This document shows positions 1 through 64,000 of a stretch of DNA of 64,000 bases, one piece after another. Both the position numbers and the translations under genes were made by a program. This DNA is from Rhodospirillaceae bacterium (GTDB lineage: Bacteria; Pseudomonadota; Alphaproteobacteria; Rhodospirillales; Rhodospirillaceae). Below the pieces are notes generated by a model, which saw only the letters and a list, made by a program, of their open reading frames with translations, searched no databases and had not been told where the DNA came from. How positions within the stretch are numbered: position 1 is the first letter of the stretch; each line of letters begins with the position of its first letter. Location of the stretch: NCBI GenBank assembly GCA_029243545.1, contig JAQWRV010000022.1:1-64000 (forward strand). The letters run 5' to 3'.

Positions 1-180
1 AAAAAAGCTCCGAAGCGTAAAGCAGCCAAGAAGAAGGCCGCTAAGAAAAAAGCTCCGAAGCGTAAAGCAGCCAAGAAGAAGGCCGCTAAGAAAAAAGCTC
101 CGAAGCGTAAAGCAGCCAAGAAGAAGGCCGCTAAGAAAAAAGCTCCGAAGCGTAAAGCAGCTAAGAAAAAGACAGCGCGT
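1..180 (+). repeat. Tandem 45-bp coding repeat
   Basis: Units at 1-45, 46-90 and 91-135 are identical base for base. A fourth (136-180) starts the same and diverges after about 30 bases. Each unit encodes 15 residues in frame, so copy-number change alters tail length without breaking the frame. The array may continue to the left of the window. Confidence 0.9.
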
Positions 181-219
181 AAAACCGCTAAGCGTCGTCC
201 GGCAGCCCGGAAGCGCTAA
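1..219 (+). CDS. Lysine/alanine-rich histone H1-like protein, C-terminal part (5' end outside window)
   Basis: Frame 1 is open from the first base to the TAA at 217-219 and encodes 72 residues that are almost only Lys, Ala, Arg and Pro. The chain is a repeated 15-residue block (KKAPKRKAAKKKAAK), ending in a more arginine-rich tail (TARKTAKRRPAARKR). Such tails occur in bacterial histone H1-like and other DNA-binding nucleoid proteins and in some RNA-binding proteins, where they bind nucleic acid by charge. The N-terminal domain that would identify the protein lies outside the window, so only a basic, probably nucleic-acid-binding tail can be claimed. A strong terminator follows 27 bases after the stop. 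Confidence 0.75.
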   Translation, partial: KKAPKRKAAKKKAAKKKAPKRKAAKKKAAKKKAPKRKAAKKKAAKKKAPKRKAAKKKTARKTAKRRPAARKR

Positions 220-246
220 AGTCTTAATCAACGCTGAAGACACGAG

Positions 247-280
247 GCCCGTCGCGGAAACGCGGCGGGCTTTTTCTTTT
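247..280 (+). terminator. Rho-independent terminator of the H1-like gene
   Basis: A 10-bp stem (GCCCGTCGCG at 247-256 paired with CGCGGCGGGC at 261-270, one G-T wobble) closes a GAAA tetraloop and is followed by a T-rich tract from 271 to 280. It lies just after the stop codon at 219. Confidence 0.9.
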
Positions 281-343
281 CCCCCCGTTAAAATCGGATT
301 ACACTATTGTCCGGACAAGCAATTCGGAGCGAGTGGGGCTTAA

Positions 344-1171
344 ATGCGGCCAACCGGCTTTACGAGACCATTTACACCTTTGGGGAGGGCTTCAATGACA
401 GCCCCCATGCCCTGGCGCTTTGCGGGTGATCTCTATGTTGTTCATTTCAAAACCGACCCGACAGCCTTATCCGCCCTACTGCCAGCACCCTTAACGCCCG
501 CTGACAAGCCAGATGAAGCCTTTATGTGGAGCACCCATTTCTCAGTCTATCCAGATGAAGATGGCGCTGAATCATGGATCAACCCAGCCCGTTCTCACTA
601 CAACGTGGTGGTCATAGGTGTGCCATGCAAACTCAATGGCAAGAACACCATGCTGTCGGCGTTTCAGTGGTGCGATAAAGATTGGCTAGTGATCATGAGC
701 TGGTTCTTAGGCGCATGCTCAAAGCTAGCCGATATAGATGAAAGCAAGACACACCCGCTGATGGCTGGCACCGGATCACCGCAAACCGGCGCCTTAGGAA
801 CCCATATTTCAAGGTGGGCGAGCCGCAATGGGCAGCGGATTGTTTCATTTTCCATCACACCTGATGAAGTGATTGGGATCGAGGATCTCAATTTCTACAC
901 CAGCAACCTACCCCTGACCTGTGAGCGGCATTTCCCAGATGTCCACTACCCGCCGCGTGGCGACCCCGATGTCCACGATCTATGCCAAATGGTAATGGAA
1001 GGGGTTGAATTTGGGGAAATCCGGAAAGGCCCTGCAACTTTGTCTTTCGGCGATGACGATAACGAGGAATTACTGCCAATTCAGCCGACAGAAGTACTCG
1101 GCGGATATGTTTTGCCTATGGGTTTTAAACTCATGGGAATTAATGTCATTCATGACTACTTGGCTGATTGA
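344..1171 (+). CDS. Acetoacetate decarboxylase (ADC)-like family protein
   Basis: This 275-residue protein has the ADC-superfamily layout: an N-terminal GRASM..PMPWRFAGD stretch and a central GACSKLADI segment. In true ADC the corresponding segment carries two adjacent lysines, the first forming the Schiff base; here they align with Ser126-Lys127, so the Schiff-base lysine appears to be missing and decarboxylase activity is doubtful. The ATG at 344 is kept because the PLGRAS region before Met18 aligns with the family; ATG 395, with GGGGAGGG just upstream, is the alternative. It is the first gene of an apparent three-gene operon; its stop lies 14 bases before the next start. The substrate is unknown. 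Confidence 0.75.
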   Translation: MRPTGFTRPFTPLGRASMTAPMPWRFAGDLYVVHFKTDPTALSALLPAPLTPADKPDEAFMWSTHFSVYPDEDGAESWINPARSHYNVVVIGVPCKLNGKNTMLSAFQWCDKDWLVIMSWFLGACSKLADIDESKTHPLMAGTGSPQTGALGTHISRWASRNGQRIVSFSITPDEVIGIEDLNFYTSNLPLTCERHFPDVHYPPRGDPDVHDLCQMVMEGVEFGEIRKGPATLSFGDDDNEELLPIQPTEVLGGYVLPMGFKLMGINVIHDYLAD

Positions 1172-1185
1172 GGAAAGAGGATCAA

Positions 1186-2016
1186 ATGTCAGAAACTTAC
1201 AGAAACGGCACGCGGCTTTGGTATCAAGTTGATGGCAAAGGTGAACCCCTGGTTCTCATTGGCGGCTTTGCACTCCTCCATAACCAATTCGATTTCTGCA
1301 ACGATATCCTGCAAGGTGCCGGCATTCAGACCATCCATTGGAACTACCGCGGCAGCGGTAAATCGGACTGGTCTCTCACTGAGCCTTTAACCCTGGAGGG
1401 CTGGGTTGAGGATTTAAAAGCGGTTCTAGACGCAGCGGGTATTGAAAAGACCAATATCTGGTGCACCTCAACCAGTACACCGATCGGCATTAGATTCGCC
1501 TCCAAGTATCCGGAGCGGGTGAAAAAGCTCATCACCTATCCCTACTACAAGGTCGACGACTATTGGCGGAATGTCTTTCATGCCGCCTATTGGGTCGCGC
1601 ACGTTTTTGGCATCACCCAGTTGTCCCGCGTTTTTGCCGGTGTCGTCCTCACGCCCAAGATACTCTATAGCGAGAAGCACTTTACATACGAGAAATGGGC
1701 TGCGCCCACATACGAAGCCAACGTCAATATGACGACAATGAGGGAATTGATGGACACGTTGTCGAGCATAGATACGACAAGCGACGTGCCGCGAATCCAA
1801 TGCCCAACGCTTCTTTTGATGGGAAATGAGAGTGCTCTAAATGACATGGAAGATATGGAGTCCGCTAGCTTTGACAAGCTGATTAGCGACTTTTTAGCGC
1901 TCAAGCCCGATGCCGAGGTCCAAGCTGTCAAAGGAGCGGGCAGTACTTACTGTATGATCACGAACCCAGAAGAAACCTGCGAGCTCGTGATTAATTACCT
2001 AAAACAAAACGCGTAG
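1186..2016 (+). CDS. Alpha/beta hydrolase-fold protein with a degenerate active site
   Basis: This 276-residue protein has the alpha/beta hydrolase order: strand/oxyanion region PLVLIGG, HWNYRGSGKS, a nucleophile elbow and a C-terminal GAG region. The elbow normally reads G-x-S-x-G but here reads C93-T-S95-T-S97, so the serine remains but both glycines are lost. The catalytic-histidine position after GAG (usually GAGH) is Ser253. The protein may be a non-hydrolytic member or use another histidine. The ATG at 1186 has AGAGG six bases upstream, so it is preferred to TTG 1168, which would overlap the previous gene. It sits between the ADC-like and cupin genes, suggesting one pathway. Confidence 0.75.
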   Translation: MSETYRNGTRLWYQVDGKGEPLVLIGGFALLHNQFDFCNDILQGAGIQTIHWNYRGSGKSDWSLTEPLTLEGWVEDLKAVLDAAGIEKTNIWCTSTSTPIGIRFASKYPERVKKLITYPYYKVDDYWRNVFHAAYWVAHVFGITQLSRVFAGVVLTPKILYSEKHFTYEKWAAPTYEANVNMTTMRELMDTLSSIDTTSDVPRIQCPTLLLMGNESALNDMEDMESASFDKLISDFLALKPDAEVQAVKGAGSTYCMITNPEETCELVINYLKQNA

Positions 2017-2042
2017 ACGTTTTTTGGAAGAGGAGATCAGCG

Positions 2043-2906
2043 ATGCCAGTTAGCCGCGAAGATGGGCTTGATGTCAGCACCAAGCCTTTGGAGCCATTGA
2101 ATGGTGATTTTGAGGCTAGAATCCAACAACGAACAATATCCTTGAACAGCGATTCAGGCGGCGGACATATGGTTGTTGAGATTCCACCCGGCTGGACTAA
2201 CCCGCGCGGATACTGTTCAGCCACTCAAGATATATACATTCTTGAGGGCGACCTCACGCACGGTAACGAAAAGATGATTTCAGGCTGCTACTCATTCATT
2301 CCCAAAGGCGTGGCCTACGGGCCCATTTCGTCTGAAAAAGGCTGCCGGGCACTGGTTTTTTATGGCGCGCCCTATGATTTCATTCGATCTGAAGATCATG
2401 AGGATGGTGCCGATACAGAGCGTTATCGCGCCAATCAGAAGACATGGGATATTCCCTGGGAAGACCCCATGAAAGAGATGGTCGAGAAAACGACTTTTAT
2501 GGACGAGGAAACCGGCAAACCAACCAGGCCTGCTGGCGTCCTCGTCAAAGTGTTGCGGTGGGACAAGGATCCAGAGGAACAGATTGCTCTGGTCTCTCAG
2601 GCGCCCGGCTGCATCGACCCGGGGACGGAGGTGCATCCACACAATGAATGCCTCTATCTGATCTCAGGTGACTGTTACATCGGTTACACTTACGACACCA
2701 AAAATAAGGCCGATAAGAAGACCGATACCGTCATTACAAAGGATCATTACCTGTCGCGGCCGCCGGGGATTTATCATGGCCCTGTCACTACCCACAGTGG
2801 TGTCTATTGGATTACCTACATGAGCGATGGATACCACGGTATTTTCAAAGATGTGCCAGAGTGGAGAGACATGACGGAAAGCTATTTCGAACGCGCGTCG
2901 TATTAG
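2043..2906 (+). CDS. Cupin-domain protein (double-cupin layout)
   Basis: The 287-residue product has two beta-barrel cupin regions. The first, around residues 40-105, has PPGWTNPRGYCSATQDIYILEGDL and a later PKGVAYGP turn. The second, around 195-270, has the metal-site pattern PGTEVHPHNECLYLISGD and RPPGIYHGP. The histidines and glutamate of the second barrel fit a metal-binding cupin; the first lacks the HxH pair. A strong AGAGGAG ribosome site precedes ATG 2043, 26 bases after the hydrolase stop, so the three genes are probably co-transcribed. It is probably a dioxygenase- or isomerase-type small-molecule enzyme; the substrate cannot be told. Confidence 0.7.
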   Translation: MPVSREDGLDVSTKPLEPLNGDFEARIQQRTISLNSDSGGGHMVVEIPPGWTNPRGYCSATQDIYILEGDLTHGNEKMISGCYSFIPKGVAYGPISSEKGCRALVFYGAPYDFIRSEDHEDGADTERYRANQKTWDIPWEDPMKEMVEKTTFMDEETGKPTRPAGVLVKVLRWDKDPEEQIALVSQAPGCIDPGTEVHPHNECLYLISGDCYIGYTYDTKNKADKKTDTVITKDHYLSRPPGIYHGPVTTHSGVYWITYMSDGYHGIFKDVPEWRDMTESYFERASY

Positions 2907-3022
2907 CCGGTAGTTAGGCTAATTAAACGTAACTTGTTTTAATCATTGAACAGCTGTTGGGGCGCTCGTTACACGTTTCGCCCAGTTTTTGAGAAAGACA
3001 ACTTGGTTACTAACCGTCTGAG

Positions 3023-4228
3023 TCACCTTTTGGCGCCATTTAGAACATCGAGAACAGTCTCTATCACGCGCGTAGCGTCCTCATCTGTCATTGACGGGTA
3101 TAAAGGAATTGTTAACGCCCGGTTGTAGTAGTCCTCAGCGTTAGGAAAGTCGCCCCGTTGGTAGCCATATCGCTTGCTATAGTAGGGATGCAGGTGAAGC
3201 GGCATATAGTGCACTTGAACGCCTATACCGCGGGCCCTTAAGTCTTCAAATACCTGCTTCCGGGTCTTCGCAAGAGCCGACAAATTGAGACGGATAACGT
3301 AGATATGCCATGCGCTTTCACTGTCTTCCCGTACAGCTGGCGTTTGAAGCAAGTTAGAGCCCGAAAAAGCGGCCGCATAAAGGGCGGCTATCACCTTGCG
3401 GCGCTCAAGAAATAAATCGAGCTTCTTGAGTTGGCTCAACCCGAGAGCGCACTGAAGGTCTGATATTCGGTAATTCGCGCCAGGTTCCTGTACTTCATAG
3501 TACCAAGGTGCAAGCGTGCCTGACGACACCTCACCGTCAAAAGCTTCTTGTCCACCGATAAAACTCTGTTGATCGTGGATAATACCGTGATTGCGCGTCT
3601 GATTGAGATGCTGGGCGTATTTCTCCGAGTTAGTCACCACCATCCCACCCTCAGCGGTCGTTAGGACCTTGACCGGATGAAACGAAAAGCACGTCATGTC
3701 TGCTAATGTTCCCACTGACCGGCCCTTATAGGCGCCTCCCAGAGCATGGGCGCTATCGGCTATCGTAATTGCCTGTATTTCTTCTAACACGGCGGTAAGG
3801 CCATCCCAGTCACAGGGGTGGCCTGCAAAATCAACCGGCAAGACCGCTTTCGTTTTTGATGACAGAGCCGACTTTATAGTTTCCGGAGACAGGCCCCAAT
3901 AGTCGGGGTCAATGTCGGCGAAGCGGACTTCGGCCCCACACAAACGCACAGCAGCCGCCGTAGCCGCAAACGTAAGAGTAGGAATCACTGCCTCATCCCC
4001 TACTCCAAGACCAGCGGCCTGACAGGCGCAATGGAGTGCAGCCGTGCCTGATGCGACGGCAATACCGTATTGGGCACCTACTCGTGCAGCAACGTCAGAT
4101 TCAAACGCAGTGACAGTGGGTCCTGTCGTTAGCCAGTCACTCTTTAAAACGTCAACAACGGCTGTTATGTCAGCTTCATCAATGAGCTGGTGCCCATAGG
4201 GCAGAATGGGAGATTCATTCTCAGCCAC
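3023..4228 (-). CDS. pseC: UDP-4-amino-4,6-dideoxy-N-acetyl-L-altrosamine aminotransferase
   Basis: This 401-residue PLP enzyme of the DegT/DnrJ/EryC1/StrS family converts the PseB 4-keto product to the 4-amino sugar in CMP-pseudaminic acid synthesis. The cofactor lysine is Lys187 in FSFHPVKVLTTAEGG, and the N-terminal LPYGHQLIDEADI..V..VL and WLTTGP motifs are typical of PseC. The start is GTG at 4228. It lies 20 bases downstream of pseB on the same strand, the usual pseB-pseC pair, which supports the call over a general sugar aminotransferase. Cytoplasmic. Confidence 0.88.
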   Translation of the reverse strand: MAENESPILPYGHQLIDEADITAVVDVLKSDWLTTGPTVTAFESDVAARVGAQYGIAVASGTAALHCACQAAGLGVGDEAVIPTLTFAATAAAVRLCGAEVRFADIDPDYWGLSPETIKSALSSKTKAVLPVDFAGHPCDWDGLTAVLEEIQAITIADSAHALGGAYKGRSVGTLADMTCFSFHPVKVLTTAEGGMVVTNSEKYAQHLNQTRNHGIIHDQQSFIGGQEAFDGEVSSGTLAPWYYEVQEPGANYRISDLQCALGLSQLKKLDLFLERRKVIAALYAAAFSGSNLLQTPAVREDSESAWHIYVIRLNLSALAKTRKQVFEDLRARGIGVQVHYMPLHLHPYYSKRYGYQRGDFPNAEDYYNRALTIPLYPSMTDEDATRVIETVLDVLNGAKR

Positions 4229-4248
4229 TGTTTCGTATAAACCTCTGT

Positions 4249-5286
4249 TTAACCATACATGGCCCGTAGAACGTCAACATCCAACCAAGAGTCATTCGTA
4301 TCACTGACATATGAAAACTGTTCGTCCATCTTCTTGCCAACCAGAGGGTTTTCTCTTTTAGCACCGAAAACGCCATCAAAGGCTGGTTCAATAACGTAGT
4401 AGTCTCCACAATCTGTCGTCAGGTATCCTTCGTCTTCCGAGATTAGCGCCTCATGAAGTTTCTCACCGGGCCTTTTCCCAACCATTTTCTTCTCGATTTC
4501 CGGGGCTAGTGCGCTGGCCAGGTCCGTTATTTTGACACTCGGTATTTTCGGCACAAATATTTCACCGCCTTCTAGACGCAGAAGAGACGCAAGCACAAAG
4601 TTGCTAACTTGATCTAGCGTGGTCCAAAAACGCGTCATCCGCGGGTCTGTAATTGGGATGAAGGTAGCCTTTTCACGCACCAGCTTCTGGAAGAGCGGCA
4701 CAACACTTCCACGGGACCCCGCAACATTTCCATAGCGTACAACGCCAAATCGCGTGCCGCCCCTAGCGCTCAGATGATTGGCCGCTGAAAATATCTTGTC
4801 AGCCGCTAATTTACTCGCGCCATACAAATTAACCGGATTAACCGCTTTGTCCGTGGACAACGCTAGAACCTGTTTTACACCCGTATTGAGCGATGCTCTG
4901 ACAATGTTCTCTGCACCGATGACATTGGTGTGGATGCATTCGAATGGGTTATACTCTGCCGTCGATACTTGTTTCATAGCTGCGGCATGGATAACGATAT
5001 CAACGTCTCGAAGCGCCAGTTCCAACCTTTGCTGGTCTCGGACGTCACCTATGAAGTAACGCATATCGAGCCGGTTTGCTAAATCCGGATCAGACTGCAT
5101 TTCTGACTGCTTAAATTCATCCCTTGAAAAGACGATAAGCCGGCGCGGCGAAGTCAATGTGAGTAACTTCTTAACAAATGCCTGGCCGAAAGAACCAGTC
5201 CCACCCGTAACGAAAATACTTCTGTTATCGACCAGCCCCCTTAGATTCTCTAGAGCTGTTCCGATGGGTTCGAAGGTTGTTGTCAT
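4249..5286 (-). CDS. pseB: UDP-N-acetylglucosamine 4,6-dehydratase (inverting)
   Basis: This 345-residue extended SDR enzyme makes the 4-keto-6-deoxy-L-sugar nucleotide that starts the pseudaminic acid pathway. The dinucleotide motif GGTGSFG is at residues 28-34, the active site STDKAVNP is near 144-151, and Tyr155/Lys159 form YGASK. The FSRDEFKQSEM motif is diagnostic of the PseB/FlaA1 short-form dehydratases. It is the first gene of a leftward pair with pseC and is divergent from pseF across a 140-base gap (5287-5426) that must hold promoters for both directions. No clear promoter boxes could be assigned. Confidence 0.9.
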   Translation of the reverse strand: MTTTFEPIGTALENLRGLVDNRSIFVTGGTGSFGQAFVKKLLTLTSPRRLIVFSRDEFKQSEMQSDPDLANRLDMRYFIGDVRDQQRLELALRDVDIVIHAAAMKQVSTAEYNPFECIHTNVIGAENIVRASLNTGVKQVLALSTDKAVNPVNLYGASKLAADKIFSAANHLSARGGTRFGVVRYGNVAGSRGSVVPLFQKLVREKATFIPITDPRMTRFWTTLDQVSNFVLASLLRLEGGEIFVPKIPSVKITDLASALAPEIEKKMVGKRPGEKLHEALISEDEGYLTTDCGDYYVIEPAFDGVFGAKRENPLVGKKMDEQFSYVSDTNDSWLDVDVLRAMYG

Positions 5287-5426
5287 CCTGCTTTACCTGC
5301 CGCGTTAAATTATCAGCTCTTGAAGTATCGGGTACATTGCAAGTCTGCAAGGCTGTGGCCGATTCGTTGATCCATTATAGTTCGCCTGATAAAACTCAGG
5401 ATAACAGAAATTGATAGGTAAAAACG

Positions 5427-6131
5427 ATGGCCAGTAAGCCGTTGCGCGCGATTGCCGTTATACCCGCTCGAGGAGGGTCTAAGCGCCTTCCGGGCAAGAC
5501 GATGCTCCCTTTCCTGGGCAAGCCAATGATTTCCCATACCATTGAGGCGGCTATTGCGTCCGGCTGCTTTGACAAAATTACGGTTTCTTCAGATGACGAC
5601 GATATTCTACGAATATCTGCCAAATATGGCGCAACGCCCCATAAACGTAGCGACGCGTTGTCCGATGATTCAACTCCGACAGCGCCCGTTTTGCTCGACG
5701 TGATTGAAAACGAAGCGGCTAACGGCGACCAATGGGATGTTCTCGCCTGTCTATACGCGACCGCACCTCTAAGAACGTCGCTCGATATAAGGCAGGTCGT
5801 CGGCCTTATCGAGCCTGGACAGGGGGATTTTGCCATGGCGGTATGCGAGTCTGATAGGCCGGTTCATCAAGTCTTGCGGCAGAATAAGAGCGGTGTATTA
5901 GAACCCGTATTTGCCGAACTGGTTGGGGTCAATTCTCAATATGCAGATAAATACCTTTACGGTAACGGCTCCACATATGCCGTCAGTGTGCCGGCCTTCC
6001 AGATTACGAAATCACTATATGGTCCGGGCTTGCGTGGATATGAAATGCCACTGTCCCGTTCTGTCGATCTCAACACGGAAACCGATTTAGCGCTGCTTAA
6101 CTTTTACGCCAACCAAGCTAATCAGCTGTAA
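5427..6131 (+). CDS. pseF: Pseudaminic acid cytidylyltransferase
   Basis: This 234-residue member of the CMP-sialic-acid-synthetase family joins CTP to a nonulosonic acid, producing the activated sugar for a glycosyltransferase. The nucleotide-binding signature IPARGGSKRLPGK is at residues 12-24, and VSSDDDDI, LYATAPLR and the C-terminal DLNTETDL match PseF/NeuA enzymes. With pseB, pseC and pseI adjacent, pseudaminic acid is the most likely substrate, but legionaminic acid cannot be excluded from sequence alone. It is the first gene of a rightward set; pseI follows after 67 bases. Confidence 0.87.
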   Translation: MASKPLRAIAVIPARGGSKRLPGKTMLPFLGKPMISHTIEAAIASGCFDKITVSSDDDDILRISAKYGATPHKRSDALSDDSTPTAPVLLDVIENEAANGDQWDVLACLYATAPLRTSLDIRQVVGLIEPGQGDFAMAVCESDRPVHQVLRQNKSGVLEPVFAELVGVNSQYADKYLYGNGSTYAVSVPAFQITKSLYGPGLRGYEMPLSRSVDLNTETDLALLNFYANQANQL

Positions 6132-6198
6132 CGTATCCAACTATTCGAGAATTGGTGATAGTCTGATTCAACTAGGAAGACGATAAGGCAGGCTTGAT

Positions 6199-7299
6199 TT
6201 GTCGATCCAGACACCCTCACCAGATGACGATAATTCGATCAGAATTCATGACTGTTTGGTTGGTCCAAATCACCCTCCATTCGTCATAGCCGAGCTGTCT
6301 GCTAATCATGGTGGAAGCATTGAACGGGCGATACGTATTATTGACGGAGCTGCGAAGGCTGGAGCGCAGGCTGTAAAATTTCAAGCGTATACCGCTGACT
6401 CACTTACAATTGATAGCGAGCAAGATGAGTTTTTATTGACCGGAAAGTCTCTTTGGAGCGGACGGCGCTTGTATGACCTCTATACTGAGGCCGCAACGCC
6501 ATATGACTGGTTCCCAACCCTCTTCGAACATTGCCGGAATAACGGCCTCATCCCTTTTGCCAGCCCATTTGACCGAACCGCTGTTGAAATGTTGGAAGGC
6601 TTGAATGCTCCTGCCTACAAGATTGCATCCTTCGAAGCCGTTGATCTTGAGCTTATTTCAATATGTGCCGCTACTGGAAAACCCCTTATCATTTCTACGG
6701 GGCTATGCAGACGCGACGAAATCAGAGACGCGATTGATGCGGCTCGCTCGGCTGGGGGTAAAGACATTATCCTCCTACATTGCAACAGCGCCTACCCTGC
6801 TAATGCCAACGAAACAAATCTGCTTAATATTCCGTCTTTACAGGAACACCTTAGCGTTCTGGTCGGATACTCTGATCACACTTTGGGGACGCAATCATCT
6901 GCGGCCGCATGTGCACTCGGGGCCTGCGTAATTGAGAAGCACGTCATTGATTCCCCTGAACCTCCTACGGCAGATTCTGCATTTTCCCTGACACCTGACC
7001 TTTTGAGTGAATTGGTCGAGGACTGTCATGCTGCTTGGGTTGCAAGAGGCCAGGTTCAGGACGGTCCGACAGAGACTGAGAAAGGTAGCCTGCATTTTAG
7101 GCGGTCACTTTACGTGGTCGCGGATATGGAAGCGGGAGAGCAATTCACCCCATTGAACGTGAGGTCCATCAGGCCAGGACATGGCTTACCACCCAAACAT
7201 TTAAACGACATTCTGGGGAAAACAGCGTCCCATTCACTCAAGAGAGGTAAGGCGCTTAATTGGTCCATGATTCAAGACCGCCAATCTCCAGACGCATGA
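6199..7299 (+). CDS. pseI: Pseudaminic acid synthase (NeuB family)
   Basis: This 366-residue enzyme condenses phosphoenolpyruvate with the free 2,4-diacetamido hexose to give pseudaminic acid. The N-terminal TIM-barrel starts at FVIAELSANHGGS (28-40) with VKFQAYTADSLT after it, and a C-terminal SAF/antifreeze-like domain (about 300-360, RRSLYVVADMEAGE) closes the protein, as in all NeuB/PseI enzymes. The start is TTG at 6199; there is no nearby in-frame ATG. Its stop overlaps the ATG of the Nudix gene (ATGA at 7296-7299), showing translational coupling with that unusual partner. Confidence 0.88.
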   Translation: MSIQTPSPDDDNSIRIHDCLVGPNHPPFVIAELSANHGGSIERAIRIIDGAAKAGAQAVKFQAYTADSLTIDSEQDEFLLTGKSLWSGRRLYDLYTEAATPYDWFPTLFEHCRNNGLIPFASPFDRTAVEMLEGLNAPAYKIASFEAVDLELISICAATGKPLIISTGLCRRDEIRDAIDAARSAGGKDIILLHCNSAYPANANETNLLNIPSLQEHLSVLVGYSDHTLGTQSSAAACALGACVIEKHVIDSPEPPTADSAFSLTPDLLSELVEDCHAAWVARGQVQDGPTETEKGSLHFRRSLYVVADMEAGEQFTPLNVRSIRPGHGLPPKHLNDILGKTASHSLKRGKALNWSMIQDRQSPDA

Positions 7300-8045
7300 A
7301 AATACCTGCCACTTTTGTGGATCTTGAAGATGGATTGAGATCCTACGACGTTAATGCAGATGTTTCGATCGCTATTTCAGATGCTGGAGAGGCACCCAGC
7401 ACAACCACGCAATCTCATATCAATGTTATTTGGGAGGACGCGATAGCGCGCCAAGACCGTTTCCTTTTTGATGGTACAGTTCTTTCGGTCGCAAGCATCA
7501 CGCCTGAGCACATAACAGTCTACCGAGACTCATATAAATCGTTTTTTGCTCAGTGTCAGAAGCCAGAGCTATTCGAAGACCTAGCTATAAGACCGCTAGC
7601 GTGCTCAGGGCTTATACAGTGCAAGGACGGATTCGTTTTTGCTAAGCGTGGTAATCATATGTTCCTAGACGCAGGCTGCTGGGAACTGGCTCCGTCGGGG
7701 ACATTTGACGAAGACGCCGTAGATCGAGATGGCAAAATAGATGCTGGCCGGTTCCTTTTGCGCGAACTTCAGGAAGAACTTGGCGTTGAGCCCTCTTTGG
7801 CAAGGCCCGGAAAGGTTTTAGGGGTATTTGAACATCAGAAGTTTCGGGGCGTTGATTTAGCCATCGACGTTCAATTGGGCCTCACCAAAGAGCAATTGAG
7901 AATCCATTTTGAGGCCAATGATAATCAAGAATACAGTGCTTTAGCCGTCGTTCCCAAGAGTAAACTCGGAGAGTTCACAACTCAGGCTGATGCAAATTTC
8001 GTTCCCTTATCACTGCGACTTTTGGGCCGCACAGGTCTTATATAA
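7296..8045 (+). CDS. Nudix-domain hydrolase coupled to pseI
   Basis: This 249-residue protein has an N-terminal alpha/beta region of about 100 residues (IWEDAIARQDRFLFDGTVL) followed by a Nudix fold. The second half of the Nudix box is intact (RELQEELGV), but the first half (GTFDEDAVDRDGKIDAG) carries an insertion compared with the GX5EX7REUXEEXGU consensus. A tryptophan/FxG front region and a stretched box recall NUDT22/plant NUDT9-type UDP-sugar hydrolases; this is a memory-based comparison. The start codon lies inside the pseI stop (ATGA), so the two are made together. It may act on a nucleotide sugar of the pathway, for which no pseG is visible. Other substrates are possible. Confidence 0.75.
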   Translation: MKIPATFVDLEDGLRSYDVNADVSIAISDAGEAPSTTTQSHINVIWEDAIARQDRFLFDGTVLSVASITPEHITVYRDSYKSFFAQCQKPELFEDLAIRPLACSGLIQCKDGFVFAKRGNHMFLDAGCWELAPSGTFDEDAVDRDGKIDAGRFLLRELQEELGVEPSLARPGKVLGVFEHQKFRGVDLAIDVQLGLTKEQLRIHFEANDNQEYSALAVVPKSKLGEFTTQADANFVPLSLRLLGRTGLI

Positions 8046-8147
8046 ACCACTGTTCTCACTGCGGATAAGGTAATTCTGGGTGTATCAAGCCGACCCACAG
8101 GTCCATCACAATAAAGCATCTGAATTGGCTCAATTAGAGGAAACAGC

Positions 8148-9812
8148 ATGATTAGGTTTTTATTATTCGTAGTGTCTTTCCTTTTACCATTGAGTGCGAT
8201 AGCCGCGGACAGCCCACCGGTTCTGTTTGTAGAACAGAGTGAAGAAGCTGGGATTTCTGATCATGCCGTAAACAGTACCGGGCCAACTTTCGTCGACTAC
8301 GACAATGACGGAGACCTCGATATTTACATTCCGGCAGAGTCCTTGGCAGAGGGCATAGACAACAGGCTTTGGGAAAATGACGGTACCGGCAAGTTCACAG
8401 ATGTCGCAGTTGCGCGCGGCGTAGACAATCACGGCAGCTTAAGTCGTGGAGCGTCATGGGGCGACTATGACAATGACGGCGACCAAGACCTTGCCGTATC
8501 TAATATGCCGCCCGGTCAAGACCGACGAGCTCACGTACCGACGTCCCTCTTTAAAAACCTTTTGAACGAGACTGGCTCTGCAAATTTCGAGAATGTGAGC
8601 CGCTCAGCAGGCTTTATGCGCCATGGAAACGATGAGGATGCGCGTATCGGGGGCGTTGGCGATACCGGTGCCGGTTTAGCTTGGGGAGACTACGACAACG
8701 ATGGTGATTTAGATCTATTTTGGAAATGCGCCGATGCCCACGTTGAGAATGCTCTATTTCGCAACGATGGCGAAGGCACCTTTACGGACGTTACTGAAAA
8801 CTCCGGTGTCGCCATTCAAGGAAAAGTAATGGAGGCGAATTCGCAAGGCTCGCCGAGTTGGACGGACGTTAATGATGACGGCTGGGTGGATCTTCTTATT
8901 ACCAACGAAGGTGCCTCAAAAATCCTTTTGTTAAACAACAAGGATGGAACATTCGATGACATAACCCAGAGCCGCCGAGGACCGAACGGTTTCGCTTTCC
9001 TGAACCCCGGCAACGCCAACGGTGCTTGTGTCGGTGATATCGACAATGACGGCGATTTTGATTTTTACCTTCCAACGGCGGATCAAGCCAATAGGCTTAT
9101 TCTAAGCAACTTGGCGGAAAAAGGTGAAGTGAGCTTTAGCGACATCACGCTGACGTCTGGGGCGGGTGATCCGGGTGGGGCACGTGGCTGTACTATGGCC
9201 GACTTTGACAATGACGGTTACCTGGATATTTATGTCAATAATGGCGGACTTTCCAATGTATTGATAAACGACGTTATTGCACAAATGCCGATGTTTGTTC
9301 AGTTCTACATTGCGTGGGAGCCTGCCTACAACAAGCTCTACCGGAACAATGGCGACAGAACCTTTTCAGATATCACTGAAGGCTCGGGCGCAGAGGGATT
9401 TGGGATTGGCAGTGGCGTCGGAGCCGCAGACATAAATGAAGATGGATTTGCCGACCTCCTTCTGACCAATCGCACGTATTACAGCAACGGCGAGAGGGTT
9501 AATATTCCTCAACAGAACCACCTACTTATAAATCAGGCCAATGAGAATGCATGGATCAAAATCGCATTAACGGGCACAAAGAGTAACCGCAACGCCTACG
9601 GCGCAAAGGTGAAAGTGACTGCCGGAGATATGAGCCAGATGCGTGAACTCACAAGCGCGCACGGCTATAATTCAGCAGATGACCCGACCTTGCTCTTTGG
9701 GCTGGGATTACAAGAAAGCGTAGATGCTATCGAAATAAGGTGGCCAAGCGGCGTCGTGCAAAACCTTGAGAATATCGACGCGCGCCAAACGATTGACATT
9801 CAGGAGCCCTGA
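8148..9812 (+). CDS. Secreted FG-GAP/VCBS repeat protein with C-terminal ASPIC/UnbV domain
   Basis: The 554-residue protein starts with a Sec signal peptide (hydrophobic residues 4-15, cleavage near AIAA-DS). At least six calcium-binding DxDxDG loops follow (FVDYDNDGDLDIY and relatives), which form a beta-propeller. A C-terminal ASPIC/UnbV domain (about 465-550, SNRNAYGAKVKV, IRWPSGVVQ) makes it a CRTAC1-like extracellular protein. Such proteins bind ligands or carbohydrate outside the cell; none is a proven enzyme. It is inside the glycan island, 102 bases after the Nudix gene and in the same direction. Confidence 0.88.
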   Translation: MIRFLLFVVSFLLPLSAIAADSPPVLFVEQSEEAGISDHAVNSTGPTFVDYDNDGDLDIYIPAESLAEGIDNRLWENDGTGKFTDVAVARGVDNHGSLSRGASWGDYDNDGDQDLAVSNMPPGQDRRAHVPTSLFKNLLNETGSANFENVSRSAGFMRHGNDEDARIGGVGDTGAGLAWGDYDNDGDLDLFWKCADAHVENALFRNDGEGTFTDVTENSGVAIQGKVMEANSQGSPSWTDVNDDGWVDLLITNEGASKILLLNNKDGTFDDITQSRRGPNGFAFLNPGNANGACVGDIDNDGDFDFYLPTADQANRLILSNLAEKGEVSFSDITLTSGAGDPGGARGCTMADFDNDGYLDIYVNNGGLSNVLINDVIAQMPMFVQFYIAWEPAYNKLYRNNGDRTFSDITEGSGAEGFGIGSGVGAADINEDGFADLLLTNRTYYSNGERVNIPQQNHLLINQANENAWIKIALTGTKSNRNAYGAKVKVTAGDMSQMRELTSAHGYNSADDPTLLFGLGLQESVDAIEIRWPSGVVQNLENIDARQTIDIQEP

Positions 9813-9959
9813 CGTTCGAGCGCTCACGTGCTATGTCCATGAACTAAGCTCATGAACTATACCCACGCCAAATGCTTGACCTATGCGCCAAGGTCCAGGA
9901 TAAGTGCCGCTTGGATCGAATATTCCAAGCTGGCATGAACAATTGAGTTCGATGATAAC

Positions 9960-10997
9960 ATGACCCAGACCATTCTCGTGACCGGCGGCGCCGGCTTCAT
10001 TGGCTCTAACTTTATCCATTACACACTAAAGAACCATCCAGATTACAAGGTGATCATTCTGGATGCCCTCACCTATGCTGGGTCAACGGACAATCTTCCG
10101 GCAGAGTCCCTTGTCGAGCACGATGACAGAGTGCTGTTCCGGTACGGCAACATCATGAATGCGGATATGGTTGACGCACTCATGGCGGAAAGCGACATGG
10201 TCGTTCACTTCGCCGCAGAAACCCACGTAACTCGTTCTATTTATGATAACCGGAACTTTTTTGAAACCGATGTGCTAGGCACGCAAACTCTTGTGAACGC
10301 AGCTTTGCGCCATCGTGAGAAGATTAATAAATTCATTCATATATCAACATCGGAAGTTTACGGCACGGCGCTGTCCGAGAAAATCGATGAAGACCACCCT
10401 TTGATGCCTATGAGTCCTTATGCCAGTGCTAAATGTGGCGCTGACCGGCTTATCTATTCCTATTGGCAGACCTATAAGCTTCCACTTGTAACCATTCGGC
10501 CATTCAATATGTTTGGCCCAAGACAGCATCTAGAGAAAGTTATTCCTCGCTTCATTACCAGCACGATCTTGGGAGAACCTCTAACTGTTCATGGTGATGG
10601 ATCCGCGGCGCGTGATTTCATGTTTGCAGATGATTTATGCCGAGGGATCCACCTCGTACTTGACGCAGAATCAAGCGCGGTCACGGGTGAAGTATTCAAC
10701 ATGGCGAGCGGGACGCACCGGTCGATTAAGTCGATTGCCGAAGAGATTCTGGACGGACTAAAGATCGACCACAGTCAAATTTCATACATTGGTGACAGGC
10801 CGGGCCAAGTTTTTCGGCATACCGGAGACTGGTCTAAGGCTCATAGTGTTCTTGGGTGGTCGCCGGAAGTATCTTGGGAAGATGGACTAAAACGAACGCT
10901 GGAATGGTACACCGGCCATCACGACTTCTGGAAAAAGCAATTGTGGATGCGTGCGATACCCATCATCACTGAAACAGGTAAAGTGGAACTCCACTAG
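9960..10997 (+). CDS. NAD-dependent nucleotide-sugar epimerase/dehydratase
   Basis: This 345-residue extended SDR has the NAD motif GGAGFIGS (9-16) and the catalytic Tyr154/Lys158 in SPYASAK. The overall pattern (ALTYAGSTDNL, RPFNMFGPRQH, RDFMFADDLCRGIHLVL) is close to RmlB and LegB-type 4,6-dehydratases. The RmlB active-site Asp-Glu is Ser-Glu here (ISTSEVYG), so it is not a standard dTDP-glucose dehydratase. It may supply the 4-keto sugar for the second aminotransferase at 18688-19857. The 147 bases before it hold no other gene. Confidence 0.82.
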   Translation: MTQTILVTGGAGFIGSNFIHYTLKNHPDYKVIILDALTYAGSTDNLPAESLVEHDDRVLFRYGNIMNADMVDALMAESDMVVHFAAETHVTRSIYDNRNFFETDVLGTQTLVNAALRHREKINKFIHISTSEVYGTALSEKIDEDHPLMPMSPYASAKCGADRLIYSYWQTYKLPLVTIRPFNMFGPRQHLEKVIPRFITSTILGEPLTVHGDGSAARDFMFADDLCRGIHLVLDAESSAVTGEVFNMASGTHRSIKSIAEEILDGLKIDHSQISYIGDRPGQVFRHTGDWSKAHSVLGWSPEVSWEDGLKRTLEWYTGHHDFWKKQLWMRAIPIITETGKVELH

Positions 10998-11020
10998 TCA
11001 TTCAATGCACATAGGGCCCG

Positions 11021-13090
11021 ATGACGGCGAATTCTAATGACGAAGAGGGGGCACCCAGCAAAAAAACCCTCGCCCGGCCTGCACTAGAACACCTGCAACG
11101 CGCATTGCCGACTGTGCCAGATTGGGATGCAGCAGGTCCGATAATATTTGAGACAATCAGGCATCTCAACACTCTCAACGATCCAGATGAAAAAACAACT
11201 ACGCTCCACTTGGTAGAATCTTGCTGCTTAAGACTACTGTCCTCAATCGGCACCAAAGGCATCGCGCCGGAAATCTTGTACGTTCCCCCAAGGGCACAAC
11301 AGACGGTGGGGTCCAATTCAGAGTCTGGTAAATGGAGCGATCTCCATAAAAATCTCTTAGCACTTCAGAAAAGCGCTTCCTTTGCATGGCATGACGATCA
11401 TCTTATCGCCTTGCTTGCTGTCGAGGGCATGGTCTCATCAACCGGCCAAGCGCTTAGTGCGTTGCTTGATGGAATATCTTCAATTGAGCAACTCAACACC
11501 AGTAAAAACATAGACCTAAAAAGACTGGGCGGCCGGCTCTTCCATACGGGATGGTTCAATGATGAGGACATACACGTCCCTAAGGCGATGATTCGTTTTG
11601 GGAAGAAAATTGAAGGTTTTAATTACCCGACGACTTTCATAATGACACGCAATGTCGCTTTGGCGTTTGATTTACAGGACGCCCCAATTTGGCTCTCAAA
11701 ACTCATCTCAGAATACTTATTCTTTCCGTTCATGCTTCGAATGCCGACTACACGGAAGAAAGTCAATTTTGCACTACATTTTGAACTAACCTTGTACGCA
11801 GAGTATTTGAACAAAATTGATACGAAGTCCCATTTCGAAGAAACATACGAGCGGATTGCTCCTGTTCTGGAACGATGCGGCGAGCTTCTCGCCCAAGAAA
11901 ATTCTTATGAACTGTCCCGTACTAACAACGGCCCGCCAAGAATTGCGTTCTTACTCCACTCCCATAGTTATCTTGCCCATGCGAGAAATTACCTGACCTT
12001 TCTAGAGGGACTCAAAGAACTCGATTCACGTCCGCTCGAACCAATAACCTATATAAACGGAAATGAGACGGAACACGGCAAGGAACGGCTCCCGCAAGCG
12101 ATATCGGAACGCGGATCTACTATTCGCTGGATAGATTTATCAGCTGGTGACGTTCCGGACTATCTGCTCGCCATAAGAGCCCAGGCCGATAAAGATAACA
12201 TCGCAATGCTTGTCTTCGTTTCCACACCAACTTTTCTCATCACCAGTGCCCGTGCTCGTATCGCACCCCGCATAACATGGTGGGCGATGAAATATCATGC
12301 TATCCAAAGCAACAGTATTGATGGTTATCTGACGTATGGGTCGTTTGGCCCAGAGCGTATAATTGAAGGCCGAAAATGGCGATCCACCTTCCCAGCCTTG
12401 ACCGATCTTTATGACCCCAATGTGGCTGAACAAGCGCATGAAATTCGTCAGCGTTATCTAAAAAAAGGATTTTGCTGTCTTCTCGCATGCATCGGTCGGG
12501 CAGAGAAAATAAACCACCGGCCTTACTTGGAGACAGTGCAGAGACTCCTTGCAGATCATCCGGATGCATTATTCCTGTGGACAGGACGCTCGATCCCCCC
12601 GGAAGTAAAAGCGACAATTAATGAACTTGGAATCAGTGAGCAATGTGAATGCATTGGCTGGATCGACACCAAGCTGTACGCGCAAGTTATTGATATCTAT
12701 GTAGATAGCTATCCCTTTGCCTCAGGTTATACGGCCTATGAAGCGATGGCAGCGGGTAAACCTGTTGTCGTTCTTGAAACTCCTGAATCGCTCGAAACAT
12801 CAACCGCCACCACTCTCCTCCCCGCACTCAAACGAGAGTCTGGTAGCCGAAAGGATCAGGACCGCTTGATAGAAATCTTCTCCGAGAATGACGGAGATTT
12901 AGCCTTTACGCCTTTTGTGAGTAATATCGAGACCTATGAGAAGAAAGCTTTAAGGTTGATGGAGGACACTCAATATAGAGAGCAAAGCGGGGAAGCCGGT
13001 CGAATATTTGTTAATGAGTTTCTTAGCGATCGGACGCGTATGACCCAGAATATTTGTACGCATTTCTTTGAAATTATTGATGGCTCTTGA
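11021..13090 (+). CDS. Large GT-B fold glycosyltransferase-like protein
   Basis: The 689-residue protein has a helical N-terminal region of about 300 residues with no recognised motif, then a GT-B-like half. Residues about 480-620 contain CIGRAEKINHRPYLETV, a donor-site region (ECIGWIDTKLYAQVIDIYVDSYPF) and SGYTAYEAMAAGKPVVVLE, which match the C-terminal Rossmann domain of GT4/GT41-like enzymes. It probably transfers a sugar of this island to a protein or lipid acceptor. Its position 23 bases after the dehydratase supports this. Family and acceptor are uncertain. Confidence 0.7.
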   Translation: MTANSNDEEGAPSKKTLARPALEHLQRALPTVPDWDAAGPIIFETIRHLNTLNDPDEKTTTLHLVESCCLRLLSSIGTKGIAPEILYVPPRAQQTVGSNSESGKWSDLHKNLLALQKSASFAWHDDHLIALLAVEGMVSSTGQALSALLDGISSIEQLNTSKNIDLKRLGGRLFHTGWFNDEDIHVPKAMIRFGKKIEGFNYPTTFIMTRNVALAFDLQDAPIWLSKLISEYLFFPFMLRMPTTRKKVNFALHFELTLYAEYLNKIDTKSHFEETYERIAPVLERCGELLAQENSYELSRTNNGPPRIAFLLHSHSYLAHARNYLTFLEGLKELDSRPLEPITYINGNETEHGKERLPQAISERGSTIRWIDLSAGDVPDYLLAIRAQADKDNIAMLVFVSTPTFLITSARARIAPRITWWAMKYHAIQSNSIDGYLTYGSFGPERIIEGRKWRSTFPALTDLYDPNVAEQAHEIRQRYLKKGFCCLLACIGRAEKINHRPYLETVQRLLADHPDALFLWTGRSIPPEVKATINELGISEQCECIGWIDTKLYAQVIDIYVDSYPFASGYTAYEAMAAGKPVVVLETPESLETSTATTLLPALKRESGSRKDQDRLIEIFSENDGDLAFTPFVSNIETYEKKALRLMEDTQYREQSGEAGRIFVNEFLSDRTRMTQNICTHFFEIIDGS

Positions 13091-13163
13091 CCAGCTACAT
13101 TCGTCTATCATCGCGGTAGCCGTACCATCCCCTAATAGTGTACCAAGTACTAACGAGACCTAA

Positions 13164-13520
13164 ATGAGCCTAAAAATCCTATCTCATCTGTTTACTGGTC
13201 CCTTCGATATTGATGGTACGAAAGTACGCGCCAATCAGGACCCTGTGGTTTTTGCCATCGTTTGCCGAGGCGGCAAGCCATGGAACCCCGAATTCTTATT
13301 GATAGCGGTTGAAAAATCAGACCCGGCAGGCGTCGAATTCAAAGACCATCCTGACCGGCAGAGCTGGGACACGCTGTGCGATGGCGAGGCAGGTGTTTAC
13401 CTTCTTCCCGTGCCTAAGGCGCACAAGCAGGACATTGACCCCCGTGATCAAATTGTTACCGAAATACGGGATAGCCTAAAGCCTCCAGGCGGGGCAATTC
13501 CCATTCACGGCATGATGTAA
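13164..13520 (+). CDS. Small conserved-looking protein of unknown function
   Basis: The 118-residue protein has no signal peptide or membrane segment. It contains SHLFTGPFDIDGTKV, FAIVCRGGKPWNPEFLLIAV and ends PPGGAIPIHGMM. I do not recognise a family. It lies 14 bases before the WbqC gene and on the same strand, so it is probably part of the glycan operon. Its acidic, soluble character suggests a cytoplasmic role. Confidence 0.55.
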   Translation: MSLKILSHLFTGPFDIDGTKVRANQDPVVFAIVCRGGKPWNPEFLLIAVEKSDPAGVEFKDHPDRQSWDTLCDGEAGVYLLPVPKAHKQDIDPRDQIVTEIRDSLKPPGGAIPIHGMM

Positions 13521-13534
13521 GTTTCGCCACTGTC

Positions 13535-14221
13535 ATGACTACGCTTGTTGTTCTTCAACCCGGATACCTGCCTTGGCTTGGGTTCTTCGATCAGATGAAG
13601 AAGGCTGACGTGTTTGTCTACTACGACGACGTCCAATTTGACAAAAATGGATGGCGCAATCGCAACCGCATTAAGGGATCCAAAGGACCGGTTTGGTTAA
13701 CTGTGCCGGTCCGTCACAAAGGACGCTCAGACCAATCCATACAGGCTGTTGAAGTCATACAAGATCAACTTTGGGCCACGAAACACGTCAAATCCATACG
13801 TGAACTCTATGCTCATGCGCCGTTCACAAAGGACTATCTTGACGGTTTAGAGGCTGTTTTGTCGGGTCCCAAGACACATCTTGTGGACTTTTGTTACGCC
13901 GCTGTGGAGTACTTCCGGGGGGTTCTTGAAATTGACACACCTATGTTCCGTTCGTCAGATCTGAATATTGAAGGCGAGCGCTCAGAACGACTGGTCAATA
14001 TTTGTAATCACTTTCAAGCAGATACTTATCTCTCTGGAGACTCAGCTAAATCGTATCTACAAGACGACCTGTTTAAGGATGCCGGAATCGACGTGCAGTG
14101 GCAAAATTATCAGCACCCTACCTATGACCAGCAGCACGGCGCCTTCATTTCACACTTGTCTATTGTTGACCTTGTTATGAACATGGGGCCAGATAGCGGT
14201 ACTATTTTTTCTAACAAATAA
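13535..14221 (+). CDS. WbqC family protein
   Basis: The 228-residue protein opens with LQPGYLPWLGFFDQMKKAD, followed by VYYDDVQFDKNGWRNRNRIK and WLTVPV, the hallmarks of the WbqC family found in O-antigen and nucleotide-sugar gene clusters. The family resembles acyl/aminoacyl-transfer enzymes, and a role in acylating an amino sugar has been suggested, but no reaction is established to my knowledge. It fits the island as a sugar-modifying enzyme. ATG 13535 follows the preceding stop by 14 bases. Confidence 0.85.
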   Translation: MTTLVVLQPGYLPWLGFFDQMKKADVFVYYDDVQFDKNGWRNRNRIKGSKGPVWLTVPVRHKGRSDQSIQAVEVIQDQLWATKHVKSIRELYAHAPFTKDYLDGLEAVLSGPKTHLVDFCYAAVEYFRGVLEIDTPMFRSSDLNIEGERSERLVNICNHFQADTYLSGDSAKSYLQDDLFKDAGIDVQWQNYQHPTYDQQHGAFISHLSIVDLVMNMGPDSGTIFSNK

Positions 14222-14274
14222 TTACGGACGAATATTCATGAGCAGATATTCATGGACTGGAGAATGGGATCGTT

Positions 14275-14538
14275 ATGTCCGACGGAAAGCCTAGAAAACG
14301 CGCAGAAAGTCTCGCTGTCGAGAACGTAAAGCGCATAGCCGATGTATTGAGGACCGAACGCAACGACGCCCTCGCGATGGCTCAGATGAAACGACAGGAA
14401 GCTGACCAACTTCGAGGCCATTTGATAAAGGCGCAGTCAATTATTAGCGCAGCAGCACCGTTTCTTAGCGATGAAGCCGCGGAGGCCGCAAAGTCCTTTC
14501 TTGAAGACGTGGAAGACAATCTAAAAGCTGCTAATTGA
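14275..14538 (+). CDS. Small alpha-helical protein, unknown function
   Basis: This is an 87-residue, charged, Ala/Glu/Arg-rich protein. Residues about 12-55 (ESLAVENVKRIADVLRTERNDAL and on) have the heptad-like spacing of a coiled coil, and 60-85 form a second helical stretch. It is the last rightward gene of the island and ends five bases before the convergent asnB stop. No family is recognised. The ATG is preceded by GGAGAA 17 bases upstream and no closer Shine-Dalgarno, so expression may be weak. Confidence 0.5.
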   Translation: MSDGKPRKRAESLAVENVKRIADVLRTERNDALAMAQMKRQEADQLRGHLIKAQSIISAAAPFLSDEAAEAAKSFLEDVEDNLKAAN

Positions 14539-14543
14539 ATCCC

Positions 14544-16406
14544 TTATTGCGGCTCAATGTAAGCATCCCACCAGAGCTGCAAGTTGAGCAGATTCCATAC
14601 GCGATTCCCGTGATTTGCAGTACCCGAATAGTGCTCATCAAGAAGCGTGCCAATCGCCGGAGTATTGAACAGGCCATGACGGTTCAATCGATCTGCACCT
14701 AACCTATCCGTTACGTAACTTTTGAGATTGTTAAGCACCCAGTGATTGACCGGCATCAGGAAGCCTTCTTTCGGCCGATCAAGAATGTCGTCTGGTATAA
14801 GGCCCCGCACGGCTTCTTTGAGAATATGCTTTACCCTACCGTTCTTGATTTTTAAGCCCCCCGGCAGAGAGGCTGCCAGTTCCATAAGAGAATGATCCAG
14901 GAAAGGCGGCCGAACCTCTACAGAATGTGCCATGGAAAGCCGGTCCACAAAGGGCAGGACTTGATCTGGGAGAAGAGATTCGAAGTCAACATGCAGGGCA
15001 CGGTTTGTCGCATCATGTCCTCTAAATTCGTGGTCAATCCCGCGTATAAGCCCCACCGTCGACGCATCACCGATGTAACTCTTCATCGTGTCTGAATAGA
15101 GAGACCTATTACAATCGTCGTCGGAAATGTATTGAGCCATTCTCTGGCTCGCGTAATCTCCCCGGTCCAGAATCGCGTCTAGGTGTGCTGTGTTGTCAGC
15201 CCATTCACCGAGACTATTTTCTTGCTCCTCAAACTGCACCTCATTCATATTCCGCTGCTTTGCTCTTAGTGCCAGCGGTTCGGCGATTCGATGTGCGAGA
15301 TAACTTGCGAACAACTCATCTGCCCCATCACCAGACAGGCAGACCTTGACATGTTTCGCGATCAATTCCGTAAGAAAAAAAGTTGAGATGACACCCGAAA
15401 AGGGCTCATCAAAAGCGAGCGTTATTTCTTCTATTCGATCAGGCACATCCTTAAATCGGACTGTGAATTCATGATGATCAGTGCCATATTTTTTTGCGAC
15501 ATCAGCCGCATGTAACCGGTCTAAGTCTTTGTGTTCAAAGCCATCGTCATAAACCAAGGTAAACGTTTTTACAGGATGATCCATTTGCCGGGCCATCAGC
15601 GCGACAATGCTGGAACTATCCACGCCACCAGACAGATAGGCACCAAAGGGAACGTCTGAGCGCATGTGGAATAGCACGCTCTCTTCGAGCAGGCGCCGCA
15701 CTTCGCGCACCGCATCGTGCTCGTTACCGTCGAAAGACAGGCTGAAATCCAACTTCCACCAGCGCTTCGTCTCAGTCCCTTCACTAGAATACGTCAACAT
15801 GTGTCCTGGACGTATCTGCCGTATCTGTCGAAATGCTGTCCTTGGAGCCGGTATATTTTTGAGGCTCAAGTAATGATGCAAGGCCGTAAAGTCTGGGTCA
15901 CGCGACACCCCTGGATGCGCTAAGAGCGCTTTGATCTCAGATCCAAAAACTAGCCCCCCCGTCACTTCAGCAAAATACAGTGGCTTGATACCGGCGCGGT
16001 CACGCAAGAGGATCAGCTGTTCAGAATTGGAATCCCAGATCGCGATCGCAAACATGCCGCGCAATTTATGAGCAAAGGATGGACCATATTTCTCGAACAG
16101 GGGCAAAATAACTTCTGTGTCGGAATGGTCTGTTTTGAAACGATATCCCTCAGCTTCAAGTTCTGAGCGCAACTCGGGGGCATTATAGATTTCACCATTG
16201 AATACAACGGTTCGCGATCCATCGGCGCTGGTAATGGGTTGTTGCCCCGTCTCTACGTCAATGATGGCGAGACGGCGCATTCCCAGGCCAATATTATTAG
16301 AAAACCATAGGCCCGCGTCGTCAGGACCCCGATGCCGCAGTGACTGCGTCATTCGCTCAAGATCAGATCTTGAGCCCGACCCAATGAGCCCGGCTATACC
16401 ACACAT
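14544..16406 (-). CDS. asnB: Glutamine-hydrolysing asparagine synthetase-type amidotransferase
   Basis: The 620-residue protein has the class II glutaminase domain with nucleophile Cys2 (MCGIAG), RHRGPDD and FNGEIYN motifs, then the synthetase domain with the ATP pyrophosphatase loop SGGVDS at residues 259-264. The length is normal for AsnB. In polysaccharide clusters such enzymes often amidate sugar carboxylates (WbpS-like) or amide-link amino groups rather than make asparagine. It is the last gene of a six-gene leftward run, which favours a glycan role, but simple asparagine synthesis remains possible. Confidence 0.88.
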   Translation of the reverse strand: MCGIAGLIGSGSRSDLERMTQSLRHRGPDDAGLWFSNNIGLGMRRLAIIDVETGQQPITSADGSRTVVFNGEIYNAPELRSELEAEGYRFKTDHSDTEVILPLFEKYGPSFAHKLRGMFAIAIWDSNSEQLILLRDRAGIKPLYFAEVTGGLVFGSEIKALLAHPGVSRDPDFTALHHYLSLKNIPAPRTAFRQIRQIRPGHMLTYSSEGTETKRWWKLDFSLSFDGNEHDAVREVRRLLEESVLFHMRSDVPFGAYLSGGVDSSSIVALMARQMDHPVKTFTLVYDDGFEHKDLDRLHAADVAKKYGTDHHEFTVRFKDVPDRIEEITLAFDEPFSGVISTFFLTELIAKHVKVCLSGDGADELFASYLAHRIAEPLALRAKQRNMNEVQFEEQENSLGEWADNTAHLDAILDRGDYASQRMAQYISDDDCNRSLYSDTMKSYIGDASTVGLIRGIDHEFRGHDATNRALHVDFESLLPDQVLPFVDRLSMAHSVEVRPPFLDHSLMELAASLPGGLKIKNGRVKHILKEAVRGLIPDDILDRPKEGFLMPVNHWVLNNLKSYVTDRLGADRLNRHGLFNTPAIGTLLDEHYSGTANHGNRVWNLLNLQLWWDAYIEPQ

Positions 16407-16473
16407 ATTTTAATTGGAATGAGCAGAAAAATAGAACGCGCATCTCTAAGGCAGTAACTATTGGTGGCGTTCA

Positions 16474-17508
16474 TTAATCTTCTTGTGCCTGGAAGTCATC
16501 ATGTTCACCGAGAGCACTAACTTTTTTAACTCTGACTTCCTCAGCGTTTTTGACAACTTTCCAGTAATTATGCTGCCAAGACCGGTACTTCCAGTCAGGA
16601 CAACCAGAGCACAAAGGGATATCTTTGCCATCTCCATTCAGGTGTTTGTCACGATAGAAGGCAAACCCCTCGCCGTGCCAAATATCACTGATGGATTCAG
16701 TGTTTATGTTGCCCATACTTGTATTCGCCGAGATGTCATAGCCGCAAACCATGACATTGCCTCTGGAATCAATGTTGAGGCGCTCAAAAATAAACGGGCA
16801 CGGAACTTCGTCCGTATTCAAGTAAGCTATCGGGTCAGCAGACTTTTCCCCGGTCAACGTCGTATTCACGCCCCAGGTCAAATACTTCCGCTTGATCATG
16901 TAATCGATTCCAATTTCATCGACCCAGAAGCGCTCGACCTCGTCTACATCGACGCCTTCTTGGTTGACACAAGACGCCACAATCTTCGACGTCGATTTTA
17001 TTTCATCCCGTAACGCCAACATACGCTTCACGTTCTCAACCAATATAGACCATTCCAACCCTTTGCGTACGACCGAATAGGTCGCCTCATCACAGGCGTC
17101 GACCGAGAATTCGATCATGTCCACACCCGCTTCAAGAAGAGCGCGAGAATTATCCTCATCGAATAATGAACCGTTGGTAATCAAACCAATTTTACAGCCG
17201 ATGCTCTTGGCATACACCAACAGTTCGGTTCCCATCGGATGAAGCATGGGTTCGCCACCACCCGAAATTCGGAGATAGGCGCCGTGTGGACCCGATTCAT
17301 CTGCAATACGCTTGAACGTATCCTCCAACATATACGGTGCGTCGCGATACTCCTTGCGAATCTGTGAATTGGTGTAAGGACAATGCGGACACAACGCATT
17401 GCACGGATAGACAAAAGACAAGACGAGCATCATGGGAAATTGCGAGGCTTCTGGACGCAACCCGTAGTCTTCCTGTGTATGTTCTTTCGACTTAACTGAA
17501 CCTTCCAT
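16474..17508 (-). CDS. Radical SAM/SPASM-domain protein (first of two)
   Basis: The 344-residue protein has the [4Fe-4S]/SAM motif CNALCPHC with Cys36, Cys40 and Cys43, followed by the radical SAM barrel (GGGEPMLHP, SVDACDEATY). A C-terminal SPASM-like region carries further cysteines (CPFIFERLNID, VMVCGYD, CSGCPDW) for an auxiliary cluster. Homologous pairs occur in sugar and lipopolysaccharide clusters, with unproven reactions. It lies 38 bases downstream of the second radical SAM gene, and the two are clearly related in layout. Substrate: a sugar intermediate or peptide; cannot be told. Confidence 0.85.
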   Translation of the reverse strand: MEGSVKSKEHTQEDYGLRPEASQFPMMLVLSFVYPCNALCPHCPYTNSQIRKEYRDAPYMLEDTFKRIADESGPHGAYLRISGGGEPMLHPMGTELLVYAKSIGCKIGLITNGSLFDEDNSRALLEAGVDMIEFSVDACDEATYSVVRKGLEWSILVENVKRMLALRDEIKSTSKIVASCVNQEGVDVDEVERFWVDEIGIDYMIKRKYLTWGVNTTLTGEKSADPIAYLNTDEVPCPFIFERLNIDSRGNVMVCGYDISANTSMGNINTESISDIWHGEGFAFYRDKHLNGDGKDIPLCSGCPDWKYRSWQHNYWKVVKNAEEVRVKKVSALGEHDDFQAQED

Positions 17509-17546
17509 GAGGGTTCTATCTCTCCGTGCCAGACAATTAGAAGGAC

Positions 17547-18602
17547 CTAAATGGCCGTCGCTTTAGTGCTTTCCTCGTCGTACCAGAAAGGTCTTGTTCC
17601 TTCGACTTTTTCTTCTTCGTACTCTGCGCCGGCGACCTGCCAGTCGCCACAGCCTTTACAGATATTCGGAACTTCACCCCATTTATGATCGCGGTGGGGT
17701 TTGCGAAGCTTTTCTTCCAGAATATCCCATAATTCTTTAACGCTGCTGTCGGCCACGTTACCGGCCTTGAACATACCTTCGTAGTCTACGGCGCAGGCTA
17801 CCACACTACCATCTTGATGAATCGCCATAGTGTTGTTGCCCCAGGGGCAGGCAATTCTAAAATCGGTATTGTGATCGATCGTATCTGTGCGGACCGTGCC
17901 GGTAGACGTCCACTCGAGCATGGGGCGCACTTTCACTTCTGCGCCTCTATCCGACCAATATTTACGATAGCCATCCACTTCGTGGGCATTTTCCTCCATG
18001 ACAGAAAACTGAGTGGTGATCGTCGGGTATATATCGCCCCGTTCCGCACGACGCCGGCAAAGCTCTTCGACTGCAGGATACACGTTTTCCCATTTCGCTT
18101 TTGCCCGAATGTGCTCAAACGTTTCTTTGCTGAGACCATCCAGGCTCAAAATAAATCTCTTTAGGGGCGAATTAAGAATCTTCTCAATATTGTCATCACG
18201 ATCAAGCAGCGTTCCATTGGAGTTGAGCACAAGATTCTTACAACCAACCTTGTCGGCGTAATCCAGCATGTCCCACAGCTCGTCGCCAAGGATGAAGGCT
18301 TCCCCATAAAATGTAGGCCAGATTTCGCACATGGGGTTTTCGCGCCCCACCTCTTCCACAATTTTATTGAATATCGATCGGTCCATATGTTCTTGCGGCC
18401 GAATCATTTCCCGGTGAGAACAATGAATACACTTCAAATTGCAATAGGATGTGGTCTCGACCACCATCTGTGGTGGGAACGGATGCCACTTTAGCTTGGA
18501 TTCAATATCAAGAAGGGTCTGCCGGCGGGAATCGTCTTCCAAGTGCTTCTTACGTAACGAGAAATCGGCCACCGTAGCACCCCTAAAATAGTCATAAACC
18601 AC
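17547..18602 (-). CDS. Radical SAM/SPASM-domain protein (second of two)
   Basis: The 351-residue protein carries CNLKCIHC (Cys54, Cys58, Cys61) and a SPASM-type end with ACPWGNN, VVACAVDYEG, GNVADSSVKELWD and CKGCGDWQV. It resembles its neighbour in domain order but is not a close copy. The longest frame starts at GTG 18602. GTG at 18572 has AGGGG six bases upstream and may be the true start, giving 341 residues. The gene sits between the aminotransferase and the other radical SAM gene. Confidence 0.85.
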   Translation of the reverse strand: MVYDYFRGATVADFSLRKKHLEDDSRRQTLLDIESKLKWHPFPPQMVVETTSYCNLKCIHCSHREMIRPQEHMDRSIFNKIVEEVGRENPMCEIWPTFYGEAFILGDELWDMLDYADKVGCKNLVLNSNGTLLDRDDNIEKILNSPLKRFILSLDGLSKETFEHIRAKAKWENVYPAVEELCRRRAERGDIYPTITTQFSVMEENAHEVDGYRKYWSDRGAEVKVRPMLEWTSTGTVRTDTIDHNTDFRIACPWGNNTMAIHQDGSVVACAVDYEGMFKAGNVADSSVKELWDILEEKLRKPHRDHKWGEVPNICKGCGDWQVAGAEYEEEKVEGTRPFWYDEESTKATAI

Positions 18603-18687
18603 GGCTACGCTTGGCTTCTGAAGAAACGGCAGCCAGCCTTTTGTGTAGATAGCACTAGGAACTTAAAAAGCAAGGAAATACAGCCTC

Positions 18688-19857
18688 TTAGGCAGGCACG
18701 ATCTCCTCCAAAGCACTGCAAACGGTATGAATATGCTCCAGCGGCATGGTCGGGTAGAACGGCACAGAAATGGTGGAGTCACCGAGTTCTTCCGCAATTG
18801 GAAAATCTCCTTCCTTGTAGCCACCGGTGTCCCGGAAATACTTGTGCAAATGGATCGCCCGGTAATTGACCACCGATTCAATTCCTCTTTCCCGCAGTTC
18901 TCCGATGACCAAGTCGCGTGAGGCGGCTCTAATCCATATATTGAAGACATGACGGGCATTTACGGAATCCGGCCTTTCGCCTTGAACTGCTATGCCCTTT
19001 ATCGGAGCGAGCAGGCTGCGATATAGGCCCGCGCGCTCAGCCCTCTTCTCCAGATTTGCGTTAAGGCGGTCCATCTGTGGCAACAGTATCGATGCATCAA
19101 GATTGCTGAGGTTATACTTCCACCCCATCCTAACCATGTCCCAATGGGTGTAGCCCTCTTCTGACCTGTCATAGGCTGTCTTTGTCATGCCATGGAGACG
19201 GATAAGACGAAGTTGTTCGTGAAGAGTTGATTTGTTAGTCGCAATTGCGCCACCCTCACCGCAGGTCAGGTTCTTTGTCGCATAAAAACTGAAGCAAGCA
19301 GCGTCGGATAATTGTCCTGGCCTGACTCCGTCTCTACTACCTTCGACACAGTGAGCCGCATCTTCGATAACCGCCAGTTTATGCTGGTCTGCGACAGCGC
19401 GGACGGCCCTCATATCAACCATCATTCCATAAAGGTGCACTGGCAATATCGCTTTTGTCTTGGGCGTGATTGCCGCCTCTATGCATTCAACATCTATGTT
19501 TCCGGTATCTGGTTCGACGTCGACGAACACTGGTTTTGCACCGGCTTCAAGAATAGCTGTCGCCGTTGCAATAAAAGTCATCGGCGTCGTGATGACTTCA
19601 TCGCCTGCACCAATATCCAATGCCATCAGGGCCATATGCATGGCCCCCGTGCAACTGGTCACGGCCAATGCGTGTTTCGTTCCTAGATAATCGGAAAACC
19701 GACCCTCAAAATCCGCCGTGACCTTACCCGTCGTAATAATAGGGTCTTGCAACGCGGCCTCAAAAGCCCTGACCTCTGGCTCTCCTAAATCATGACGATA
19801 GAAGGGGATTTTTCTGGTGTCCGTTGACGCCATCTTAACGTTACTACTTGCGGTCAT
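18688..19857 (-). CDS. DegT/DnrJ/EryC1/StrS sugar aminotransferase
   Basis: The 389-residue PLP enzyme has cofactor lysine Lys195 in FSFYATKNLTCGEGG and the EDAAHC motif at 165-170. It transfers an amino group to a 4- or 3-keto nucleotide sugar. It is clearly distinct from pseC, so it should serve a second amino sugar, possibly with the dehydratase at 9960-10997. Its ATG overlaps the stop of the GNAT gene (ATGA, 19854-19857), indicating coupled translation of an aminotransferase and an acetyltransferase that would act in sequence. Confidence 0.88.
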   Translation of the reverse strand: MTASSNVKMASTDTRKIPFYRHDLGEPEVRAFEAALQDPIITTGKVTADFEGRFSDYLGTKHALAVTSCTGAMHMALMALDIGAGDEVITTPMTFIATATAILEAGAKPVFVDVEPDTGNIDVECIEAAITPKTKAILPVHLYGMMVDMRAVRAVADQHKLAVIEDAAHCVEGSRDGVRPGQLSDAACFSFYATKNLTCGEGGAIATNKSTLHEQLRLIRLHGMTKTAYDRSEEGYTHWDMVRMGWKYNLSNLDASILLPQMDRLNANLEKRAERAGLYRSLLAPIKGIAVQGERPDSVNARHVFNIWIRAASRDLVIGELRERGIESVVNYRAIHLHKYFRDTGGYKEGDFPIAEELGDSTISVPFYPTMPLEHIHTVCSALEEIVPA

Positions 19858-20399
19858 TTTGAAAGCGAAGGGTAATCGATTTTAAGTAAGGACATAATCA
19901 TCACGTCTTCGTAATGACCATTCACAAAATAATGCTCGCGCATTACACCTTCACTCTTAAAGCCAGCTTGATTGAATAGATTGACAGCCCGTTCGTTGGT
20001 CCCACGCACCATTACATAGATACGATGAAGATTGAGAGACCTAAAAGCATACTCCACCGTATGAGCCAGCGCCTCGGCCCCCACGCCCTTGCCTTGGAAC
20101 TTCGTATCACCAATCATGATACCAAACTGAGCGTTTGAGGACTGATAGTCGATATCTGTGAGTGAACAGAACCCGATCAGACGCGAATTCTTTACAAGTT
20201 CTATTGCAAAATAGGCTAGCGACTTATCATTGCCGTCCAATACTTTGTCGTACCAGCGATCTTCCATGACGTCGGTCACTGGAAATCGAAAACCCATTAC
20301 CGCGTCTCTGATCTCAGGCAGGTTACGCCAGGACAAAGTTGTATTTTTGTCTTGGCGCGTGAATGCCCGAAGGCGAATTGACGGTGATTCAATATTCAT
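19854..20399 (-). CDS. GNAT N-acetyltransferase (PseH/RimJ-like)
   Basis: The 181-residue protein has the GNAT fold with SRLIGFCSLTDID, the acetyl-CoA loop KFQGKGVGAEAL (about 100-110) and the LNLHRIYVMVRGTNERAVNLFNQAGF C-terminal pattern. PseH, which N-acetylates the 4-amino sugar after PseC, belongs to this family, so this gene could complete the pseudaminic pathway or acetylate the product of the adjacent aminotransferase. ATG 20399 is used because longer versions would run into the upstream methyltransferase gene, whose stop is 13 bases away. Confidence 0.8.
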   Translation of the reverse strand: MNIESPSIRLRAFTRQDKNTTLSWRNLPEIRDAVMGFRFPVTDVMEDRWYDKVLDGNDKSLAYFAIELVKNSRLIGFCSLTDIDYQSSNAQFGIMIGDTKFQGKGVGAEALAHTVEYAFRSLNLHRIYVMVRGTNERAVNLFNQAGFKSEGVMREHYFVNGHYEDVMIMSLLKIDYPSLSK

Positions 20400-20412
20400 T
20401 GCTTGAGACCAA

Positions 20413-21144
20413 CTATCCACCGAGTGTAGGGCTATTTTTGTATTTCGTCTGCATAGGCCATTTGTTCCCTCGATCATGTAGCTTCTGCGCAACAACACTC
20501 ACCCAGCTATTGTCAGGTACATTTCCAAATCTCTTCGTCGGGGGCAATTCAAATAACTGATAATCCATTTCTTTATGGACGTAACCGTATATTGGGCTTG
20601 GAAGTCTATGGCCATTGTCAATGTAGTAGTCGTAGTAAAACGTGGGAGAAAAATTGAAGAAGCCGTGGTTCATAACGACCAGTGGGTTCCCATGTATTAC
20701 AAAACCGTTCACCTTTGCCATGGAAACGAGATTATTGATCACCTGACCAATATTGAAACAGTGTTCCATTGTGCCGCCATCAAGAACAATATCGAATCTA
20801 CCATTAAGCTCTGGAGGAATCGGATGGTTCAAATCGCATATAATTTCCCCTCCACGTACTTCGCTAATATCCAGAACTGTTATTTCTATTCCTAGTAATT
20901 CGAGCAGACTTCGTGTTTCAATAACTTTATCCAGTTTTCCACCCAAGCTATGCCACGCGATAATTTTGTCCGAGTCGTCTCTGTAGGCAAGCTTGTCTAT
21001 GATGTCTTTTCCAAACATCTCACCCACAAGACTGGCCGGCACAAGACAATCTGGATAGCCTACAGTAACAAGTGCGATAGGCCGTGAACTTATGTGCGGC
21101 ATCACTTGCTCAAATAGGTCCAGGGTCAGCTTGCCAATGGCCAT
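20413..21144 (-). CDS. Class I SAM-dependent methyltransferase-like protein
   Basis: The 243-residue protein contains a weak nucleotide-binding start (ALVTVGYPDCLVP), an acidic loop (EITVLDISEVRGGEIICDL) and the motif FDIVLDGGTMEHCFNIGQVINNL, typical of Methyltransf-type proteins in polysaccharide clusters. A methyl acceptor cannot be predicted. It is the first gene of the leftward six-gene run ending with asnB. Confidence 0.65.
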   Translation of the reverse strand: MAIGKLTLDLFEQVMPHISSRPIALVTVGYPDCLVPASLVGEMFGKDIIDKLAYRDDSDKIIAWHSLGGKLDKVIETRSLLELLGIEITVLDISEVRGGEIICDLNHPIPPELNGRFDIVLDGGTMEHCFNIGQVINNLVSMAKVNGFVIHGNPLVVMNHGFFNFSPTFYYDYYIDNGHRLPSPIYGYVHKEMDYQLFELPPTKRFGNVPDNSWVSVVAQKLHDRGNKWPMQTKYKNSPTLGG

Positions 21145-21212
21145 TCTATTTTTTCAAAATTTAAAGATGAATGTTAAACAATAGCATCTATTATTATACA
21201 GCTTCATTGTTT

Positions 21213-22325
21213 TTAATTCTTTACACCAAACAATTCCGTTCTGTGCTCATCTAAGTCTGGAACTTCAAAGCTAATCTCCGCCGGTTCATTGACAAAGCGT
21301 ATTGGATTTCCAACATGTTTGATCTCAGAGCTTTCGGCCAACAGCATGTCTCTAGCCTGCACTTGTTCCTGCTCAAACGCCTCAGCCATGTCCAACACAG
21401 GCGCCCAACCAAGCTCCATCGGCTGCAACATTTCAATCCATTCGGCTTGAGTCTTTTTTCTGAAAGCCTGCGTTAAGAACGCTTTCACCGGTTCTTGCGC
21501 GACGCAGTCATCAAGCCTACACACATCAATGAGATCAGGCCGGCCGAGCGCCGTGAGTAAATTTGTTGCGAACTTTACTTCCCGGCCGGTCAGCGCAATG
21601 AAACGGCCGTCCTGAGTTTCGTATATATTGTAAAACGCTGCACCACCAATGGACCGGCCGGTTTTCGTAGTTGGTGGTGTATTTTTTGCAAACACAGAGC
21701 CGGTAAGGTGGGCCGTCCAGGACAACAAGGTGTCGTACATAGTCGCGTCAACATAATCGCCCTCTCCCGTCTTTTCGCGCCGGTATAAGGCCATGAGGAT
21801 ACCTGCCAGTCCTGCCAGGGACGACCCCATATCCGCTCCCGGCAAACCCGGGACAACTGGTTTCCCATTGCCACCGTCGTTAATAGCCAGTAGGCCCGCG
21901 AGTGCCTGCGCACCCATGTCATGGGTCGCCTTTGCAGATAGCGGCCCCGTTTGTCCAAAAGCCGAGACGGAACAATATACAATTTTGGGGTTACGCGATC
22001 GTACCGCTTCATAATCAACTCCGAGGCGCTTAACCACGCCGGGCCTAAACGCCTCAACAAAAACATCCACCGTTTCACAAAGAGAGAGCAGCTTTTCCCG
22101 GTCCACGTCATCCTTGAGGTTGAGACAGATGCTCTTCTTGCCGCGATGCGTATTGCGAAACCATACCGAATGACCTTCTTGGAATGGCCCGTAATGACGG
22201 GCGGGTTCGCCGCCGGGCGGCTCCACACGTATGACCTCTGCACCATGATCCGCCATCATCATTGTCAGATGAGGCCCTGGCAAAAACGTAGACAGGTCTA
22301 TTACACGCAGTCCTTCAAGCTTCAC
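21213..22325 (-). CDS. CaiB/BaiF family III CoA-transferase
   Basis: The 370-residue protein has the family III signatures IDLSTFLPGPHLTMMMADHGAEVIRVEPP, SICLNLK and PGADMGSSLAGLAG, where the aspartate corresponds to the acyl-linked catalytic residue. These enzymes move CoA between acyl-CoA and free acids. It starts at GTG 22325 with GGAAGG nine bases upstream. It is the last gene of a leftward cluster with another CaiB protein and an acyl-CoA dehydrogenase, suggesting activation and oxidation of a carboxylic acid such as a carnitine-like or branched compound. Confidence 0.87.
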   Translation of the reverse strand: MKLEGLRVIDLSTFLPGPHLTMMMADHGAEVIRVEPPGGEPARHYGPFQEGHSVWFRNTHRGKKSICLNLKDDVDREKLLSLCETVDVFVEAFRPGVVKRLGVDYEAVRSRNPKIVYCSVSAFGQTGPLSAKATHDMGAQALAGLLAINDGGNGKPVVPGLPGADMGSSLAGLAGILMALYRREKTGEGDYVDATMYDTLLSWTAHLTGSVFAKNTPPTTKTGRSIGGAAFYNIYETQDGRFIALTGREVKFATNLLTALGRPDLIDVCRLDDCVAQEPVKAFLTQAFRKKTQAEWIEMLQPMELGWAPVLDMAEAFEQEQVQARDMLLAESSEIKHVGNPIRFVNEPAEISFEVPDLDEHRTELFGVKN

Positions 22326-22396
22326 GGAGACATACCTTCCACACTTTCTTTGGTCGTCGAGAACTTGACTAATAAATGCGTTTGCTGACCCGTCAA

Positions 22397-23587
22397 CTAA
22401 ACGATTCCGTCGCTTCGCATCGAGGCTATATCCCCATCGGTATACCCCGCCTCTCTTAGAAGCTCATCCGTATCCTGCCCTAATTTTGGTCCTGGACCCG
22501 CAGGCAGGCGCTGCCCATCCAAGAGTATAGGATTCTGCAATACACGCATGGACGGCCTGTCCGGATGGTCAACCTCTGTCACCATCTCGGTCTCATCGAG
22601 GAACGGGTTATCCAGGGCTTCCGCCATGTTATACACGGGGGAAATCGGAATCTTGCCCTTAAAGTGTTCGACCCAGTCCTCAGTCGTACGATCAGAAAAC
22701 ACTTTGTCGAGTTCAACCGTTAACGCATCTCTATTCTCTAGGCGCGCCGCTAAATCTTTGAACCGTTCATCCTTACCAAGTCTCTCGTGGTCAATACCGT
22801 CCAAGAGGAGGTCCCAGAAGCGCGGGTTCTGACACATTATAAAAACCCAACCATCTTTACTGCGCACCAATTGACTGGGGGTCACAGAAGGATGAGCGCC
22901 CCGAGCGTTACGACCCGTCACCAAGCCTTCGTTGAGATACCAAATGCCAGGGTAAGTTAATTGATGTAGAGCCGTGTCCATCAGGCTAACGTCCACATCG
23001 CCACCCTCGCCTGTATTTTGCGCCTTCAGTATGGCTGCTGTCGTGCCGTAGGCCAGCATCGTCCCAGTCATAAAATCTACGATGGATAGACCGAAGCGCG
23101 CGGGGGGACCGTCAGGCTCACCCGTGACCGATAAAAATCCGGCTTCGGCTTGCATGAGATAGTCGTATCCAGGCCAAGACGCGCGTGAGTTGTCGCGTCC
23201 GTAGGCTGAGATGTGACCACAAACAATCTTGGAGTTAACGGCTTTAAGTGCTGCGTAATCCAATCCAAGTTTTGCCGGTTGATTTCCTCTCATGTTGTTT
23301 ATGACTGCGTGAGAGGACCGCACTAGCTTATGTAATATTTCTTTACCGACCTCTGACTTTAGATCAAGAGTTAAGCTTTTCTTATTCAAGTTAAAACTTT
23401 GGAAGTAGAGGCTATCGTTTTCTCCAAGAAAGTATGGCCCTGTCGCCCGGGCAAAATCACCGCCGCTTGCCGGGTTCTCGATTTTGATGACTTCAGCACC
23501 CATGTCGGCCAAGAACATTGAGCAATAAGGGCCTGCGCCGTATTGCTCAATTGTGAGCACACGGACACCGTCGAGTGGAAGAGACAT
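22397..23587 (-). CDS. CaiB/BaiF family III CoA-transferase (paralogue)
   Basis: The 396-residue protein shares the family III motifs (IEQYGAGPYCSMFLADMGAEVIKIE, SLTLDLKS) and the catalytic aspartate in SIVDFMTGTML. It is only distantly like the gene 71 bases downstream, so the two may form a heteromer or act on different acids. Its ATG overlaps the stop of the acyl-CoA dehydrogenase by one base (TAATG), so the pair is translationally coupled. Confidence 0.87.
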   Translation of the reverse strand: MSLPLDGVRVLTIEQYGAGPYCSMFLADMGAEVIKIENPASGGDFARATGPYFLGENDSLYFQSFNLNKKSLTLDLKSEVGKEILHKLVRSSHAVINNMRGNQPAKLGLDYAALKAVNSKIVCGHISAYGRDNSRASWPGYDYLMQAEAGFLSVTGEPDGPPARFGLSIVDFMTGTMLAYGTTAAILKAQNTGEGGDVDVSLMDTALHQLTYPGIWYLNEGLVTGRNARGAHPSVTPSQLVRSKDGWVFIMCQNPRFWDLLLDGIDHERLGKDERFKDLAARLENRDALTVELDKVFSDRTTEDWVEHFKGKIPISPVYNMAEALDNPFLDETEMVTEVDHPDRPSMRVLQNPILLDGQRLPAGPGPKLGQDTDELLREAGYTDGDIASMRSDGIV

Positions 23588-24753
23588 TAGATCTTGTTCC
23601 GATCTATAAGCTGTTTTGCGATGATTATTTTTTGCATTTCGTTCGTACCTTCGCCAATAACCATCAAAGGGGCGTCACGGTATAAGCGCTCGACAACGAA
23701 TTCTTTGGAATACCCGTATCCACCATGGATACGCATGGCTTCCAGAGAGTTCTCAACCGCTGCCTCCGAGGCATGATATTTAGCCATGCCTGCTTCTAGA
23801 TCACAGCGGCGTCCCTCGTCATAGGCTTGCGCAGCCTGTTCAACGAGGAGGCGCGACGCTTCATACCGTGTCGCCATTTCCGCCAACTTGAGTTGTATGG
23901 CTTGGTGCTGACAAATCGGCTTACCGAATGTCTTGCGTTCCTGGCTGTAGCGTACGGCTTCATCGAGTGAACGTTTCGCAATCCCCACAGAACGGGCTGC
24001 TACATTAATGCGTCCCAACTCCAGACCACCGACAGCCTGATAGAAACCCTGCCCTTCTTCACCGCCGACTAGATCATCTGCGCTGACTCGAAAATCTTCA
24101 AAAATCATTTCACCAGAATCAATGCCTTTGTAACCAAGTTTCTCCAATCGCTTTGAAATTTTAAAACCGGGGCCCTTTTGAACAATGAACATGCTCATAC
24201 CTTTGCGTGCAGGCTCCGCATTGGAATCAGTTTTAACCAGGAGGGCAAAGCAGGTGCCTTCTATGGAATTCGTGATCCATGTTTTCGTGCCGTTGATCAC
24301 ATATTCAGTTCCGTCTTTTACAGCCTTAGTGCTAATACCTTGAAGGTCCGTTCCCGCGTCGGGTTCCGTCAAGCCAGTCCCACCACGCAGTTCACCGGTT
24401 GCGAAACGCGGTAAGAAACGCTGCTTTTGGTCTTTGGTACCAAATTTTTCAACGGCGGTCGCCATCATGAGATGGGAATTGAAAATGCCTGTCAGTGACA
24501 TCCATACCTCGGACACCATTGTGACGACCTTCGCGTAAGTCGAAGCGCTCAGTCCTAACCCGCCCCAGTCCGAACTAATTGTTGCGCCGAACAGGCCCAT
24601 TTCTTTCATTTGTTCGACCATGTCAGTGGGATAGGTGTCTGAATGCTCCAACTCCATTGCATAGGGCGCAACGTCTCGTTCCAGCCATTTATGAATGCTG
24701 TCGAGAATCAGAGGCTCATCCGAGGAATCAAATTTTGCATCTTTTGGGGCCAT
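23587..24753 (-). CDS. Acyl-CoA dehydrogenase
   Basis: The 388-residue flavoprotein has the ACAD order: helical N-terminus, LTEPDAGTDLQG substrate loop, NGTKTWITNS and the C-terminal MRIHGGYGYSKEFVVERLYRDA. The base glutamate lies in VIGEGTNEMQ, where this family usually keeps it. It oxidises an acyl-CoA to the enoyl-CoA with an electron-transfer flavoprotein. It is the first gene of the leftward operon with two CaiB genes, facing the GntR regulator across 255 bases. Confidence 0.88.
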   Translation of the reverse strand: MAPKDAKFDSSDEPLILDSIHKWLERDVAPYAMELEHSDTYPTDMVEQMKEMGLFGATISSDWGGLGLSASTYAKVVTMVSEVWMSLTGIFNSHLMMATAVEKFGTKDQKQRFLPRFATGELRGGTGLTEPDAGTDLQGISTKAVKDGTEYVINGTKTWITNSIEGTCFALLVKTDSNAEPARKGMSMFIVQKGPGFKISKRLEKLGYKGIDSGEMIFEDFRVSADDLVGGEEGQGFYQAVGGLELGRINVAARSVGIAKRSLDEAVRYSQERKTFGKPICQHQAIQLKLAEMATRYEASRLLVEQAAQAYDEGRRCDLEAGMAKYHASEAAVENSLEAMRIHGGYGYSKEFVVERLYRDAPLMVIGEGTNEMQKIIIAKQLIDRNKI

Positions 24754-24917
24754 GTTTAGGCTGCCTTTCCAGCTATCTCTCTTTTAAGCGCATGGACCAG
24801 AAGCCCACAGGTATGCGGTAAATGTGCCAAATAGGGGGAGCTCTGCCGATCTTCAGAAAATAATAGGTACAAATAGCCCTTTTGTATGGTTTTGCAGTCT
24901 ATCTCGGCTAAAATGCA

Positions 24918-24939
24918 CAGACAAATATATATTTGTCTG
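24918..24939. promoter_or_regulatory. Perfect 22-bp palindrome, probable GntR operator
   Basis: The left half CAGACAAATAT is followed directly by its reverse complement, with no gap or mismatch. A further half-site, CAGACAAA, occurs at 24973-24980, just upstream of the regulator start. The palindrome lies between the divergent acyl-CoA dehydrogenase and GntR/UTRA genes, where one operator could govern both. TTGTCT/AGACAA arms resemble known HutC-type operators. Confidence 0.75.
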
Positions 24940-25008
24940 GACCTTTTTAAATTGACGCGAAATTACAAACACCAGACAAACAGGGCACGGATTTGAGGAA
25001 GTAGGCCT

Positions 25009-25773
25009 ATGGAGCAACCCCGATCAGAGATGCTGGAAGCACGTAGTACATCACCACGGTATCAGGAATTGGCCGATATTCTGCAGCGAGAGATTGAGAA
25101 CCAGACCTATCCCGTCAGCAGCCGGATGCCAACCGAACTCGCCTTGTGCACCCGTTTTGGCGTAAGTCGCTTTACGGTGCGAGAGGCCTTCAGAAGGCTC
25201 ATCGACAATGGAATGGTAATACGAAGACAAGGGTCTGGAACGGTCGTTATTTCCAAGACTCCAACCACCATGTTTGTACAAAAGCTCAATTCGATTGAAG
25301 AGCTATTACAGTATTCGAAAAACACCATCCTCAAATTGCAAGACACCAAGAGTATTCAGGCTGATTCAAAATTGGCTGCAATACTTGGATGCGCGCTCGG
25401 CGAAACCTGGCAAAAAATCGAATGCATACGGCACCTGGATGAAAATTCACCGATCTGCTGGACCGACGTTTTTGTCCGTCCGGAATATAAAGCGCTCGCC
25501 AACCAAATTGGTCGCGATGAAACCCCAGTATTCATGGTCATAGAGCGGGAATTCGGAACCGTGGCTGACACCATAACCATTGATCTATTCGCTGGTTCCA
25601 TAGAATCAAACAAAGCATGGGCACTCGGCGTTGAAGCGGGAAGCCCAACTTTGGTGATTGTCCGCTCTTACCGGGACAAAAATGGGAAGGTATTCGAAGT
25701 TTCTGTTAGCGAGCACCCAACAGGTCGGTTTACGTTCTCAATTGATTTGCTTCGCAGTTCAAAAGGGGGATAG
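25009..25773 (+). CDS. GntR-family regulator with UTRA domain
   Basis: The 254-residue protein has an N-terminal winged helix (about 17-80, FGVSRFTVREAFRRLIDNGMVIRRQGSGT) and a C-terminal UTRA effector domain (about 100-245, WTDVFVRPE, VEAGSPTLVIVRSYRDKNGKVFE). It is the HutC/FarR type and senses a small ligand. It probably represses the divergent acyl-CoA operon through the 24918-24939 palindrome and also itself. The ATG has GAGGAAG about 11 bases upstream. Confidence 0.9.
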   Translation: MEQPRSEMLEARSTSPRYQELADILQREIENQTYPVSSRMPTELALCTRFGVSRFTVREAFRRLIDNGMVIRRQGSGTVVISKTPTTMFVQKLNSIEELLQYSKNTILKLQDTKSIQADSKLAAILGCALGETWQKIECIRHLDENSPICWTDVFVRPEYKALANQIGRDETPVFMVIEREFGTVADTITIDLFAGSIESNKAWALGVEAGSPTLVIVRSYRDKNGKVFEVSVSEHPTGRFTFSIDLLRSSKGG

Positions 25774-25779
25774 CCCACT

Positions 25780-26433
25780 TTATTCGGCGGCGATAGATGG
25801 GCAAGTCACGTTGGTCCCGCCCAGTCCACAATACCCGGTCGGATTCTTAGCCAAGTATTGCTGGTGATAATCCTCTGCGTAATAAAACTCGGGGGCGCGA
25901 ACGACCTCTGTGGTCACAGGACCAAATCCGGCCTTCAATAAAACTTTGCCAAATGAGTTACGCGAGGTTTCTGCCAAGTTCTTTTGATCGTCACTGGTAG
26001 CGTAAATTCCTGACCGGTACTGTGTTCCCGAATCGTTACCTTGTCGCATACCTTGCGTGGGGTTATGCGCTTCCCAGAATACCTTCAGTAGGTCGGCATA
26101 GCTCACTATGTCGGGGTCAAAAATAACCAAGACAACCTCATTGTGCCCCGTCTGACCTGAACACACTTCTTCGTATGTAGGATTAGGCGTCAAGCCAGCA
26201 GCATAGCCAACAGCAGTGGAGTACACGCCCGGCACTTCCCAGAACTTGCGTTCTGCACCCCAAAAACAACCGAGCCCGAACACAGCGGTCTCAAGCCCTT
26301 CGGGAGAAAATGGCTGTTTGATTGGGTTACCACTGACGAAATGCCGGTTTTCAAGCGGCATCGGCGTGCTCCGCCCTGGCAGGGCGTCTTCTGGTGCAGG
26401 AATTTCCAGTTTCTTTTTTGATGAAAAGAGCAT
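25780..26433 (-). CDS. msrA: Peptide-methionine (S)-S-oxide reductase
   Basis: The 217-residue enzyme reduces methionine-S-sulfoxide in oxidised proteins. The catalytic motif GCFWG is at residues 55-59 with nucleophile Cys56, and GYAAG, TGHNEVV and the YHQQYL end agree with MsrA. ATG 26433 has CGGAG seven bases upstream, so it is preferred to a longer start in frame. The coding region is convergent with the GntR gene, leaving six bases between stops. Confidence 0.93.
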
Positions 26434-26764
26434 TTTGAATCTCCGGCTTAGGTTCTTGTCCCAATATCTGTTCGTGACCCGTTGCAAACAAGCCACAAGA
26501 GGACAAAAAAAACCTACAGATGTCAATTTTCTGCCCGCTGAATGAGCACATTACCGTGGGCCCCTATTGGATAGCCAAAAAATTAACGAGAATGACTGTA
26601 AATGCTTCTGGCTGATCGATATGCACGGACTTTATTATTAAGTGACAGTAAATTATAAATTAGTTGGGATACAGAGCTGCCAGATCGAATAGAAAGCGCC
26701 ATTTGCATAAATCTGTTTGCGGCTTGAAATAGAGAAGACGTTACTTTTGGGAGTAGAAACTATC
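26434..26764. other. Intergenic region between msrA and the TonB receptor
   Basis: These 331 bases separate divergent genes and should contain both promoters. The middle part (about 26560-26680) is AT-rich. I could not assign a metal-regulator box, a riboswitch or promoter hexamers with confidence, and no coding frame is supported. Confidence 0.5.
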
Positions 26765-29230
26765 ATGGCGAGCACTAAAGTTTTTCGCGCAATACTTTTG
26801 GCTTCGGTGGCCTTGAGCATCGCGGCTGAAGACGCTTCGGCGCAGATCGAAGAGATTCTGGTCACGGCCCGTAAGCGTGAGGAATCTTTACAAGAGATTC
26901 CAATGTCTATCACGGCATTTGATGCAGCAGCTCTCGAACGCAATCGCATCCAGAACATTGACGACCTCGCCAAATACACGCCGGGGCTTGTTTTTGACCA
27001 AGGCTTTGTTCCACAGGATACTCGCCCGCAAATTCGTGGTCTACCAGCTACACGTGGCCGCCCTCCCGTCGGTATTCTTATTGACGGCATTGATGTTTCT
27101 TCAGAATCCATGCTGACCGCCGGTGGCGGCATGCTTGCTAACTTGCGTCTCCTGGATGCTGAACGGATTGAAGTTGTAAAAGGCCCGCAGAGTGCCTTGT
27201 ACGGACGGGTCGCATTTGGTGGGGCCATCAACTACATCTCTAAAAAACCCGGCGATGAAGTAGACGGTAACTTTACCGTTGATATTGGCGACTATGGCCA
27301 GTTGGAACTTCGTGGCGCCGTCAGCGGTCCGGTTTCAGATAAACTAAGCCTTGGTGTTAACGTCGCCTACGCAGAACATGATGGCTATTATGAAAACTCG
27401 CTGGATGGGCAAAAGCTCGGCGGCTTTGAAAGTGTTGGGGTCTCTTTCGCAGCCCGGTTTACCCCGAATGACAATTTGACCAACAACATGCGGTTCTCAT
27501 ACTCCGAAGACGAGTATGCGCCACGCTCCCAAACGCTGCTGTCACTATCCACCAACCGCAGCGAAGCAATCCCTCTCCCGGCAAGTGCTATTGGTCTTTT
27601 AATCCCTGGTCAGTTTGGCCCCACACCGTTGCCGGCCACAGCCTTCGTTCCGTTACGCGGCGAAATTCGGTCGTCAGGACCTGTCCGCCTCAGTCAGGAT
27701 GCAATAACCGGTCAACCATTTAAGGGCTCGACGCTTGATTCTCTGATCATAAGCAACACCCTTGAGTATGATTTTGAAAACAACGTTTCCCTGACGTCTT
27801 GGACGGGTTACACGCGGGCAAAAGCAACCCAAAACCAAGATGTTGATTTCTTTGGTGCTGCTCCCGCTTTTAGCCTTCTTCCTGCACCAGGTGGGATAGC
27901 AGAGCCACTGCCGTTTCTTTTTCAGTTTGATTTGGATACGACCACCCAGCAGCTCCAACAGGAAATCCGAATTGGTGATCTAGTTTCAGAGGGACTTCGT
28001 TGGTCCGCAGGCGGTCAATATTGGCAGGAACGTGTCGGCCAATTGAACAACAATCTCATCTCCTTGATGTTTGGTTTTCCCGGCCTGTTACCTTCCGCCG
28101 CACTTAACATCAGCCAGATCCCTATTGCTGCGGCTTCATCGGAATTTCGTAATACGGATCATTGGTCTGTATACGGGCTCCTCGAGTATGACATCACTGA
28201 TCAACTGGTTGCTTCTGTCGAAGCCCGTTATTCAGAAGAAAGTCTGCACGTCGGCTACGTTGCCGGTGGTCGAGGTGCCGTTGGGTTTGTTGCACCCATT
28301 CCAGGTTTAAATGGCCCGGTCCAATTGAATGTTGGGCCAACAGCTATCCTGGCATCTAGCGATAATTTCTTTACCCCGCGTTTTGCATTGGAATATCAAG
28401 CAACTGATAGAAACCTGCTCTACGCAACTGTGTCCAAAGGTGTAAAACCTGGTGGCGTATCAACCATTGCCGGTACAGCACCTGGCAATGGCCGGTTCTT
28501 CCCGGAAAAACTTTGGAACTATGAAGTTGGTTCGAAGAACAGCTTTGCTGATGGCCGGGCCATATTGAATGCTGCCGCGTTTTACATGGATTACTCTGGC
28601 AAACAGGTCACCCTGCTTGAGCCAAACCCTAACAACGCTCAAGGCAATGACCTCGTTGTCCGCAACGCAGGCACAGCAAGGGTATACGGTCTTGAACTTG
28701 AAGTGGCTGCAAACCCAACGGATGAACTTAATCTGTCGGCTGGCTATACTTACCTCGATAGCAAGTACACTGACTTCGTTGTAACCACGACGAGTGCCCT
28801 GGGTATTGCTTTAGCAGGAAACTGTACTCCGATCGCTCTGCCAAATGGTCTCGGTTCATGCTCGACCGACTTCTCAGGTGAGGCTCTAGAACGCACACCA
28901 AAACATGCGCTTACATTGGCGGCTTCTTATAGAACCCCGTCGGTTAACGATTGGGACCTGGTTATTGATGTTTCCGGCCAATACCAAAGCAAGCGGAATC
29001 AGGACTCGAACGCCTTCCATTTCTTCGGATCTTACTTCAACGTGGATGCCAGGATCGGGTGGGATGCAGAGCGTTGGTCTATCTTCCTCTACGGCGAAAA
29101 TGTTTTGGATAATGACACGGTGAAAAGTGGCCAGGGTTCTGGTGACTTCTCCGCGCTTGGCAACCTGGCTATCATCACATTTGAGCCAGACAAGCGACAA
29201 GGCGGTATTCGGTTTAGCTACCGGATGTAA
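26765..29230 (+). CDS. TonB-dependent outer-membrane receptor
   Basis: The 821-residue protein has a signal peptide (residues 1-26), a TonB-box-like segment (IEEILVTARKREESLQ), a plug domain (about 40-160, IPMSITAFDAAALERNRI, VEVVKGPQSALYG-type motif EVVKGPQSALYG) and a beta-barrel ending GGIRFSYRM. It imports a scarce ligand across the outer membrane. The sphingomonad-like type is usually for siderophores, vitamins or plant-derived compounds; the ligand is unknown. Start ATG 26765 is chosen because the signal peptide begins there. A perfect terminator follows. Confidence 0.92.
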   Translation: MASTKVFRAILLASVALSIAAEDASAQIEEILVTARKREESLQEIPMSITAFDAAALERNRIQNIDDLAKYTPGLVFDQGFVPQDTRPQIRGLPATRGRPPVGILIDGIDVSSESMLTAGGGMLANLRLLDAERIEVVKGPQSALYGRVAFGGAINYISKKPGDEVDGNFTVDIGDYGQLELRGAVSGPVSDKLSLGVNVAYAEHDGYYENSLDGQKLGGFESVGVSFAARFTPNDNLTNNMRFSYSEDEYAPRSQTLLSLSTNRSEAIPLPASAIGLLIPGQFGPTPLPATAFVPLRGEIRSSGPVRLSQDAITGQPFKGSTLDSLIISNTLEYDFENNVSLTSWTGYTRAKATQNQDVDFFGAAPAFSLLPAPGGIAEPLPFLFQFDLDTTTQQLQQEIRIGDLVSEGLRWSAGGQYWQERVGQLNNNLISLMFGFPGLLPSAALNISQIPIAAASSEFRNTDHWSVYGLLEYDITDQLVASVEARYSEESLHVGYVAGGRGAVGFVAPIPGLNGPVQLNVGPTAILASSDNFFTPRFALEYQATDRNLLYATVSKGVKPGGVSTIAGTAPGNGRFFPEKLWNYEVGSKNSFADGRAILNAAAFYMDYSGKQVTLLEPNPNNAQGNDLVVRNAGTARVYGLELEVAANPTDELNLSAGYTYLDSKYTDFVVTTTSALGIALAGNCTPIALPNGLGSCSTDFSGEALERTPKHALTLAASYRTPSVNDWDLVIDVSGQYQSKRNQDSNAFHFFGSYFNVDARIGWDAERWSIFLYGENVLDNDTVKSGQGSGDFSALGNLAIITFEPDKRQGGIRFSYRM

Positions 29231-29254
29231 TATCATAGCGAAAATACGAACATG

Positions 29255-29284
29255 AAAAAGGGCGCCTTAATCGGCGCCCTTTTT
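29255..29284. terminator. Bidirectional rho-independent terminator
   Basis: AAAAAGGGCGCC (29255-29266) pairs perfectly over 12 bp with GGCGCCCTTTTT (29273-29284) around a TTAATC loop. A-tract and T-tract on both sides let it stop transcription from the TonB receptor gene and from the convergent isochorismatase gene. Confidence 0.95.
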
Positions 29285-29301
29285 TATTGCCCTCAAAAAG
29301 G

Positions 29302-29988
29302 CTATTCAGCCGCTTGAGATACAGCGCCTGTAAGTTCACTTATGACATCTTCGGTATCCATAACCCGCCCCCACAGCCGCAAGAACATGGCCTCGAAGCC
29401 ATCCTGCGCTTCGTCGTCGCAAGTCCCGGTAGCATCAGACACAAGCACAACGCCAAAACCACGATCTGCGGCTTCCATCGCGGTCATTCCGACACAGTTG
29501 TTGGTAGACACACCAACGGTTACGATTTCTGTAATTCCCATGGCCCGAAGTCGACTCTCAATACCCGTCGAACCGAATCCACCCATCGTAACTTTGTTGA
29601 GAACGAGCTCACCGTTATTGGGTTTCACATCTTCGACAATTTCGTGTTCTTTCTGGCCTTCAATATTATTCGTCGCCTTCACGAGCCCCCTGATATGAAG
29701 CGGCACATCTAAACAGTCTGCATTTTCTGCACCATACGATAAATAAACAACCCGGGCCCCCGCATTACGAAATGCTTTCAGTAGCCGTTGAGTATTAGGC
29801 AAAACAAAATCATCTATGCGGGAGAACCGGTACTTCGCTTCTTCGAGACGCCCCTGATCTTGCAGTAACTTCCCAAGACCATGATCACGGCTGCCAGTCG
29901 CGTATTGCAAATCGACAACGACAAGAGCCGTTGTCTTTGGGTCGATTGAGAATTGATAGCTAAAATCATTGATGTAATCAGCTGGCAT
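29302..29988 (-). CDS. Isochorismatase-like cysteine hydrolase
   Basis: The 228-residue protein has the catalytic triad of the cysteine hydrolase superfamily: Asp26 in VVVDLQ, Lys132 in NKVTMGGF and Cys165 in STNNCVGMTA. Such enzymes hydrolyse nicotinamide-, N-carbamoyl- or ether-type substrates. Neighbouring genes (epoxide-hydrolase-like, NmrA-like, racemase-like) suggest a degradation pathway, not siderophore synthesis. It is convergent with the TonB gene. Confidence 0.88.
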   Translation of the reverse strand: MPADYINDFSYQFSIDPKTTALVVVDLQYATGSRDHGLGKLLQDQGRLEEAKYRFSRIDDFVLPNTQRLLKAFRNAGARVVYLSYGAENADCLDVPLHIRGLVKATNNIEGQKEHEIVEDVKPNNGELVLNKVTMGGFGSTGIESRLRAMGITEIVTVGVSTNNCVGMTAMEAADRGFGVVLVSDATGTCDDEAQDGFEAMFLRLWGRVMDTEDVISELTGAVSQAAE

Positions 29989-30186
29989 AGTGACCTCGTT
30001 TTCCGTGGGCCATTTCAGAAACCACAGACGAGCCTAGCATTCCCATATATTCTGGAAAAGAGAGCTAAAATACACACGAACTCGTGAGTTTCTGGAATTG
30101 AAGCGCTACCTAAATATTCATTTCTCTTTGCGTGAGCGCCCAATCGCTGCTTGACTGATACCACCAACGAATCTGGAGGAATAAAC

Positions 30187-30654
30187 ATGGACAGACGGGA
30201 CATTCTAGGCGGATTGGGCGCTTCTTTGGCTCTCGCATTTGCATCTCCTGCCAAGGCAGAAGGGCCAGAATCTGATCCAGCCCTGGAATCTGAAAAAGAA
30301 AAAATCGTAAACGATTTCTGCCGTGACTGGGCGACACGGGATGCCTCTAAACTCACGCCATATCTGGATGCCGGTATCGAATACCACATGTTCGAGGGCG
30401 CACCGCCAATCATGGGGCTAGATACGTTCACCGCACAACTTAGCCCGTTCATGGCAGGCATGGAGGAGATTGAATGGGAGATTATCCGCTCCACCGTCAT
30501 GGGTGATGTCGTCCTAAATGAACGTATTGATCACTTCGTACGCAAAGAAGGGGCCGAAGGACCTGACAACCATTTTCATATTGTCGGCGTATTCTTGGTC
30601 AGAGGTGGCAAGATTAAGTATTGGAAAGATTATAATGTCTCGGGTGTTCTCTAA
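30187..30654 (+). CDS. Limonene-1,2-epoxide hydrolase-like SnoaL-fold protein with Tat-type signal
   Basis: The 155-residue protein has a cone-shaped SnoaL fold. Arg113-x-Asp115 (NERIDHF) and Asp148 (YWKDYN) match the Arg-Asp-Asp catalytic triad of limonene-1,2-epoxide hydrolase in order and near spacing. Residues 1-24 (MDRRDILGG.., then a hydrophobic stretch) look like a Tat signal, so it may act in the periplasm. ATG 30187 has GGAGGA upstream and is preferred to ATG 30151. It may add water to an epoxide; this is inference. Confidence 0.72.
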   Translation: MDRRDILGGLGASLALAFASPAKAEGPESDPALESEKEKIVNDFCRDWATRDASKLTPYLDAGIEYHMFEGAPPIMGLDTFTAQLSPFMAGMEEIEWEIIRSTVMGDVVLNERIDHFVRKEGAEGPDNHFHIVGVFLVRGGKIKYWKDYNVSGVL

Positions 30655-30884
30655 GGCTAGGGCCTTATACGACTGATGTCCGGCTGAAGTCCGATCCGAC
30701 CCCATTCATAAACCCCTACTTTGATAATGTGCCCGTCACCAGACCGATTGGAGACCGCACCCTTAAAAAGAATACTCATTGCTATTAACAACAAAATTAG
30801 ACCGGAGCAGCACCGTAGGTATTTGGAAAATATATGAAACTGAGAAATTCTGATTCATGTTAGCGCGAGTTGATTTCACCACCT

Positions 30885-31751
30885 TCAATTTTGGGTGGAT
30901 AAACGCCGCACGTATTCTTGAAATGTTGTGGGTTTTCTCTGCAACACCATTTCCAGAATTTTTGAATTCCCGAGAAAACCAAAAGCATCGTAGTGCTCGT
31001 TCATAATTGTCATTTGCTTGACCCGGTCGTTAGATGCCGCACCGCCACGGGCTTTCTCTTGCATTGCTGTGATTGGTACCTGCTCCGCGTTCACCGGCTT
31101 GCCAATCACATTTGAGATTATGTCCGCCATGTCTGACTGGCTCAGCGGTTCCGGCCCAGCCAGTTCGAATGTCCCATAAAGCCATCCATCTTCTAACGTC
31201 ATAATGGCCGTTGCTTCTGCAAGGTCCAGCAGATCAACAACATTGAACTGGAGATGCGTGTTGAACGGCATCGCATGAATACCTTCGCCTGTTACCCGTT
31301 TCCATATGGGTTCCAAGTGCTGCATGTAGCGGATGGGCTGAATGATGGTATAGGGCATGCCCGACTCAATCAGCATTTCCTCTGTATCGAGTTTTAACCG
31401 GTGATGCCGCACCTCCCGCCTGAGAGGGTGCATAACCGAATAATAGATGAACCGGCTGACTCCTGCCTTCTTCGCAGCGTCTACAAAGTAGCCAGTCATT
31501 GTCCTTTCATCGGGATGCATGGGGGGGCCGATATGCACAACGGCATCGCGGCCCGCCATAGCCGCCATTATGGTGTCCGGCTCATCCATGCCGCCAACAG
31601 CAACGGATGAAACGCCCAGCTTTTTCATTTCATCTTCTTGAGCTGGATCACGAATAAAAGCGATGACGTCAGCGCCTTTATCCGCAAGTGCTTTGACGAC
31701 TGGCTTTCCAGTCCGGCCGTGCGATCCAGTTACCAAAACAGACGTAGACAT
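30885..31751 (-). CDS. NmrA/SDR-a-type NAD(P)-binding protein
   Basis: The 288-residue protein starts with VLVTGSHGRTGKPV, a Rossmann nucleotide site, and contains DAVVHIGPPMHPDE, YYSVMHP and RHHRLKLDTEEML, typical of atypical short-chain reductases of the NmrA/YtfG kind. It could be a quinone/aldehyde reductase or a redox sensor. ATG 31751 is 46 bases after the racemase-like gene end on the same strand, suggesting co-transcription. Confidence 0.8.
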   Translation of the reverse strand: MSTSVLVTGSHGRTGKPVVKALADKGADVIAFIRDPAQEDEMKKLGVSSVAVGGMDEPDTIMAAMAGRDAVVHIGPPMHPDERTMTGYFVDAAKKAGVSRFIYYSVMHPLRREVRHHRLKLDTEEMLIESGMPYTIIQPIRYMQHLEPIWKRVTGEGIHAMPFNTHLQFNVVDLLDLAEATAIMTLEDGWLYGTFELAGPEPLSQSDMADIISNVIGKPVNAEQVPITAMQEKARGGAASNDRVKQMTIMNEHYDAFGFLGNSKILEMVLQRKPTTFQEYVRRLSTQN

Positions 31752-31797
31752 TTGTTGCCCCCGCTTCTTATCTGCATATTGCTTTCAAACGCCGTGC

Positions 31798-32547
31798 TTA
31801 GAATTCACTCAGCAACCGGCCAAACCCGGGTATTTTGTCGTCGATGCCATTGGCACGCAGCGCATGCCAATAAGTAGCCGTGTTAATAGCGATGACCGGC
31901 TTACCCAGCCAGGCTTCCGCTTCCGCGGCAAGACGCACCATACTCAAGTTGGTGCCAACTTGAACTAGAGCATCCACATCACCTCCGTTGAGTTGTTCCG
32001 TCAGCACTTTGCGAAGTTTATCTTCGGGCTCTTCGGCGATGGCGGTCCATGTCGGACATTCCAGACAAATATCGCGGACCACTTCAAAGCCGCTTTCTTC
32101 CATGAATCTTTTCACTTCGGCGTTGGCTACCGGATAGTAGGGCGAAACAAATGCGATTTTCTTTATGCCACCATATGCGCGGAGTGCCGCAGCGGTTGAA
32201 TGAGAGCCGACGCTGATTTTAATACCGGATTCGTCTTCCACTTTTTTCTGAAAGGCATCTGCGCCCTTAATGCCTTCATAAAATGTGATGGCCGACATGC
32301 CCATAACCAGATAATTAGGTGAGCAGGTCATCACACTGCGCACAGCATCAATGACGTTTTCAGCGATGGTAAGCGTTCCGGCCATGAAGGATTCGTTGCT
32401 GATAGCGTCAGCGTTTGGAGTGAAAATTCGGCTGTAGTGATTGGTCACGCCACGCGGGCGCATATTGTCAAAGTCCGGCTGAACGATGGTGTTGGTCGAT
32501 GGGCCTATGATGCCGAATTTAGCGCGCCATCCTTGAACGTCTGCCAT
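31798..32547 (-). CDS. Asp/Glu racemase superfamily protein (maleate isomerase/arylmalonate decarboxylase-like)
   Basis: The 249-residue protein follows the AMDase/maleate isomerase pattern: FGIIGPSTNT at the start, VMGMSAITFYEGIKG and a C-terminal AINTATYWHAL. Family members use one or two cysteines; here neither site shows one (first: Gly83-Met-Ser, second: Gly198 in VQVGTNL where Cys is usual). This departs from both racemase and decarboxylase chemistry. ATG 32547 has GGGGAG upstream; a longer start exists but is not supported. Confidence 0.78.
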   Translation of the reverse strand: MADVQGWRAKFGIIGPSTNTIVQPDFDNMRPRGVTNHYSRIFTPNADAISNESFMAGTLTIAENVIDAVRSVMTCSPNYLVMGMSAITFYEGIKGADAFQKKVEDESGIKISVGSHSTAAALRAYGGIKKIAFVSPYYPVANAEVKRFMEESGFEVVRDICLECPTWTAIAEEPEDKLRKVLTEQLNGGDVDALVQVGTNLSMVRLAAEAEAWLGKPVIAINTATYWHALRANGIDDKIPGFGRLLSEF

Positions 32548-32682
32548 GGTGTGCTCCCCTTTATTTGAATTCATGGCTTGGAGGGTATAGCTACTCATTC
32601 CTCGTCGCCTTGATTAATCACAAATGAGCCATACGAAGAGGCCCGAGACAAGCAGTTAGATAAACAAACAACCACTCGGTGA

Positions 32683-35600
32683 TCAGGTAACATGACTGCC
32701 TCCTTGCGGGCGTTTATCGGGTGGCCCGCTGACGCTCTCGTCGGCGTTGGTTAGCACCTGTAAACGGCGGGGCAGGACTGGGCGAGAACGGCGATTATGG
32801 CGCAGCCGGTCCGCACGCATGCTTACTGGCGAAACGGGGGGGCTATCAGCCGTTAAATCATAGAGTAAGTCACTCATGTCGATGAGGCGCTCAGCTAAAA
32901 TGTGGATAACGACGCCGTCCTTTTGCACGATTCCTTCGGCATAAAGCAGGCTGGACCGGAGAATCTGTTTGCGGAACACCTGAAAGGTCTTCGGCCAGAC
33001 GATCAAGTTCGCCACCCCGGTTTCATCTTCCAAGGTGATAAATACCGTTCCCTTGGCGCTTCCCGGTCGTTGCCGGCAAATCGATAAACCTGCGATAGCC
33101 ACCTTGGTTTCTGCAGATACATCGCCCAGGCCGCTCGCTGGAAGCGCACCCTGCCGGTTTAAGCGATCCCGCAAGAAAGCAACCGGATGCTGCCTCAAAG
33201 TCAGCCGGAGCGCCGCATAGTCTTCGACCACCTCCTCTCCCAGGCCGAGTTCAGGCAAAGGCGGCGGTAATTCAAAAACGGCATCGACACCGCCTTGGAA
33301 GCCAGCGGGCGGAGGAACGTCATCCGTTGTCACCGCGAACAGAGGCAGCGGATCCTGCTTGAGAGCCTTAACAGCCCAAAGCGCCTGACGGCGGCTAAAT
33401 GCCGACCCCTCCTCTGCCATGGAAGCAAATGCATCAGCTTTGGCTAACTTCTCCAGCGTCTCCAAAAAAGTTCTGCTGCGATGCTCGACCCGGCACCAGA
33501 CGTCATACGGATCACGGAAACCATCATACCTAGAGGCCACGATTGCCTCGACATCTGCTTCCTTCAAATCTTTCACCTGACGCATGCCAAGACGCAAAGC
33601 AACACCCTGAGGCGCATCGGCATCTTCCAGCGTGCAGTCCCAATTGCTGGCATTGATATCAACAGGGCGCACGACAACACCGTGACGCTGAGCATCCTGG
33701 ATAATCTGCGCGGGCGCGTAAAAGCCCATCGGCTGGCTGTTGAGCAGTGCGCAAGCGAACGTAGCGGGATAATGACATTTCAGCCAAGATGAAACGTAGG
33801 CTAAGAGGGCGAAGCTAAAGGCATGGCTTTCGGGAAAACCGTATTCCCCAAAGCCTTCAATTTGCTTGAAACAGCGATCTGCAAACGCTTCGGTATAACC
33901 GTTGTCGCGCATGCCCTTGCGAAACTTCTCATAAAACATTTCGATTTTGCCGCTGCGACGCCAAGCCGCCATGGCCCGGCGCAGGCCATCAGCCTCATCG
34001 GGAGTAAACCCCGCGCCGACAATGGCAATGCTCATGGCCTGTTCTTGAAACAACGGCACACCCAAGGTGCGGTGGAGAACATCTTTGAGAGCTTGAGACG
34101 GATACTCAACACTCTCTTCACCGCGACGGCGGCGTAAATAAGGATGCACCATATCGCCTTGAATTGGTCCCGGCCGGACAATGGCAACTTGAATAACTAG
34201 ATCATAAAACTTAGCTGGTTTAAGCCGCGGCAGCATACTCATCTGCGCCCGGCTTTCGACCTGGAACACACCAATCGTATCCGCCTGTTGAAGCATGGTG
34301 TAAGTGGCTGGATCATCTTGCGGCACCGTCGCCAGAGTGAGCGGCCGGTTATGAGACGCCTCCGTGAGAGCAAACGCCTTGCGGATACAGGTCAACATAC
34401 CCAAAGCCAAAACATCAACCTTGAGGATGCCAAGCGCATCAATGTCATCCTTGTCCCATTCAATCACCGTGCGGTCTTCCATGGCCGCGTTGGATATAGG
34501 CACGAGTTCGGATAACGGTTTCTCAGTGAGAACAAAGCCGCCAACATGTTGTGACAAATGGCGCGGAAACCTTTTGAGAGGGTCAGCCAAATCAAGCGTG
34601 AGTTTGAGCCGCGTATCACTAGGGTCTAGCCCTGCTTCCCGGGCTTGTTCTTCGGGAATACGGCCAGAAGAAGAGCCCCATACTGTTCCGAGCAAAGCGG
34701 CGATGGCGTCCTCGGACAAACCAAGCACCTTGCCCACATCGCGCACCGCAGACCGCGTGCGGTACGTGATAACCGTCGCCGTCAAACCAGCCCGCTCGCG
34801 GCCATACTTTTCATAAATGTATTGGATGACTTCTTCGCGCCGCTCATGCTCGAAATCCACATCAATATCCGGCGGCTCATTGCGCGCTGAAGATACAAAG
34901 CGCTCAAACAGAAGGTCTGTCTGATCGGGATCAACAGCAGTAATGCCCAAGCAATAACATACGGATGAGTTTGCAGCGGATCCCCGTCCCTGGCATAGAA
35001 TGCCGCGGCTGCGTGCGAAAATGACAATATCGTGCACAGTGAGGAAGTACGGTTCGTAACCGAGAGACTCGATCACTTTAAGTTCATGCAGAATCTGCTT
35101 CTCGACCTTTGCCGGCACACCTTGGGGATAGCGCCACGTCGCTCCCTCCCAGGTCAGCCGTGCAAGCTGAGACTGCGGTGTTTCTCCTGCCGGAATAGAA
35201 TCTGTGGGATATTCGTACCGTAGCTCATCCAAGCTAAATGTGCAGGCGTTCGCAATCTCAACCGTACGAGAGAGAGCAGAACGATAGTCTTTGAGAAGGC
35301 GCGCCATTTCCAATGGCGGCTTGTGATGGCGTTCACCATTCTTTTGCAAACGTAAGCCCGCCTCATCAAGGCGGCACCGGGCGCGAATGCACGTCAGAAC
35401 ATCGAGCAGCGGCCGTCGGACAGGGAGATGCATATGCACGTCATTGACTGCAACCAAAGGGACGTCAGTCTGCTCTCCCATGCGAGCGACCTGCCACAAC
35501 CGCCGTGCATCGTCACCACACCCAACAGCACAGGCAGCCACTGACAGTGCTGACCCAAAAGTCTCTTTGAATGCATTGAGCGTCTTACAAAAGTCCGCTT

Positions 35601-36114
35601 CACCATCTTCACTTAAGTGTGCCGCTTCAGGCACCAGCGCGATGGCCATTAGCCCCTCAGAAAAAGCAGCAACATCATCAAGGGTGAGAAAGCATTGCTG
35701 CTTGGGCGCCCGGCGTTTGCCAAGCGTTAACAGGCGACAGAGACGGGCGTAAGCAGCTCGGTCAGTAGGATAAACCAGCAGGCTCGGACCATCCGGGTCT
35801 TCATGGGCATCAGCACCGCCAATATCCCGCAGATCTTTGGGCGGGAGATGCCAGTCATGCACGCCCTCTCCCCAACGCCATGTTGGGATAGACAACAAAT
35901 CAAGGCGGCACCCTGGAATGAACGGTATGGTGTTCTCCTTGCACATCATATGGCTGCGCACCACGCCGGCCAGAGTATTGTGGTCGGTCAGCGCAACCGC
36001 CTTATGCCCGAGGGCCGCTGCCGTACGCGCCAATTCCTCTGGATGCGATGCCCCGCGCAAGAAACTGAAGTTGCTTGTTACCTGGAGGTCTACGTATTGC
36101 GGTTCAGCCGACAT
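32683..36114 (-). CDS. dnaE2: Error-prone DNA polymerase III alpha subunit
   Basis: The 1143-residue protein has the N-terminal PHP domain (SNFSFLRGASHPEELARTA), the polymerase core with the metal-binding aspartates PDIDVDFE near residues 413-420, QHVGGFVLT, and a C-terminal OB-fold (GTVFITLEDETGVANLIVWP). It is shorter than replicative DnaE, as usual for DnaE2/ImuC. It copies past DNA damage and works with ImuA and ImuB. It starts 19 bases downstream of imuB, so the three genes form one SOS operon. Confidence 0.96.
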   Translation of the reverse strand: MSAEPQYVDLQVTSNFSFLRGASHPEELARTAAALGHKAVALTDHNTLAGVVRSHMMCKENTIPFIPGCRLDLLSIPTWRWGEGVHDWHLPPKDLRDIGGADAHEDPDGPSLLVYPTDRAAYARLCRLLTLGKRRAPKQQCFLTLDDVAAFSEGLMAIALVPEAAHLSEDGEADFCKTLNAFKETFGSALSVAACAVGCGDDARRLWQVARMGEQTDVPLVAVNDVHMHLPVRRPLLDVLTCIRARCRLDEAGLRLQKNGERHHKPPLEMARLLKDYRSALSRTVEIANACTFSLDELRYEYPTDSIPAGETPQSQLARLTWEGATWRYPQGVPAKVEKQILHELKVIESLGYEPYFLTVHDIVIFARSRGILCQGRGSAANSSVCYCLGITAVDPDQTDLLFERFVSSARNEPPDIDVDFEHERREEVIQYIYEKYGRERAGLTATVITYRTRSAVRDVGKVLGLSEDAIAALLGTVWGSSSGRIPEEQAREAGLDPSDTRLKLTLDLADPLKRFPRHLSQHVGGFVLTEKPLSELVPISNAAMEDRTVIEWDKDDIDALGILKVDVLALGMLTCIRKAFALTEASHNRPLTLATVPQDDPATYTMLQQADTIGVFQVESRAQMSMLPRLKPAKFYDLVIQVAIVRPGPIQGDMVHPYLRRRRGEESVEYPSQALKDVLHRTLGVPLFQEQAMSIAIVGAGFTPDEADGLRRAMAAWRRSGKIEMFYEKFRKGMRDNGYTEAFADRCFKQIEGFGEYGFPESHAFSFALLAYVSSWLKCHYPATFACALLNSQPMGFYAPAQIIQDAQRHGVVVRPVDINASNWDCTLEDADAPQGVALRLGMRQVKDLKEADVEAIVASRYDGFRDPYDVWCRVEHRSRTFLETLEKLAKADAFASMAEEGSAFSRRQALWAVKALKQDPLPLFAVTTDDVPPPAGFQGGVDAVFELPPPLPELGLGEEVVEDYAALRLTLRQHPVAFLRDRLNRQGALPASGLGDVSAETKVAIAGLSICRQRPGSAKGTVFITLEDETGVANLIVWPKTFQVFRKQILRSSLLYAEGIVQKDGVVIHILAERLIDMSDLLYDLTADSPPVSPVSMRADRLRHNRRSRPVLPRRLQVLTNADESVSGPPDKRPQGGSHVT

Positions 36115-36133
36115 GTCTCATCCTTTCTGGCCT

Positions 36134-37870
36134 TCAAGCGAACAGGCCATGGACGAACCACCGGTCTAACGAGTTCGGGTCAGATCGTGCCCCGTGCAGG
36201 GCCCCCTGCTGGGCTCCACCCCGGACCAAAGGAAACGGCAGATGAAATACCCACAGGCGCTCGCCTGCCTCACTTTCCACGCGCCAATAATCCCGAACAG
36301 CGCCACCGTCTTCGCACAAAGCAAAATAAGAGGCACCTTCGTCGCTCCGATCAGGCGGCAGCAGACCTTGCCACCAACGTCCGGCAATACGCTCAGGCCC
36401 TTCCGCAGCGGTGAGACGGTACGTGGAGCGGCGCCATTGAAAACCAGGAAGCGGCACAGTCTTTATACGGGGTGTGTCTAATTGTATCGGCAATGGATTG
36501 ATCGGCTCAGGCTTCGGCAGAAGATAGACCGGCCGTGTGCCGGGACGTATGCGTATTCTGTCGCTGTGCAGTAAACCGGCTTCGCGGTCCTGTAGTGCTA
36601 CAGTGTGATCCTTGTTCGCATTGAGCGCCGGAACCAACCCTGCCGCACGCTCTGGAATATGCACCGCGCGCACCCGAGGCCGTAACACACGACCTGTACC
36701 AAGCCGTCCTTCAAGCCGGTCGATCAATAGAGCGAGTTCTCGTCCCGCGCTAACGGGTGCTGCAACATGATCCGTTGTATCCTGGAACACCGCCTCTTGC
36801 TCAACATCAAGCGGATCGGTCGCTGTGACAGTCAGGAGAAAAAACTCGATCCCAAAACCAGCGTCAACGCCATCAAGCTTTTCACGAAACAAACGGAATA
36901 AATGTTCGGGCCGGCGTACAGGCTGGCCAGTCCCCACCTGCAAACGTTCTGACGTGTTATCAACGCAGAACAATTCAAAGGTCATCCGCCGCGCGCCTTT
37001 GCGGTCTTTCTCCAGGCGATGGCAGAGCGATTCAAGCAGCCCACGTAAGGCCGCCTCTACATCTTCAGTTCGCCCGATGGGCTCTGGGAAAGCCATACGT
37101 GCCACATAAGGCAAGCGCTCTATATCCGGCGAAAGAGGCTCATCGATACGGCCCGTCAATTGATCAAGGCGAAGACAAACCTCCTGACCAAACCGGCGGG
37201 TCAACGGCGCACGTGGCAATGCGAACAGGTCAGCAAGCGTTCGGACGCCTAATCGCGTCAGTGTGTCCAGTGGACGCAACGAAAGCCTCAAGGCTGAAAC
37301 CGGCACCCCTGCAAGGTGTGTACGCTGTTTCCCTTCAGGAACAATCGCGGGGACGATATCTCTTGCGACGCAATGTGCAGCCGCCCAGGCTGCGCCCGGC
37401 GTGTCTGCCAGACCAAGACGCGAAGCAAAGCCAAGCCGCTCGAGCCTGATAGCGAGATCATCTAGAGTTGCCTGTTCTCCGCCGAACAGATGCGTGCAGC
37501 CTGTCATATCAAGCCACAAGCTAGCCCCGCCACGCTCATCCAACGGCTCAAGCGAAACCCAAGGCGTATACCGTCGAACCCACACCAACAAACGGCCCAA
37601 ACAGATTTTGTCGGCGCCTGGGTCCGCATCAATGACTTTTAAGGTGGGCACGACGGCGCGTGCGTCAGGCAAAGATAGACCTGGGTCTATGCCTGCGTTC
37701 TGCGCCGCCGTGTTGGCTGCAGCAATGCGAACAGCCCCGGCCTGTGCCGCGACTGTTGCCAGCGGTCGGTCACGCCACGAAGCGTAGGGAGATGACCGTA
37801 CCGCCCACCGCGACCGGGTCAACCGATCGGTGGCGAAGCGGGGTAGCCAAACGCAAATTACGCGTCTCAT
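36134..37870 (-). CDS. imuB: ImuB, inactive Y-family polymerase-like scaffold
   Basis: The 578-residue protein resembles DinB-type polymerases (RRVICVWLPRFATDRL, LDMTGCTHLFGGE, GFASRLGLADTPGAAWAAAH) but the first catalytic aspartate motif is not apparent, as in known ImuB proteins, which connect DnaE2 to the beta clamp. ATG 37870 (MRRVICVW) is chosen; the reading frame extends to 37885. Its start overlaps the imuA 3' end by about 100 bases, in another frame. Confidence 0.93.
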   Translation of the reverse strand: MRRVICVWLPRFATDRLTRSRWAVRSSPYASWRDRPLATVAAQAGAVRIAAANTAAQNAGIDPGLSLPDARAVVPTLKVIDADPGADKICLGRLLVWVRRYTPWVSLEPLDERGGASLWLDMTGCTHLFGGEQATLDDLAIRLERLGFASRLGLADTPGAAWAAAHCVARDIVPAIVPEGKQRTHLAGVPVSALRLSLRPLDTLTRLGVRTLADLFALPRAPLTRRFGQEVCLRLDQLTGRIDEPLSPDIERLPYVARMAFPEPIGRTEDVEAALRGLLESLCHRLEKDRKGARRMTFELFCVDNTSERLQVGTGQPVRRPEHLFRLFREKLDGVDAGFGIEFFLLTVTATDPLDVEQEAVFQDTTDHVAAPVSAGRELALLIDRLEGRLGTGRVLRPRVRAVHIPERAAGLVPALNANKDHTVALQDREAGLLHSDRIRIRPGTRPVYLLPKPEPINPLPIQLDTPRIKTVPLPGFQWRRSTYRLTAAEGPERIAGRWWQGLLPPDRSDEGASYFALCEDGGAVRDYWRVESEAGERLWVFHLPFPLVRGGAQQGALHGARSDPNSLDRWFVHGLFA

Positions 37871-38573
37871 CGCACCATTCCACAATCCATGAGCGGGTGT
37901 TGCCTTGCCGGCAGCGGTCCAGGGTTAAGGACCAGCGGGGCCGACCAAGACCCGCCCAAGCCGGCGCAGCAGACGGCAAAGAGCCAACACGCCAACGTGT
38001 CACCGCCGCGGTCGACGTTGTCACGGCAGCACTTGGCTGAAGCAAAAAACCGGTTGTACGACCGCGTTCGGCCGCCAGTTGCAAGCGGCGTTCCGCCGTC
38101 AGGTTCAGGGGTGCCGCTAAGGCACCGACCACCGCAGATACATCCGCGCAACCAAGGGCTTCCTCCATCGTCCAGAGCGCTTCAGTCTCGTTTTTGGTCT
38201 TGGCCAAGATGAGGTCTTTCTCATCCAAACCCAACATGGCCAAGGCTGGCCCATAAAGATTATCTGCTGCTTGATACCGAGGCAGGCACCACACGACGGT
38301 CCCTCTCTCTTTGAAGCGTTCTTTAAGGCGTGCCACCAAAGTGGCGACAAATGCTGTTGCTGGTGGAGAAAATCCACTTCGGCCAAATGCTTCACCGCTA
38401 CCCACCACATGGTGCAGACAAAAAAGCGGCAGCCCACCCCATGGCAGCGCCTGATCAATCTCCACCGGACCTAGGGATAAGACAGCTTCCGTTGTGCGCG
38501 TGAAACCTTCAATCGCCTGAATGTGGTGCCGCAATGCCTTAAGGTTGGCCGGGGGCACGGGAACTTCTGCCAT
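37770..38573 (-). CDS. imuA: ImuA, RecA-like accessory protein of the mutasome
   Basis: The 267-residue protein shows the RecA/SulA-like ImuA features: LSLGPVEIDQALPWGGLPLFCLHHVVG and FVATLVARL..RGTVVWC, with the C-terminal ATPLRHRSV. It recruits ImuB in damage-induced mutagenesis. ATG 38573 has AAGGGAAG seven bases upstream and is used instead of a longer frame reaching 38606. It is the first gene after the LexA box at 38619-38633. Confidence 0.92.
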   Translation of the reverse strand: MAEVPVPPANLKALRHHIQAIEGFTRTTEAVLSLGPVEIDQALPWGGLPLFCLHHVVGSGEAFGRSGFSPPATAFVATLVARLKERFKERGTVVWCLPRYQAADNLYGPALAMLGLDEKDLILAKTKNETEALWTMEEALGCADVSAVVGALAAPLNLTAERRLQLAAERGRTTGFLLQPSAAVTTSTAAVTRWRVGSLPSAAPAWAGLGRPRWSLTLDRCRQGNTRSWIVEWCDETRNLRLATPLRHRSVDPVAVGGTVISLRFVA

Positions 38574-38618
38574 AGTGCTTCCCTTGCATCTTGTCTCATC
38601 TGACAAAGCTTCTTTTAT

Positions 38619-38633
38619 GTTCCTGTTTTGTTC
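38619..38633 (-). promoter_or_regulatory. LexA/SOS box upstream of imuA
   Basis: The sequence GTTC-N7-GTTC (spacer CTGTTTT) is an exact match to the alphaproteobacterial LexA box and is only found here in the scanned promoter area. It lies 46-60 bases before the imuA start, so imuA-imuB-dnaE2 should be induced by DNA damage. It is about 100 bases upstream of the divergent gene at 38736, which may also be affected. Confidence 0.88.
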
Positions 38634-38735
38634 TATTTTGGGGAAAAGGTCAAGAGCTATTGGGGCGCAAGAACCTCGCTTGACCGGGAGCCAGACCCAG
38701 TGCGACGGTCAGGGTTTAGGGAACAGGAAGAAACA

Positions 38736-39155
38736 ATGACCCAAGACACAGACATCAACGCTGAAATCACCGCCATTATCAAAGGCATTTTCACCGCCTT
38801 TGAGGAACACGACCCCGGTGGAATTGAAGGCCACATGGACCCTGACTCAACGGTGTGGGATGTCTTCACACCGCAACTCATACGCGGGACGGAAGAACGA
38901 GAAAAATTTCACGCCGATGACCAGGAGCAAATGCAAGCCCGCGGCCCCCTCACACTGACAGTTGAAGACCCCGAGGTGAGCAGCTGGGACGATACAGCTA
39001 TTGCCATGTACTACATTAATTACAGCTATGAACCACCCAACGCGATGGAAGGGCGCGTGCGGATTACCGACGTCTTCCGATTGATTGACGGCAAATGGAT
39101 GGTCGTTCATCATCATGAAGGTATGGTTCCAACAGGAGTCCCGCCCATCGATTAA
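38736..39155 (+). CDS. SnoaL-like/DUF4440 nuclear-transport-factor-2 fold protein
   Basis: The 139-residue protein has the NTF2-like start (INAEITAIIKGIFTAFEEHDPGGI), a central STVWDVF and the end VFRLIDGKWMVVHHHEG, typical of ketosteroid-isomerase-like (DUF4440) proteins. Function is unknown in general; many bind small hydrophobic molecules. ATG 38736 has AGGAAG six bases upstream. It is divergent from the SOS operon. Confidence 0.8.
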   Translation: MTQDTDINAEITAIIKGIFTAFEEHDPGGIEGHMDPDSTVWDVFTPQLIRGTEEREKFHADDQEQMQARGPLTLTVEDPEVSSWDDTAIAMYYINYSYEPPNAMEGRVRITDVFRLIDGKWMVVHHHEGMVPTGVPPID

Positions 39156-39245
39156 GAGCCCCTCATTCAGGCAAAACGCTACTTTTTTTGGTGCCGGAAA
39201 ATCGGGAAGATTGTGTAAAAAGCATATTCACGACACAAGTTTACC

Positions 39246-39646
39246 TCAGGGTTTACCTAGAGATTTGTGGGCAGCCAGCGCCTCTTCTGCGCGCTCCGCC
39301 GGCACAAGGATGTGGTCATGGTGATAGGCCGCAATCACATTCGCACTGATCCCTTGATCCGCCAGGCAGCTTGAAACGGCGGCCGTCAGCCCGACGACCT
39401 CAAGGCTCGACTGAACGCCCAGCCTAATGCGGTAAAATTCGGGACCAGCGTGGAGCCCATGCTGTAACGTTTACTCCTTAGTAAGAAGCAAGGACAGCCC
39501 TTCCTTTTCCTGAAACGTGGCTAATCGCGTGGTCGCGGACAACAACAGGTTGGCGGGATTTGAACTGGAGCAAAAAACATAGATTTCCGTATCGAGTTGC
39601 GGATCCAAGCCTGTAATAAGTGTTTCAAGTTTGTTTCAGCGGCCAT
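39246..39646 (-). pseudogene. ACT-domain (DUF2241-type) gene broken by frameshift and stop
   Basis: Reading left from ATG 39646, the start (MAAETNLK) and the remainder are in different frames. The second frame gives LDPQLDTEIYVFCSSS and LATFQEKEGLSLLLTKE, then a TAA at 39471-39473, then the C-terminal half SSLEVVGLTAAVSS, GISANVIAAYHHDHILVPAE and stop at 39246. Those motifs are the DUF2241/ACT_3 plus ACT pattern of small regulatory proteins. A frameshift near 39615 and an in-frame stop must both be repaired. It overlaps no intact gene except near the start region of the next + gene. Confidence 0.8.
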
Positions 39647-39733
39647 ACGCACCTCCTCTTCTCTCACAAACGCCTTGCCCTAAGGGGTTGTTGGCCAGTA
39701 TCCCTGCCTACAACTATTCAAAGGACCAGTTCG

Positions 39734-40894
39734 TTGAACAATACATTGCCCCTCGCTGGCGTACGCGTCATTGAGTTTTGTCATGTGGCAGCCGGCCCTT
39801 TCTGCGCCATGGTCTTGGCGGATATGGGGGCTGACCTCATAAAAGTAGAGCCTTTGCAAGGAGATGGATTGCGCGCCTGGCCGCCTCACTCAGACGGCTT
39901 CAGCGAGAACTTCGCCTCGATCAATCGCAACAAACGCAGCATTGCCTTGGATTTGAAAACGGAAGAAGACTTGGCTGTTGCCCGCCGTCTTATCCTCTCT
40001 GCCGACGCAGTTGTGGAAAATAACCGGCCCGGCGTGATGGACCGGCTTGGGTTGGGCTACGGCTCTTTCAAAGATGAAAAACCAAGTCTGATCTACGCCT
40101 CCATTTCGGCGTTTGGCCAAACCGGCCCACGGGCGATGGACGGTGGATTTGATATCACCGTGCAGGCCGCGTCAGGTGTTATGAGCGTAACCGGACATGC
40201 CGACAGCACGCCGGTTAAGGCCGGTGTGCCAGTGTCTGACTTTGGGGCCGGGTTGTATGCCGCCTTTGCAATCGTTTCACTGCTCCGCCGTGTCGAAGCC
40301 GGCGGGCCTGGCGGCCATATTGATATGTCTATGTACGCTTCCAATCTGGCGTTCTCTGCTTTGCAGACCAGCGAGTACTTTGGCACTGGTAAGGACCCCG
40401 TGCGCATGGGCTCATCGCATCCGCGTAATTCGCCTTATGAAGCCTACGCAGCTTCCGACGGGCATTTCGTACTCGCAGCTGGTAATAACAAACTTTTTGC
40501 TTTGGCCTGTGATTCTATTGATCTGCCAGACATGAAAAACGACCCCCGCTTTCTCAACACCAAAGATCGCGCCGCGCACCAAAAAGAGCTGTGTGCCATT
40601 CTCCAACCCCTCTTCGAGAAAAACACGGTCGCGCATTGGATCAAAACATTCCGGCCGCTCGGGATTCCCTGTGAGCCCATCAATACTTACAGCGCAGCCA
40701 TGGCCGACCCTCTGGTCAGTCACTTTGGCTGGGTTCGACCGCTGACACTCCCAAATGGCTTTGAAACTAAAACCTTTGCTTCCGCTGTTGTGGTGGAGGG
40801 AGAAGATTTTCCGATCCGGCGCACAGCCCCTGCCTTAGATGGCCACCGTGAAGACATTTTGCGAGAACTCGAAAGTAGAGAACAAGACACATGA
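39734..40894 (+). CDS. CaiB/BaiF family III CoA-transferase
   Basis: The 386-residue protein starts best at TTG 39734 (MNNTLPLAGVRVIEF) with AAAGGA eight bases upstream, because the residues before it do not match the family. It has VIEFCHVAAGPFCAMVLADMGADLIKVE, SIALDLKTEEDL and the catalytic aspartate in VSDFGAGLYAAFAI. It is the third CaiB gene of the window and is coupled to the following solute-binding gene by an ATGA overlap. The acid moved is unknown. Confidence 0.85.
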   Translation: MNNTLPLAGVRVIEFCHVAAGPFCAMVLADMGADLIKVEPLQGDGLRAWPPHSDGFSENFASINRNKRSIALDLKTEEDLAVARRLILSADAVVENNRPGVMDRLGLGYGSFKDEKPSLIYASISAFGQTGPRAMDGGFDITVQAASGVMSVTGHADSTPVKAGVPVSDFGAGLYAAFAIVSLLRRVEAGGPGGHIDMSMYASNLAFSALQTSEYFGTGKDPVRMGSSHPRNSPYEAYAASDGHFVLAAGNNKLFALACDSIDLPDMKNDPRFLNTKDRAAHQKELCAILQPLFEKNTVAHWIKTFRPLGIPCEPINTYSAAMADPLVSHFGWVRPLTLPNGFETKTFASAVVVEGEDFPIRRTAPALDGHREDILRELESREQDT

Positions 40895-42447
40895 CGTGGT
40901 TGAATGTGCTTGGGTCTCTAAAACGGCCCGCCGGTCTTGCTCTCCTTTTAAGTGTTATGGCGTTACCCGCTGTGTCTGAGACATTGCGCATTGCCACCAG
41001 CGGCCGGGTGCCCAACCTCGGCAACCCGTACGCGTCCATGATGACGCGCGGTATGCACCCGTCCTCCATCATGTTCGACGCGCTTACCAAGTTGGGCAGT
41101 AACGGCGAGGTTAACCCGGTACTTGCAACATCCTGGGAGGCCACGAGCCCGAACCGCTGGGTCTTTACCTTGCGCCAGGGCGTGACCTTCGCCAACGGCG
41201 AGCCATTCAATGCCGATGCGGTTGTTGCTGTGTTTGAATTTCTTGTAACACCTGACGCCCGCGGCCTGTTTATGGCCGGTGAAGCCCGCAATATTGGCAA
41301 AGCCAACGCGCTTGACGAATTCACAGTTGAACTCATCACCTGCAAACCCGATGCCATTCTGCCCAAGCGCTTGAGTTTAGTCTTTATGGTGCCGCCTAGG
41401 GCCTGGGCTGACATGGGCCAAGACGAATTTGCCCTCCACCCGATCGGCAGTGGCCCCTATCAATTACGCGACTGGGGATTTCGAACAGGCATATATGAAA
41501 TGGATCGCGTACCGACATCCTGGCGCGCGGCCACCCATGATAATACGCCTGAAATTATTGCGTTTTATGTGGCGGCGGATGCGGTTTCCCGTAGCCAGTC
41601 TCTCATATCTGGGCAAACCCATTTGGTCACAAACCTTGGCCTCGACATGCTCATCGAAATGGAAGCCCAGGGCTATGCCACCGAAACGCTGGAGAGCCCA
41701 CACATCGAAGGTTTGGCCATGCGCAACACGGACGCGGAGCATCCGCTCGCCGATGTGCGTGTACGCCAAGCGTTAAACATGGCCATTGACCGGCAGACCA
41801 TGGCCGACATCATTCTTTATGGGAAAACCCAGCCCAACAGCCAAGGGGCACTGCCTCAAACCTTTGGCTTCAATCCTGACATTACGCCCTACCCTTACGA
41901 CCCGGACCGGGCGCGGCAATTGCTCGCCGACGCCGGTTATGAAGACGGTTTGTTTTTCGAGGCCGTGGTCCGCACCCAAGCCACCGCACCTGAGAACCTG
42001 CAAATTTATCAGAAGGTGGCGCAAGACCTGGCACGCATCGGCGTGACCATGGAAATACGCGGCGTACAAGCAGCGCAATGGATTGCCATGTGGTTCACCG
42101 GGGATTGGCGGGGCGCTGATATTCTCTCCATGAACTGGAGCAGTTCCATCTACATGGATGCCATACGTTCCATCGAGAACGCGTCATGCTTGAAGCCGGC
42201 ACCGTTTTTCTGCGATCCCACCATGGTGCCGCGCATTGAAGCCAGCAGCACACTGTTTAAACCTTTGGAGCGGCAGAAGGAATTGCAGGCGATGATGGCG
42301 CAACTGCATGACCTGGCGCCGACTATTTTGTTGTTCCCAGAGATTCACACCTTCGCCTTTGACCCCGCCCTCGGCCCGCTGCAGTACGACGGCGAAATGC
42401 TGATGCTGGATGCGATTAGGATGGGCGAAGAAGATGAGGAAAGCTAG
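40891..42447 (+). CDS. ABC transporter substrate-binding protein, family 5 (peptide/opine type)
   Basis: The 518-residue protein has a Sec signal peptide (hydrophobic core about residues 13-28, cleavage near AVSE) and the SBP_bac_5 pattern: MFDALTKL, PVLATSWEATSPNRWVFTLRQGVTFANGEPFNADAVV and QALNMAIDRQTMA. Such proteins bind peptides, nickel, opines or sugars in the periplasm. No permease or ATPase gene follows, so it is an orphan here. Its start overlaps the CaiB stop, so a ligand linked to CoA chemistry is inferred. Confidence 0.87.
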   Translation: MTWLNVLGSLKRPAGLALLLSVMALPAVSETLRIATSGRVPNLGNPYASMMTRGMHPSSIMFDALTKLGSNGEVNPVLATSWEATSPNRWVFTLRQGVTFANGEPFNADAVVAVFEFLVTPDARGLFMAGEARNIGKANALDEFTVELITCKPDAILPKRLSLVFMVPPRAWADMGQDEFALHPIGSGPYQLRDWGFRTGIYEMDRVPTSWRAATHDNTPEIIAFYVAADAVSRSQSLISGQTHLVTNLGLDMLIEMEAQGYATETLESPHIEGLAMRNTDAEHPLADVRVRQALNMAIDRQTMADIILYGKTQPNSQGALPQTFGFNPDITPYPYDPDRARQLLADAGYEDGLFFEAVVRTQATAPENLQIYQKVAQDLARIGVTMEIRGVQAAQWIAMWFTGDWRGADILSMNWSSSIYMDAIRSIENASCLKPAPFFCDPTMVPRIEASSTLFKPLERQKELQAMMAQLHDLAPTILLFPEIHTFAFDPALGPLQYDGEMLMLDAIRMGEEDEES

Positions 42448-42531
42448 AACCCTAGAGTTGACAATTTGGGATGCCTACTTTTAGCCCAAAGCGGATATTT
42501 ACTTTCAACTGAATCGGCTGCGGTGGTTGCC

Positions 42532-43707
42532 TCACCCACATCGTGCAGCAATGGCCCGACCGGCAGCAACGCCGGAGGACCAGGCCCATTGAAAGTTGTA
42601 GCCGCCGAGCCATCCTGTCACATCGACGGCTTCGCCGATGGCATACAATCCTGGAACCTGGCACACCTCCATGGTTTTGGACGACAGCGCGGCGGTGCTG
42701 ATGCCGCCCGCTGTGACCTCGGCCTTGGCATACCCCTCCGTGCCCGTGGGCTGGAACGTCAAATGGGTCAGGCTCTCGGCGGCGGCGTCCAGCGTAACGT
42801 CTGCCACGTTTCGCAATTCAGTCGTAATGCCAATGCGAGTGGCCAGCGCCTCGGCCAGCCTGTTGGGCAACAATTCGGCTAGGGCAGCTTTAAGGTGCGC
42901 CCGCGGCATCCGCCGTTTTGCGTCGCGCAGTTTGGCGGTGGCTTCTTCCACCAACCTCAGCGATATAGTCTGACCGGGTGTCCAATAGGACGAGACCTGG
43001 AGGATCGCCGGACCGGAGAGGCATTTGTGGGTGAACAACACGGCCTCTGGAAAGGAAACATCGCCGACTGCAGCAACCGCTGGACAGGACACGCCTGAGA
43101 TATCTCGAAACAACTGCTCCTCCGGGCCGAGGGTGAAGGGCACCAAAGCCGGACGCGGTGTAACCACATCGACGCCAAACTGTTTGGCGATTGCGTAGGC
43201 TTTACCGGTAGCACCCATCTTGGGGATTGACGGGCCGCCGGTGGCAATGACGAGCTGCGGCGCGGTCGCTGTACCCGTGCCGATCCGGAATAGTCCGTCA
43301 GCATGGCTGATCTCGCCTATGGTGGTGGAGAGTTTGATGTCGACAGTCCCGGCGCGGCATTCGTCCAGCAGCAGGGCGACGATCTGCCGGGCAGACCCAT
43401 CGCAGAACAACTGCCCGAGTGTTTTTTCATGCCAGGCGATGGTATAGCGCTCGACCAAGGCGAGGAAGTCCCATTGGGTGTAGCGGCTGAGGGCGGACTT
43501 GGCGAAGTGCGGGTTTTCGGACAAAAAACACTCGGGCGCGGTGGCCATGTTGGTGAAGTTGCAGCGCCCGCCGCCGGAGATCAGGATTTTCTTGCTAGGC
43601 TCATCGGCATGATCGAGCACCTAGACCCGCGCGCCCGCCTGGCCCGCCGCCGCCGCCGCCATAAGGCCTGCACCGCCCGCGCCAAGGATGATTGCATCGT
43701 AGTTCAT
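42532..43707 (-). pseudogene. BaiN/HI0933-like flavoprotein gene with an amber codon near the start
   Basis: From ATG 43707 the frame encodes MNYDAIILGAGGAGLMAAAA, the FAD-binding start of this family, then GQAGARV and a TAG at 43621-43623. The frame resumes as VLDHADEPSKKILISGGGRCNFTN and continues intact to the stop at 42532. The family has leucine at the TAG position (RVLVLDH), so one base (TTG to TAG) breaks it. Without the first 28 residues the protein would lack its GxGxxG site. Either a recent mutation, a suppressed stop or a sequence error. Confidence 0.85.
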
Positions 43708-44025
43708 AGTGCATCGTAACTCATCGGGGTGTTCTTCAGCATCGCGGGGGTTTTCTTTTGTTTTACGCCGGGTCCGCGCATGTCCGCTTATGGATATTAG
43801 CGGGCATGCTTACTCCTCACTATTTGTTCTAAGCAAATCTCTATTCAACTACCGCTACTCTCGTATAGTGAGGCGCAAAGGCGCGTACGAAAACTTATGG
43901 GGCATGGATAATGGCCCGTAAACTTCGCTCCGCCTCCCTTTTTGCATTTTCACGCCGCCCAGCGCATGATTGTGCGGTATTCCGCCTAATTCAGCCAATG
44001 CCACACGGCGCAACGGAGACAGATT
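43708..44025. other. Intergenic region without supported gene
   Basis: These 318 bases contain only a 70-codon + frame with no family resemblance and a 14-codon leftward frame with a good ribosome site. A near-duplicate of 14 bases (GCATCGTARYTCAT) lies at its left edge around the flavoprotein start. I see no terminator or RNA gene. The promoter of the methyltransferase at 44026 should be in the right part. Confidence 0.5.
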
Positions 44026-45213
44026 ATGATGGATCGCCGCACCCTTTTTAAGGCCACAGCTGCTTTGTCGTCCTTTCTAGGCACCGCATTTGGCATTTGC
44101 AAAGCCGAGGCCAAAGACTTTGCCTTCGATGTTGAACACCGGGGCACCGTCGGGCGGCTGGAGCGCTTGCCGAATCTGGATTTGGAATCCCGAGATCACT
44201 TCTTCGTCGGCATCCGACGCTGGCGCGGCGACACGCTCGTCCCTGCGTCGCGCAAGCGCTTTGCCAAAATCATGGAAGCCAACGGTTACGACCCCAAAGA
44301 AGACCTGCCGCTGGATAAGATTGTGGAACTGGTCAAAGATGATCCGCTGATTAACACCGAAGTGCGCATTTTTCTTGATGCCAAACGCACGGCGCACAAG
44401 AACTATAAGCAGGAATTCGATAACAACTCCGATCTTTACCTAGCGGAAATGGAAGCCTATGACAAACGCGGTCCGGGCACGCTCGAACTCAACCCCGATC
44501 TGCACATTCCCACCTATACCAAGCATGAAATTCATCAGCAGCCCGGCGGTTACGTGGGCAGCCCGTTTTCCGGACCGGTCTATCACCACGGCACCAACGC
44601 GTTTTACCTAGCGCGCAGCATTCAGAACAAACAAGACGAGAACCATGCCGGGTTAGCCAGCCAGATGGTCACACCTGAAGATGGCCGCATCGGACGCGTC
44701 CTTGATATGGGCTGCGGCATCGGCCAGTTATCCATCGCGTTGAAAGAACGCTTCCCCGATGCGGAGGTTACAGGCGTGGATGTGGCGGGGCCGATGATCC
44801 GCTACGGGCATATGCGCGCGGTCGACCTGGATGTGGAGGTGAATTTCGCTCAGCGTCTGGCCGAAGATACCCAACTGCCCGGCAACCACGTTGATATTGT
44901 CACATCGTATTTACTGCACCATGAGATAACAGCAGAAGCGACGAAGAACGTTATCGCTGAAGCCTATCGGGTGTTGCGTCCCGGCGGTGTTTTCTTCCCC
45001 ATCGATTTCTTTACCGGCGGACAATCACCGACCAATGCTGCAGGCACGTTTGCGCGCTGGATCGATCACCGCTGGAATAATGAAGTGTGGCGGCCCGAAT
45101 ACGCATCCGTCGATTTTGCCGGCACCATGCGCAAGGTTGGGTTTGACGTGACCGTAGAAGGCCCATCGGCCTGGCGCCGCCGTCATAACATCCTCGGAAT
45201 CAAGCCGGCCTAG
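44026..45213 (+). CDS. SAM-dependent methyltransferase with an N-terminal Tat-type signal
   Basis: The 395-residue protein begins MMDRRTLFKATAALSSFLG, matching the twin-arginine pattern with an alanine-rich hydrophobic stretch. A family-specific region (FDVEHRGTVGRLERLP, PGGYVGSPF..PVYHHGTNAF) follows, then a class I methyltransferase domain with motif I VLDMGCGIGQLS near residues 225-236 and YRVLRPGGVFFPIDFF. Export of a SAM enzyme is hard to understand, so the signal may be an anchor or be wrong. A related protein without the signal is at 49690-50886. Confidence 0.8.
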   Translation: MMDRRTLFKATAALSSFLGTAFGICKAEAKDFAFDVEHRGTVGRLERLPNLDLESRDHFFVGIRRWRGDTLVPASRKRFAKIMEANGYDPKEDLPLDKIVELVKDDPLINTEVRIFLDAKRTAHKNYKQEFDNNSDLYLAEMEAYDKRGPGTLELNPDLHIPTYTKHEIHQQPGGYVGSPFSGPVYHHGTNAFYLARSIQNKQDENHAGLASQMVTPEDGRIGRVLDMGCGIGQLSIALKERFPDAEVTGVDVAGPMIRYGHMRAVDLDVEVNFAQRLAEDTQLPGNHVDIVTSYLLHHEITAEATKNVIAEAYRVLRPGGVFFPIDFFTGGQSPTNAAGTFARWIDHRWNNEVWRPEYASVDFAGTMRKVGFDVTVEGPSAWRRRHNILGIKPA

Positions 45214-45234
45214 CGGGCGGCAGAGGACACCGGC

Positions 45235-45531
45235 ATGAGCGAAGAATCACAACAGCCGAATACCCTGCCTGGCGAAACACCGGCAGGCAAAACTGCGGCA
45301 CGGATCAAAGGGCACCTCACCGTCGCCTGGATCGCAACGGCGTTTACCCTCGCCACTTATTTACTATTGATGATCTCCGTGGCCGTAAAACCGTCGTTCC
45401 TTGCGCAGACGATTGCGCCTGGTGGCGCGCTCACACTGGGGATTGTTGGCGGCGTGCTGATTATTCTGCTCCTAATCGGTGTCGCCACTGCCTTCACGAT
45501 TTGGAATAACAAAATGGACAGCGACGCATGA
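45235..45531 (+). CDS. DUF485-like small membrane protein
   Basis: The 98-residue protein has two membrane helices (about 30-50 and 62-85). Such DUF485 proteins (YjcH) always accompany acetate-type SSS symporters. Its stop overlaps the symporter ATG (ATGA at 45528-45531). Confidence 0.83.
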   Translation: MSEESQQPNTLPGETPAGKTAARIKGHLTVAWIATAFTLATYLLLMISVAVKPSFLAQTIAPGGALTLGIVGGVLIILLLIGVATAFTIWNNKMDSDA

Positions 45532-47015
45532 ATTTTGCCGCCATTTCAATGTTCCTAGTGGTGGTCGCTATCTCTCTGGGTATCACCCATTGGGCGTCAA
45601 AGAGAAGCCAGTCGCGGGCACAGTTTTACACGGCGGATGGGTCACTCTCGGGCTTTAAGAATGGCGCGGCGTTCACCGGTGAGTTCCTTTCGGCGGCAAC
45701 CTTCCTCGGCATCACTGGCATCTATTTTACGTCGGGTTATGACGGACTGATTTATTCCATCGGCGCAGCAATGGGGTGGCCGGTTCTAGTATTCCTACTC
45801 GCCACCCGTCTGCGCACCATGGGTAAATACACCCTAACGGATGTGCTGACCTATCGGTTGAAGGACCCTTCACTACGCATATTCTCCGCCAGCGCCACAG
45901 TTATCATTCTCCTGCTCTACATGGTCGCCCAATTAGTCGGCGCCGGATTACTGATTGAGTTTCTTTTCGGGCTGGATTTTGTTTGGTCGCTGACACTCAT
46001 TGGCATCTTGATGATCATCTATGTGGTGTTTGGCGGCATGGTGGCGACCACCTGGGTTCAAATCGTCAAAGCTGGGTTTTTGTGGGCGCTTGGCTTGGTG
46101 CTGGCTATCGGCGTGCTGGCGACCTTTGATTTCAGTTTGGAAAAACTACTGACAGCGGCCATCGATAAGCACCCCAACGGCTTGAAGATCATGGAGTCCA
46201 GCGGGTTTACATCCGTTGGTGCTGCCATCTCTGCGGCACTGACACAGGCCGTCGGCATTGCCGGGCTGCCTCATTTCATTATGCGGTTCTTCACCGTACC
46301 CAATGTGCGTGAAGCGCGAAGGTCCGCCGCTTATGCCACCGCCATGATCGGCGGTTTTTATATCGTCATGATCATCATTGGATTCGGCACGATCGCCATC
46401 CTCAATGGTAATCCTGAATACGCGGTCGGTCCGGCCCTACTCCGGAACGGCAACAATATGGCGCCGCTTTATCTGGCCCATGCTTTGGGCGGCGATATTC
46501 TGTTAGGGATTTGCGCCGCCACCGTGTTTGCCACCATCTTGGCCGTTGTCTCCGCCCTCACCCTGGCTGTGGCCGCAGCGATTTCCCATGATCTCTACGG
46601 CATGGTTATCCGCAAGGGCGAGCAGACAGAGGCCGAAGAACTCAAAGTATCGCGTTTTACGGCGTTGGCCTTTGGCCTTGTAACTATTGTGCTGAGTCTG
46701 ACGTTCAAGAACGAGAACATCACATTTCTGGTGGTCACTTCATTATCGCTAGCTGCCAGTTCAACCTTTCCGGTACTATTCTTGGCCTGCTTCTGGCCTC
46801 GCCTCACAGCCAAGGGTGCTCTTATTGGCGGCACCACAGGTTTGCTCTGTGCAGTGGCGGGCGTCATTCTCGGGCCAACGGTCTGGGTAGCCATTTTTGG
46901 GTTCGATACGCCGATCTTCCCCTACCAGTATCCGACCATTGTATCGTTCCCCCTGGCCATGGTCGTGACCATGAGTGTATCCATGCTGGGCCCCAAGACA
47001 GGCGTTCATACGTGA
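45528..47015 (+). CDS. Sodium:solute symporter, ActP (acetate) type
   Basis: The 495-residue membrane protein has about 13 helices and SSS motifs (FYTADGSLSGFKNGAAFTGEFLSAATFLG, GLPHFIMRFFTVPNVREARRSAAYA). It imports a short carboxylate with Na+ or H+. The DUF485 partner supports the acetate/glycolate class. Whether it serves the neighbouring catabolic genes cannot be told. Confidence 0.9.
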   Translation: MNFAAISMFLVVVAISLGITHWASKRSQSRAQFYTADGSLSGFKNGAAFTGEFLSAATFLGITGIYFTSGYDGLIYSIGAAMGWPVLVFLLATRLRTMGKYTLTDVLTYRLKDPSLRIFSASATVIILLLYMVAQLVGAGLLIEFLFGLDFVWSLTLIGILMIIYVVFGGMVATTWVQIVKAGFLWALGLVLAIGVLATFDFSLEKLLTAAIDKHPNGLKIMESSGFTSVGAAISAALTQAVGIAGLPHFIMRFFTVPNVREARRSAAYATAMIGGFYIVMIIIGFGTIAILNGNPEYAVGPALLRNGNNMAPLYLAHALGGDILLGICAATVFATILAVVSALTLAVAAAISHDLYGMVIRKGEQTEAEELKVSRFTALAFGLVTIVLSLTFKNENITFLVVTSLSLAASSTFPVLFLACFWPRLTAKGALIGGTTGLLCAVAGVILGPTVWVAIFGFDTPIFPYQYPTIVSFPLAMVVTMSVSMLGPKTGVHT

Positions 47016-47042
47016 AAGGGAAAAAGTGAAAGGCCAAGGCCC

Positions 47043-47444
47043 ATGACAACAGAAAAAATTCACGGCGGTTGTTTGTGTGGCGCCGTCACTTATGCGGCCG
47101 AGACGGTTTACCGCATGTATCTCTATTGTTTTTGCTCGCGCTGCCGCAAAAAGAGCGGCACGGCGCACTCCGCTAACTTATTTCTCGACACCCAATATTT
47201 CCAATGGCTGAGCGGCGAAAATCACGTCATCAACTACAGGCTTCCTGACGCAAACGGCGTTACCAACTGCTTCTGCGGCACCTGCGGTTGCCGCATGCCG
47301 CGGGTAACAGAAAAGGGTGTTTCAATTCCAGCGGGGAGCTTAAACACCTCCCCTCATGCCGGTCCAGACAAGTGCATCTACTGGGACTCACGCGCACCCT
47401 GGCTGCCGTCACGCGAAGAAATCCAAAAAGTGGCGGATTCCTAA
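47043..47444 (+). CDS. GFA/CENP-V-fold zinc protein
   Basis: The 133-residue protein has the zinc cysteines of the GFA family: GGCLCGAVTY, FCSRCRKKSG and FCGTCGCRMP. Members bind zinc and some assist glutathione-formaldehyde adducts; most are not characterised. It begins 27 bases after the symporter stop. Confidence 0.88.
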   Translation: MTTEKIHGGCLCGAVTYAAETVYRMYLYCFCSRCRKKSGTAHSANLFLDTQYFQWLSGENHVINYRLPDANGVTNCFCGTCGCRMPRVTEKGVSIPAGSLNTSPHAGPDKCIYWDSRAPWLPSREEIQKVADS

Positions 47445-47512
47445 CTTTAATATAAAGTTCCCCCCCTCTCCGAATCCACGCTAGGCTCTCACTTTCCAGG
47501 AGGGGTCAAGTC

Positions 47513-49102
47513 ATGAAACTATTAATATCTGCGTTTTCGTTCATCGTATTGTTATTGCCGTTATCAGCCGCTGCGCAAAGCGCGCAGGAACGCTGCACCG
47601 CCTTAAGTGGGCCGGGCGCCACCGTTGAACATCGCATGGTCTCTTTGCCCGATGCACCAACGCGCATACTGAAATCTCAAGTAGACCCTGCGCATGACGG
47701 ATTGCCGGAATCGTGCCGCATCCACGGACTCATCGCACCGCAAACCCATTTTGAATTGCGTATGCCGACAGAAACCTGGAACGGCAAATTCCTTATGGCC
47801 GGCTGCGGCGGCTATTGCGGCACCATCGATACCGGTCGAACCGACCCTGGCCTGGCCCGCAATTACGCTGTTGTACAAACCGACATGGGACATCAAGGCT
47901 CCAGCTGGTTGTTCGCTTATAACAACTTGCAAGGCGAAATCGATTTCGGATTCCGCTCCACCCATACGGTTGCTAAGGCCTCGAAAGAAATCATCGATGC
48001 CTATTACGGTAGTCGGGCCGAGAAGAATTACTTCATGGGCTGCTCCACGGGCGGCCGTCAGGCCATGGTGGAAGCACAACGCTTCCCGCGCGACTTCGAC
48101 GGCATTATCGCCGGAGCACCGGTTTACGATGAAACCGGAGACGGCGCCTACTTCGTGGCATGGAACCCGCTCGCCAATATGGGTGAAGACGGCAAGCCCA
48201 TTCTCAGCCCTGACAAATTACCAATGATCCGCCAATCCGTAATGGACACGTGCGATGCAGCGGACGGCTTGGAAGACGGTATTCTGCAAGACCCACGCCA
48301 ATGCGGCTGGAAGCCGGAAGATATTCAATGCCGGCGTGGACGCGATGGTGACAGTTGCCTGACCACCGACGAAGTTGAGGTGTTGAATAAAATATATACG
48401 GGCGCGACAGATTCGAATGGTGAGCCATGGTACTTCGGTATGTCACGCGGGTCGGAATACACCTGGACGCCAGAATTTATCGGACAAGACGGCAAGATCG
48501 GTAATTGGCTCGAAGGGCCACAAAGTTTTGGTGAAGAATTTATGACCACTATGCCGTTCTTTTACGACCCACCGGCAGGCACCCCGGCATCAACATTTGA
48601 TTTCGATCGCGATCCGCCCCGCATGGGCCTGACCGAAGGAATCTACAATTCACAAAACCCCGACTTGCGGAAATTCAAAAAGAACGGCGGTAAGATGCTG
48701 CTCTATCACGGATGGGATGACGACCAGATTCCACCGGGCATTAGTGTCGACTATTACGATACAGTGACACGGACCATGGGTGGCCCCGCGCAGACCAAGG
48801 ACTTCTTCCGCCTGTTTATGATTCCGTCCATGCTCCACTGCACCATGGGAGGTCCCGGCGGCACGGCAATCGATTGGGTGACGGCCTTGGAGAATTGGGT
48901 GGAAAATGGCCAAGCGCCCGATGAGATCATTGTCCGTAAACGTGTCACCCAGGGCATGGGGCAACCGCGTGCAAGATTCCCGCTCGATCCTTCGGAATAC
49001 AATCAAACGCGGCGCGTCTTCGCCTATCCCGATGTTGCGCGGTACAAAGGTGAAGGTGATCCGAATGATCCGGGCAATTGGGAGAAAGCATCAAACCCCT
49101 AA
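47513..49102 (+). CDS. Tannase/feruloyl esterase family protein
   Basis: The 529-residue protein has a Sec signal (hydrophobic 2-20, cleavage near AAAQ) and the tannase motif GCSTGGRQAMVEAQRFP with the nucleophile Ser near residue 178; the family CS-D-HC set is complete with an Asp in HGWDDDQIPP and His in SMLHCTMGG. It cleaves ester bonds of plant phenolics in the periplasm or outside. The ribosome site AGGAGGGG is strong. The tail YPDVARYKGEGDPNDPGNW is typical. Confidence 0.92.
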   Translation: MKLLISAFSFIVLLLPLSAAAQSAQERCTALSGPGATVEHRMVSLPDAPTRILKSQVDPAHDGLPESCRIHGLIAPQTHFELRMPTETWNGKFLMAGCGGYCGTIDTGRTDPGLARNYAVVQTDMGHQGSSWLFAYNNLQGEIDFGFRSTHTVAKASKEIIDAYYGSRAEKNYFMGCSTGGRQAMVEAQRFPRDFDGIIAGAPVYDETGDGAYFVAWNPLANMGEDGKPILSPDKLPMIRQSVMDTCDAADGLEDGILQDPRQCGWKPEDIQCRRGRDGDSCLTTDEVEVLNKIYTGATDSNGEPWYFGMSRGSEYTWTPEFIGQDGKIGNWLEGPQSFGEEFMTTMPFFYDPPAGTPASTFDFDRDPPRMGLTEGIYNSQNPDLRKFKKNGGKMLLYHGWDDDQIPPGISVDYYDTVTRTMGGPAQTKDFFRLFMIPSMLHCTMGGPGGTAIDWVTALENWVENGQAPDEIIVRKRVTQGMGQPRARFPLDPSEYNQTRRVFAYPDVARYKGEGDPNDPGNWEKASNP

Positions 49103-49125
49103 CCCATAGACTCAGAGTCTTTGCC

Positions 49126-49536
49126 ATGCATGTGAGGCATTCCGTTACATACTCCTTAGCGGCTGTGTTTGCAGTGGCGGCGTTTACAGTGGCCTCACCG
49201 CCTGTGCGTGCCGATGGAATACTCATTCGCAATGTCACCCTCATTGATAGCAATGGCGGCGCGGCTGTGCCTGGCATCTCTGTCCTGGTTCAAGTTGAGC
49301 GAATTGCGGCAGTTGTCAAAAATTTGGCTGCACCTGCCGCCGATGTCCCAACGGCCGATGTCCTAGCGATAGACGGCACTGGCAGATTTCTCATTCCCGT
49401 ATTGATGGATGTGCACATCAATTTTCTAGGAGCCGGAGCTTGGTGGGGATTGAGCAAGACCTCTGACATAGCCGCCGTCATTAAAAACGGCCAGGTGATA
49501 GACCCCAGTGCGCCGCACCTGCCGATCAATAAATAG
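49126..49536 (+). pseudogene. Amidohydrolase remnant with internal deletion
   Basis: The 136-residue open frame has a signal peptide (MHVRHSVTYSLAAVF..) and the N-terminal part of an amidohydrolase: ILIRNVTLIDSNGG, ISVLVQVERIAAV and GRFLIPVLMDVHIN, where the metal motif VHIH has become VHIN. Soon after, at AGAWWGLS, it joins directly to a C-terminal amidohydrolase tail TSDIAAVIKNGQVIDPS. Intact family members are 400 residues or longer, so about 300 residues with most metal ligands are missing. It cannot be a working amidohydrolase. The reading frame is intact across the join. Confidence 0.85.
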
Positions 49537-49587
49537 TGCGGTGAAAGTTCTTATGCCACACCAGGGCAAGTTTACCCAGCCGCGCTC

Positions 49588-49627
49588 CATATATCGTAAT
49601 AGGCGGCATAGACCGTCATATATCGTA
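49588..49627. repeat. Pair of 11-bp direct repeats CATATATCGTA
   Basis: Two identical copies at 49588-49598 and 49617-49627 are spaced 29 bases apart, upstream of the methyltransferase start at 49690. They could bind a regulator; three DNA turns would be near 31 bases, close to this spacing. Confidence 0.4.
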
Positions 49628-49689
49628 GCTCTGACAGGACACAGTAGGTAATATTAGGAGCGCAATTTTCATCCGTGAGGAATTGATCC

Positions 49690-50886
49690 ATGACCGATTA
49701 TGTACGGCACGCACTCAAAGTTAAGCCAACTCAAGATGAGTACGCACGGCAGACATTTACGCAAAGTATGCGCACCTATGTGCTGCACGATGTCGCCAAC
49801 GGTATGAAGACGGTCTATGACCGCAAGGTTGAGCCGGACTTCGAAAAGCGTAACGCCCGCAAGCCCAAAGACGGGCCGGAAGTGCATAAAGCGTTGAAAG
49901 ACGAGACCTTGTTCAAGTTCTATTCCAGCATTCGCTGCAATGCACAGGAAATGGCGTTCCGGTCTGTGATCCCTACGCTAGAGCGCAACTTTGAAGCCAC
50001 CAATCGCAAAGCGCAGGCCCTCGCCCGATCGACTGAAAAAGCTGCTGGCTCGTTAGAGATCAACCCCTCTTTCGAAGTGCCGCACTACGTGGCCGGCCTT
50101 GACGTCCATCTCATGCCCGGCGGTTATGACACGGAACACACACGCGACGACGTGACCCAAGGTGCGCTCTACGACAATGGTATTTCCGTTTTTAGCATGG
50201 GCCTGTTTGGAGACGAACTGGATGATATTGGCACAACCATTTCCAAGTTCATCAGCACCAAGTATCCCGATTTTGAACCAGCGCGCATTCTCGACTTAGG
50301 CTGCACAGTTGGTCACAACACAGTGCCCTGGGCGCGGACCTATCCGAACGCAGAAGTACATGCTGTTGATGTTGGCGCGCCAGGACTCCGCTATGCCCAT
50401 GCGCGCGCGCAGTCTCTCGGCAAAACCGTGCACTTCCACCAGCAAAGCGCAGAGCACTTAAGCTTTGAGGACGAGTCCTTCGATATGATCTTCTCGTCGA
50501 TGTTTTTGCATGAGGTGCCGGGCAAAGGCATTCGCAATGTCTTTAACGAATCACACCGGCTGCTCAAGCCGGGCGGGCTGATGCTACACATGGAACTGCC
50601 CACTAACGACATGCTGGAGCCATACGACAGCTTCTATTTGGATTGGGACGCCTATTACAACAAAGAGCCGTTCTATAAGGCCTTCCGCGATATGAACGCT
50701 AAAGAGGTGTGCACGACAGCAGGGTTCGGAAAAGAGAAATTCTTCCACTACATCATCCCGAGCTTAGGCTTTTTCGGCGAAGATGCGGTGGTTAAATCAA
50801 TCGATAATCAGTCTGGCCAGGCAGACGAGAACACCGGCCGGCTTTCTGACGGCATCAACTGGTTCTGCTTCGGCGCGTGGAAGTAA
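49690..50886 (+). CDS. SAM-dependent methyltransferase (paralogue without Tat signal)
   Basis: The 398-residue protein has a long N-terminal region with no signal, a family segment (VHLMPGGYDTEHTRDDVTQGALYDNG) and a methyltransferase domain with motif I ILDLGCTVGHNT near residue 200, FDMIFSSMFLHE and RLLKPGGLML. It shares the PGGY and xYxxG sections with the Tat-type gene at 44026-45213, so they are distant paralogues. Motif I is GCTVGH, losing one usual glycine. The methyl acceptor is unknown. Confidence 0.82.
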   Translation: MTDYVRHALKVKPTQDEYARQTFTQSMRTYVLHDVANGMKTVYDRKVEPDFEKRNARKPKDGPEVHKALKDETLFKFYSSIRCNAQEMAFRSVIPTLERNFEATNRKAQALARSTEKAAGSLEINPSFEVPHYVAGLDVHLMPGGYDTEHTRDDVTQGALYDNGISVFSMGLFGDELDDIGTTISKFISTKYPDFEPARILDLGCTVGHNTVPWARTYPNAEVHAVDVGAPGLRYAHARAQSLGKTVHFHQQSAEHLSFEDESFDMIFSSMFLHEVPGKGIRNVFNESHRLLKPGGLMLHMELPTNDMLEPYDSFYLDWDAYYNKEPFYKAFRDMNAKEVCTTAGFGKEKFFHYIIPSLGFFGEDAVVKSIDNQSGQADENTGRLSDGINWFCFGAWK

Positions 50887-50920
50887 CGCGCGTTAGATTA
50901 TTTATAGATCGCGGCGCGCC

Positions 50921-51139
50921 CTACTGTACGCTGCAAGTGTTGATACCAAGTGCCTTGTAAATATAGCAACGTGCCAAGGCTCCAGAAATTACGACTGTAA
51001 CACCGACGATAAATGCTACTCCGGCGAGCAGCTGACCAACCCAATCGCTGCCCAAAAAGTTAGAAAATGGGACGGCCAGAAGAATTAGGCCGAAGACAAT
51101 CCTTATCATCCGGTCCACTGTGCCAACATTTGTATCCAT
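50921..51139 (-). CDS. DUF2892-like inner-membrane protein
   Basis: The 72-residue protein has MDTNVGTVDRMIRIVFGLILL, then two membrane helices and a C-terminal AGALxRCYIYKALGINTC-like end, the YgaP-type DUF2892 domain. The start is ATG 51139 with GAGGAGG upstream, not the longer frame. A cysteine near the end is typical of the family; it may be linked to sulfur metabolism. Confidence 0.85.
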   Translation of the reverse strand: MDTNVGTVDRMIRIVFGLILLAVPFSNFLGSDWVGQLLAGVAFIVGVTVVISGALARCYIYKALGINTCSVQ

Positions 51140-51198
51140 TGAGCCCTCCTCATAATTATTTGCCAAGCAAAAGCCAAGATTATTGGCCCATACAAACA

Positions 51199-51352
51199 TC
51201 AAATGGGCATGCGCTCAAGGCGTCCGTCGCTGCCCCGGGGCTCTACATCAAACTTGCCCGTTTTGGCCACAGCTTTACGCGCGGTAAAGTATGGCTCCCA
51301 ATACGTATGAAACGGGAGTTCCCGCTGAGAATATCGAACGGCGATTGAGCAT
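51199..51352 (-). pseudogene. 5' stub of a Tat-methyltransferase paralogue
   Basis: From ATG 51352 (GGGAGGA ribosome site) the frame gives MLNRRSIFSAGTPVSYVLG, a twin-arginine start, then stops at TAA. Continuing in another frame from the same spot gives KAVAKTGKFDVEPRGSDGRLERMPI and a TGA at 51199. The second part matches residues 32-49 of the Tat methyltransferase at 44026 (FDVEHRGTVGRLERLP) in 11 of about 17 places. So this is the beginning of a third copy, cut off and frameshifted. Nothing of its methyltransferase domain remains. Confidence 0.75.
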
Positions 51353-51573
51353 AAAATTCCTCCCGGTTGCGGCGCAGACTGTGTAACGACGGCCTACCCT
51401 TTGTCACAACTAGTGCCAAATCCACGGGAGTCCAGGAAGACCCAATTCGGGGATGAATTGCTAGACTTTCTTAATACACGCGGAGTGCGCCAAGCAGTTT
51501 CGCGCTGGATTGCCAGAATACTTAGGGTTTAGACTACTAATACAAGACACTTTCAACCGCAGGGACTCTCACA

Positions 51574-52095
51574 ATGAAACTCAGTCAAATGGTACGGACC
51601 GCTGTTCAGATCTCCGATCTTGAGCGATCCAAGGCGTTTTATCAGACGGTTTTGGGTTTCAGCGAGGTTTACGCTGAAGGCACGGCTGAGGATGGCAACA
51701 TGCACAAATTCATCGGCATGCCAGCGGGCGTGACCACCCGGGTGTGTATACTCAAGCAACCGGATTACTCACCGTATGGTATGATCGGCCTGTTCGAGGT
51801 TAAGAACCCCTCGCCTCCAACCATCGAAAGATCAAGCCAGGGCTGCAACCTGGGTGAGCTCTGCATGGTGTTTTATTGCAGCGACCTGGATGAAATTATC
51901 CGCCGGGCTGATGGGCATGCCCATTCCATCGTATGTGAACCAGCCCGCATTGAAATACGAGGCCGCATAAAGCAGCGGGAAATGGCCATGCGTGGCCCAG
52001 ACGGTGAAAAGATCAACCTGATCGAGTGGGACCCCAGCGAAGCCGTTAGCGGCAACCGGCCTGAAAAGTGGGCCGGCGACCCCATCGAGTATTAA
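51574..52095 (+). CDS. VOC/glyoxalase superfamily protein
   Basis: The 173-residue protein has the VOC start RTAVQISDLERSKAFYQTVLGF and the metal-site-like end MRGPDGEKINLIEWD. Such proteins are dioxygenases, isomerases or lyases on small substrates. The first metal ligand (His/Gln at RTAVQ) is glutamine. Its stop overlaps the 3' end of a leftward remnant at 52092-52196. Confidence 0.8.
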   Translation: MKLSQMVRTAVQISDLERSKAFYQTVLGFSEVYAEGTAEDGNMHKFIGMPAGVTTRVCILKQPDYSPYGMIGLFEVKNPSPPTIERSSQGCNLGELCMVFYCSDLDEIIRRADGHAHSIVCEPARIEIRGRIKQREMAMRGPDGEKINLIEWDPSEAVSGNRPEKWAGDPIEY

Positions 52096-52196
52096 GCCCT
52101 GATGTAGGGTGTGGACTTACGCCGGAAGCTGTCAGCTTGTGTCCAGTCGCCACCAGTAAATTCGGGTACGCCGGGATAGGGGTAAACCGGCCGGCT
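52092..52196 (-). pseudogene. Possible C-terminal remnant of a tannase-like gene
   Basis: Reading left from 52196 the frame gives SRPVYPYPGVPEFTGG, then DWTQADSFRRKSTPYIRA and a stop at 52092. The pattern RPxYPYPxVxxxxGxGDxxxAxSF is that of the C-terminal end of tannase/feruloyl esterase proteins, as at 47513-49102. The frame is blocked upstream by a stop at about 52221. Only the tail survives; the identification rests on this short match and is uncertain. Confidence 0.4.
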
Positions 52197-52283
52197 AAGG
52201 GATGCTGCGGATGAGTCAGTTTATGAACGCCAAACTGGCTTATCAGGCGTAATCTACACACTTCGAATTTAGTGAGATCTGCC

Positions 52284-53099
52284 ATGAATCGACATCTATC
52301 TAGACTACTCTTGGTTTGCGCCCTAGCGGTTGGACTACCTAACGCTATTTCCGCGAAAACGGTTCTGGTTACCGGCTCCAGCAAAGGTCACGGCTTTGCT
52401 TTTGTGAAGGACTATGCCGCGCGCGGCTGGGCGGTGATTGCCACCTGCCGCAACCCGACATCAGCCACACGCCTGACAGCCTACGCCGCCGAACATGACA
52501 ACGTGGTGGTGGAAGAGCTGGATGTGACGGACTTCGCGGAAGTTGACGCTCTGGCGGAGAAATATAAAGACACACCGATTGACGTTCTAAACTTGAATGG
52601 CGCGATCAATACCTTCCGCTTTAGCCCTAATAAATTCGGCCAGATGGACTACGAATGGTTTAACGAGATCATGCAAGTCAATGTTATCGGCCAACTCTAT
52701 ACAGCCGAGGCTTTCCTCGAACATGTCGCCGCCAGTGATCAAAAAAAGATCGCCGTAATGAGCGCAGTGGGAGGTTCCATTGGCAATGTGCGATCTTCAA
52801 CAGCGCCCTCATACCGCGCAAGCAAGGCGGCCTTAAACATGTTGTTCCGCACTTATGGTGAGGCGGTGAAGGACCGTGGCGTTGCTGTCTTGGTGATTGC
52901 GCCTGGCACGGTGGATGCCGAAGATTACATGAATACAAAGGATCCCTCCGTCATCCCAGCACAGTTCAAGCGCATGATAGAAGTAGGCGCGCTTGAACCG
53001 CGCTCCACCATCGGCAAAATGATAGACCTCATCGACGGCCTAATTGTTGATGACATTGAGGGGTTTCACAAATTTGATGGAACGCCGATGCCCTGGTAA
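52284..53099 (+). CDS. Short-chain dehydrogenase with an apparent signal peptide
   Basis: The 271-residue SDR starts MNRHLSRLLLVCALAVGLPN, which looks like a Sec signal or anchor, then KTVLVTGSSKGHGFAF with the TGxxxGxG cofactor site at residues 30-37. The catalytic Tyr-x-x-x-Lys is in PSYRASKAAL. Soluble NAD(P) is absent from the periplasm, so export would be unusual, and the first 24 residues may be a membrane anchor. ATG 52284 is preferred; GTG 52272 lies in the ribosome site area. Confidence 0.8.
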   Translation: MNRHLSRLLLVCALAVGLPNAISAKTVLVTGSSKGHGFAFVKDYAARGWAVIATCRNPTSATRLTAYAAEHDNVVVEELDVTDFAEVDALAEKYKDTPIDVLNLNGAINTFRFSPNKFGQMDYEWFNEIMQVNVIGQLYTAEAFLEHVAASDQKKIAVMSAVGGSIGNVRSSTAPSYRASKAALNMLFRTYGEAVKDRGVAVLVIAPGTVDAEDYMNTKDPSVIPAQFKRMIEVGALEPRSTIGKMIDLIDGLIVDDIEGFHKFDGTPMPW

Positions 53100-53126
53100 C
53101 GACGTGGCCCGGCATGGAAAGGCTGA

Positions 53127-53465
53127 TTAGTGAGGCTTGACGTTGCCTGAAATGTTTTCCCATGCCATCTGAAATGCCTGCGAGAGGGTCTCGAGAAGCT
53201 TGAGCTCTTCCTCGGTTGGGTCTTTATAGCGTTCACTAATGGCTTGGACTTTATCTGCAAAGCCCAAGCACGTGCGGGCCAAGGTGGGCTCATTTCCTTT
53301 AGTGGCAATATCAGCGGCCTTATGGAGGGAACTACGCAAAACACGCAGTCTCCTCGCAACGTCCTCATGAGGCGGACGCGTTTCATAGTCTTTTAAAATT
53401 GCTTTACAAATAAAGTCCGGCTTGCAGGTAAACCCTTCCAGCTGTGTCGCTCGGATACTTTGCAT
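53127..53465 (-). CDS. Hypothetical alpha-helical protein
   Basis: The 112-residue protein is charged and mostly helical (HEDVARRLRVLRSSLHKAADIA, DPTEEELKLLETLSQAF). It has no signal or membrane segment and no family I recognise. It is 30 bases downstream of the broken receiver gene on the same strand and could be its former partner. Confidence 0.55.
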   Translation of the reverse strand: MQSIRATQLEGFTCKPDFICKAILKDYETRPPHEDVARRLRVLRSSLHKAADIATKGNEPTLARTCLGFADKVQAISERYKDPTEEELKLLETLSQAFQMAWENISGNVKPH

Positions 53466-53495
53466 TTGAGTTGCGACGTTAGCGTCAATGGCGGT

Positions 53496-54046
53496 TTACG
53501 TATAAGTCTTGCCCTCAATTTTGTCCTTGAGCGTATTCAAGACGTCAAAGACCGGAACTTTCATTTTACGCTGTTCTTCCCTACGCCCGTCGGGACCCAT
53601 GTAATTAGGCATAGCAATGAACGGTAGACGCTTAACAATGCGTTCAAGACTATCCATCACGCCCGGCGGCGCCAAGGGAGCGGTCATCACATCATAAGCG
53701 CCCGGCTTCATTGCGCCTTCCAGCTGTTGATTATTGTCGCATTCAATGATGACGGAAATCACGGTGAACGGATTGCGCCCGAATTCATGATTGCGCACCT
53801 TCTTAAGCAAGGGTAAAACATCGTCATGGAAATCAAATGCCACCAGCATGACATCGGGTGATTTATGCATGAGAGCGCCGGTGAGTTTTCAGCACTTTCG
53901 TAGGCGCTTATTTTGCGAAGAACCATGTTACACAACATAGAGACGAGCCCGGTGCGCGCCCCCTCCTTGGATTCGCTTAGATAAAACTCGATCTCTTTGG
54001 GGGGCAATGATTCCAGCGCAATCGGTTTGGTAGTACCTCTGCGCAT
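53496..54046 (-). pseudogene. Frameshifted pseudo-receiver (response regulator-like) gene
   Basis: ATG 54046 begins MRRGTTKPIALESLPPKEIEF and reads to AENSPALS. The rest of the protein, beginning MHKSPDVMLVAFDFHDD and LPLLKKVRNHEFGRNPF, is in the next frame and ends at 53496. One missing base near 53873 (GCGCTCTCATG for GCGCTCCTCATG) explains it. The joined product of about 184 residues fits a CheY-like fold, but the phospho-acceptor Asp position is Ala (VMLVAFD) and the switch Lys is also lacking, so it would be an unphosphorylated pseudo-receiver. Confidence 0.7.
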
Positions 54047-54276
54047 TTTCTATTTCGACTTAATAGTAATAATAATTGTCAAGGTTTCGAATCTAAAATG
54101 TGAAGCAAGGCTTTGTATCAATATTGTTGTATCGAACAAACGTCAGAGAACCCTCTAGATTGAGGGCTTTATATTAATCACTGCGCGGCTAACCTGAATT
54201 GCCCCATTGGCCAAGACGCTCGGTTTGCCTAGTGTTCCGGACATATTCCGAACACGAGCCCAAGGACCGCCCAAAG

Positions 54277-54891
54277 ATGACCAGAGAGCCCATGCTGCCA
54301 GCCGTTGAAACCTTCGTCGCCACAGTCCGGGGATTGTTTGAGCAAGGCTTGAGCGCGGATGAGGTGTGGCCCCAGGCCTGCGAACCGCTCCGAGACATGC
54401 TGCGGGATCCATCCGTGTGCGAGCACGCGACAACATGGCCGACCAGTCCGGCCAAGCTCGGCCTCGAAGGTAAGCACGCCAACTTGTTGTTCTACGAAGA
54501 TCCCGACTACGGCTTCGTCATCAACGGCTTGATCAAGAAGCCGCGCGCCAAGACAACCATTCACGACCACGGAAAATCGTGGACTTTGTATGGCGTCGCC
54601 GACGGTGGCGAAAACGTGTTACGCTTTAAACGCACCGATGGCGGCGCGCCCGGCGACCTTCCGGAAACTGCGGCCGTTGAGGAAACTGAGAAGGTGGAAG
54701 TCGGACCGGGCTTTATCGACTTCATTAAACCGTGGGAAATTCACGCCGAGTACAACGGCGATGAGCCGACCGTGGCTGTGATTGTGCGTAGTCAGCGCTG
54801 CGGCACCTATGTGCAGAACATCTTTTATAAAAAAGACAAAACGGTCGAGCAGTACTACGGCCCCGATCAAATTCCGTTCTCGTTCGGGTAA
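54277..54891 (+). CDS. Cysteine-dioxygenase-like cupin
   Basis: The 204-residue protein has the 3-His cupin pattern of thiol dioxygenases: KTTIHDHGKSWTLYGV for two ligands and PWEIHAEY for the third. The glutamate of ordinary cupins is absent, as in cysteine dioxygenase. ATG 54277 has AAGGA about ten bases before. It is nine bases from the next gene, a metallo-hydrolase, so they act together. The substrate is uncertain. Confidence 0.78.
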   Translation: MTREPMLPAVETFVATVRGLFEQGLSADEVWPQACEPLRDMLRDPSVCEHATTWPTSPAKLGLEGKHANLLFYEDPDYGFVINGLIKKPRAKTTIHDHGKSWTLYGVADGGENVLRFKRTDGGAPGDLPETAAVEETEKVEVGPGFIDFIKPWEIHAEYNGDEPTVAVIVRSQRCGTYVQNIFYKKDKTVEQYYGPDQIPFSFG

Positions 54892-54900
54892 GCCAACAGC

Positions 54901-55770
54901 GTGAACGGTGCCATTGCTCTTCCTGGTCCATTCGAAATTCATCGCATTGTTGAGTTTGAAGGACCGTTCCGTGAACCGGAGCATTTGATTCCGTCCGCTG
55001 TTGGTGAAGCACTACAGTCCACCCGCACCTACGCCGACCCGCGTTACTTCAATCAAGCCGAAAACAAACTGATCATGGCGTTCCATGGCATCCTGGTGCG
55101 CACCCCGCGTGCGTTAATCTTGGTGGACGCCTGCCTCGGCAATGACAAACACCGCCCGTTCGTGCCCGAGTGGCATATGCGCTCGGGACCCTTCATCGAA
55201 GACATGGCCAGCGTCGGCGTGTCCGTCGAACAAATTGATTACGTTTTATGTACCCACCTCCATGCGGATCATGTGGGCTGGAACACGCAGCTCATAGATG
55301 GCCGCTGGGTGCCTACCTTCCCCAACGCCACCTATTTGTTCGGGCGCGAGGAATGTGAGTTCTGGGAGGATGACGAGGAAGCCAATCACCGTTCCTGGGA
55401 AGACAGTGTTCAGCCGGTGTTCGAAGCCAACCAGGGCAAGATCGTCGACTCAAACCACGAGATCGAACCGGGGGTCAGTTTAGTGCCCGCCTTCGGGCAC
55501 TCACCCGGTCATATCATGTTGAAGTTGGACGACGGCAAAACCACGGCTTATGTCATCGGCGATGTGATTCACCATCCAGTTCAGGTGGAACACCCGACGT
55601 GGTCGTCACAGTTCTGCTGGGATGCGGACAAGGCCAGTACCATGCGCACAAACATTCTTGAGCAGGTTGCGGACACAGACCAATGGCTCATCCCAGCCCA
55701 CTTCCCCACACCAACAGCGGTGCGGGTGACGTCGGACAAAGATGGGTTTTGGTTAGCGGAAAAGTCCTAA
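54901..55770 (+). CDS. Metallo-beta-lactamase-fold hydrolase
   Basis: The 289-residue protein contains the zinc motif CTHLHADHVGWN (HxHxDH), GHSPGHIMLKL and later AHFPTPTAV. It starts at GTG 54901. Its closest layout is that of the MBL-fold lactonase/hydrolase group that contains quorum-signal and xenobiotic hydrolases. It is cotranscribed with the cupin and its stop overlaps the stop of the convergent amine oxidase. Confidence 0.85.
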   Translation: MNGAIALPGPFEIHRIVEFEGPFREPEHLIPSAVGEALQSTRTYADPRYFNQAENKLIMAFHGILVRTPRALILVDACLGNDKHRPFVPEWHMRSGPFIEDMASVGVSVEQIDYVLCTHLHADHVGWNTQLIDGRWVPTFPNATYLFGREECEFWEDDEEANHRSWEDSVQPVFEANQGKIVDSNHEIEPGVSLVPAFGHSPGHIMLKLDDGKTTAYVIGDVIHHPVQVEHPTWSSQFCWDADKASTMRTNILEQVADTDQWLIPAHFPTPTAVRVTSDKDGFWLAEKS

Positions 55771-57215
55771 AGGACATCCAGCACTTCGAAAGCGCAGCGT
55801 TCGCCGGATTCCATAGCGCCTTCCATGCCCCGGTTTGACGCTGCTGTGTGCTCGCCACAGAAATGTATGCGTCCGGCAGGTTCGGCCAGCACCGGTTGAT
55901 AAGTATGCACCTGGCCCGGTTTCCATTCGACCCAGGTGCCGCCGGCGAAGCGGTCCATGGCCCACGATTTATAGCCGACCGCCTCAAGCTTGCCTTTGGC
56001 GGCGGGGCGGAGCTTTTCGTATTCCGCAACAACCAACGCTTGCGCCGCTTCAGGCCCGAGCATATCCAGCTTCTGTGCCATGAAGCCGCGTGACCGGGCG
56101 ACAAGACCCGTGATTTCCGTACTGTTCTCAAGCTGACGCATGACGCCGACCTGCCCTATGGGGGTGTCGGTCCACATGCCGGGACCTATACCATCGCCAT
56201 CCCAGAATGGTTCCTTAGCGCGAAGGAAGATTTTGTTGATCTTCATGGACGGCAGCAGTTTGATCGCAGCGGCTTTCAAAGGCGGCAGCAGCGGATCGAA
56301 GTTGACCCAGCGCAGAGGCGCAAACGGCGTTGAGTTAAGCACCCGCTTGGCGCGGAAGGTGGAACCGTCCTCACAGCTCACAGTAACACCAGTGTTGTCT
56401 TGCTGGATAGCTACAACGGCCTTGCTGAGATGAATGTCACCGGGCAAACGCGCCGCCATGGCTTCAGGAACGCGCTGATTACCACCAACCACTTTGAGAG
56501 CGACGTTTTCAATATCGCGCTGCACTTTGTCCCAGCCGAGGCGGAAGTACCAGATCAGGATGGAGCAGTCGTGGGCCGACGTGCCGCGCCCAATATTGAT
56601 TTCATAGTTCTGGGCGATAGTCTCATCGCTCCAGCCCAAGCCCTTGAGAAATTCATAAACCGACTGTTCGTACTTGCGGCTGGCCGGTTCCGCCCAATCC
56701 TCAAATGACTCAAGCGGATTGTGTTTAGCGACAATAGACTCAAAATACTGCCGCCCAGGAAACGCCGCCTTGGCATCCTCGGGCATGCGGTTGAGGGGAT
56801 GCCTGGCCCATCGATCGCGGGGAATAACAGATCCGCCAAGGGCGATTTCGGTAGACGATAATCTGCCGCGGGCGCGATGGTCGACAAGGGTCAGGCCCAA
56901 TTCATCAGCCATATCGCGCATGCGGCCGTAGCCGCCGAGGATGGAATCTCCACCTGCTTCGGGCGCGCCTTCGATGTGCGAGAAACTTTCCAGCCGCCCA
57001 CCAATACGGTCGCGGCCTTCCAGGATCGTGACGTTTACACCATCTTCCGCCAGCAAGCGGGCCGCGTTAAGGCCGGACAGACCTGCGCCAATGACGATGA
57101 CGTCAGAGTCCGTTGCGGTATTAGTATTGGTTTTTGCGGCCTTGGCCGCATGGAGCGTAGGAGACACCGCGAGGCTTGCGGAAGTCGCAACAAAGGTGCG
57201 GCGATTGAGTTTCAT
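55767..57215 (-). CDS. Flavin monoamine oxidase family protein, Tat-type signal (first of two)
   Basis: The 482-residue protein starts MKLNRRTFVATSASLAVSP, a twin-arginine signal, then the FAD site VIVIGAGLSGLNAA (41-52) and GRDRIGGRL. The C-terminal FAD motif is RIHFCGEHTAASNRGMEGAMESGER. It oxidises an amine or amino acid in the periplasm with H2O2 release. It is a close paralogue of the gene three bases upstream. Confidence 0.88.
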   Translation of the reverse strand: MKLNRRTFVATSASLAVSPTLHAAKAAKTNTNTATDSDVIVIGAGLSGLNAARLLAEDGVNVTILEGRDRIGGRLESFSHIEGAPEAGGDSILGGYGRMRDMADELGLTLVDHRARGRLSSTEIALGGSVIPRDRWARHPLNRMPEDAKAAFPGRQYFESIVAKHNPLESFEDWAEPASRKYEQSVYEFLKGLGWSDETIAQNYEINIGRGTSAHDCSILIWYFRLGWDKVQRDIENVALKVVGGNQRVPEAMAARLPGDIHLSKAVVAIQQDNTGVTVSCEDGSTFRAKRVLNSTPFAPLRWVNFDPLLPPLKAAAIKLLPSMKINKIFLRAKEPFWDGDGIGPGMWTDTPIGQVGVMRQLENSTEITGLVARSRGFMAQKLDMLGPEAAQALVVAEYEKLRPAAKGKLEAVGYKSWAMDRFAGGTWVEWKPGQVHTYQPVLAEPAGRIHFCGEHTAASNRGMEGAMESGERCAFEVLDVL

Positions 57216-57218
57216 GTT

Positions 57219-58670
57219 TTAGATCGCATCAAGCGCTTCGAAAGCTGCACGTTCACCGGATTCCATGGCCCCTTCCATGCCCCGGTTGGACGTTGCCGTG
57301 TGTTCGCCGCAGAAGTGAATGCGATCAGCCGGATCGAACAGCGCTTTGACGCTTTCGGTCACTTGTCCCGGCGCAAAAACGGCCCAGTCCCCAGCCGTGA
57401 AGTGATCGGTCTGCCAGGATTTTATGCCCGCCAATTCGAGATTGCCCTTGGCGGCAGGACGGATTTCAGTATAGGCATCGAGCACCCGTTGCATGGCGCC
57501 TTCCTCCCCGAGGGTATCGAGCCGGTCGGCGAGGTAGCCGCGGCCCCAGGCCATTAGGCATGTGATGCGCTTGGCGTCATCGCCTTCACGCAAAGCCCGC
57601 ACTTCTCCGCAGTCGGAATCAGTCCACATGGCAGGACTGTAGCCATCCTCATCCCAGAACGGCGCAGTCGGCACCATGATCACTTTGGTAACTTTTTGAA
57701 CGGGAACCGTTTGAATCGCTTTTGCCTTGAGCGCAGGCAGCAGGGGGTCAAACTTAAGCCAACGCATGGTCGGGATTGGCATGGAGCAGATCACCCGCTT
57801 GGCCTTGTAGATGCTGCCGTCTTTGCAATGCACTTCGGCGTGGCCTTTTTCGCTGCGAATACCGACAACTTCTTTGCCAAGATGAATGTCACCTTTCAGG
57901 GAGGCCGCCATGGCTTCGGGAATGCTTTGATTGCCGCCGGGCGCTTTGAACGCGACCTTGTCGATATCGCTTTGCAGCCTGAACCAAGCCTGGGTGTAGA
58001 ACCACATCAGCGCTGAGATGTCGTGCGCCGAGGTGCCGTATTGCACATTTGTGTTGTAGTTGAGGTCGATGGCTTCATCGCTCCAGCCGCGGGCCTTAAA
58101 AAATTCATAGATGGACGTGTCGTACTGCGCACTTTCGGGGTCGAGCCAATCTTCAAAGGCTTCCAGCGGATTATGTTCGCCGATGATCGCTTGATAATAA
58201 CCCCTGCCGGGAAACCGTTTCTTTGCGCCATCGGGCATGACATTAAGGGGATGGGTCGGCCAGTCACCCTTGGGGATTAGTTTGCCACGCAACGCCAGCT
58301 CGGTATTGGTTGGGTCCTCGTGAGCTTCGGGCGTGAGGTCGCGCCGGGACTGATGATCCACCAGTTTAATTCCGACGCGGGCCGCCGTGTCCTGCATCCG
58401 GCCGTAGCCGCCGAGGACGGAATCTCCACCCCACTCCGGGTTACCTTCTACATTGCGCGCGCTGAATAGCCGCCCGCCGACACGGTTGCGGCCTTCGACG
58501 ACGGTCACCGAGGTACCGGTCTCTTCCAGCAGCATCGCAGCATTAAGGCCCGATAAACCGGCACCGATGACGATGATATCAGAATCGGCGGCTTTAGCAC
58601 TTTTAGATACAAGCGATGCTGCAACGGCAGCAGCAGCGTTCTTAAGAGCTGATCGGCGATCTAACGTCAT
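57219..58670 (-). CDS. Flavin monoamine oxidase family protein, Tat-type signal (second of two)
   Basis: The 483-residue protein begins MTLDRRSALKNAAAAVAASL with the twin-arginine pair, and has VIGAGLSGLNAA (GxGxxG at 36-41), GRNRVGGRL and the end RIHFCGEHTATSNRGMEGAMESGER. ATG 58670 has GGGAG upstream; the longer frame is rejected. Identity to the next gene is high in these motifs, so it is a tandem duplication. The pair could produce aldehyde products that the following oxidases use. Confidence 0.88.
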   Translation of the reverse strand: MTLDRRSALKNAAAAVAASLVSKSAKAADSDIIVIGAGLSGLNAAMLLEETGTSVTVVEGRNRVGGRLFSARNVEGNPEWGGDSVLGGYGRMQDTAARVGIKLVDHQSRRDLTPEAHEDPTNTELALRGKLIPKGDWPTHPLNVMPDGAKKRFPGRGYYQAIIGEHNPLEAFEDWLDPESAQYDTSIYEFFKARGWSDEAIDLNYNTNVQYGTSAHDISALMWFYTQAWFRLQSDIDKVAFKAPGGNQSIPEAMAASLKGDIHLGKEVVGIRSEKGHAEVHCKDGSIYKAKRVICSMPIPTMRWLKFDPLLPALKAKAIQTVPVQKVTKVIMVPTAPFWDEDGYSPAMWTDSDCGEVRALREGDDAKRITCLMAWGRGYLADRLDTLGEEGAMQRVLDAYTEIRPAAKGNLELAGIKSWQTDHFTAGDWAVFAPGQVTESVKALFDPADRIHFCGEHTATSNRGMEGAMESGERAAFEALDAI

Positions 58671-58776
58671 AACGTATCTCCCGTTGGTCAAACGAGACCT
58701 AAGGTAAAGACTCTCTGGCCCTGGGCCAAGATGCAGCAGTCCGTTAAGGTGATCGTACAGCGGTTAAGGGGACACT

Positions 58777-60042
58777 GTGGCAGCAATAGACCTGAGCGAG
58801 TTCAAGCGGGGCTGGAAGATCATTCTTTCGTGCGCGGCTGGAATCGGCTGCGGGATGTCTGCTATGCCCTTCTTTACCTTCGGGGCTTTTGTCGTCCCTA
58901 TCCAAGAAGAATTCGGCTGGAGCCGAGGCGAACTTCAAGCCGCCATTACATTACTGTCCTTGACGGTTTTGGTCGCGTTTCCCATAACCGGAAAGATCTT
59001 GGATCTTGTGGGCGCCCGCAAAGTCGCAATTTGGTCGCAAGTCGGCTTTATCATCAGTTTTAGCAGCCTTGCATTCGTGCCGGACAATCTCATCGTCTTC
59101 TACCTATTGTGGGTGGTATTGGCGGCCGTTTCCGTCGGGTCCATGACAGTCACATATTCTCTTGCCATCAACAGCTGGTTCGACCGGTCCAGGGGCGTTG
59201 CGCTCGGCATCACGCTGTCTGGAAGCGGTATTGCCGCGACATTTTTACCCTCCTATGCCACATGGCTGATTGAAAACTTTGGCTGGCGTCTGGCGTATCC
59301 GGGGTTGGCCGCTGTGTCACTGATAGTTTCCGTGCCTCTGCTGCTGCTCTTCTTAAAAGACCACCCGTCCGAAGACGAACCTTCCGCTTCAATGCCCGAA
59401 GAAAAACCAAACACGAGTGACATTTCCGGCATGGCATCGCATGACATACCGGGTATGACTTTAGTTGAAGCCGTGCGCAGCTATCGCTTCTGGATCATCG
59501 GCATTGGCATGTTCGGGGTTGGCGCCGGCACCGGCGGGGTTGTCCCCAACCTCATCCCGCTATTGGGTGACAGCGGATATTCGGCAAGCGACGCTGCCGC
59601 CTACGCGGGACTCATCGGCGTTATGGTTGTCTTTGGCCGTGTGCTTGTCGGCATTCTGCTCGATCACCTGTGGGCGCCTTTAGTAGCCGTCCTGTTTTTT
59701 ATACCGGCTGCCATGGCAAACTTTCTGCTGACCATCGACGGTATCGGCCCGGAAGCCGTGATCGTCTCGGTGCTATTGACTGGCCTTGTCGCCGGAGCGG
59801 AATACGACGTCATTGCCTATCTGGTCAGCCGCTATTTCGGCATGAGGTTTTACGGCACCATTTACAGCTGGGTGTACATCGTTTTCGCTTCCGCCATTGC
59901 TGCCGCACCAGTGTTATTCGGCACCTCATACGATGTGTTCGGCAGCTACGACGTGCCATTGATCGCCACCGGTATACTCATCATAGTCTGTGTTCTGCCG
60001 TTACTGACGCTAGGGCCGATCCCCGAAGAGTATAAGCGGTAG
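58777..60042 (+). CDS. MFS transporter, monocarboxylate/OFA-like
   Basis: The 421-residue protein has 12 predicted helices, starts at GTG 58777 and shows the MFS loop pattern GKILDLVGARKVAIWS, with WSRGELQAAITLL near the first segment, as in oxalate/formate (OFA) and monocarboxylate exchangers. It is followed by a hydroxyacid oxidase, so a 2-hydroxy- or 2-oxo-acid is a likely substrate. It is divergent from the amine oxidase pair. Confidence 0.88.
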   Translation: MAAIDLSEFKRGWKIILSCAAGIGCGMSAMPFFTFGAFVVPIQEEFGWSRGELQAAITLLSLTVLVAFPITGKILDLVGARKVAIWSQVGFIISFSSLAFVPDNLIVFYLLWVVLAAVSVGSMTVTYSLAINSWFDRSRGVALGITLSGSGIAATFLPSYATWLIENFGWRLAYPGLAAVSLIVSVPLLLLFLKDHPSEDEPSASMPEEKPNTSDISGMASHDIPGMTLVEAVRSYRFWIIGIGMFGVGAGTGGVVPNLIPLLGDSGYSASDAAAYAGLIGVMVVFGRVLVGILLDHLWAPLVAVLFFIPAAMANFLLTIDGIGPEAVIVSVLLTGLVAGAEYDVIAYLVSRYFGMRFYGTIYSWVYIVFASAIAAAPVLFGTSYDVFGSYDVPLIATGILIIVCVLPLLTLGPIPEEYKR

Positions 60043-60072
60043 GCGCATTAGAATTTACTGAGGGGCGGCACG

Positions 60073-61233
60073 TTGGCGATGTCTTTAGAACGCTGCAACA
60101 ACATCGGGGACCTAAGGAAGAAGGCCAAGCGCCGCCTGCCAGCGCCGGTATTTCATTATCTTGACGGCGGTGCCGACGACGAAGTGACGTTGCGGCGCAA
60201 CACCGACGCATTCGAGGATTACGAGCTCAACCCCAATTATTTAACTGACACCAGCCATATCGATACCTCGACGGAAGTGTTGGGGGTGAAGCTGGACCTG
60301 CCGGTGTTCCTCTCGCCAACCGGAATGTCGCGGCTGTTTCATCACACTGGAGAACCGGCAGTGGCGCGGGCGGCACATAAATACGGCACGCTCTATAGCC
60401 TGTCGACCCTGGGCACGACGTCGATTGAAGATGTGGCAGCGGCGACCGACGGGCCAAAGATGTTCCAGATCTATGTGTACAAGGATCGTGGCCTGACCAG
60501 GGAGTTTATCCAGCGCTGCAAGGATGCAAAGTACGACGCCATCTGCCTGACCGTAGATGTGCCGGTGCCGGGTAACCGCGAGCGGGATTTGGTCAACGGC
60601 ATGACGATCCCGCCGAAGTTCAGCCTAGGTAGCCTGTTTAGTTTCGCGATGCATCCTGAGTGGAGCCTACGCGCGTTGTTTGACGCCAGCTTTGACCTGG
60701 CCAATGTGCAACAGCGCAAAGACTTAAGTGTCGCCGGCCAGCCCGTATCGGTGATGCAGTATCTCAACGATCAGATTGACCGCACGGTCACCTGGAAAGA
60801 TGCGGAGTGGCTGGCGCAAGAATGGGGCGGACGCTTTCTCATCAAAGGTGTGCATTCGGTGCACGACGCCAAAAGGGCTGCCGAGATTGGTGCGCATGGG
60901 GTGATGGTTTCAAATCACGGCGGCCGGCAGCTCGACGGCGTACCGGCCTGCATAGATGCCCTCGGCCCAATCGTCGACGAAGCCGGTGACAAGCTAGAAG
61001 TGATTCTCGACGGCGGGGTGCGGCGCGGCACCCACGTGATTAAAGCACTGGCCCTGGGGGCAGCTGCCTGCTCGATCGGGCGCGGATATTTGTATGGTCT
61101 GGGGGCCGGAGGTCAGGCTGGTGTGGAGAGGGCCCTGACTCTGCTGCGCAATGAAATCGAGCGCGACATGGCCCTGCTCGGGGTTAATAAAGTGAGTGAA
61201 ATCACCCGAGACTTCATCACCCCCCGATGCTGA
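60073..61233 (+). CDS. FMN-dependent alpha-hydroxy-acid oxidase/dehydrogenase (LldD-like)
   Basis: The 386-residue protein has the FMN TIM-barrel pattern: FHYLDGGADDEVTLRRN, LSPTGMSRLFHHTGE and the catalytic VMVSNHGGRQLDGVPA region with His, and ends LDGGVRRGTHVIKALALGA. It oxidises lactate, glycolate or a related acid. TTG 60073 has GAGGGG seven bases before it and is kept; ATG 60079 is two codons later. It is 30 bases after the MFS gene, in one unit. Confidence 0.9.
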   Translation: MAMSLERCNNIGDLRKKAKRRLPAPVFHYLDGGADDEVTLRRNTDAFEDYELNPNYLTDTSHIDTSTEVLGVKLDLPVFLSPTGMSRLFHHTGEPAVARAAHKYGTLYSLSTLGTTSIEDVAAATDGPKMFQIYVYKDRGLTREFIQRCKDAKYDAICLTVDVPVPGNRERDLVNGMTIPPKFSLGSLFSFAMHPEWSLRALFDASFDLANVQQRKDLSVAGQPVSVMQYLNDQIDRTVTWKDAEWLAQEWGGRFLIKGVHSVHDAKRAAEIGAHGVMVSNHGGRQLDGVPACIDALGPIVDEAGDKLEVILDGGVRRGTHVIKALALGAAACSIGRGYLYGLGAGGQAGVERALTLLRNEIERDMALLGVNKVSEITRDFITPRC

Positions 61234-61291
61234 ATGGGGGCCTGACCGGGGAACCGGCCTATTAGTCCTCTCGTTGGCTGGCGTATCGCCC

Positions 61292-62035
61292 CTAAGGCGC
61301 GGCCACCTTCTTGAGAATGCGCGGAATGCCTGCCGGGTTGCCGCCCACCTGCTCGCCTTTCGCGTTGAGCTCAAACAGGTACATCAGCAAGGTATCCTCT
61401 GTGATGGCCGAGCGAGCCCCGTGATAGGCCTTGAAGCCGTCGATCACCCGGACTCGGCATTCATCCTGGATTTCCACATCAAAATGATTGACGCGCTTTT
61501 CCCAATAGGTCGAACAGCCGGGGGGCATGGAGCGCAAGGTCTCCACATCCACTCGGCTCAGCGTCTCCGGTGATTGCCAGGCGCCTTGCTCTGGCATGGT
61601 CTCCTTGCTGGGAATGAAGATTCTGTTCTCAACGACCCGACTGTCATAGAGAGGGTCCAACACCCAGTACTGGCGGACGAGGACTTTGCCATCGATATTT
61701 TTCTCGGTGTAGAGCACGTATTCACCAAGCGCCGGCACATCGACCCGGACGTAATAGTCGTGATGCCACGGATGCCGGAGTGCTTCATCAATACCGGCCT
61801 CTTCCTGAAACGCTATCTGCTCCTCTGACGACCATTCGCCGGCCAGCCAAGACACAAGCAACTCCCGGTCTTCATCCAACCGGGCGCGCTCCATTTCCGT
61901 CGCTGGATGGGGCGTGAACGGGCGGCTGCGGTCCGTGTTCTGGGCAGATGCGGTTGGGGCGGCCACGGTACCGAGTGCGAACGTGAACGCAGCGATGAGA
62001 AGTGTGGAAGTCAATTTGCGGACGGCTGACATCAT
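61292..62035 (-). CDS. Exported CpcT/CpeT-like domain protein
   Basis: The 247-residue protein has a signal peptide (hydrophobic 8-26, AQN cleavage) and resembles the CpcT/CpeT chromophore lyase fold: LVSWLAGEWSSEEQ, ENRIFIP and a cysteine pair in PPGCSTYWEKRVNHFDVEIQDECRV. Cyanobacterial members attach bilins to phycobiliproteins; here no phycobiliprotein gene is seen, so only the fold is proposed. Function is unknown. Confidence 0.65.
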   Translation of the reverse strand: MMSAVRKLTSTLLIAAFTFALGTVAAPTASAQNTDRSRPFTPHPATEMERARLDEDRELLVSWLAGEWSSEEQIAFQEEAGIDEALRHPWHHDYYVRVDVPALGEYVLYTEKNIDGKVLVRQYWVLDPLYDSRVVENRIFIPSKETMPEQGAWQSPETLSRVDVETLRSMPPGCSTYWEKRVNHFDVEIQDECRVRVIDGFKAYHGARSAITEDTLLMYLFELNAKGEQVGGNPAGIPRILKKVAAP

Positions 62036-62109
62036 GTGTGTTCCTTGAAGGCCTTAGTTGGGCCTGGCAGTCAGGGCGAGACCCAAGGTGTTCACGGTAT
62101 GCGGATGAA

Positions 62110-62509
62110 CGGAAGGGAGCAAGGCGGCTGAACAGAAGGTTGAAAATGTGGGCTTCATACAGTGCGATGTATTTGATGACGCTATAGCGCCGGGATCGTT
62201 CAATGTGGTTTTGGCGTTTAACCTGCTACAATTGCTGGAAAATATACCAGAGATTGCGCAGCGTGTTCATACCCTATTGCGGCCGGCGGGCGTTTCATTT
62301 CAAAGCCCGCTTACCTAGCAGAGAAAACTCGGCTGTGGGCCGTGCCGCTGTTCATCGCCGAGAGGCTCTGCTTTATGCCCTACGTCAGCTGCCTCACCGT
62401 TTGCGAACTGGAAGGCGCGTTTACCCGCGCTGAGTTTAAAATTATCGAGGCCGGCGTGTTTGGAACGCCATCACTCCCGAGCCGGTTCATCGTCGATCAG
62501 AAGGCTTAA
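62110..62509 (+). pseudogene. SAM methyltransferase pseudogene (5' truncated, frameshifted)
   Basis: The frame from about 62110 gives VENVGFIQCDVFDDAIAPGSF, NVVLAFNLLQLLENIPE and RVHTLLRPAGV, the second half of a class I methyltransferase domain. Near 62293 a one-base loss shifts the frame, which then gives SKPAYLAEKTRLWAVPL and continues to TAA 62507. There is no start: the N-terminal motif I half is missing, with a stop directly upstream. Confidence 0.82.
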
Positions 62510-62555
62510 AAACGCCAAGCAAGCGGTGGCACGCCTCCTCAAACACAACCTTTAA

Positions 62556-62571
62556 TTAGAATAATTCCAGA
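62556..62571. promoter_or_regulatory. Candidate Irr/iron-control-element-like site before katG
   Basis: TTAGAATAATTCCAGA contains the exact 9-bp palindrome GAAT-A-ATTC and is near the consensus TTTAGAANNNTTCTAAA, with about 11 of 14 positions. It is 118 bases upstream of the katG ATG. Irr-type regulation is common in some alphaproteobacteria, but this short match may be chance. Confidence 0.28.
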
Positions 62572-62622
62572 CTATTTGACAGCGGTAATCACCGGCGTAT
62601 ATTTGCCCTTCGGCTGCGCTGA

Positions 62623-64000
<1,378 letters not shown>

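Follow-up and report, generated by a model that had tools for sequence, protein, structure and literature searches.

Pseudaminic acid biosynthesis in the Campylobacter/Helicobacter pathway relies on PseG, the UDP-6-deoxy-AltdiNAc hydrolase (TIGR03590), which converts the UDP-sugar into the free sugar used by PseI (PMC7910423). The locus described here raises the question of how this step is carried out where pse genes occur without pseG. It lies in a 64,000-nucleotide stretch of DNA from a Rhodospirillaceae bacterium (the window), for which an earlier note had listed pseB, pseC, pseF and pseI. At the NCBIfam cut-offs this assignment stands for pseC, the UDP-4-amino sugar transaminase gene (3023..4228, minus strand; TIGR03588, 461.6 bits against a cut-off of 423.5), for pseB, encoding the inverting UDP-GlcNAc 4,6-dehydratase (4249..5286, minus strand; TIGR03589, 470.8 bits against 407.75), and for pseI, the pseudaminic acid synthase gene (6199..7299, plus strand; TIGR03586, 430.9 bits against 340.25). 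The CMP-pseudaminic acid synthetase gene (5427..6131, plus strand), however, reaches only 154.6 bits with TIGR03584, below the cut-off of 205.7; it is 56-59% identical to its counterparts at loci L023, L024, L026 and L027. A GNAT previously described as PseH-like is indeed encoded at 19854..20399 (minus strand; alternative frame start GTG 20498) and is the only PseH match of the genome at E<=1e-6, but with 83.8 bits it falls under the TIGR03585 cut-off of 93.1, which no match passed in the 13 Nudix-bearing genomes searched. Since both scores are below cut-off, we call these genes PseF-like and PseH-like only. The role of the GNAT in the pse pathway is in addition uncertain, because its gene shares 4 bases with a second DegT aminotransferase gene and lies 11-12 kb from pseI.

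The lack of PseG was borne out genome-wide: TIGR03590 gave no match at E<=10 in the genome of the window, which is 3.48 Mb in size with completeness rated at 100% and contamination at 3.74%, and the identical search gave matches in 10 of 14 control genomes. Directly after pseI lies a gene for a Nudix protein (7296..8045, plus strand), which had been put forward as a possible replacement for PseG. It begins within the pseI stop codon, as had been noted, with the ATG at 7296-7298 and the TGA at 7297-7299 forming an ATGA overlap (7296..7299, plus strand). Promoter, terminator and repeat scans around pseI and the Nudix gene gave nothing above chance or useful. The Nudix protein diverges too far for a Pfam call (PF00293, E 0.12), and it has no match at 0.001 among the NCBIfam models, that of PseG included. 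In an alignment of 20 family members with the window's protein among them (A1), from which the truncated Nudix of the relative G269 was left out, the glutamates E157, E160 and E161 are invariant, and E160 is nearly invariant in a wider Nudix alignment of 24. The classical Nudix motif is GX5EX7REUXEEXGU; the stretched box reported earlier was confirmed, with 21 residues from G135 to R156 (counted by eye) against 14 in the classical box.

The suggested likeness to NUDT22 held at the level of fold. With the AF2 model of the protein (pLDDT 94) as query, Foldseek ranked human NUDT22 first (E 1.4e-16), the top six matches all being NUDT22 and the best other match having an E value of 1.2e-7, and VIA likewise placed human NUDT22 on top (Z 23.3, rmsd 2.8, 240 of 249 residues aligned; next family Z 16.4). 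Sequence comparison with the PDB gave a divided answer: NUDT22 came first of 10 PDB sequences with profile A1 (E 7e-4), whereas with profile A3 NudI was best and NUDT22 (E 0.069) stood behind NudI and others. In its predicted structure the window protein has the NUDT22 fold, consisting of an N-terminal domain and a Nudix domain, and we propose that it is a NUDT22-type UDP-sugar hydrolase of a divergent family, which would give UMP and sugar 1-phosphate. Human NUDT22 has been described as a UDP-glucose hydrolase/pyrophosphatase (PMC10101856). The two proteins share the fold over almost the full length, the N-terminal domain included, and the proposed type of reaction, whereas the window protein differs in being bacterial and shorter, in its place in a biosynthetic cluster, in the HAD partner that it has in most relatives, and in an identity of only ~18% in the structural alignment.

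The possibility that the Nudix protein replaces PseG is further supported by its co-occurrence with PseI. The order sample contains 94 genomes with PseI. The Nudix was found in none of the 78 that have a PseG match (E<=1e-3; in 11 of these the matches are solely under cut-off, some of them weak) and in 11 of the 16 without one (p 6e-11 in a Fisher test, which ignores descent). Under the same test, curated cut-offs gave 0/67 with PseG versus 11/27 without (p 1.9e-7), and counting by genus and state gave 0/36 versus 8/11 (p 5e-7), with four genera (g13, g35, g66 and g71) containing both states; the PseI tree offers only 4 independent pairs (p 0.125). In this tree, from which duplicates were omitted, in which the PseG rows were hand-chosen, and in which L104, L029 and L090 sit on very long branches of unsure placement, the window PseI groups with other Nudix-linked PseI proteins in a supported clade of 7 members. 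A displacement is seen at one locus of genus g71, where methyltransferase, HAD and Nudix genes stand in place of the PseG and GNAT genes of sister species and are followed by the same pseI. PseG was also without a match in all 12 Nudix genomes reached via named loci, including four of Nitrobacter and that of Aeromonas sobria. A Nudix hit in G146 (E 7.8e-4) turned out to be the antisense of recA and was removed before the counts.

In most relatives the Nudix gene has a phosphatase gene at its side. A search with alignment A2 gave 24 Nudix loci, while a single-protein scan of genome contigs gave none. Counts were made on 32 non-redundant core loci, after dropping duplicates (L085, L086, L089, L094, L097, L098, L123, L125 and L126) and seven distant loci (L102-L108, 65-93 bits); the class-level loci L160-L166 are outside this set, and L034 and L042 come from different contigs of a single genome (G065). 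At 25 of the 32 core loci, the Nudix gene has a HAD gene of sugar-phosphatase type no more than 5 kb away (3 of these HAD neighbours, at L028, L033 and L034, are truncated by contig ends). At 19 loci the HAD gene is on the Nudix strand and at most 25 bp away or overlapping, and PseI or NeuB is encoded within 1.2 kb of the Nudix gene at 21. The order pseI-GNAT-HAD-Nudix occurs as consecutive genes at L031, and one genome (L036) carries a GNAT-HAD-Nudix fusion of 619 aa. Of 12 aligned HAD rows, 11 retain all active-site residues and one has C in place of the G in DxDGT; the structures nearest to the HAD are mostly sugar-phosphate enzymes. In fold and active-site residues this protein resembles the HAD-IA sugar phosphatases and the beta-phosphoglucomutase group (TM_1254, the MtlD phosphatase domain), from which it is set apart by being tied to Nudix and PseI/NeuB genes, by a cap signature of its own that is invariant (LNG), and by its absence from the window's cluster. 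An apparent HAD-Nudix fusion in G290 (592-aa open frame) and a 439-aa frame in G210 were rejected as reading-frame artefacts that arise in GC-rich DNA. The G290 HAD (L025:8973-9599) and Nudix occupy different frames, and in G210 the frame ahead of the HAD matches no family, a methyltransferase-like frame being found there instead. A search of plasmids for relatives of the Nitrobacter Nudix gave none at E<=1e-5.

On balance, we favor the view that the Nudix protein takes over the PseG step and that a HAD-type phosphatase finishes it; most likely, PseG has been replaced repeatedly by a Nudix and a phosphatase in a variant of the known pathway. We infer the following reaction, substrate and order of steps. 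PseB, PseC and an N-acyl enzyme would make a UDP-linked 2,4-diamino-2,4,6-trideoxy sugar, the Nudix would cut its pyrophosphate to give UMP and sugar 1-phosphate, the phosphatase would strip the phosphate to give the free sugar, and PseI would condense the latter with PEP. PseG is a single enzyme of GT28/MurG-like fold that is thought to release the sugar directly. The proposed net job is thus the same, from UDP-sugar to free sugar for PseI, but unlike PseG the Nudix would deliver UMP and a sugar 1-phosphate that the HAD would have to finish. A HAD also serves in the two-step nonulosonic acid route that uses Neu5Ac-9-phosphate phosphatase, where the phosphate is removed after condensation. The Nudix-HAD loci of the relatives resemble this route in having a HAD phosphatase beside a NeuB-type synthase; in contrast to it, the phosphate would go before condensation, because the 6-deoxy precursors of pseudaminic acid cannot carry a phosphate of this type.

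The enzyme encoded beside the Nudix-HAD pair varies, being a GNAT at L030, L031, L032, L036, L037, L038 and L042, a formyltransferase at L031 and L039, and a methyltransferase at L095, L101 and L161 (Pfam) and at L035 (by eye). A broader reading, which we advance tentatively and hold for rather less probable than replacement as such, is that a cassette of an N4-modifying enzyme (GNAT, formyltransferase, methyltransferase or acyltransferase), a HAD and a NUDT22-like Nudix repeatedly replaces PseH and PseG upstream of PseI or NeuB, allowing pseudaminic-type sugars with substituents that PseG refuses. The same variation would fit a Nudix-HAD pair that is no substitute for PseG at all and cleaves a differently N4-substituted UDP-sugar (formyl, methyl or an unusual acyl) that PseG refuses, in the making of an additional or modified nonulosonic acid, as would the coexistence of PseG and Nudix in G046 (L029), G351 and G478, in the last two of which both are in one open frame behind a HAD gene. 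We consider this unlikely: no such modifying enzyme is encoded directly beside the window's Nudix gene, and in 11 genomes with PseI from the order sample, that of the window included, PseG has no match at all, so that the main sugar must be set free by some enzyme there.

Nudix enzymes are often house-cleaning enzymes, and by this general habit the protein could serve to destroy dead-end or excess UDP-sugars, such as the C5 epimer made by PseB, while an unrecognised enzyme replaces PseG. Some of the distribution agrees with such a role, since in G340, G471 and G645 family members lie amid housekeeping genes instead of in sugar clusters, and 5 of the 16 PseI genomes that lack a PseG match are also without the Nudix. 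The same observations count against replacement of PseG, as do the coexistence of PseG and Nudix noted above and the location of Nudix and pseI on different contigs in G094. House-cleaning would nonetheless leave unexplained why Nudix and PseG exclude each other, why they are swapped in genus g71, and why the Nudix has a HAD partner and is once fused with a GNAT and a HAD, and we regard it as improbable.

For replacement of PseG by Nudix and phosphatase, the window's own lineage poses a particular problem. The need for a phosphatase after the Nudix had been recognized earlier, and in most relatives a HAD nearby or fused answers it, but no module-type HAD was found in the window and none lies within 5 kb of its Nudix gene. 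Ten further window ORFs scanned between 25 and 62 kb gave no match to a phosphatase family. Three HAD_2 matches occur elsewhere in the genome, on contigs other than that of the window, and what comes closest there to the module HAD is a generic match (24% identity, E 2.7e-6); in the closest relatives (G295, G254, G269 and G236) HAD matches are likewise weak and unlinked. Since the phosphatase gene is not next to the Nudix gene in this lineage, we assume that an unlinked phosphatase would act there. The order pseF-pseI-Nudix is retained in G236 and, with one inserted gene, in G295 and G254, and G295 and G236 have methyltransferase genes some kb from the Nudix. In G269 the cluster is broken, with pseB/pseC fragments, no adjoining pseI, and a Nudix without its N-terminal part. 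An open reading frame (ORF444) that fills the pseF-pseI gap in both G295 and G254, and that follows pseF in G269, seemed long enough for a PseG-PseH fusion, but the two copies scanned (L023 and L026) match the surface carbohydrate protein model TIGR04396, and it was therefore rejected as PseG. That the pathway of this lineage is incomplete or decaying, with the Nudix as a remnant, would suit the broken cluster, the missing PseG match and module HAD, and the remote PseH-like gene under cut-off, but is very improbable given that pseB, pseC and pseI score above their cut-offs, that the Nudix retains every invariant residue, and that the gene order is kept, with or without one inserted gene, in three of the relatives.

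Searches of the open-licence literature returned no paper combining pseudaminic acid, Nudix and PseG, and none combining nonulosonic acid, Nudix, phosphatase and biosynthesis. In PMC8987622, one of the papers in which pseudaminic acid and Nudix do overlap, the Nudix in question is EvaA. Judged by title, no paper on Nudix and neuB concerned PseG replacement, and no Nudix appeared among the matches listed for nonulosonic acid, legionaminic acid or PseI. If the proposal is correct, it would account for the gap that a number of pse clusters show, and Nitrobacter and Aeromonas sobria would be among the pseudaminic acid producers missed by genome surveys that require PseG. The NUDT22 branch of the Nudix enzymes would gain a biosynthetic role, and Nudix and HAD, with one natural GNAT-HAD-Nudix fusion, would provide new in vitro enzymes for unusual nonulosonic acids. 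Finally, the gene downstream of the Nudix encodes an FG-GAP / UnbV-ASPIC protein (8148..9812, plus strand; Pfam), for which we propose no role in the pathway and which is a conserved downstream neighbor in the closest relatives (73-76% identity at L023, L024, L026 and L027).

In the window, pseC (3023-4228, minus strand), pseB (4249-5286, minus strand) and pseI (6199-7299, plus strand) scored over the NCBI curated cut-offs, as expected from an earlier note on this DNA, but its pseF (5427-6131, plus strand) and a distant GNAT scored as PseH both fell below them. The note had also placed the start of a Nudix protein (249 residues; 7296-8045, plus strand) inside the pseI stop codon, and the ATG indeed overlaps this stop as ATGA. 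PseG, the usual hydrolase that frees the pseudaminic acid precursor from UDP, had been reported missing; a search of the full genome (3,475,158 bases in 38 contigs, rated 100% complete and 3.74% contaminated) bore this out with no match to TIGR03590 at E≤10, though this lax search found matches in 10 of 14 control genomes. After the Nudix gene in the window's clade comes a gene for an FG-GAP/UnbV-ASPIC protein (8148-9812 in the window), which is 73-76% identical to its relatives and better conserved in this clade than PseC, PseF, PseI or the Nudix protein. At 18688-20498, the gene of a second DegT aminotransferase shares 4 bases with that of the PseH-like GNAT. Two radical-SAM-like genes and one asparagine-synthase-like gene (named by eye) lie close by, and perhaps the GNAT belongs to another amino-sugar pathway here.

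The Nudix protein is barely recognised by Pfam (E 0.12). When its AlphaFold2 model (pLDDT 94, pTM 0.89) was searched with Foldseek, human NUDT22 took places 1-6 (best E 1.4e-16; next protein E 1.2e-7), and a second structural comparison aligned 240 of 249 residues with NUDT22 at 2.8 A (Z 23.3), the next family being IPP isomerase (Z 16.4, from residue 48 on). The NUDT22-type resemblance proposed earlier is therefore supported by the predicted fold and, among PDB sequences, by a profile from a 20-row alignment (NUDT22 first, E 7e-4), but not by that from a wider alignment (NudI first; NUDT22 E 0.069). Ten positions are invariant in the 20 rows (W46, G105, R118, W129, E130, G135, E157, E160, E161 and E212), and the Nudix box E-x-x-E-E is intact. 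A sequence search found the family in 20 of the 297 genomes sampled from the window's order, a sample that contains the window's genome, with other members 26-38% identical; one match, antisense to recA, had been removed before this count. A profile search of the same genomes recovered these 20 and, beyond them, just a distant match in G133 (56 bits), so that the family stands clearly apart in this sample. Among GTDB contigs the family turned up at 24 loci from named organisms, of which six repeat order-sample loci; among the rest are four Nitrobacter genomes, Aeromonas sobria, two Zavarzinia, one chlamydial MAG and several planctomycete MAGs.

To determine whether this Nudix type co-occurs with pseI had been suggested earlier, and we counted it among the 94 of 297 genomes that carry PseI over the cut-off. 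The Nudix gene was found in none of the 78 genomes with a PseG match at E≤1e-3 (11 of which have solely sub-cut-off matches, some weak or distant from pseI) and in 11 of the 16 without one (Fisher p 6e-11). With curated PseG cut-offs the counts were 0/67 and 11/27 (p 1.9e-7), and with genera counted per state 0/36 and 8/11 (p 5e-7), all of these p values ignoring descent. Genera g13, g35, g66 and g71 each contain species of both kinds. Across a 60-row PseI/NeuB tree the Nudix label switched six times, at least four of these changes being forced by supported branches; the only four independent pairs among PseI rows gave on average 3.8 of 4 in the opposite direction and none in the same (p 0.125). 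PseG was likewise without a match at E≤1e-3 in all 12 Nudix genomes from named loci, including Nitrobacter and A. sobria; one of the 12, that of L085, is apparently G265 from the order sample.

An exchange is visible within g71. G119 and G103 carry PseG, a GNAT (presumably PseH; 32-34 bits against our own GNAT model) and PseI in a row, with G095 as the mirror image, and in the same place G210 carries a methyltransferase-like gene (by eye), a HAD phosphatase, the Nudix gene and PseI. G210 PseI is 83% identical to that of G095 and 79% to that of G119; nine aligned stretches beyond it are 74-93% identical between G210 and G095, and stretches before the swap 30-78%. A. sobria and one planctomycete likewise have a methyltransferase-HAD pair next to Nudix.

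The earlier note had held that a Nudix enzyme would need a phosphatase before PseI could act. Most relatives have a candidate for this step: in 25 of 32 non-redundant core loci (HMMs) a phosphatase-type HAD gene is found at most 5 kb from the Nudix gene, in 19 on the same strand and at most 25 bp away or overlapping. In 21 of the loci, PseI or NeuB is no more than 1.2 kb away. In L031 (G265), pseI, GNAT, HAD and Nudix are consecutive, and in L036 (G079) a single chain of 619 residues joins GNAT, HAD phosphatase and Nudix, a fusion which would unite the three activities needed from PseC product to free sugar. No such HAD was found in the window (three HAD_2 matches lie on other contigs of the genome) or at the clusters of the closest relatives (G295, G254, G269 and G236), which gave only weak unlinked matches. 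Of 12 aligned HAD rows, 11 keep the catalytic residues and the twelfth has DLDCT in place of DLDGT. The closest sequences and folds to this HAD are the carbohydrate phosphatase TM_1254, beta-phosphoglucomutases, pyrophosphatase-named relatives and a mannitol-1-phosphate phosphatase domain, a group so broad that its substrate can only be inferred.

Given fold, partner, fusion, exclusion and swap, the simplest account is that Nudix plus HAD has replaced PseG several times over, the pair taking its place in freeing the sugar. Searches of open-licence literature turned up no paper that connects Nudix enzymes with the making of nonulosonic acids.

Several observations count against this account, besides the absence of a linked HAD in the window and its closest relatives. 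Five PseI genomes (G047, G154, G178, G191 and G194) lack both PseG matches and Nudix, of which G194 (57% complete) and G191 (PseI on a 3.1-kb contig) are poor evidence. The other three, of genus g47 and rated 100% complete, have PseI, but no PseG, Nudix, pseB or pseC lies in the ~9 kb around it (L111-L113). At class level, PseG was found in two of seven further Nudix genomes (G482, also among the seven, appears to be the genome that contains L096). These two, G351 and G478 of another order in the class, have a HAD gene, preceded in G478 by a methyltransferase, then one frame for Nudix, cytidylyltransferase, PseG and GNAT, then PseI. The frame has 1008 residues in G478 (L161:9279-12302; domains assigned by Pfam here only) and 1154 with an upstream part in G351 (L162), and its PseG part is over the cut-off (200 and 203 bits, respectively). 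Because G046 also has PseG and Nudix within one cluster, the module can evidently stand beside PseG. In G094, HAD adjoins PseI and Nudix is on a different contig. Members in L164 (G340), L165 (G471) and L163 (G645) score 161-178 bits with no HAD, PseG or PseI nearby; where neighbours were scanned they proved to be housekeeping genes (RF3, FtsJ, Ppx/GppA and rpsD in L164; G6PD and rpsD in L163), and L165 has a similar layout. Since distant planctomycete and cyanobacterial forms (L102-L108) also lie outside such clusters, bacterial NUDT22-like proteins are probably not confined to a single role.

Different enzymes accompany the pair: GNAT, formyltransferase (L031, L039), methyltransferase or a lipoyl-domain acyltransferase (L025, by eye). 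This variation, together with coexistence with PseG, suggests that the pair may have an advantage when the substituent on the 4-amino group is not acetyl. In L025 (6710-8976; G290), HAD and Nudix are directly preceded by two genes read by eye, one of them E1-beta-like and the other resembling an acyltransferase with lipoyl-domain and hexapeptide parts; these could possibly supply a 2-oxoacid-derived acyl donor for the sugar. L026 (1-4000; G269) holds a decayed cluster: pseC and pseB survive as fragments, pseI is missing from its place and Nudix lacks the N-terminal part, while PseF and its neighbours are intact. The pseB of a Nitrobacter winogradskyi record (L087:10054-10475) looks broken, as it matches only in two short fragments ahead of pseC that overlap and differ in frame. 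In G046 (L029:6229-7548), a PseF-like domain is fused to a pseudaminic-acid-associated methylase (TIGR03584 and TIGR03587).
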